Source of the DNA: a virus
DNA: 21,391 nt
Reading direction: 5' to 3' (one strand)
IMG/VR virus record: IMGVR_UViG_3300015245_000233
Coordinates: 1-21,391 of that record
Shown: one piece after another, positions 1 to 21,391 of the stretch
How positions within the stretch are numbered: position 1 is the first letter of the stretch
Layout of the letters: every line of letters starts with the position of its first letter
Translations under genes and position numbers: made by a program
Notes under the pieces: model-generated
Told to the model about the DNA's origin: nothing
What the model saw: the letters and a program-made list of their open reading frames with translations, nothing else
The model's database searches: none

Positions 1-66
1 CGAACCGATTACGTTCGCCATGCTGCGGTCTTTGGCAGACTCCGTCGACATCCTGCGTCTCGTCAT
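1..66 (-). CDS. Possible start of next virion-operon gene (partial)
   Basis: An ATG at 64-66 overlaps the TGA stop of the preceding virion repeat protein in an ATGA junction, the join used repeatedly in this operon. The frame stays open to the window edge and reads MTRRRMSTESAKDRSMANVI. A second in-frame ATG at 49-51 (MSTESAKD) is an alternative start. No convincing Shine-Dalgarno sequence is visible. Only 22 codons are available, so the product cannot be named, and the call rests on the overlap pattern alone. Confidence 0.3.
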   Translation of the reverse strand, partial: MTRRRMSTESAKDRSMANVIGS

Positions 67-1382
67 CGAGCGCCGCAAGGATCAGCTTTGCCGGATGCCG
101 TGGACGATGCGAGAGCGATTGTACCTGTGGACGTTCCGGGGATTCCCAGCACCGGAGCGGTCGTATAAGCCGGTGCTGCGGAACCCGTTGTATTATTGCC
201 GAACACCGTGCCGCCTCCAGCGTTCGATAACGAGAACGATAACGCCGGAGTAGTCGTAGCCGTCGCTACGCTAGTCGTAAATAATGGCGATAAAGTTCCA
301 GCGGAAAATGATGTGACCGTTCCCGTACCGGCTGGCATATCGGCTGTAACGAGAGCACGGAACGTAGGCGATGCGGCGGCGCCGGTCGTCGGTCCGGCGA
401 ACACAAGATTAGCTGTCTGCGTCCGTAGAGTCTCCGTGATCGTTCCCGAAGTGGTCACCGGGGAACCGGTGATCGTATAGAGTACGTCGGATGCACCAGC
501 ACCAGTGGCTAGACCGACACTCGTTACCGTACCGGATCCAACAGAGACAGTCGTGAACGCCCCAGTCGTTGCGCTGAACGAGGCGAGAGCTAGACCTGCG
601 CCTCCTGCGTTCGCCTGTGCCGTACTCGTATTCGCATTCGGAAAATTAACTGTACGTGTCGTCCCCGTCGCTATATTCGATAGATTGAACGAAACCTGCT
701 TCGTATGATCAGTTGCGTCGATCTGCGTGCCGGAGAGAAGATATTGTCCCGCGACTTCAACGATTCCACCAAGGGCGACGAACGCGCGAGAAGTAGGATC
801 GCTAGAGTTCGAGAAGTCCCCGATCCGAATTCCGAACGCGTTTGTGAATCCTCCGCCGATACTGGCGATTGATAAAGCAACATAGTTACTAACTAATGCT
901 CCACCGCCTGCAGTACTGGCGGAAAGATTGATGCCTTTTACGTTAGATACAGTGTTCCCCGCCTGAACTAGAATAGATGCATCCAGAGCAGTGACAGAAA
1001 ATAGAGATGCTCCGGATCCGGAGACTGTAATTTCCGTGTCGGTACCGATCAAAGATGTATTCGATCCACCATTATCGATCCCAAGGAACAAAGCTTCCGC
1101 GTTACTGGTGATCGCTAGGTTCTGGGCTGTATTGTCCCAGAAAAGATTATCGGATCCGCCGAACGTAGATGCGTCTACTTTAAATTGTACATCGCCGACG
1201 TTCCCGCCCGGGGCTCCTCCACCGCCGCCTGAACCAACCGCTGTATCGATGAGAACGAGGTTGTACGCGAGGATCGGGTCGATTCCAGTCAAAGTCAGCC
1301 CTAGATTTACAGTTTGAGGCGTCGTTGACTGAATGTAATAAGCCGGTAAGGGCCCCTGATAACCTTGTGGCGTCTCACTCAT
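63..1382 (-). CDS. Tail/adhesin-type virion repeat protein
   Basis: This 439-residue protein has very low complexity and is rich in Gly, Ser, Thr and Ala. It carries phrases typical of phage tail-fibre or head-fibre proteins, such as GTVTSVGLATG, GSPVTTSGTITETL, FAGPTTGAAASPTFRALVTA and GTVTSFSAG in the C-terminal half. The first 60 residues include a flexible SGGGGGAPGG linker. No signal peptide or membrane helix is seen. A fibre, appendage or decoration role in the virion is inferred from composition and from its place downstream of the portal. Its ATG overlaps the end of the coiled-coil gene by 8 bases. The end is odd: the repeat-like phrase GTIALASSTASGK is followed at once by DPCGAR and a stop. 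Related proteins usually continue with another beta-rich stretch, so this may be a shortened form or a frameshift. Confidence 0.7.
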   Translation of the reverse strand: MSETPQGYQGPLPAYYIQSTTPQTVNLGLTLTGIDPILAYNLVLIDTAVGSGGGGGAPGGNVGDVQFKVDASTFGGSDNLFWDNTAQNLAITSNAEALFLGIDNGGSNTSLIGTDTEITVSGSGASLFSVTALDASILVQAGNTVSNVKGINLSASTAGGGALVSNYVALSIASIGGGFTNAFGIRIGDFSNSSDPTSRAFVALGGIVEVAGQYLLSGTQIDATDHTKQVSFNLSNIATGTTRTVNFPNANTSTAQANAGGAGLALASFSATTGAFTTVSVGSGTVTSVGLATGAGASDVLYTITGSPVTTSGTITETLRTQTANLVFAGPTTGAAASPTFRALVTADMPAGTGTVTSFSAGTLSPLFTTSVATATTTPALSFSLSNAGGGTVFGNNTTGSAAPAYTTAPVLGIPGTSTGTIALASSTASGKADPCGAR

Positions 1383-1872
1383 TAGTGAAGTCTCGATCCT
1401 GTCTCAGTAGATTCTTCAAATGATCGCTCATCTCATTCGTCGTCGGCGTCAGCCCGTTCGGCCCCGTCAACACTTCTTCCGGCTCCAGTACTGGCGGGAG
1501 CAGTTCTTCCAGAGCCTTTCGTCTCTGTTCCTCAGCATGTTCTAACTGTATCAACTGGGCTTGTAACGCTCTCGCTTTTTCTTCCTGCTCCCGGCGCTCA
1601 GCTTCGAGCTTCAGATTAGCTTGATCCTCAGCAAATCGACGCTGCTGTTCAGCTTTCTCCCACGCGGCCCAATCTTCTTGCTGCTTCTTCTCAATAGCAA
1701 TTCGAGCCGCTACTTTGGCATCAAGAGCTGCTTGCTGAGATGCTTTTGCCGCTTCGAACGCCGCCTCCCGGTCCTTCTTCTTCTGTTCGAATTCTTCAGC
1801 GTCCCGCTGCTTCGCTTCTTCGACCTTAGCTAACCGGTCAACCAACTCTTGTTCCAAAGCTTTAATATCCAT
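1375..1872 (-). CDS. Coiled-coil protein of unknown function
   Basis: This 165-residue protein is almost all charged helix. Residues 1-125 are dense in Glu, Lys, Gln, Arg and Ala with heptad-like spacing, giving a long predicted coiled coil. A Pro/Leu segment (LPPVLEPEEVL, about 124-134) and a short polar tail follow. There is no signal peptide or membrane helix. The start is supported by CAGGAG about 5 bases before the ATG. The gene sits between the histidine phosphatase and the repeat protein in the virion operon and overlaps the latter by 8 bases. A scaffolding, structural or fibre-associated role is possible but not shown. Coiled coils of this composition are poor guides to homology. Confidence 0.65.
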   Translation of the reverse strand: MDIKALEQELVDRLAKVEEAKQRDAEEFEQKKKDREAAFEAAKASQQAALDAKVAARIAIEKKQQEDWAAWEKAEQQRRFAEDQANLKLEAERREQEEKARALQAQLIQLEHAEEQRRKALEELLPPVLEPEEVLTGPNGLTPTTNEMSDHLKNLLRQDRDFTNE

Positions 1873-1901
1873 AGAGACTCCTGTCTTTCACTGAAAAGGG
1901 G

Positions 1902-2735
1902 TTATTCACCAAATACCGCTGGACGTTCCCCGATCACGGGCTTAAGTTCGTACTCGCCATTGTCTTCCCAGACTTCGGCAAATCCTCCGGGACCGACAGC
2001 TTCCTCGCCCGTCTCCGGTCGTCCGTCCCGGTTCCCGTGGAACATATTTTCGAGAGCTATGATATTACTGGTGTGCGTAATATAGAGCCGGACCGTGTCT
2101 TCAGTCTTCTTCGGTCGAACGTAGCCACAGCAATCAGTAACGAGGTTCACTTTAATGAGACCGTTCTCTTTCCGGGAGGCATTCTCCGGATCGGCGACGA
2201 CCTTGGGATGATTGCAGAATGACGATCGCTTCGATGGACGATGAATGCAGTCACCACAGTGGAACGGGCCATCCGTAGCGAAGCCAGATTCCACGGTACC
2301 GTATTCCTCTTCCTGAGGATCGAGCTTCAATGCACTTTTGAAGAACTCTTCCGTTCGTTCTTCCAACGAGTCAAGAGACTCGCCTTCAGGGACGGGCTCT
2401 TTTGGATTGTCAACAAAGTAATCAAGTACATCGGAGTATTCTTTCTTGTCCTTTCCCGAAAGGAATCCCAGGTTCCAACTGATCAGCCCTCGATCCTGAG
2501 TTACCTTGGCGCCGCATGACTCAGCGACGATGTCAGCCGTCTGGACAGCGCGGAGCATCGGGGATGAGATGATCCGTTTCACGTTGTATTTTTTGGAGAC
2601 GAGACGACCGACTTTCTCGGCCTCATCTTCGCCCGCTTTGTTCAACGGAGGGTCGAGACGAGAGCGAAAAACATTAGCCTTATTAGCCGCCGTTTCTCCA
2701 TGTCGTGCTATTAAACAACACAGTTTTTTAGCCAC
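1902..2735 (-). CDS. Histidine phosphatase-family protein with inserted Cys-rich segment
   Basis: This gene of about 277 residues shows the phosphoglycerate mutase-like histidine phosphatase signature: RHGET near residue 11 (catalytic His12), SSPMLRAVQTA at about 58-67, PEGES at 116-120 (Glu119 a possible acid) and a second histidine in THTSN near 221. The family transfers phosphate through a phosphohistidine on small molecules or proteins. The substrate here is unknown. Between the two halves lies an extra segment with Cys160, Cys163, Cys174, His176 and Cys202/Cys203, which looks like a metal site and is not part of the usual fold. The start is taken as GTG at 2735 because GGAG lies 7 bases upstream. 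A longer reading from 2789 would lie deeper inside the endonuclease gene. The gene overlaps that endonuclease by 8 bases. It is unusual in a virion operon. Confidence 0.75.
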   Translation of the reverse strand: MAKKLCCLIARHGETAANKANVFRSRLDPPLNKAGEDEAEKVGRLVSKKYNVKRIISSPMLRAVQTADIVAESCGAKVTQDRGLISWNLGFLSGKDKKEYSDVLDYFVDNPKEPVPEGESLDSLEERTEEFFKSALKLDPQEEEYGTVESGFATDGPFHCGDCIHRPSKRSSFCNHPKVVADPENASRKENGLIKVNLVTDCCGYVRPKKTEDTVRLYITHTSNIIALENMFHGNRDGRPETGEEAVGPGGFAEVWEDNGEYELKPVIGERPAVFGE

Positions 2736-3159
2736 GATGCTTCTCCAAATATGCAATGACTTTATTGTGTAATTCGTGCTCTGTTGCACCCACTAATACA
2801 TTGCAGTATGGATGAAGTAGACTTCGCATTTCTCCGGTTTTGTGATTATGATCCCAATGGCACTTTAAGGGATTTTCAGGAAGAGCTTCTCCGCATAGAT
2901 CACACAGACCGTTTTGCTTATCGTATTGTGCAAGCTTGTCATCAAGCGTTTTGCCAAATCTATAAAATAGAGAACTATTGGCGTCCGATAACGCTTTTTT
3001 CCCTGAAGCAATATATTTTTCTCGGGCTTTTTTGTATCCCGGGGTTGCCCGGTATTTTGCTTCGTATCGCTTACGTTTTTCTCGACGAGCCTCAGCCGTG
3101 TATTTCTCGGGATGTCTCTGTCGAAAGCGTTCGCAGATTTCGGCTCGCGTTAAAGCCAT
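2728..3159 (-). CDS. Endonuclease VII-like HNH nuclease
   Basis: This 143-residue protein has a very basic helical N-terminal half (about 1-60) and a C-terminal recombination endonuclease VII fold. The fold shows LCDLCG (Cys86, Cys89), HWDHNHKTGEMRSLLH (about 101-116) and PYCN (Cys119). The family cuts branched or nicked DNA through a zinc-stabilised His-Me finger, and many phage members act as free-standing homing endonucleases. One zinc ligand is changed: the usual CxxC of the second pair reads His116-x2-Cys119. The stretch is visibly richer in A and T than the portal gene upstream. It lies neatly between portal and phosphatase with 3 bases on one side and an 8-base overlap on the other, suggesting a mobile insertion adapted to the operon. 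Confidence 0.85.
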   Translation of the reverse strand: MALTRAEICERFRQRHPEKYTAEARREKRKRYEAKYRATPGYKKAREKYIASGKKALSDANSSLFYRFGKTLDDKLAQYDKQNGLCDLCGEALPENPLKCHWDHNHKTGEMRSLLHPYCNVLVGATEHELHNKVIAYLEKHRG

Positions 3160-3162
3160 AAA

Positions 3163-5856
3163 TCACTTCCTTAGCTTTCGAGGTTGAGGCTCGCCGCCGT
3201 TCGGTGTCGGGGATTCTTTGTGGAGTCCACTCAAGTATATTTGGTCGGGAATGATCTTCTTCGCCATATCCCGGTTCATATTCTGGGTAGCATGCTGAGC
3301 GAAATCTGACGGAGGAGCTTGCAGCCCCGCTGCTTCAACGATCTGCGACTGGACCGTTGCGGGCATCTTGTCAGCGGCAATAGAGATACTCGGCGGCTTG
3401 ATCGGCGGAGGCGGAGCGTTCTCCTGCGCCAACTTCGCCAGTACCTGAGTATGATCCTGCCACAGGAGATAGACGTTCTGGAACGCAGCCTGTTGCTCGG
3501 GTCGACCGTACTTGAACTTTCGGCCATTCGGACCGTTCATCCAATCGAAGAGCACGGCTGCCGCTGTCTCGTGATCCTCAGAAGCGTCCTGCGCCGCTTT
3601 GATCGTCGAGATCTCCGGTGGGATCGATTGCATCGCCTGTTCCAGTTGCTGCATCATCTGCGGGCCTTGCTGCGCCTGTTGCTGCTCCTCGGGAGTCGGC
3701 GGGATACCGGACTGAGCCTTCATAGCTAGACCCGCCATGCCTTCTTGAGCCTGTTGCATTGCAGCTTGAGCCTTGAGGAGATCCGGGTTCGGAGTCGGGC
3801 CACTGCGGAGCAGGATTTCCAGCTCGGCCTCAGTCTTCTCAACGGTCGCAGCACCCTTGATAACGAAATCAGGCATTCGGACGGCTGATTTGATCGCTTT
3901 CAGATTCTTTGGATCAAGAATGATCTTCGAGAACTCAGCCGACGGGGAATTGAGCGCTGAATCGACCAATTCCATCACCCGTGTCTCTCTCTGACTCCAT
4001 GATTCCGGGAACTCAGGGTTCGACTCAGGGTAACAGAGCACGGAACCCTTCAACTGATTCAGCTTGATGTTGATCGGACGACCTTTACCGGGGATCACGT
4101 CGCTAATATCCTTGTTCGCACATTTCGCCGTGAGCATTACAGCTTGTCTCGCTGCGCTAGCGAACATAGCTTGCAACTCATTCCACGGACAGCCGACACG
4201 CTGCATCGCTTGATCTCTCTGGGTAGCTACGCCTTCAGAACCGACCTGACCAGTGATCTGGGCGCCGAACAACGACGGGAGAGCGCCGGAAATCTGTTCA
4301 CTAAGATTCGTCACGATCCACTGGATCCATGTAATTAACCACGGTTGTGGCGTGGGAGTAGGCTCAATAAAGATAAGCTGATCGACAGGCACACCCGGCT
4401 GACGCTGGAAAGGACCGATACTGCCAGGAATATTATTCTGTGACTTGAGCGCTTCGACATTGAACGCCTCCGAGTCCATCCATTTCTTCGCGACCGTACG
4501 CTTAGCGAAGTCGAGAGCCAGAGCGATCAGCTCATTGATATAATCCTGGATCGGAAGAAGGGAGTCGCCCAGAGAACGCCGGTTCTGCCCTTTGCCGGGA
4601 AATGGATGTCCGATCGTAATGTGATCGTCAATGCATTCATTACGAGCGTAAACAAACTCGGTGGCAGCCTTGACAAGCTTGCAACCATCTGGGAACTTGT
4701 CGAGGAGCTCTTGACGGACCGCATCTTTGACCTCCGCGTCGTAGAACATGGAGCGTCTGATATATGTGTGTTTCTCTACGCAGTGACGATTAATCGAATC
4801 ACCGGTGACGTACTGCCCGGGAACCGCTTGACGGACGTTCTCACGAGCTATTCGATCTAACTCTGTTTCACCTGTGCCATCGCCGCCACCTTGAATCTTA
4901 TCTTTCATCCAGAAGTATCTCGCCTTGACCATCGATACGTCGAAGTCGAACGAAAGAGCGACACCAGGCATCTGAGCGAGGCAGTCGACGTTGATCGGTA
5001 CCTTGGCGTCGAGCTTACCGAGAGTATTGGTCCGGACTCGTCCACGGGGACGACGCGGGGCGGGCTGATCTACCGGCGATTCATTTGAGATGCGATACTG
5101 TTGATCCCCCGAATCATCCGTAGGAGTAATCGGCGGATTCTGCTCGTTCTCCGGGACTGTCGGTTCTCCCGGTTCCTCGTAACCATACTCGTCTCCGTTA
5201 AGCTCGTATCGAGTCCATAGAACAACGCGATCTTCGTTCCAGAAGACCTTAGCGCAGTCTCGTAGAATATTGTGTAAATTATTATTCTTAGCCCAGATCT
5301 CTTTGAGATCGTCAGCTACTTCGGCCATATCGCCGTCAGGAGCGTGATCCGGGTTCGCCGGGAAGAATTCTACCCGAGGGACTTCGCGAGCGAGGGCGGC
5401 AACAACTATCTCGCCTTTCTCGCCGTAGACATTAGTGCTATAAGCCTGAGCATTGGCTTTTTGATCACTTGGTCCGTACCCAGTGCCAGTAGCAGGAAGA
5501 GTCCATCCGCCGTTACGATGCCTAAGAAGAAACTGATAACCCCGGTCATAGTGTATTGCTTTCCATGCTTGCTCGATTTCTATCCGGCGCGGCGCTACGT
5601 CAGCTTTCGCTAAGATCCGATCGAGATTCATCAGAGCTTCGCGGGCCGATTCGCTTAGCGGTGAGCGATCACGCGGTTTCCTGTCGTCGTCTTCGAACTC
5701 TTCTGGGATCCAAACGTCAGAGGCGAAATAATGAGGTTCGGGCTCGAAGTCGAACGAAGCGTCCTGACCAATTTGGTTGAAATCGAACGACCCCTTCTCG
5801 GGGGTCGAAATATCGAGATCATTCGTTCCTGTTTCGTCAAGACCTAGTTCAGCCAA
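3163..5856 (-). CDS. Probable portal protein
   Basis: This is the largest gene in the window (897 residues). It lies downstream of TerL in the same operon, where phage portals normally sit. The acidic N-terminus (residues 1-80) is followed by a mixed core that contains LLRHRNGGWTLPATGTGYG (near 115) and aromatic, charged blocks of the kind seen in podovirus-type portals. The C-terminal third is helical and very rich in Gln, Met and Ala, ending in a Pro-rich and then a basic tail. That fits the long helical barrel of P22-like portals. In the virion the portal forms the dodecameric DNA channel that docks the terminase. At 897 residues it is longer than the roughly 725 of P22 gp1. No major capsid or scaffold gene follows inside the window, which is unusual. 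The call rests on size, position and composition. Confidence 0.7.
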   Translation of the reverse strand: MAELGLDETGTNDLDISTPEKGSFDFNQIGQDASFDFEPEPHYFASDVWIPEEFEDDDRKPRDRSPLSESAREALMNLDRILAKADVAPRRIEIEQAWKAIHYDRGYQFLLRHRNGGWTLPATGTGYGPSDQKANAQAYSTNVYGEKGEIVVAALAREVPRVEFFPANPDHAPDGDMAEVADDLKEIWAKNNNLHNILRDCAKVFWNEDRVVLWTRYELNGDEYGYEEPGEPTVPENEQNPPITPTDDSGDQQYRISNESPVDQPAPRRPRGRVRTNTLGKLDAKVPINVDCLAQMPGVALSFDFDVSMVKARYFWMKDKIQGGGDGTGETELDRIARENVRQAVPGQYVTGDSINRHCVEKHTYIRRSMFYDAEVKDAVRQELLDKFPDGCKLVKAATEFVYARNECIDDHITIGHPFPGKGQNRRSLGDSLLPIQDYINELIALALDFAKRTVAKKWMDSEAFNVEALKSQNNIPGSIGPFQRQPGVPVDQLIFIEPTPTPQPWLITWIQWIVTNLSEQISGALPSLFGAQITGQVGSEGVATQRDQAMQRVGCPWNELQAMFASAARQAVMLTAKCANKDISDVIPGKGRPINIKLNQLKGSVLCYPESNPEFPESWSQRETRVMELVDSALNSPSAEFSKIILDPKNLKAIKSAVRMPDFVIKGAATVEKTEAELEILLRSGPTPNPDLLKAQAAMQQAQEGMAGLAMKAQSGIPPTPEEQQQAQQGPQMMQQLEQAMQSIPPEISTIKAAQDASEDHETAAAVLFDWMNGPNGRKFKYGRPEQQAAFQNVYLLWQDHTQVLAKLAQENAPPPPIKPPSISIAADKMPATVQSQIVEAAGLQAPPSDFAQHATQNMNRDMAKKIIPDQIYLSGLHKESPTPNGGEPQPRKLRK

Positions 5857-5867
5857 GAGGGTCCTCG

Positions 5868-6071
5868 TTATCTTTTCGGCGCGTACCGACCGTACGACCT
5901 ATACCAAGCATCAGGGACAGCAGGTGTCTGCGTAGCCGGGGCCGGTCCGGGGCCATAGTCGACATCTTTCGGAGAGTTACTCCCGGCTGACCCGGTCAGG
6001 AACGTCTTTGCTACGCCTGCCGCTGTTGATGCAGCGTCTCGTAACTTTGGGATGAAAGCGAATCTACCCAC
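5868..6071 (-). CDS. Small hypothetical virion-operon protein
   Basis: This gene encodes 67 residues starting VGRFAFIPKLRDAASTAAGV and ending in a Tyr/Arg-rich tail (AWYRSYGRYAPKR). The GTG start at 6071 is chosen because GGGGGA lies 4-5 bases upstream and the GTG overlaps the TAG stop of the preceding gene by 8 bases. A longer reading from 6152 would run across most of that gene in another frame and is less likely. The middle is rich in Gly, Pro and Ser. No known domain or membrane helix is recognised. Its place just before the portal suggests a virion-associated or assembly role, but nothing in the sequence proves it. Confidence 0.55.
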   Translation of the reverse strand: MGRFAFIPKLRDAASTAAGVAKTFLTGSAGSNSPKDVDYGPGPAPATQTPAVPDAWYRSYGRYAPKR

Positions 6072-6222
6072 GTTTCCCCCGAGCGAACTTCTTCTTTTTC
6101 TCAGGAAGCTTCTTGAAGTCCGTAGCAGCGGACCACTCCTTGAGATCGACATTCTTCATCGAAGGATCGTCCTTATGGGCGTACATATATTTCTGCTGGG
6201 CCTTCGATTTAAATGGACTCAT
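6064..6222 (-). CDS. Small Lys-rich phage protein (SKAQQKYMYA type)
   Basis: This 52-residue gene starts MSPFKSKAQQKYMYAHKD and ends in a strongly basic tail (EKKKKFARGKRG). The opening resembles the N-terminus of many small phage proteins that begin with a Ser-Lys-(Ala/Gln)-Gln-x-(Phe/Tyr)-Met motif and a helical, basic body. Their function is unknown. The ATG shares a base with the TAA stop of the upstream 45-residue gene (TAATG), so translation is probably coupled. Its own stop overlaps the GTG start of the next gene. The basic tail could bind nucleic acid, which is inference only. Confidence 0.7.
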   Translation of the reverse strand: MSPFKSKAQQKYMYAHKDDPSMKNVDLKEWSAATDFKKLPEKKKKFARGKRG

Positions 6223-6359
6223 TAGTTACTAGGCTCCGGAACGGGCATGATAGTGATCGTGAAATCTAATCCGACTTTTGCTGCAACTTCGTCGATCGTT
6301 AAATCAGGATTAACTTCAGCGATAGCGTACATTTTGGCCCAAAGTTCTTTTTGATCCAT
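6222..6359 (-). CDS. Small hypothetical protein, 45 residues
   Basis: The reading frame starts MDQKELWAKMYAIAEVNPDL and continues with a short helix-turn-helix-like stretch (LTIDEVAAKVGLDF, about 20-33) before a hydrophobic and Pro-rich end (TITIMPVPEPSN). A perfect AGGAGG lies 6 bases before the ATG, the strongest ribosome site in this part of the operon. The stop is TAATG with the next gene. The DEVAAKVGL phrase resembles the first helices of DNA-binding folds, but the protein is too short for a confident call. Confidence 0.65.
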   Translation of the reverse strand: MDQKELWAKMYAIAEVNPDLTIDEVAAKVGLDFTITIMPVPEPSN

Positions 6360-6367
6360 ATATCCTC

Positions 6368-6832
6368 CTAGTCGAGACTCGGTACATCGTAGTCATCATC
6401 AGCATCGGGCTCAGCGCCGTCAGACTTAGGCGGTTCGTGCTGCGCAGGATAGTTACCTTCGTTCGCACCGGCAGCCATCGCACCGTGAAAATGAGCTTCT
6501 TCACGGGTCGGATGATCCGTATGTTCTTCCATCCCGTTGTCCATCACGGTATGTACGTGGGAACCTTCGGGGCTATGCGTGATATGGACTTCCTTAGCTT
6601 TCGCCTGCATCGTACCGGCAGCGGAAGCATTGACCGGACCGCCATCGTCACCGGCGCCGGTATCCATCGCTGGGGCTTTAGACCCTTTGCCCTCGATCGC
6701 ATTCGCCTGCGAACGGTTACCCTTAGGCGCAGGGGCGGAGTCCATGCCTTCCTTGACAGCGGATTCACGATCGCTCTTACTCGCGCGGAACTTGGAATTA
6801 AAATTCTTGCCGGACTTATCCTTGAATGCCAT
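6368..6832 (-). CDS. His-rich low-complexity virion-operon protein
   Basis: This 154-residue protein starts MAFKDKSGKNFNSKFRASKS. It has a disordered Gly/Ala/Ser-rich middle, then a histidine-rich segment near residues 82-115 (HITHSPEGSHVHTV, EEHTDHP, EEAHFHG) and an acidic C-terminus (DADDDYDVPSLD). Similar His-rich blocks with a HITHxPxGSHxV pattern occur in small phage proteins of unknown role encoded near portals. The histidines could bind metal. There is no membrane segment or signal peptide. The ATG overlaps the upstream TAA by one base (TAATG), so translation is probably coupled. Confidence 0.65.
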   Translation of the reverse strand: MAFKDKSGKNFNSKFRASKSDRESAVKEGMDSAPAPKGNRSQANAIEGKGSKAPAMDTGAGDDGGPVNASAAGTMQAKAKEVHITHSPEGSHVHTVMDNGMEEHTDHPTREEAHFHGAMAAGANEGNYPAQHEPPKSDGAEPDADDDYDVPSLD

Positions 6833-7194
6833 TAGCTCTCCTTAGGCGACTCGGCCTCGGCCTCTGCTGCCATCTTACGGTCCCATTCAGCCTGAACAAA
6901 GGCCCATGATCCGGGCTCTGGTCCTGATAATCGTTCTAAAGTCTTAGGATCGGGCTTTGGTTTAAAGAGGTTACCGACCGGCGAAACGATCGGAAGGATC
7001 ACCGTTTCGTAAGTCTCCATTTTGATCCGGAGCTGAGTGAGATCATTCTGGAGCATCTCGATCACGCGATCCTTGTCGTTGATCCGCCGGGAAGATTCTT
7101 CCTGGATCTCCATGATCCGGAGTTCCAGCGTGTTAACGAGACGGGAGCCGAAGAGCTCGCGGAAGAACATGCGTACTTTAAGTGCGAAGGTCAT
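6832..7194 (-). CDS. Small coiled-coil protein, 120 residues
   Basis: The N-terminus (MTFALKVRMFFRELFGSRLV) is amphipathic and basic. Residues 20-65 form a probable coiled coil (LELRIMEIQEESSRRINDKD, then a Leu/Ile-rich heptad). The remainder is Pro-rich, ending in an acidic Ala/Glu tail. No signal peptide or true membrane helix is seen. The start overlaps the stop of the HNH gene in an ATGA junction and the end overlaps the next gene by TAATG. Before the HNH insertion this gene was probably the direct neighbour of TerL. Function is unknown; a structural or membrane-peripheral role is possible. Confidence 0.65.
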   Translation of the reverse strand: MTFALKVRMFFRELFGSRLVNTLELRIMEIQEESSRRINDKDRVIEMLQNDLTQLRIKMETYETVILPIVSPVGNLFKPKPDPKTLERLSGPEPGSWAFVQAEWDRKMAAEAEAESPKES

Positions 7195-7754
7195 TTGTGC
7201 CTCTGAAGATAATCCTGAGCGGCTTGCAATAAAGCAAGATTTTCTTTAAACATACCTAAACCTGAATTACATGTACCACAGAGAAGTTGGCGAGGCTCTA
7301 ATGTGGTATGATCGTGATCCGCAGACAACGTTTTACCTAGCTTAGATTCCGGTTGTTGACAAATAGCACATAAACCTTTTTGCGATAACATCGCTGCATC
7401 ATATTGCTCTTGCGTCCAGCCAACATACTCAAGAGTCTTTTTACGCATAGATGCATATCGACAAATCCGACAGCCTTGAACATTCCGAGGGCTCATATAC
7501 GTATTTTCAGAAGAATAGGGATGTCCTAATGGGCAATGTGTTTTTCTCTTAGCAGTACGCCGTGCTATTGCGGCAGACGTTTCCTTTTTTAAACAGCCAC
7601 AAGAATTAATCGAACGCCCTAAATGCCCCGCTAAAACAATTTTTTCGCCGCCACAAACACATCGACAGTGCCATGAATATCGATCTTGCGAATCTCTTGT
7701 GGGTTCAATGGCTGTTAAACGTCCGAATGTTTTACCACGAAGATCAAGTCTCAT
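7191..7754 (-). CDS. Three-module zinc-finger/endonuclease VII-like HNH protein
   Basis: This 187-residue protein has three recognisable parts. Residues 1-56 (GKTFGRLTAIEPT, HCRCVCG, SCGCL) match the small Cys finger found at the N-terminus of many phage HNH and AP2-type homing proteins. Residues 72-100 hold a second finger (HCPLGHPYSSENTY, then CRIC). Residues 126-187 form an endonuclease VII-type nuclease with Cys129/Cys132, ADHDHTT at 145-151 (D146, H147, D148, H149) and LLCGTCNSGLG (Cys159/Cys162). The expected activity is metal-dependent nicking or double-strand cutting, probably as a homing endonuclease. The gene is visibly AT-richer than TerL and sits between TerL and a coiled-coil gene with ATGA overlaps on both sides. 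Confidence 0.85.
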   Translation of the reverse strand: MRLDLRGKTFGRLTAIEPTRDSQDRYSWHCRCVCGGEKIVLAGHLGRSINSCGCLKKETSAAIARRTAKRKTHCPLGHPYSSENTYMSPRNVQGCRICRYASMRKKTLEYVGWTQEQYDAAMLSQKGLCAICQQPESKLGKTLSADHDHTTLEPRQLLCGTCNSGLGMFKENLALLQAAQDYLQRHK

Positions 7755-9460
7755 ATTTTAGTCTGCCAATACGGAATGTTTTTTTGCACAAACGTTTCGC
7801 CCTTTTTTTGGGCGTCTGCCGCAGTTTTCAGTTTCGCGAAATGAGCGCCGAACGGATTATTCTTCTGCATAGCATCGAGCTTGATCTTATCCCGTTCCGA
7901 CTCGGGCTGACCCCGCTCCTTGAACATCATGTATAGTCCATAACGGAACGCATCATATCGATCATCTGCATGAGCATTCGTTTTAAGAATGTCATCAAGC
8001 CGTTTAGGATCACGCTGAAGCGTCGGAATAGCTTGAATAATAGCGGGACATGTTTTCAAAATACAAAGACGCCCCGTCTTCAATTCATTGTACATATACC
8101 CAGCAGAGCCGACACGGTCTTGCGTTGCTCGCGAGACCGGAGGGAGGCCACGTTCCCGAAGCAATTTGGAGTACATGTCCGCCGGAGAATGCTGTTCCAT
8201 GACGCGATTGAACTTCTCGTGAGAAAAAGCTATAGCCGCGACCTTGCATCGTTTTCCGGAGATCAAAGCATGCTGTGGATGATCATCCGGTAATCGGGGA
8301 TAATATACAGCTGCATCTATTAAATCAGCAAATTCAGTTGCCGTTAGGGCTCCACCCGTTGCGCTAGTAGTTTCCGGCGCGATCTCTTTGAAACAGAGGA
8401 CACGAGGTTTGTACTCCGCGTTCGGTGAGATCCGGACCATCGCTCGGGTAAAGAGATAGAAAGCATTAGCGTGACCGACACCCCAGTCTTGCCCGCCGAT
8501 CACCGGCTGGTACGTTTGCCAAATAACTGCTTCAGGATCCTCTCGGAGATCCACTATGTTGACATCGGGGGACCAGCAGTCGAAATACTGCCCAGCGACA
8601 CTGTCCATCCGGCCCTGCAAGAAGATCTCCCGCTTCGCTTTCGACATCTGGCTCAACTGGGAGATCATCTCCGGGTGGCGTTTCATGTACTCTTTATTAT
8701 CGAGGATCGTCGTGTGGTTATAAGCATAGTCATCGGGATTATATCGGCAACGCCACTCGCCGTTCTCGTTGACCCAGAAACGGCCCTCTTTGTCCTTCCG
8801 CATCCCTTCAACTTGTTCCCACGGTTCCTTAAGAACGAATCGCTTATAATAAAACGGCCAATGAGCACCGATCGGGTTCGTATCTCCGACTATGCGTGGT
8901 ATAGGTAGATTACCGTGCTCGTCCTCTTCGCATCCGGTATTAACTAGGCAACGAGCACTCAACCGTTCCCAGATATCAGGTGAGAATTGGGCACACTCGG
9001 AGACTTGTATGTACGGGAAAGCTTGTCCCAGATACTTCTCGATATCTCTCTCGGTATCGTTCGCGCATCCGGCGAATACGATCCGGGAGCCGTTATTGAA
9101 TGTGACAATACGGGTCGAGCGGTTCAACGAGTAGAACCCGGTGTCCTCTTTCGGGAGGAACGTGATCATATCTTGAATGATTGTGTCTAACTCAGCGATC
9201 GTGCGACGGAGAACGAGCATGTCGCACCGTCGAAAGCGTAAGCAATAATCGACGATCCCGTGCATCATCTTGCCGGTCGTCTTACCGGATCGCTGGCCGC
9301 CGACCTCTAGGTTCTGGAACGCTTTGAGGACTACGTAAGTCCCGCGACCATTCTTGCCCCGAATCCGGTTCAGTAGTCTCGCTTGGGACTCCTGGAACTT
9401 GAAAGAGATTTCGAACTTATTCTCCGCTGGAGGAGACTTCTTGTTCGTCTGTCGGGGCAT
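7751..9460 (-). CDS. terL: Terminase large subunit (TerL)
   Basis: This 569-residue protein is the DNA-packaging motor, with an N-terminal ATPase and a C-terminal RNase H-like nuclease. The Walker A motif is GGQRSGKTT at about 54-62. Walker B and the catalytic acid are YIQVSE at about 150-155, followed by a CAQFSP segment. The nuclease domain opens with GGQDWGVGHANAF (Asp325) and ends with HADDRYDAFRYGLYMM, which supplies late acidic residues. Length is normal for TerL. The ATG overlaps the TAA of the upstream small gene (TAATG) and the TGA overlaps the ATG of the HNH gene (ATGA). In the phage the subunit docks on the portal and uses ATP to pump and cut DNA. This is the most secure call in the window. 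Confidence 0.93.
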   Translation of the reverse strand: MPRQTNKKSPPAENKFEISFKFQESQARLLNRIRGKNGRGTYVVLKAFQNLEVGGQRSGKTTGKMMHGIVDYCLRFRRCDMLVLRRTIAELDTIIQDMITFLPKEDTGFYSLNRSTRIVTFNNGSRIVFAGCANDTERDIEKYLGQAFPYIQVSECAQFSPDIWERLSARCLVNTGCEEDEHGNLPIPRIVGDTNPIGAHWPFYYKRFVLKEPWEQVEGMRKDKEGRFWVNENGEWRCRYNPDDYAYNHTTILDNKEYMKRHPEMISQLSQMSKAKREIFLQGRMDSVAGQYFDCWSPDVNIVDLREDPEAVIWQTYQPVIGGQDWGVGHANAFYLFTRAMVRISPNAEYKPRVLCFKEIAPETTSATGGALTATEFADLIDAAVYYPRLPDDHPQHALISGKRCKVAAIAFSHEKFNRVMEQHSPADMYSKLLRERGLPPVSRATQDRVGSAGYMYNELKTGRLCILKTCPAIIQAIPTLQRDPKRLDDILKTNAHADDRYDAFRYGLYMMFKERGQPESERDKIKLDAMQKNNPFGAHFAKLKTAADAQKKGETFVQKNIPYWQTKI

Positions 9461-9741
9461 TAGTTCAGCTTAGTCTGATCAGTCTCGGGCTCGATATGTT
9501 CTTCGATGAGATCGATCTCTTTCTGGCGAGCTTCGTAGTAATCCTTAATCGCTTTCTGAAAGAGCGGGCCGGGAACGAAACGTTCGAGGACATAACGATG
9601 CGCAGCCAAAACTTCGGCGTGAACATTGATCACCGCTTTCATCTCAGCGAGGATCGTCTCGGTGTCTTCGCAGACGGAGATAAGCTCGCCACGGGTCGCT
9701 GGTACAGTGTCGTCGTCAACAATATCGAACTTATTGTCCAT
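9460..9741 (-). CDS. Small acidic protein between terminase subunits
   Basis: This 93-residue protein starts at MDNKFDIVDDDTVPATRGEL. The ATG at 9741 is chosen because GAGGAG lies about 7 bases upstream. A longer reading from 9768 adds only nine basic residues and has no better site. The body is helical and acidic, with a likely coiled-coil middle (about 20-50) and an end rich in Glu and Asp. The gene overlaps the candidate small terminase by 11 bases and shares a TAATG with TerL, so the three are probably co-translated. No known domain is recognised. Confidence 0.65.
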   Translation of the reverse strand: MDNKFDIVDDDTVPATRGELISVCEDTETILAEMKAVINVHAEVLAAHRYVLERFVPGPLFQKAIKDYYEARQKEIDLIEEHIEPETDQTKLN

Positions 9742-10264
9742 CTTTGTTCTCCTCAAACTCCGCGTCAATGAAATCCGGCTTATCCGGTAACTCTTTACGC
9801 TTCTCGGCCATCGATACTTTGGGTGCTTCGATATAGACTAACTGGACGCCGCCTTTAGCTAACGCAGCCCGGTCCTCGTCAGCGAGCTTGGCTTTCCCGT
9901 ACCCGCGTTCCACGAGGAACGTAGCTGCAGTAATGTTCCTTGGGGAATCAGACACGGCGACCTCGTACATCTTCTCCTGGATCGAACGGAGGCGGGCCTT
10001 CCCAGTCTTAGGATCCTTCTGTTCCAGGAATGTTTTAAAATTATCGCCGGTGAGAGGGGCTTGACCAGCAGGAGGAACCGTGCCGGTAGTGAGAGCTACT
10101 TCAGAGTCTTGTTCAACCTTGTCTACAGCTTCGTTCCGCTTCTCTAGAAGTCCGGTCCGGATCGTCTCAACCGGGACCGTCTGCTCGGCGCGACGACGCC
10201 CAGCTTCCTGATGCTTCTCGCTTTCGTAACCGGCGAGTTTCGCGGGCGTATTAGGAACTAACAA
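9731..10264 (-). CDS. Candidate terminase small subunit
   Basis: This 177-residue protein lies directly upstream of TerL, with one small gene between. After a basic N-terminal region (AGRRRAEQTV) and a polar linker, residues 85-128 (ARLRSIQEKMYEVAVSDSPR, then TFLVERGYGK) resemble a block often found in phage proteins annotated as terminase small subunits or DNA-binding partners. The C-terminus is acidic. Small subunits recognise the packaging start site and bring TerL to it. The start is TTG at 10264, supported by AGGAG 7-8 bases upstream; no ATG is better placed. The call is moderate because no clear helix-turn-helix is seen at the N-terminus. Confidence 0.5.
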   Translation of the reverse strand: MLVPNTPAKLAGYESEKHQEAGRRRAEQTVPVETIRTGLLEKRNEAVDKVEQDSEVALTTGTVPPAGQAPLTGDNFKTFLEQKDPKTGKARLRSIQEKMYEVAVSDSPRNITAATFLVERGYGKAKLADEDRAALAKGGVQLVYIEAPKVSMAEKRKELPDKPDFIDAEFEENKDGQ

Positions 10265-10293
10265 GAGAGACTCCTGTTAGTTGTTGGAAAGGG

Positions 10294-10363
10294 ACTAGTT
10301 TTCTCGTGAACGTTACCGTGTTCCCAGCTACCTCTTTCGAGGCGTCACGCGGGTGAAACTAGT
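10294..10363 (-). promoter_or_regulatory. Folded leader element between two virion genes
   Basis: The 109-base gap between the first operon gene and the small-terminase candidate contains nested complementary arms. The outer pair is ACTAGTTT (10294-10301) with AAACTAGT (10356-10363), the middle pair CGTGA (10305-10309) with TCACG (10345-10349), and the inner pair CCTC/GAGG at 10331-10334 and 10339-10342. On the transcribed minus strand the inner loop reads GAAA, a GNRA tetraloop. No U-run follows, so it is not a standard terminator. It could control translation of the TTG-start gene about 30 bases downstream or serve as a processing site. Confidence 0.45.
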
Positions 10364-10373
10364 AAACCGGAAG

Positions 10374-10721
10374 CTAAAACCCCGGGCCCGAGTCCTGCTT
10401 CATTGTAACCCCGGTCGAGCGCGGACGCTGCCGGAGGTCTGGAGGATGTCCCTGATATAGCTGATCGAGAGCGTTCTGTCCGCCGATCGGCGTGTATCCC
10501 GAGGACGCTGGAGCGTACGGAGCCATCGCGGGAGCAGGAGCCATTGGCTGCATCAACTGCACCTGAGGATCCAATGCTTGATGAGCCTGATCCATCATCT
10601 CACCCTTAACGCGAAGCTCACCGGGAAGACCTTCGGTCTGCTGCGCACCAGACATATACTGCGACGCGACGCGCTCGCCGTAGTTCTTCAGTCGTGAGAG
10701 CCACTCGTGGAGATCAGCCAT
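10374..10721 (-). CDS. First gene of virion operon, hypothetical Pro/Gln-rich protein
   Basis: From MADLHEWLSRLKNYGERVAS the product is 115 residues. It has a short helical N-terminus followed by a Met/Pro/Ala/Gln-rich, probably disordered segment (LMQPMAPAPAMAPYAPASSG) and a polar tail. The start is uncertain. An in-frame ATG at 10817 would give 147 residues but adds a basic, unnatural-looking stretch and would lie only about 9 bases after the predicted transcription start. Neither start has a strong Shine-Dalgarno sequence. No known domain is recognised. Its place at the head of the packaging genes suggests an assembly-related role. Confidence 0.55.
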   Translation of the reverse strand: MADLHEWLSRLKNYGERVASQYMSGAQQTEGLPGELRVKGEMMDQAHQALDPQVQLMQPMAPAPAMAPYAPASSGYTPIGGQNALDQLYQGHPPDLRQRPRSTGVTMKQDSGPGF

Positions 10722-10832
10722 ATGATTATAAGTGGAAAGGAGGGCCGAGTGTTTCATGCGGGTGAAGAAAGAGCTTCTTACTTGGCTACCTGTCGACCGG
10801 ATCTCCCGGCGCACCATGCTCGGTCCAAAGAG

Positions 10833-10861
10833 ATAGTAGCTGGATTATGACAAATTGTCAA
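10833..10861 (-). promoter_or_regulatory. Sigma-70-type promoter for virion operon
   Basis: On the minus strand TTGACA (10861-10856) is followed after exactly 17 bases by TACTAT (10838-10833). The -35 is a perfect consensus and the -10 matches four of six. Transcription would begin near 10826 and read into the packaging and virion genes. A palindrome overlaps the -35, so repression is likely. Confidence 0.6.
10848..10860. promoter_or_regulatory. Palindromic operator over the virion-operon -35
   Basis: TGACAAATTGTCA is a palindrome with six-base arms around one central base. It covers most of the -35 hexamer of the minus-strand promoter, where a dimeric repressor would block RNA polymerase. 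The binding protein is unknown. Confidence 0.45.
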
Positions 10862-11093
10862 CCCGAGGGTCAGTCGGCTAACTCCAATGAAATCAACGAG
10901 ATACATGAAAATCGAAAAAGTGTAAAAATTCAATCCACGTTCGCGGCGGAGTCTCAGGAGTTATATGAAAGGGAAGCCCCACCGGTCGGTCGGTTCCTAT
11001 GGGATGGTCATCCCCTAAGCGCTGCACTGTGACCTGGCGCTGTGCTGACTGCGACTCGGTGGGGAGACTGTTGTTCGGCGTGGGTGGAGCGTG

Positions 11094-11169
11094 GATGGGA
11101 TGGCCCGTCTAGGACTGGTGGTGCGCTAGGCGTGATGGGAGCACCAGTCGGTAAACGGGCCGTCCCATC
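11094..11169. repeat. Large inverted repeat built from two copies of a dispersed 19-bp motif
   Basis: The left arm has GATGGGA (11094-11100), GGCCCGT (11102-11108) and ACTGGTG (11114-11120). The right arm has CACCAGT (11142-11148), ACGGGCC (11155-11161) and TCCCATC (11163-11169). The three seven-base blocks pair perfectly, with small internal bulges and a 21-base loop. The inner two blocks of each arm recur at 16009-16027 and 17939-17957. The right end overlaps the stop of the 21-residue micro-gene. There is no U-run on either strand. Confidence 0.7.
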
Positions 11170-11233
11170 AGCGCTGAACCGGCAGCACTGCGATAGCTAT
11201 GACGAGACAGACGACCGCGAAGGTGAGTAACAT
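11168..11233 (-). CDS. 21-residue membrane micro-protein
   Basis: The frame starts MLLTFAVVCLVIAIAVLPVQ, almost entirely one hydrophobic helix with a short basic end. CAGGAG lies 6 bases before the ATG, the same strong site used by larger genes here, and this is the main reason to believe it. The stop falls at the edge of the large hairpin. Function is unknown. Single-helix phage peptides can act on host membranes or transporters, but nothing specific is shown. It is the third of three successive small genes on this strand. Confidence 0.5.
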   Translation of the reverse strand: MLLTFAVVCLVIAIAVLPVQR

Positions 11234-11270
11234 ATTGACTCCTGGGGCCAGAGTCATCGGTGGCGCTGGA

Positions 11271-11366
11271 TCATCCAATCAATATACGGAGCGCTAGGCC
11301 GAACACGGCGCCCGAGATGAACACGACGACGAATGGTATATAGATACGCATCAATGCTAGACGCAT
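11271..11366 (-). CDS. 31-residue membrane micro-protein
   Basis: The product starts MRLALMRIYIPFVVVFISGA and is dominated by one transmembrane helix (about 8-29) with positive residues at the N-terminus. GGAGGGACG stands directly before the ATG, giving a good ribosome site. The gene starts inside the end of the upstream 54-residue gene (10-base overlap), which argues for coupled translation. No family is recognised. Together with the 21-residue neighbour it suggests a small set of membrane-acting early peptides. Confidence 0.55.
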   Translation of the reverse strand: MRLALMRIYIPFVVVFISGAVFGLALRILIG

Positions 11367-11521
11367 CGTCCCTCCGTCTCGGCTTCCTGGTCAAGCTCAC
11401 GCGCCAACTCGTTAGCGTTAACTAACTGACCGCGCCATTCATCGAGTGACCACTCGTTGGCGATGCTGACTTCGTTCAACGCCAGTGCTGCGTCTGCGAT
11501 ACGTGAATCGATGTTGTTCAT
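11357..11521 (-). CDS. Small acidic helical protein, possibly leaderless
   Basis: The 54-residue product (MNNIDSRIADAALALNEVSI at the start) is a helical, acidic protein with two Trp residues near the middle (NEWSLDEWRG). It has no membrane helix or metal motif. No Shine-Dalgarno sequence precedes the ATG. Instead a promoter with TTGACA, 17 bases and CATATT ends 7 bases before the A of the start codon, so the mRNA may begin at the ATG itself. It is the first of three overlapping or closely spaced micro-genes reading toward the virion operon. Confidence 0.6.
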   Translation of the reverse strand: MNNIDSRIADAALALNEVSIANEWSLDEWRGQLVNANELARELDQEAETEGRCV

Positions 11522-11527
11522 AATTAC

Positions 11528-11556
11528 AATATGACATTCAGTCTAAAGTTTGTCAA
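11528..11556 (-). promoter_or_regulatory. Minus-strand promoter of micro-gene operon
   Basis: TTGACA (11556-11551) is followed after 17 bases by CATATT (11533-11528), a perfect -35 and a four-of-six -10. An inverted repeat CTAAAG/CTTTAG (11543-11548 and 11562-11567) brackets the -35 and may be an operator. The predicted start point is at or next to the ATG at 11521. Confidence 0.55.
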
Positions 11557-11652
11557 TTAATCTTTAGTGTGGTTACCAAATGCGTCTCAGTCAACTTGTA
11601 ACCGTTCAGTTTCATTACCAGTTCTACGCATCTTGATGCACGTCGAGTGCCA

Positions 11653-11689
11653 AACTAACCGTTCAATCTAGGTTCAATGGTTAGTTCAA
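11653..11689. promoter_or_regulatory. Divergent-region operator with inverted and direct repeats
   Basis: AACTAACC (11653-11660) and GGTTAGTT (11679-11686) form an inverted repeat. Inside and beside it GTTCAA occurs three times, at 11661, 11672 and 11684. These copies are spaced 11 and 12 bases apart, about one helical turn. The site lies between divergent promoters and about 40-70 bases upstream of the plus-strand one. It is a plausible binding site for a phage regulator; the protein is unknown. Confidence 0.45.
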
Positions 11690-11725
11690 CGAGATGTAAA
11701 ACGTTCGTTTACATTCGCTTTTCTC

Positions 11726-11754
11726 TTGACTACCGATGACTACCAAGCTAGGAT
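11726..11754 (+). promoter_or_regulatory. Plus-strand promoter of the small-gene run
   Basis: TTGACT (11726-11731), a 17-base spacer and TAGGAT (11749-11754) form a good sigma-70-type promoter. The region 11727-11746 is a tandem ten-base repeat, TGACTACCGA then TGACTACCAA, which includes most of the -35. Related GACTAC words accompany the promoters at 16430, 16760 and 19265. Confidence 0.6.
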
Positions 11755-11810
11755 ACTGACAGTTGACGTGCAATTTGGTGACACTAACGACTGACACGGG
11801 AGGCGGGGCG

Positions 11811-11996
11811 ATGCGCGAAAGCTATCAGGACAGATTATCGGAACTATGGCGGATATCTCGTACGGCATTGAGTGAGACTGTACCGTCTCGGTTTGACCGT
11901 TTGCAGTACGTTGTTCGTGAGTACATGCGTGAGGAGCCGACATCGAAGCGTAAGCAGGTCTATCTTGATATCGATTCGTTAACGAGAGGATATTAA
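11811..11996 (+). CDS. Small hypothetical protein, first gene of plus-strand operon
   Basis: The product is 61 residues (MRESYQDRLSELWRISRTAL at the start), charged and helical, rich in Arg and Glu, with no membrane segment and no cysteines. The ATG at 11811 is preceded by GGGAGG at 7 bases. A longer reading from 11763 would begin almost at the predicted transcription start and is not preferred. It is the first gene after the promoter at 11726 and ends one base before the next ATG. No domain is recognised. Position suggests an early-expressed phage protein. Confidence 0.6.
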   Translation: MRESYQDRLSELWRISRTALSETVPSRFDRLQYVVREYMREEPTSKRKQVYLDIDSLTRGY

Positions 11997-11997
11997 A

Positions 11998-12183
11998 ATG
12001 AGTAATTTGGAGCACATTGCTTTTTCATTTGTTCATGGCGGTTTTGATCCAGACAACGTTGGCGGTTGTTCATGCGACGATTGCTCACAACTACGGGAAG
12101 AAATAGCTGCAATTCGAGAGCGTGAAGGTTCGCGGGTTTTTGAATGGCCGTCGGAGGAAGGTAATCTTGACCATCAAACATAA
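11998..12183 (+). CDS. Small protein with Cys knuckle
   Basis: This 61-residue protein has a cysteine cluster near residue 24 (GGCSCDDCSQL) followed by a charged helix (REEIAAIREREG). The Cys-x-Cys-x2-Cys pattern could bind zinc, but a fourth ligand is not obvious unless a His supplies it. A GAGAGGAT ribosome site stands about 6 bases before the ATG. The stretch is AT-richer than neighbouring genes. Its end overlaps the next gene by 17 bases. Function is unknown. Confidence 0.6.
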   Translation: MSNLEHIAFSFVHGGFDPDNVGGCSCDDCSQLREEIAAIREREGSRVFEWPSEEGNLDHQT

Positions 12184-12457
12184 AGAACCGTGTATTTGTG
12201 CTTGGATTAAAGCACAAATTGAACAGGTTCCGCCGGAACATCGTACTGCATTAGAAGATACTATTTTAGCCAAATTTGAAGAAAACGATTTAACAGTCGC
12301 CGATTTGTTTGAGTTACAAGCTAATGTTGACGGACGGCTGTGTAATGATATTTGGCAGGGGGCGGATATTCTTATCTGTGTATTACCATTTGACCATCGT
12401 CAAGCCCATAAATCAATTGATGGACAGGTATGGTATACACGTCCGGAGTTACGTTAA
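12167..12457 (+). CDS. Hypothetical protein, 96 residues, TTG start
   Basis: The TTG at 12167 is chosen because a strong GGAGGAAGG lies 5 bases upstream. The alternative ATG at 12122 has no such site and would lie deep in the previous gene. The protein starts (M)TIKHKEPCICAWIKAQIEQ, has a Cys-x-Cys near residue 9, a helical middle (ALEDTILAKFEENDLTVADL) and a hydrophobic C-terminal half. No known domain is recognised. The DNA is AT-rich, suggesting a separate origin from the later genes. The stop overlaps the next ATG by TAATG. Confidence 0.55.
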   Translation: MTIKHKEPCICAWIKAQIEQVPPEHRTALEDTILAKFEENDLTVADLFELQANVDGRLCNDIWQGADILICVLPFDHRQAHKSIDGQVWYTRPELR

Positions 12458-12651
12458 TGGACATCCTCACACAGATAGCAACGAAGCTAGGCGAGCTCAT
12501 GATCGAAGCCGAGAGCTTGCTCATGGATATTCGAGTCCTGCAGTTCAACGCTGGGCGCGATTGGGCGTCTCAGTTCGTTGCTATGAGCGCGTGTGGTGTG
12601 TTGGTCGGTACGGCGGTAGGTTGGATGCTGATTGTTCATGTATTACGCTAA
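12457..12651 (+). CDS. Small single-helix membrane protein
   Basis: The 64-residue product starts MDILTQIATKLGELMIEAES, an amphipathic helical region, and ends in a clear transmembrane helix (about 41-62: VAMSACGVLVGTAVGWMLIV). The TAATG overlap with the preceding gene shows the start, with GGAG about 9 bases upstream. No signal peptide cleavage site is seen, so a tail-anchored topology is likely. The function is unknown; size and topology would suit a holin-like or membrane-associated phage protein, but no lysin gene is nearby. Confidence 0.6.
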   Translation: MDILTQIATKLGELMIEAESLLMDIRVLQFNAGRDWASQFVAMSACGVLVGTAVGWMLIVHVLR

Positions 12652-12691
12652 ACAATTCGTGTCACTAGGCACGTAAAATACTGGGGGAACT

Positions 12692-12928
12692 ATGAAAGCG
12701 ATTGTTACTAAGTATCACGGTCCAACGAACTTCAAAGGTAGCAGGATTACAGCGTCAGATCAAGACGGGAATCGCGTTACGATCTCTTATCCGTATGAAT
12801 TGAGCGGGGAAGATTGCCATCGCAAAGCTGCACAAGCGTTATGTGACAAGATGCACTGGACAGGGGAATTGGTTGGTGGATCATTGAAGCATGGGTACGT
12901 CTTTGTATTCGGAGGGAACAATGTCTAA
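12692..12928 (+). CDS. Conserved small phage/plasmid protein (MKAIVTKYHGPTN type)
   Basis: The 78-residue product starts MKAIVTKYHGPTNFKGSRIT and ends in LVGGSLKHGYVFVFGG. This matches a recurrent short family in phages and plasmids with the same opening, an ASDxDGNxxTI middle and a GGxLxxGYVFVF end. The family's biochemical role is not established. GGGGG lies about 6 bases before the ATG. The following gene overlaps by 8 bases. No membrane helix or metal site is seen. Confidence 0.75.
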   Translation: MKAIVTKYHGPTNFKGSRITASDQDGNRVTISYPYELSGEDCHRKAAQALCDKMHWTGELVGGSLKHGYVFVFGGNNV

Positions 12929-13094
12929 CGATACATGCAAACGATGTGGACGCGTGATCCAGGACGGGGAGCTCGTCACTGGATTCGACTTCTCTAGCGA
13001 TAGCGGAGAGCACATTACTTGTCCTCGGTGGCCGACCGATGCTGATATCTCGCAGTGTGTCATTGCTAGCTTGCAGGAGGACTCAGGCGTATGA
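12921..13094 (+). CDS. Small zinc-knuckle protein
   Basis: This 57-residue protein opens MSNDTCKRCGRVIQDGELVT and has a second half with HITCPRWPTDADIS. Cys6, Cys9, a His near 35 and a Cys near 38 could form one zinc site. The start is supported by GGAGGG 5 bases before the ATG and by an 8-base overlap with the previous gene. It ends in an ATGA overlap with a ribbon-helix-helix gene, so the pair are probably co-expressed. Whether it binds DNA or RNA is unknown. Confidence 0.65.
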   Translation: MSNDTCKRCGRVIQDGELVTGFDFSSDSGEHITCPRWPTDADISQCVIASLQEDSGV

Positions 13095-13279
13095 TCACTC
13101 GTAGCTATGCTAAAACGAACGTTGATTCTGTGCATATGTCAATCTCAGTGTCGCTCCCCGAGGCGCTTTATGATTGGATCAGGGAGTACTCTAAGGAATG
13201 CGACGTGAGTATGTCGGCGTTGATCAAAGCATTGATTATCGCTCATAAGCAGGATGTGACGAATCAGGAGGAACTATGA
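13091..13279 (+). CDS. Ribbon-helix-helix (CopG/Arc-type) regulator
   Basis: The 62-residue product carries a compact ribbon-helix-helix pattern: a beta strand HMSISVSLPEALYDWIREYS (about 15-34), then a second helix SMSALIKALIIAHKQD. These proteins dimerise, insert the strand pair into the major groove and usually act as repressors. The ATG is in an ATGA overlap with the upstream gene and GGAGG is 10 bases away. An internal ATG at 13136 would give just the core fold. It is one of two such genes in the window and a candidate for binding the palindromes at 10848 or 11543-11567. Confidence 0.75.
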   Translation: MITRSYAKTNVDSVHMSISVSLPEALYDWIREYSKECDVSMSALIKALIIAHKQDVTNQEEL

Positions 13280-13449
13280 AATACCTTGTGATTCGGTACG
13301 ATAATGAGCGTGGGGCGATCATTGAGACGGTTGTCGGTCGCATGAGTGATGCTGATCTCGCTTTTCGGCTCCAGGAGTTACTCGGAGAGATGTTCCCCGC
13401 GAGCGATTTCGCTGTGATCGCTAAGACTGACTATGAAGGAGCGGCTTAA
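13276..13449 (+). CDS. Small hypothetical protein, 57 residues
   Basis: The product starts MKYLVIRYDNERGAIIETVV and has a beta-alpha-beta feel: a short strand, an acidic loop, a helix (DADLAFRLQELLGEMF) and a second strand (DFAVIAKT). The ATG overlaps the stop of the ribbon-helix-helix gene (ATGA) with GGAGGA just upstream. It ends in TAATG with the next gene. The small alternating fold resembles compact phage modulators, but no family can be named. Confidence 0.65.
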   Translation: MKYLVIRYDNERGAIIETVVGRMSDADLAFRLQELLGEMFPASDFAVIAKTDYEGAA

Positions 13450-13706
13450 TGACAACTAAATTGGTGGGACATACACCGGGGGCATTACGAGCTGCACAAA
13501 AATTAGTCTCGCGTGTTTATGCCAATAACAATCAAATAGACATTGAAGTATTCGCTGGGATCATCGACCGCGAGACAGCCGCTTCTGAGTTACTGGAAGC
13601 GTTAGAAATGATGATCGAATGTCTAAAGTATTCGGGTATCTCTGTAGAGGATTCGATCATTATGACCGCTGCGTTATCAGCTATCCGGAAAGCGAGGGGG
13701 GAATAA
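13449..13706 (+). CDS. Small helical hypothetical protein, 85 residues
   Basis: The product starts MTTKLVGHTPGALRAAQKLV and is mostly helical, with a SELLEALEMMIECLKYSG helix in the middle and an Arg/Lys-rich end (SAIRKARGE). Similar small phage proteins combine an N-terminal PGALRAA segment with an ELLEAL helix, but their role is not known. TAATG overlaps mark both start and stop, and GGAG is 8-9 bases before the ATG. The base composition is AT-richer than the genes that follow. Confidence 0.65.
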   Translation: MTTKLVGHTPGALRAAQKLVSRVYANNNQIDIEVFAGIIDRETAASELLEALEMMIECLKYSGISVEDSIIMTAALSAIRKARGE

Positions 13707-13957
13707 TGACTAACGGATTCGAGCAATGGATGCGAGAATGGTGCGAGCGCCAGGGCTGGCCGTTCCAGCCCGAGATGGCGGCACGAGATATACGTACACA
13801 ATGGACCGAGATCGAACGAGTCTCGCCTTTAGCTGATAGCGATACGCGGTTAAAGGCCCACGTGAAATCCGCACAGGAATATTGGGCGAGCGTTGAAGGC
13901 TCAGACGAATGGGAGCTAGCGCAGCTTGACCGGGCATGCGAAGATGAGACTCGTTAA
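13706..13957 (+). CDS. Small hypothetical protein, 83 residues
   Basis: The product opens MTNGFEQWMREWCERQGWPF and is rich in Trp, Glu and Arg, with two charged helices and no membrane or metal motif beyond scattered cysteines. The ATG is in a TAATG overlap with the preceding gene, and GGGGG is upstream. A longer reading from 13619 would lie inside the previous gene and is rejected. The end overlaps the next small gene by 14 bases. No family is recognised. Confidence 0.6.
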   Translation: MTNGFEQWMREWCERQGWPFQPEMAARDIRTQWTEIERVSPLADSDTRLKAHVKSAQEYWASVEGSDEWELAQLDRACEDETR

Positions 13958-14105
13958 CTGGCTCCTCCGATGTCGTCACTGGCGCACGCCGAAGACTTGG
14001 CCGCGACGAGTCAATCGAATCAGCAATAAGCATGTAATTATTTGTCTCGCTTGTGGTGCCGCGTTAGCGTATACTTGGGAAGCTCTTGGCCGGGAGCACA
14101 AATAG
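13944..14105 (+). CDS. Small zinc-ribbon-like protein
   Basis: The 53-residue product starts MRLVNWLLRCRHWRTPKTWP and continues with HVIICLACGAALAYTWEALG. Cys10 and His12 plus Cys34 and Cys37 could build a split zinc site. Short phage proteins with an N-terminal Cys/His pair and a CLxCGxxLxYxW end are common and of unknown role. The ATG lies inside the end of the previous gene, with only a weak ribosome site. It ends 20 bases before the beta-helix gene. Confidence 0.6.
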   Translation: MRLVNWLLRCRHWRTPKTWPRRVNRISNKHVIICLACGAALAYTWEALGREHK

Positions 14106-14125
14106 TTCGCACAGGAGTTTCATCG

Positions 14126-15715
14126 ATGAATAGACGTGATCGTGATTCCCTACTGATGCTAATCGCAGTTCTAGCGTTGCTCATTGGCGCTATGGTCCAG
14201 ACCTCATGGTCCCAGACTGACGGGCCCGCTGCATTACCTCAGCGCACTCCGAACACGGCGATCGTTTCGCCGAATGCCCCGAAGACGGTGTCCGTTACGG
14301 ATAATCTCCAGACGATGATCTCTGGCGCAGTGTGCGGCGATACGTTCTTGTTAGACCCAGCGCTCGTGTACCCGGGCGCCCTAACGGTACCTACATTAGC
14401 TTGTGATGCACAGCATGGGATCACGATTCGGTCATCTGCTACTGTGCTCGAAGACGCGAAGCATCGGGTAATTATCGGGCAGCAGTTTCCCAAGATCGTT
14501 GTCAAAGGAAGCCAGCAGGTCACAGGCGGGGCATTTGTCTTATGGTATGGCGTCGAGTTCACTCGTGTCGCCGGTGGCACTGTGTACAATCTAATAGACT
14601 TAACTAGTTCGGCGCACGATCAAGTGTTCGATCACGTCTATGTTCACGGGACGCCAACGGATGAGACGGTTCGAGGGATATTTCTACAGGGCGCGACGAA
14701 CATTGTAGTCCAGAACAGTTATTTCAGCGATTTCCACTGCCGCGCACTCGGCACTTGCGGCGATGCGCAAGCGATCTCAGGCGGAGTATCAGACGTTGCT
14801 GGCTCGGGGAATTATCTCTTCCAGAATAATTACTTGGAGGCAGCGGGCGAGAACGTGATGATCGGCGGCGGGTACGATACTATGTCGCCGTCGGACGTGA
14901 CGATTCAATATAACGATATTGTTAAGCCTGCATCGTGGAACCCTGCGGACCCATCGTTCGGTGGTCAGCACTGGATTGCGAAGAATCTTGTAGAGTTCAA
15001 GAACTGTGTTCGTTGCCTCGTCCAGGGGAACCGGATGATCGGGTCATGGGGCGGGTATACGCAGTTGGGATGGGCGATCCTTGTCGGGGTAAAGAACCAA
15101 GGGAGCGCGACCGGAGGGCTCTGTCCACTCTGCGTCGTCAGCGACATTACTGTGAGGAACAACTGGGTCAGTCGCACGGGGCAAGCGATGCAGATTATGA
15201 TCGCCCCTGCTGGTGGTGGGTATCAGGCGAAAGAGCAGGAGCGGATCTCGGTTCACGATAACGTCTTTGACCAACTCCAATACCCAGAATGCTACCAATG
15301 TGGGCAATGGCTGATCCAGCTGAGCAGTGATTCAGCAGCACCATCGGTGATGCACGATGTCACGATAGCTAATAATACGTTCTCCTTGGCTGGTTGGGAC
15401 CGGGACGGCGGGTTCATGACTATCGGTGGGCCCGTGGGAGCGAAGATGTATAATATTCAGATCACTGGGAACGTGTTCCCTGGAGGGAAGTATCCGCTGT
15501 ATTCTACTGGCGGTGGCGCGGCTACTAATTGCTTCGCAGCTGGAACGCTCAATTACGCGGGAGCGTTAGCCGGATGCTGGGCTACGTCAGCGTTCACCGG
15601 TAATGTGGTGCTCAATAATGGGAACGTTAGTAAAATTGTGTGGCCCATGGGAAATACGGTTGTCAATTCGGGAGCGAACGTAGTATCTCTGAAGACGAGT
15701 CTCGCGACTCGATAA
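14126..15715 (+). CDS. Secreted right-handed beta-helix protein (pectate lyase-like fold)
   Basis: From the ATG at 14126 (AGGAG 8 bases upstream) the product has 529 residues. The start MNRRDRDSLLMLIAVLALLI is a positively charged end and hydrophobic core of a Sec signal, or of an uncleaved anchor, followed by SWSQTDG where cleavage is plausible. The mature part repeats Asn/Val-rich coils such as FDHVYVHGT, VVQNSYFSDF, LFQNNYLEAAGENVMIGGG, VQGNRMIGS, ISVHDNVFDQ and VTIANNTF, diagnostic of a right-handed parallel beta-helix. NNYLEAAGEN belongs to a recurrent beta-helix family. Several CxxC pairs (CVRC, CPLC, CYQC) could form disulphides. Such folds act as polysaccharide lyases, epimerases or binding proteins; catalytic residues cannot be assigned. 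It is a large cargo gene among tiny phage genes, and a signal peptide argues against a simple tailspike. Confidence 0.8.
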   Translation: MNRRDRDSLLMLIAVLALLIGAMVQTSWSQTDGPAALPQRTPNTAIVSPNAPKTVSVTDNLQTMISGAVCGDTFLLDPALVYPGALTVPTLACDAQHGITIRSSATVLEDAKHRVIIGQQFPKIVVKGSQQVTGGAFVLWYGVEFTRVAGGTVYNLIDLTSSAHDQVFDHVYVHGTPTDETVRGIFLQGATNIVVQNSYFSDFHCRALGTCGDAQAISGGVSDVAGSGNYLFQNNYLEAAGENVMIGGGYDTMSPSDVTIQYNDIVKPASWNPADPSFGGQHWIAKNLVEFKNCVRCLVQGNRMIGSWGGYTQLGWAILVGVKNQGSATGGLCPLCVVSDITVRNNWVSRTGQAMQIMIAPAGGGYQAKEQERISVHDNVFDQLQYPECYQCGQWLIQLSSDSAAPSVMHDVTIANNTFSLAGWDRDGGFMTIGGPVGAKMYNIQITGNVFPGGKYPLYSTGGGAATNCFAAGTLNYAGALAGCWATSAFTGNVVLNNGNVSKIVWPMGNTVVNSGANVVSLKTSLATR

Positions 15716-15724
15716 TTACTGAGC

Positions 15725-15880
15725 ATGATCGATCCAGAGACGTTACACAATTTGTTACACGGGCTATATACATGCTACTGGTGTGGCTCGATTGCAGACA
15801 AGGATTGCATTGCAGAGCATGTTGATAAGTGTTTGGAACAGATCCATTGGCTGCATGAGCATGTGGAGAAGGCGAAATGA
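15725..15880 (+). CDS. Small Cys/His protein, 51 residues
   Basis: The product opens MIDPETLHNLLHGLYTCYWC and continues with a CIAEHVDKC segment and a helix full of His and Glu (HWLHEHVEKAK). CYWC plus HVDKC looks like a compact zinc finger (Cys, Cys, His, Cys). The stop overlaps the next ATG (ATGA). No strong ribosome site is visible, but it lies only 9 bases after the beta-helix stop, so coupling is possible. Function is unknown. Confidence 0.55.
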   Translation: MIDPETLHNLLHGLYTCYWCGSIADKDCIAEHVDKCLEQIHWLHEHVEKAK

Positions 15881-16008
15881 AACGGGCAAATTTCTACTTT
15901 AGGATCGTAGCGATGGTCATTATGGGAACCTGTATCTATTATAATCAACGAGTTGACGCTGCGTTGATAGGGCTGCTAGCTCTGCTGGCGACGGTCCCCT
16001 GTGGCTAG
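15877..16008 (+). CDS. Small membrane protein, 43 residues
   Basis: The product starts MKRANFYFRIVAMVIMGTCI and has two short hydrophobic helices (about 8-22 and 30-41) separated by NQRVDA, ending in PCG. The ATGA overlap with the previous gene fixes the start, and GGAGAAGG is just upstream. Size and two-helix topology fit a holin-like or other small phage membrane protein, but no lysis partner is next to it. The end overlaps the next gene by 8 bases. Confidence 0.55.
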   Translation: MKRANFYFRIVAMVIMGTCIYYNQRVDAALIGLLALLATVPCG

Positions 16009-16186
16009 CACCAGTCTTAAACGGGCCGTCTCGTTCCCGATTCGAGAACACTTGTTCTCCGAAAGGGAACAGGAGCTTATGCTTCGTTTGATGGACCGGG
16101 CAGAAGAGTACGATACAGGATGGGCTGATCATTGGTGGCGTGAGCTCAAGTCTATACGCAGGAAACTCTATGGCATCGAAGACTGA
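16001..16186 (+). CDS. Small hypothetical protein, GTG start
   Basis: The 61-residue product (SFPIREHLFSEREQELMLRL after a short lead) is helical and rich in Glu, Arg and Trp (ADHWWRELKSIRRKL). The GTG at 16001 overlaps the previous gene by 8 bases; its ribosome site is weak. Notably its codons 3-10 are written over a copy of the dispersed 19-bp motif (16009-16027), so the first residues (STSLKRAV) are dictated partly by that DNA site. No family is recognised. Confidence 0.5.
   Translation: MASTSLKRAVSFPIREHLFSEREQELMLRLMDRAEEYDTGWADHWWRELKSIRRKLYGIED
16009..16027 (-). repeat. Copy of dispersed 19-bp motif
   Basis: CACCAGTCTTAAACGGGCC is the reverse complement of the motif seen at 11102-11120 with two differences in the central bases. 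It lies inside the start of the gene at 16001. The flanks are unrelated to the other copies beyond a shared AG before and GTC after the 11142 copy. Confidence 0.6.
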
Positions 16187-16346
16187 AGAGATCCAATTAC
16201 TCATAGATTCCGGTTGGGTCCACGCGGGCGACACACGGGATGGCGGCTGGCAATGGCGTGATCCCCGGAACAAGGGTGCTTGGTACCGATTAGAGGATGC
16301 CGTGTCTCTTGAGAAGTCTCGTAGGATGGCCCGTAGGACGCATTAG
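16170..16346 (+). CDS. Small basic hypothetical protein, 58 residues
   Basis: From the ATG at 16170 (CAGGAAA about 7 bases upstream) the product reads MASKTEEIQLLIDSGWVHAG and ends SLEKSRRMARRTH. The middle is rich in Trp, Gly and Asp (GGWQWRDPRNKGAWYRLEDA), giving a small beta-rich module followed by a basic helix. The WxxRDPxxxxxYxxxxA pattern resembles small phage proteins with a WKDPxT-type motif. The gene overlaps the previous one by 17 bases and is followed 21 bases later by a strong terminator, so it closes the operon. Confidence 0.6.
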   Translation: MASKTEEIQLLIDSGWVHAGDTRDGGWQWRDPRNKGAWYRLEDAVSLEKSRRMARRTH

Positions 16347-16367
16347 AGGCCCCAGGATCGATCATCA

Positions 16368-16397
16368 GGTCCCCCTAGGTACTCGGGGACCCTTTTT
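16368..16397 (+). terminator. Rho-independent terminator of first plus-strand operon
   Basis: GGTCCCC (16368-16374) pairs perfectly with GGGGACC (16385-16391) across a ten-base loop and is followed by C and five T residues (16393-16397). It ends the run that starts at 11811. Confidence 0.85.
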
Positions 16398-16429
16398 ATT
16401 GCCAATCCGTCTATTTCCGCACAATTCTC

Positions 16430-16458
16430 TTGACTACATTTACCTACTGTTGCATACT
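16430..16458 (+). promoter_or_regulatory. Promoter for second ribbon-helix-helix gene
   Basis: TTGACT (16430-16435), a 17-base spacer and CATACT (16453-16458) form a sigma-70-type promoter just after the terminator. The spacer starts ACATTTACCTACTG, again carrying ACTAC-like words. Confidence 0.55.
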
Positions 16459-16517
16459 GAGACGGTACAGTGGGAACGGTACTTTGGCTTGATTCTCATT
16501 GTAGTAGTCGGGGCCCA

Positions 16518-16712
16518 ATGGTTAAGAAACGTACCGGGGATAAGCGATTACCTATTAAGATCTCAGTTGATGCATACGAAGCGTGTCGGGGGTACTCAGT
16601 GATCACAGGGATACCCATTGTTAAAGTAATTAGCGAAGCGGTCGCTGATTGGATGAATACCACAGGCGTCAGTCGGATCGAATCATTACAGCGTAAGTCA
16701 TTGAATAATTAG
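16518..16712 (+). CDS. Ribbon-helix-helix regulator, second copy
   Basis: From the ATG at 16518 the product has 64 residues: a basic start (MVKKRTGDKRLPIKISVDAY), a strand (PIKISV), a first helix (DAYEACRGYSVITG) and a second helix (IVKVISEAVADWMNTTG). This is the Arc/CopG ribbon-helix-helix outline. The protein probably binds DNA as a dimer and may control its own promoter at 16430 or the related one at 16760. GGGG lies about 4 bases upstream. A GTG at 16470 in frame would add 16 residues but is a weaker start. It differs clearly in sequence from the one at 13091. Confidence 0.7.
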   Translation: MVKKRTGDKRLPIKISVDAYEACRGYSVITGIPIVKVISEAVADWMNTTGVSRIESLQRKSLNN

Positions 16713-16759
16713 CCTGCGGACCTCCCCCAAAGTTTTCCACAGGTACCTGAAAATAGTAC

Positions 16760-16788
16760 TTGACTACCGGAGTAGCCAGTGGTAGTCT
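16760..16788 (+). promoter_or_regulatory. Promoter and operator of DUF3102-like gene
   Basis: TTGACT (16760-16765) is followed after 17 bases by TAGTCT (16783-16788), a weak -10. The inverted words ACTACC (16764-16769) and GGTAGT (16781-16786) lie between and over the promoter elements, forming a likely operator. A near-match to a DnaA box (TTTTCCACA) lies about 20 bases upstream. Confidence 0.5.
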
Positions 16789-16828
16789 GTCTCCAGTGGG
16801 TTACCAAGGTAACCTCATAGGAGAAAAA

Positions 16829-17650
16829 ATGGCATATAAGCGTAGCACTAATCGAGGTAACCGACCGGCTGTACTTGAATCGCCCTCCCCGGAGTTCCTG
16901 CCCGGTGTGTCTTTGGCGGAGCTAGAGCGAGCACCCGAGGCTCAGCCGAAGCTCGTTGAAGAGAAATGGTGGGAGGAGTTGACGCTCGCGGAGCAATCGA
17001 TTCTCCAGCCCATTGGCAATGGCCTCGCAACAGCAATGCTCGTCCAGGGTTATTCGCGCCTAGCTATCGGGGCTCATCTTGTTAAGGCGCAAGCGATACT
17101 AGAGCCCCATTCTCTCTTTGGTAAGTTCTTACGGTTGTTCCGGTTCACCCCGAGGACAGCGTACCGGTATATCCAGAGATACCAGAACGCCTCAGCGTCG
17201 CTCCCGGAGACGATCCTTCGCGCTGCGATGGCCCGAGGGATCGATCTCTCTGGTGAACGTGAGGAAGCTCCTCTAGGCAAATATACCCAAGTAGTTAAAG
17301 CCCTTCCCCCGCCCGAGGATCCTACGCCACTGGCAGCTAATGCTTGGATCGATCGGGTGATCGATGCCCAGAAGGACGCCCGAGACGAAGCTGTTGCGCC
17401 AGGACCCGAGATGTCTCTTCCTGTGCCGCAAGATCCTGAGACATTACTGAAAGAGTGTTACCGATTCATCTCTACCCGGTACCGTAAGCTACCAATCAAT
17501 TCGCGTCAGCGGTCCCGATGGGTCCATCAGCTCGCCGGGATGCTGCTCAACGAACTCGGGGTCAGCAACGCCCAGAGTATCGCTCCGATCGCCGTACCGG
17601 ACGATTACAGGGTCCAGCGCGGACGACCCAGAGAGGCGGCAGCTGCATGA
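16829..17650 (+). CDS. DUF3102-like protein, probable DNA-binding
   Basis: The 273-residue product starts MAYKRSTNRGNRPAVLESPS at an ATG with AGGAG 5 bases upstream. A longer reading from 16760 would start inside the promoter. After a disordered lead of about 55 residues comes a helical region with AIGAHLVKAQAILEPHSLFG and KFLRLFRFTPRTAYRYIQRY (about 85-125). This resembles DUF3102, where a kept IGxxLxxAKxxLxHGxF block is followed by FxxSxRTAxxYM. A helix-turn-helix reading of FTPRTAYRYIQRY is likely. The rest is a Pro-rich linker and a second helical domain with basic residues. DUF3102-type proteins occur in phages and plasmids near replication or partition functions. The stop overlaps the next ATG (ATGA). 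Confidence 0.65.
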   Translation: MAYKRSTNRGNRPAVLESPSPEFLPGVSLAELERAPEAQPKLVEEKWWEELTLAEQSILQPIGNGLATAMLVQGYSRLAIGAHLVKAQAILEPHSLFGKFLRLFRFTPRTAYRYIQRYQNASASLPETILRAAMARGIDLSGEREEAPLGKYTQVVKALPPPEDPTPLAANAWIDRVIDAQKDARDEAVAPGPEMSLPVPQDPETLLKECYRFISTRYRKLPINSRQRSRWVHQLAGMLLNELGVSNAQSIAPIAVPDDYRVQRGRPREAAAA

Positions 17651-17859
17651 GTACCCAGGGGAACTCTGGTCGAGCCCCGATGCGCCGTGCGGACGATCAA
17701 CGAGCAACGCATGACACTGAGTTGCTCATGACCGCGCGGAAGTACGAGGAGCACGAAGCTTGGTGCCCCGAGTGCCGTGAGTCAGCTTGGAAGATGTGTT
17801 CCGAAGGCATGGACCTGATGCAAGCGGTTTATATGTGCCTTAGGTCGAGCAAGTTCTGA
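17647..17859 (+). CDS. Small Cys-containing partner of DUF3102-like protein
   Basis: The 70-residue product starts in an ATGA overlap (MSTQGNSGRAPMRRADDQRA). Residues 36-70 hold HEAWCPECRESAWKMCSEGM and a CLRSSKF end. The His plus CPEC plus later Cys residues look like a small zinc-binding helical hairpin, a pattern frequent in phage proteins (HxxxCxxCR followed by CxEGxxL). Translation is probably coupled to the upstream gene, and a terminator follows. Its role is unknown. Confidence 0.65.
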   Translation: MSTQGNSGRAPMRRADDQRATHDTELLMTARKYEEHEAWCPECRESAWKMCSEGMDLMQAVYMCLRSSKF

Positions 17860-17888
17860 GTTTCCTCACCGATTGATCACTGATCACT

Positions 17889-17915
17889 GGGGCGTCGCTC
17901 TGGCGCCCCGTTTTT
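17889..17915 (+). terminator. Rho-independent terminator
   Basis: GGGGCG (17889-17894) pairs with CGCCCC (17904-17909) across a nine-base loop and is followed by G and five T residues (17911-17915). It closes the unit that begins at 16829. Confidence 0.8.
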
Positions 17916-17938
17916 CTCTCAGATGAGACGTGAGCAAC

Positions 17939-17957
17939 GGCCCGTCTATGACTGGTG
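17939..17957 (+). repeat. Copy of dispersed 19-bp motif
   Basis: GGCCCGTCTATGACTGGTG differs from the copy at 11102-11120 at one base only. It stands alone, not in a hairpin, between a terminator and the repeat cluster at 18001. Confidence 0.65.
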
Positions 17958-18000
17958 TAGAATCAACGCGTTACGGAGCGTCTACCTTGTGGGCCAAAAG

Positions 18001-18226
18001 AGCAGGAGAATGGACGATAACTCAATGATTATAATAGAGATAAATTCTCCTCCACCCTTTCTCCTGCTCCCTTTGTCCAGTAGATTCAATCCTCTTGAGA
18101 AGAAGTTAGATTAGGTATGTATATGTATTGTCTTATAGATACGGAGACTTCTCCTGTTGGGCAGAAACAGCAGGAGGAGAAGTTATCTTGAATGGAATGA
18201 GTAGGATAGGATCTACTTCTCCTGCT
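18001..18226. repeat. AGCAGGAGAA iteron cluster, candidate origin
   Basis: AGCAGGAGAA occurs exactly at 18001-18010 (plus), 18059-18068 (minus) and 18217-18226 (minus). Variants lie at 18149-18158 (minus, one change), 18169-18181 (plus, a GGA insertion) and a partial TTCTCCTCC at 18045. The copies at 18149 and 18169 face each other as an inverted pair. AT-rich DNA is interspersed. The cluster ends 19 bases from the stop of a RepA-like ATPase. Such iterons often mark replication origins or copy-control sites. Confidence 0.55.
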
Positions 18227-18244
18227 ATTGTACCCCACACGGCA

Positions 18245-19126
18245 CTAGTTGACGCTATCAGGCTTCTTGCAATACTTCCCACGACCGACTTTTTCGATCT
18301 TCCCTCGCGCTACAGCCGAATCGATCTCGTTATATATCCTGGATCCGCTGAGTCCACATTGACTCATTTCTTCCATACCGAAGATTTCGCCTTCTGCGAT
18401 CGTCTTGAGCCATTGCCAGAACTTCGGCTGCTTCACGATCCTATCGACTTCGACGAGCCGACCATCTTTGAAGTCCAATGTAAAAGAAAATTTCTTATCG
18501 TTACGTGGAAGGATCATGAGCTCTCGGATCGATGAATCTGTGTCCGCACTCTCTTCTTCAATAATTACGACAGTAGACGAGTACCCGGCCCATGCACCGC
18601 AGCCAGCGATACGAGCTCTCGGCTCTTTGTATCGATCTCTTTCTTTTGTTTTCGCTGCGTGAAGGACGCCAATAATCGTTACGCCGTATCGTTTACAGAA
18701 CGCTTGGAGTTGGCGTAACCAGCGGCCTACAATACGTTGATCGTTAATTTTACCATCAGGAGTCTGTGAAGCGATGCCTTCGACGATGTACAATTTAGTT
18801 TCAGGATTAGCTTTATGCAATTTCTCAAGCATCATCAGAAGAGGGAGATCGAAGTCTTTTTCGATCGGCGATACGAAATTATATGTGTTCGGGTCGATCT
18901 TTAATCGATCGCAAGTATCAATGAAATCGTCCGTATCTCGGTCATATGACAAATAGACAAATGGAACGGGGTGAGATGGGAATCCGTAGATCGGCTTCTC
19001 CTGCCGCCAATCCTCGATCATTTGCATGAGCCAAGTAGTCTTACCGGCACCAGAGGCGCCGCCAATCAAATGAACACGTTGGCCGGGAAAAATAGTATCG
19101 ACGATGGGCGTAGGACGATTTGACAA
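18245..19126 (-). CDS. RepA/RadA-like AAA ATPase (RecA fold)
   Basis: The 293-residue protein has a RecA-type core with Walker A GGASGAGKTT at about 22-31, a YLSYDRDTDD segment near 58-67, a Walker B-like LYIVEG near 112-117 and a GVLHAAK segment (His156) followed by GCGAWAGYSSTVVIIE. That order matches hexameric RepA/RadA-like ATPases (AAA_25 type), which unwind or load on DNA. The usual acidic Walker B residue D is replaced by E in IVEG. Residues 250-290 (MEEMSQCGLSGSRIYNEIDS and VGRGKYCKK) look like a winged helix. The start is TTG with AGAGGA 5 bases upstream; no better ATG is present. It lies alone on the minus strand, facing the plus-strand unit, with an iteron cluster at its 3' side. 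A role in phage replication is likely. Confidence 0.8.
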   Translation of the reverse strand: MSNRPTPIVDTIFPGQRVHLIGGASGAGKTTWLMQMIEDWRQEKPIYGFPSHPVPFVYLSYDRDTDDFIDTCDRLKIDPNTYNFVSPIEKDFDLPLLMMLEKLHKANPETKLYIVEGIASQTPDGKINDQRIVGRWLRQLQAFCKRYGVTIIGVLHAAKTKERDRYKEPRARIAGCGAWAGYSSTVVIIEEESADTDSSIRELMILPRNDKKFSFTLDFKDGRLVEVDRIVKQPKFWQWLKTIAEGEIFGMEEMSQCGLSGSRIYNEIDSAVARGKIEKVGRGKYCKKPDSVN

Positions 19127-19264
19127 GTTAATCCTCTCTGCACGAGAATCGTTGGCGCCAGTGGTGTGCAGTTCCCCTGACGCCCCCGAATCAAAAGGAT
19201 AGAGCGACGGACTACTGTTAGATGTTGAAAAGGCTAAGATGACACAGAGCTCATATTTTAGAGC

Positions 19265-19293
19265 TTGACAACAGGGGAGGACTACAGTAGACT
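19265..19293 (+). promoter_or_regulatory. Promoter of secreted-protein unit
   Basis: TTGACA (19265-19270), a 17-base spacer and TAGACT (19288-19293) form a good promoter. GGACTACAGTAGACTACTT over the spacer and -10 holds two direct ACTAC words and one inverted, and another ACTAC lies near 19211. This mirrors the promoters at 11726 and 16760. Confidence 0.6.
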
Positions 19294-19342
19294 ACTTGTG
19301 CTGGAAACGGGCCCTCTCTAATGACAATCAAGAGGAAGTAAA

Positions 19343-19513
19343 ATGAAAATGTTTAATAGAAATGTTGATATTTTATTTAATTCGATTCTCTTTGGTCAAG
19401 CATTCATTGGTGTATTTATTTGTGTAAGATGTCATAATATTCCAGCTGCAATCTATGCTGTTGTATGTATTATTTTAACTGTGAAAAGACTCGTTGAAAG
19501 ATTGGCAGAATAA
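19343..19513 (+). CDS. AT-rich two-helix membrane peptide
   Basis: The 56-residue product starts MKMFNRNVDILFNSILFGQA and has two hydrophobic segments (about 9-27 and 33-47) ending in a charged helix (VKRLVERLAE). GAGGAAG lies 4-5 bases before the ATG. The DNA is far richer in A and T than anything near it, with codons such as TTT, ATT and TTA, suggesting a recent outside origin. It is the first gene behind the promoter at 19265 and lies 18 bases before the secreted-protein gene. A holin, an immunity peptide or another membrane effector are all possible; none is shown. Confidence 0.6.
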   Translation: MKMFNRNVDILFNSILFGQAFIGVFICVRCHNIPAAIYAVVCIILTVKRLVERLAE

Positions 19514-19531
19514 AAATGAAGGAGAAAAGAG

Positions 19532-19996
19532 ATGAGAAAATCAGTACTAGCTGTGCTCACACTGTTCGTCCTCGCTGCGGTCGCTACTCATGCTTCCGCC
19601 CAGACAATGTATACAACGACGACCGACTCATGTGGCGGAAAAGCTAATCAGTACTGCCGGATGAGCGTAACGGATCAGGCTAACCAGCCGTTCGATCTGA
19701 TCATCGATAATCGGTATGCCGGGACGGGGCTGATCGGCAGGCTTCAAATTAACTACCCGTACCCAGGGGATGTCGTGTTCTCCGTTACCGGGACGTTCAC
19801 TGGGTTCGTTAGTAATCCTGACGGAACGCGGAACGATTTCTATAGCACGGCCACGTACGTCTCGAACGACGGTATGGTGAACGCTACTTTCAATTACCGT
19901 GCTTATTATCAGCGTACGTGTTCAGGCCGAGGATGCGGCGGGACTTTGGGATGGCATTACCTAATTCTGGCCGGGAGCACAGTCGAAGTTCAGTAG
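19532..19996 (+). CDS. Secreted protein of unknown function, 154 residues
   Basis: A textbook Sec signal peptide opens the protein: MRKSVLAVLTLFVLAAVATH, then ASAQ with a probable cut after Ala23. The mature part is about 131 residues, rich in Thr, Tyr, Gly and Asn and probably all beta. It has four cysteines (in SCGG, QYCRMS, RTCSG and GCGG), enough for two disulphides. AGGAG stands about 9 bases before the ATG. No enzyme motif is recognised. Secretion from the host cell is the only supported property. A cargo gene used by a lysogen, a surface modifier or an anti-competitor factor are all possible. Confidence 0.7.
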   Translation: MRKSVLAVLTLFVLAAVATHASAQTMYTTTTDSCGGKANQYCRMSVTDQANQPFDLIIDNRYAGTGLIGRLQINYPYPGDVVFSVTGTFTGFVSNPDGTRNDFYSTATYVSNDGMVNATFNYRAYYQRTCSGRGCGGTLGWHYLILAGSTVEVQ

Positions 19997-19999
19997 AGT

Positions 20000-20129
20000 T
20001 TGCGGGGCGGCACAGTCCCAGTTGCTTGCAAGCGCCTGCTCTAACATCCGGATTCGCAGGAGGTTTTTAACCTCTAAAGCACCCTTAAGGTGTCCGAGAT
20101 GTAAACGTGAAAGTCGAGAGGCCCCGCAA
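20000..20129 (+). ncRNA. Candidate structured RNA, unassigned
   Basis: A perfect nine-base helix TTGCGGGGC (20000-20008) with GCCCCGCAA (20121-20129) closes a domain of 130 bases. Inside are several small hairpins: GCT/AGC with a TGCA loop (20024-20033), CCTGC (20035-20039) with GCAGG (20056-20060), GAGGTT/AACCTC with a TTT loop (20060-20074) and CACC/GGTG (20080-20092). A purine-rich tail with GTGAAAGTC follows. There is no open frame or U-run. It lies between the secreted-protein gene and a coupled gene series. It matches no riboswitch, tRNA, tmRNA or ribozyme that I can recognise. Confidence 0.5.
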
Positions 20130-20224
20130 TTCATGTTGTAACGTGGAGAAGGGACTCGGTAGTTGAGTTATCTGGGGAGATATCTATGATCACCGGGTCC
20201 GATTCTCCGAAAGAAGGTAAAGAG

Positions 20225-20554
20225 ATGACCGAAGCGAAGCGGGGGAGTGCGGCGGAGTTACAGAGTGCTGCGAATGAATTGCTGCGAGAGCTGAACGCTA
20301 AAGTGTTCGGCGATCACATCGACATTGTCAAGTTGCCTGAAGCTGTGGGTATGTGTGAAGACTTCGCCAAGGATTACGCCCTAAGCGTTCAGCCCCGGTG
20401 TGATAGATGGGCTGAGGGCTGGCAGCGTGGCGTGGAAGATGTGGCTGACCTGTGTAGCGATTGGGATATGCCGGATAGGTTGATTTTACAGATTCAGCGG
20501 CTAAAGCTACCGTCCCCAGCCCACGGCCCGAACCCGGAGAAGGGAACACGATGA
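20225..20554 (+). CDS. Hypothetical protein with KRGSAAE N-terminus
   Basis: The product starts MTEAKRGSAAELQSAANELL and is 109 residues, helical and acidic, with DYALSVQPRCDRWAEGWQRG in the middle. The ATG at 20225 is chosen because GAAGG lies 7 bases upstream and because the paralogous gene at 20733 starts with the same KRGSAAE phrase at that distance. An ATG at 20186 in frame, with GGGGAGA upstream, would add 13 residues and is a real alternative. The DNA around KRGSAAE is nearly identical in both genes. The end overlaps the next gene in an ATGA. Function is unknown. Confidence 0.6.
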   Translation: MTEAKRGSAAELQSAANELLRELNAKVFGDHIDIVKLPEAVGMCEDFAKDYALSVQPRCDRWAEGWQRGVEDVADLCSDWDMPDRLILQIQRLKLPSPAHGPNPEKGTR

Positions 20555-20736
20555 GCAAACAGGAAAGTACTTGCGATCAGTTCATCCGCATGGCCGGGAA
20601 ACTGGTGGATGAGTTGGGCGGCAAAGGTGTAGTCAGCGGGCCAATCTCGATTATGCAAATGCCGCATGAATCTCGGGAGCATTTCTACGTGGCTGTGAAG
20701 ATATTCGGCAAGAAACCAACGAAGGTGATCCCATGA
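20551..20736 (+). CDS. Small hypothetical protein, 61 residues
   Basis: The product starts MSKQESTCDQFIRMAGKLVD, has a Gly-rich turn (ELGGKGVVSG) and a beta-rich end (HFYVAVKIFGKKP). ATGA overlaps join it to both neighbours, so it is part of a translationally coupled series. There is no membrane helix or clear metal site. The helix then strand arrangement gives no family. The function is unknown. Confidence 0.6.
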   Translation: MSKQESTCDQFIRMAGKLVDELGGKGVVSGPISIMQMPHESREHFYVAVKIFGKKPTKVIP

Positions 20737-21119
20737 GTAGCGAAGTGAAGCGGGGGAGTGCGGCAGAGCAGGCATTCGAAGAGTGGCTAGGGACGGAGAC
20801 TTGCGAAGTTCATTGGGACGAATCCGCCGAGAAGAATGCTAGATATGGCTGGCAAGCTGGAATCGCCTACGCCCTGAGCGTCCCACCTCGGTGGATCGCC
20901 GTGAGCGAGAGGTTGCCGGAGCTTTCTGTGTATGGCGCTCCGCAAATGGTATTGATGGCAGTCGTTGGCAGAGAACTACCCGAGATGGGATGGAAATTGG
21001 CCGACGAGTGCAAGTGGCAGTCGGTTGAAACGGAGCCGTGCGACATGCCGATTTATTTCGACATGGATCAGATTACGCATTGGATGCCCCTGCCTCAATC
21101 ACCTAAAGGTGCTAAGTGA
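20733..21119 (+). CDS. DUF551-containing protein with KRGSAAE N-terminus
   Basis: This 128-residue product has two parts. Residues 1-50 begin MSSEVKRGSAAEQAFEEWLG and include GIAYALSVPPRW, matching the protein at 20225. Residues 50-125 form a DUF551 domain: WIAVSERLPE at the start and ITHWMPLPQSP at the end are its hallmark phrases. DUF551 is common in phages and their hosts, often fused to other small modules, and its function is not known. ATGA and GTGA overlaps tie it to both neighbours. The N-terminal module appears to have been duplicated within the operon. Confidence 0.8.
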   Translation: MSSEVKRGSAAEQAFEEWLGTETCEVHWDESAEKNARYGWQAGIAYALSVPPRWIAVSERLPELSVYGAPQMVLMAVVGRELPEMGWKLADECKWQSVETEPCDMPIYFDMDQITHWMPLPQSPKGAK

Positions 21120-21391
21120 CCCAATCTGACACTCCTCAGCGTTGCCCGAAATGCGGCAAGGAATTACAAGACTTGCAAACTTGGACGGACGTAGAGCATT
21201 ACCGATGCTTCGATTGTAACGAGGAAATTACGCGGATTCGCCAGGCAGCTGCGACGCCCCGCCCTATAAGACAAGCTGGCAAGCATTTGCGCTCAATTAC
21301 TACGCCAGTTAAGCCAACTGGGCAAGATGATCCGGAGTCTGACGTGGACGAACCCACCCCTGCCCCGAAGCCGCCCCACGGCAATACAAGC
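21116..21391 (+). CDS. Zinc-ribbon protein (partial at right edge)
   Basis: A GTG at 21116 overlaps the DUF551 stop (GTGA) and opens a frame that stays open to the end of the window (92 codons seen). The start reads (M)TQSDTPQRCPKCGKELQDL and continues with YRCFDCNEEITRI, giving a Cys-x2-Cys, Cys-x2-Cys zinc ribbon in the first 45 residues. A basic stretch and a Pro/Asp-rich disordered tail follow. Such ribbons bind nucleic acid or other proteins. The C-terminus lies outside the window. The start is inferred from the overlap, as no clear ribosome site stands apart from the upstream codons. Confidence 0.65.
   Translation, partial: MTQSDTPQRCPKCGKELQDLQTWTDVEHYRCFDCNEEITRIRQAAATPRPIRQAGKHLRSITTPVKPTGQDDPESDVDEPTPAPKPPHGNTS

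Follow-up and report, generated by a model that had tools for sequence, protein, structure and literature searches.

Several dispersed short repeats have been described in phage genomes. Stoperators of cluster A mycobacteriophages (L5, TipsytheTRex) are 13-mers present in more than 20 copies, whose orientation follows transcription, and their repressor binds through two domains, which contact two parts of the site (PMC9283540). Among the repeats reported from Microbacterium phages, the EC motif is asymmetric, 18 bp long and present in 12 copies, all in the same orientation and 21-30 bp before start codons, while the EI intergenic repeats number five; the function of these repeats is unknown (PMC7302621). 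SAS/ESAS elements of cluster K mycobacteriophages are tied to translation starts, and the spacer between their facing repeats is mostly 4-13 bp long (PMC3203893). Finally, the 17-bp palindromic repeats of cluster O (Corndog) form a symmetric dyad and occur in more than 30 copies (PMC4351075). The comparable repeats in these papers all come from cultured actinobacteriophages, and several are without a known binder.

The element considered here belongs to an uncultured phage group. The window, i.e. the whole stretch of DNA analysed, is the entire IMG/VR record of 21,391 bases, which is classed as linear and is thus probably a fragment.

Sequence and constraint of the repeated motif

The initial annotation had reported a 19-bp motif in four dispersed copies. 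Its positions and mismatches were reproduced here, and not a single match to GGCCCGTCTAGGACTGGTG at up to three mismatches arose in 100 dinucleotide shuffles, which sets the chance expectation at none. Copy B (11102-11120, plus strand; GGCCCGTCTAGGACTGGTG, spacer G) and copy A (11142-11161, minus strand; GGCCCGTTTACCGACTGGTG, spacer CC, one base longer) face each other as left and right halves of a pair, 21 bp apart. Copies C (16009-16027, minus strand; GGCCCGTTTAAGACTGGTG, spacer A) and D (17939-17957, plus strand; GGCCCGTCTATGACTGGTG, spacer T) are isolated and deviate from GGCCCGTCTAGGACTGGTG at two positions and one position, respectively. A general repeat search identified this motif as the only family in the window with at least three copies at up to two mismatches over 17 nt. 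A degenerate fifth copy, suspected at 16325-16340, was rejected: it consists of just the 7-nt half-box GGCCCGT, which occurs nine times in the window, and it lies inside the coding ORF 16170-16346.

The element is best written as AYGGCCCGTYTA-N(1-2)-GACTGGTG, 19-20 nt long with four copies in 21 kb, and alignment of the copies gives A-Y-GGCCCGT-Y-TA-N(1-2)-GACTGGTG. Both arms are identical in all four copies, and the changes between copies are confined to a single Y position and to the spacer, which is different each time (G, CC, A, T) and changes once in length. The box ACGGCCCGT is a near-dyad (ACGG-C-CCGT) and is joined to GACTGGTG by YTA plus one or two free bases. Except in the facing pair, flanks are unrelated beyond ~21 nt: the 30-nt left and right flanks of unlinked copies are near random (5-14 identities out of 30), and a common left arm is encountered in the facing pair only. 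Constrained arms, a free spacer and sharp borders argue for a two-box recognition site. Recent duplication would instead have left evenly spread changes and common flanks. The pattern is that of a bipartite recognition site and does not match a recent duplication, a promoter, a gene or a family of stem-loops.

Placement in the window and the facing pair

Copies B and A, together with additional GATGGGA/TCCCATC arms, form an inverted repeat of 76 nt (11094-11169). The large hairpin announced in the initial annotation was confirmed by folding, with energies of -48.1 (plus strand) and -42.6 kcal/mol (minus strand); no other 80-nt window of the record folds more stably, and the 106-nt stretch around it reached z-scores of -7.1 and -7.8. 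Since the two arms differ in their centre, a fold-back artefact of assembly is unlikely. On the minus strand, the inverted repeat begins at the TGA (11170-11168) of a micro-ORF (11168-11233, minus strand) which encodes a hydrophobic peptide of 21 residues behind a good Shine-Dalgarno sequence (AGGAGT) and is the last of the minus-strand micro-gene run; the late promoter at 10861 follows ~230 nt further in the same direction. No T-run follows the repeat on either strand, and it is absent from the predicted terminators; a standard intrinsic terminator (GC stem followed by a T-run) was therefore rejected. Neither Rfam covariance models nor the ARAGORN tRNA search yielded a match. In REP/BIME repeats every unit is itself a stem-loop. 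The isolated copies C and D display seven out of nine complementary positions within 60 nt, as do ~39 % of random regions, so that neither forms a stem beyond chance and membership in such a family was dismissed. Since single copies lack a stem of their own, a linear site is the more natural reading of the element.

Copy C lies immediately 3' of the stop codon (16006-16008) of ORF 15879-16008. It had been placed at the end of the first plus-strand operon; it actually lies within that operon, being followed by two further plus-strand ORFs (16079-16186 and 16170-16346) and then by a terminator-like repeat at ~16371-16397. Copy D is situated 28 nt past a terminator stem (17888-17910) and ~40 nt before a TTCTCCTGCT-rich region. 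The proposal that copies mark module borders thus held for the facing pair, at the stop of the last micro-ORF, and for copy D, between terminator and iteron-like region, and failed for copy C. Wholly non-coding 19-mer positions make up 9.6 % of the window according to a hand-made gene list (P ~0.096 per locus), and all three independent loci are non-coding (P ~0.001), with a caveat for 16009: copy C would be coding only if ORF 16001-16186 started at its GTG instead of ATG 16079, a choice that codon scores leave undecided.

Orientation varied with respect to transcription. Copy A is oriented with the minus-strand micro-operon and copy B against it, copy C against the plus-strand operon, and copy D with that operon, beyond its terminator. 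The nearest start downstream of copy C is ATG 16079, at 51 nt, and copies A, B and D are located at 3' ends. A separate inverted repeat, GTTCCCGATTCGAGAACA / TGTTCTCCGAAAGGGAAC, occupies positions 16033-16070 between copy C and this ATG. None of the copies overlaps a promoter-like site predicted in the window, and a sigma-70 promoter (-35 and -10 hexamers with a 16-18 spacer) was discarded as an identity for the element.

The promoter-like site of the late operon (10833-10861, minus strand; TTGACA-17-TACTAT) contains the inner dyad TGACAATTTGTCA and is conserved in the related record L015. Its form TTGACANATTGTCATA, with the inner TGAC...GTCA dyad, was found in the window at 10833-10861 and 11528-11556 (both minus strand) and in L015 at 611, with several further occurrences in G008 (L013/L016-L018), a relative of 58.6 kb; it is probably an operator-promoter that this phage group shares. 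Further promoter-like sites on the plus strand (11726, 16430, 16760 and 19265), three of which begin with TTGACTAC and all but one of which lie near GACTAC, GTAGTC or similar steps, suggest a second operator set. Two genes with KRGSAAE peptides carry at their 5' ends a direct repeat of 28 nt (93 %; 20230-20257 and 20741-20768), likely a gene-start duplication.

The candidate DNA binders among the window proteins include an Arc/CopG-like ribbon-helix-helix protein (13091-13279, plus strand); a small protein without family match (16518-16712); a protein of 273 aa with a weak HTH-like segment (phrog_1733; 16829-17650, plus strand), whose AlphaFold model (pLDDT 44.5) is too low in confidence for use; and an AAA_25/RepA-type helicase (18245-19126, minus strand) with a C-terminal AbiEi_4-like winged helix. 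Among the proteins scanned from this fragmentary record, none matched a repressor with HTH and stoperator domain in Pfam or PHROGs. Between copy D and the helicase gene, and adjoining both, TTCTCCTGCT/AGCAGGAGAA repeats are clustered on either strand (17990-18242); this cluster is likely a replication origin.

Distribution among relatives and sequence collections

Relatives gathered by terminase and portal searches displayed 46-82 % protein identity, apart from two remoter terminase matches at 31 %. Copies in related phages, which the initial annotation had proposed as a check, were encountered in none of ten related virus records, L015 included, at up to three mismatches. Absence from relatives had been named in that annotation among the grounds for refutation, and the element is accordingly not conserved in the family. 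The copies do not, however, lie strewn through coding sequence, so that this absence reads as lineage specificity and not as chance. As far as the examined records go, the motif is specific to this lineage.

L015 was the sole relative found to span the same gap between micro-genes and late promoter. Its positions 1-195 match the minus-strand micro-genes in order and character (judged by eye), and positions 875-1156 match the gene at 10374-10721. Its gap (~414 nt, against 398 nt in the window) did not align with that of the window (score 19, shuffle mean 18.8); it contains no hairpin comparable to 11094-11169, and within the gap both sequences have only the promoter TTGACANATTGTCATA in common. 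A histidine-phosphatase (phosphoglycerate-mutase-like) domain protein in the structural operon (1902-2789) is conserved in several relatives.

The strict pattern matched twice among 2.9 million viral contigs, both times in coding sequence and by chance. The relaxed pattern was found there in 56 stretches, each with a single match and nearly all in long open frames, and no contig carried several copies. In 85,000 prokaryotic genomes, seven stretches displayed a single match each, all within open frames. These searches may pass over near-identical records. No relatives of the DNA-binding candidate or the helicase were detected in the viral contigs or in the phage collection, and none of the beta-helix protein in the viral contigs. 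An automatic scan of the relatives for analogous intergenic repeats uncovered one weak case, in G008; its negatives carry little weight, as spurious small ORFs led it to mask the sites of the window itself.

Candidate functions and relation to known repeats

The tentatively preferred reading, to which we give somewhat less than an even chance, is that the four copies are binding sites of one sequence-specific protein, most likely phage-encoded, at the ends of transcription units. Observed are the four copies, the pattern of constraint within them, where they lie and their confinement to one lineage; binding by a protein, the phage origin of that protein and its action on transcription are inferred. 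The putative protein would recognise the two boxes ACGGCCCGT and GACTGGTG across YTA and one or two free bases; bound at the end of a transcription unit or just past a stop codon, it would obstruct transcription as a roadblock or silence it, and at the facing pair this block would be stronger and would work in both directions, separating the micro-gene run from the late operon. The reading draws support from the non-coding location of all three loci, from the lack of any other dispersed repeat family in the record, from the small DNA-binding candidates encoded there and from comparable regulatory or repeated sites documented in phages. Against it stand an orientation independent of transcription, the presence of four copies only and the lack of overlap with promoters; moreover, no binder was identified among the window proteins and no relative retains the site. 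A change in spacer length is also unusual for a single rigid DNA-binding protein. A more specific version is rather doubtful: in it, the facing pair of a phage-specific bipartite site would bar transcription or replication in both directions where the early micro-genes give way to the late operon, and an as yet undescribed two-domain protein that tolerates a spacing change of 1-2 bp would read the site.

Its rivals rank as follows: first a replication or maintenance element, then an action of the hairpin as RNA, then a relic repeat. In bacterial Ter sites a bound protein arrests forks in a polar manner and facing sites trap them, while centromere sites of the N15 type are dispersed. Initiator, partition or polar fork-barrier sites of this kind, with copy D at the origin and the pair as a bidirectional trap, would account for the asymmetry of the sites, their occurrence in both orientations with two of them facing, and the position of copy D, which is ~40 nt away from the TTCTCCTGCT cluster next to the gene of the RepA-type helicase; as with the motif, no relative examined was found to have the replication protein. 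This is nonetheless unlikely, as three of the four copies are 2-7 kb away from the origin, the iterons differ in sequence from the motif, and the scanned proteins included no recognisable ParA/ParB or Tus-like product. Somewhat less probable again is an action at the RNA level, with the 76-nt hairpin as 3'-end stabiliser, RNase III site or attenuator and the single copies as targets or relics. The highly stable fold (z of -7 to -8), its precise abutment on the stop of the final micro-ORF and the prolongation of its arms past the motif by GATGGGA/TCCCATC speak for it; the missing T-run and Rfam match, the lack of a comparable stem at copies C and D and the absence of such a hairpin from the equivalent place in L015 speak against it.

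That the copies are functionless relics, left by a small repeat that was mobile or became duplicated and spread by insertion or inverted duplication, appears improbable. Lineage restriction speaks for it, and the facing pair has extended flanks in common, as inverted duplication would leave them, but the changes are limited to the spacer and one Y position and spare the arms, copies C and D have neither common flanks nor target-site duplications or terminal repeats, and the gap in L015 is not shorter by the length of an insert. As to the functions guessed initially, a binding site fits the anatomy best and a recombination site is unsupported. Site-specific recombination or module exchange is indeed very improbable: copies do lie near the ends of gene blocks, yet none of the scanned window proteins was recognisable as a recombinase, there is no dyad around a core of fixed length, the spacer varies in length, and the search returned neither rearranged relatives nor any relative with copies for comparison. 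A tyrosine-recombinase core site, in which inverted arms flank a core of 6-8 bp of constant length, was rejected, GGCCCGT and GACTGGTG not being inverted repeats and their spacer being variable.

Read as a regulator-binding site, the element resembles stoperators in being an asymmetric, near-invariant short site in small intergenic gaps, and its working principle may be alike; in contrast to them, it measures 19-20 bp, occurs four times in 21 kb in mixed orientation and has a spacer of variable length. Membership among stoperators was rejected, orientation being unrelated to transcription. It resembles the EC and EI motifs in length, asymmetry, low copy number and location in small intergenic regions, but is mixed in orientation and not associated with starts as EC is. 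Like SAS/ESAS, some of which are facing imperfect inverted repeats of 17 bp with variable spacer, it is conserved and dispersed; its facing copies are, however, 21 bp apart, single copies exist, and none lies immediately upstream of a translation start, which excludes membership. With the repeats of cluster O it shares two invariant arms, a short variable centre and dispersal, whereas its arms are unrelated in sequence. The element is thus a new example of a loose and fairly ordinary kind of phage feature, to which it adds, from an uncultured group, a clear two-box constraint and a paired form; by itself it leaves the general view unchanged. Taken by analogy, it is best read as a lineage-specific regulator-binding site analogous to stoperators, SAS/ESAS and the Microbacterium motifs, and a member of none of them.
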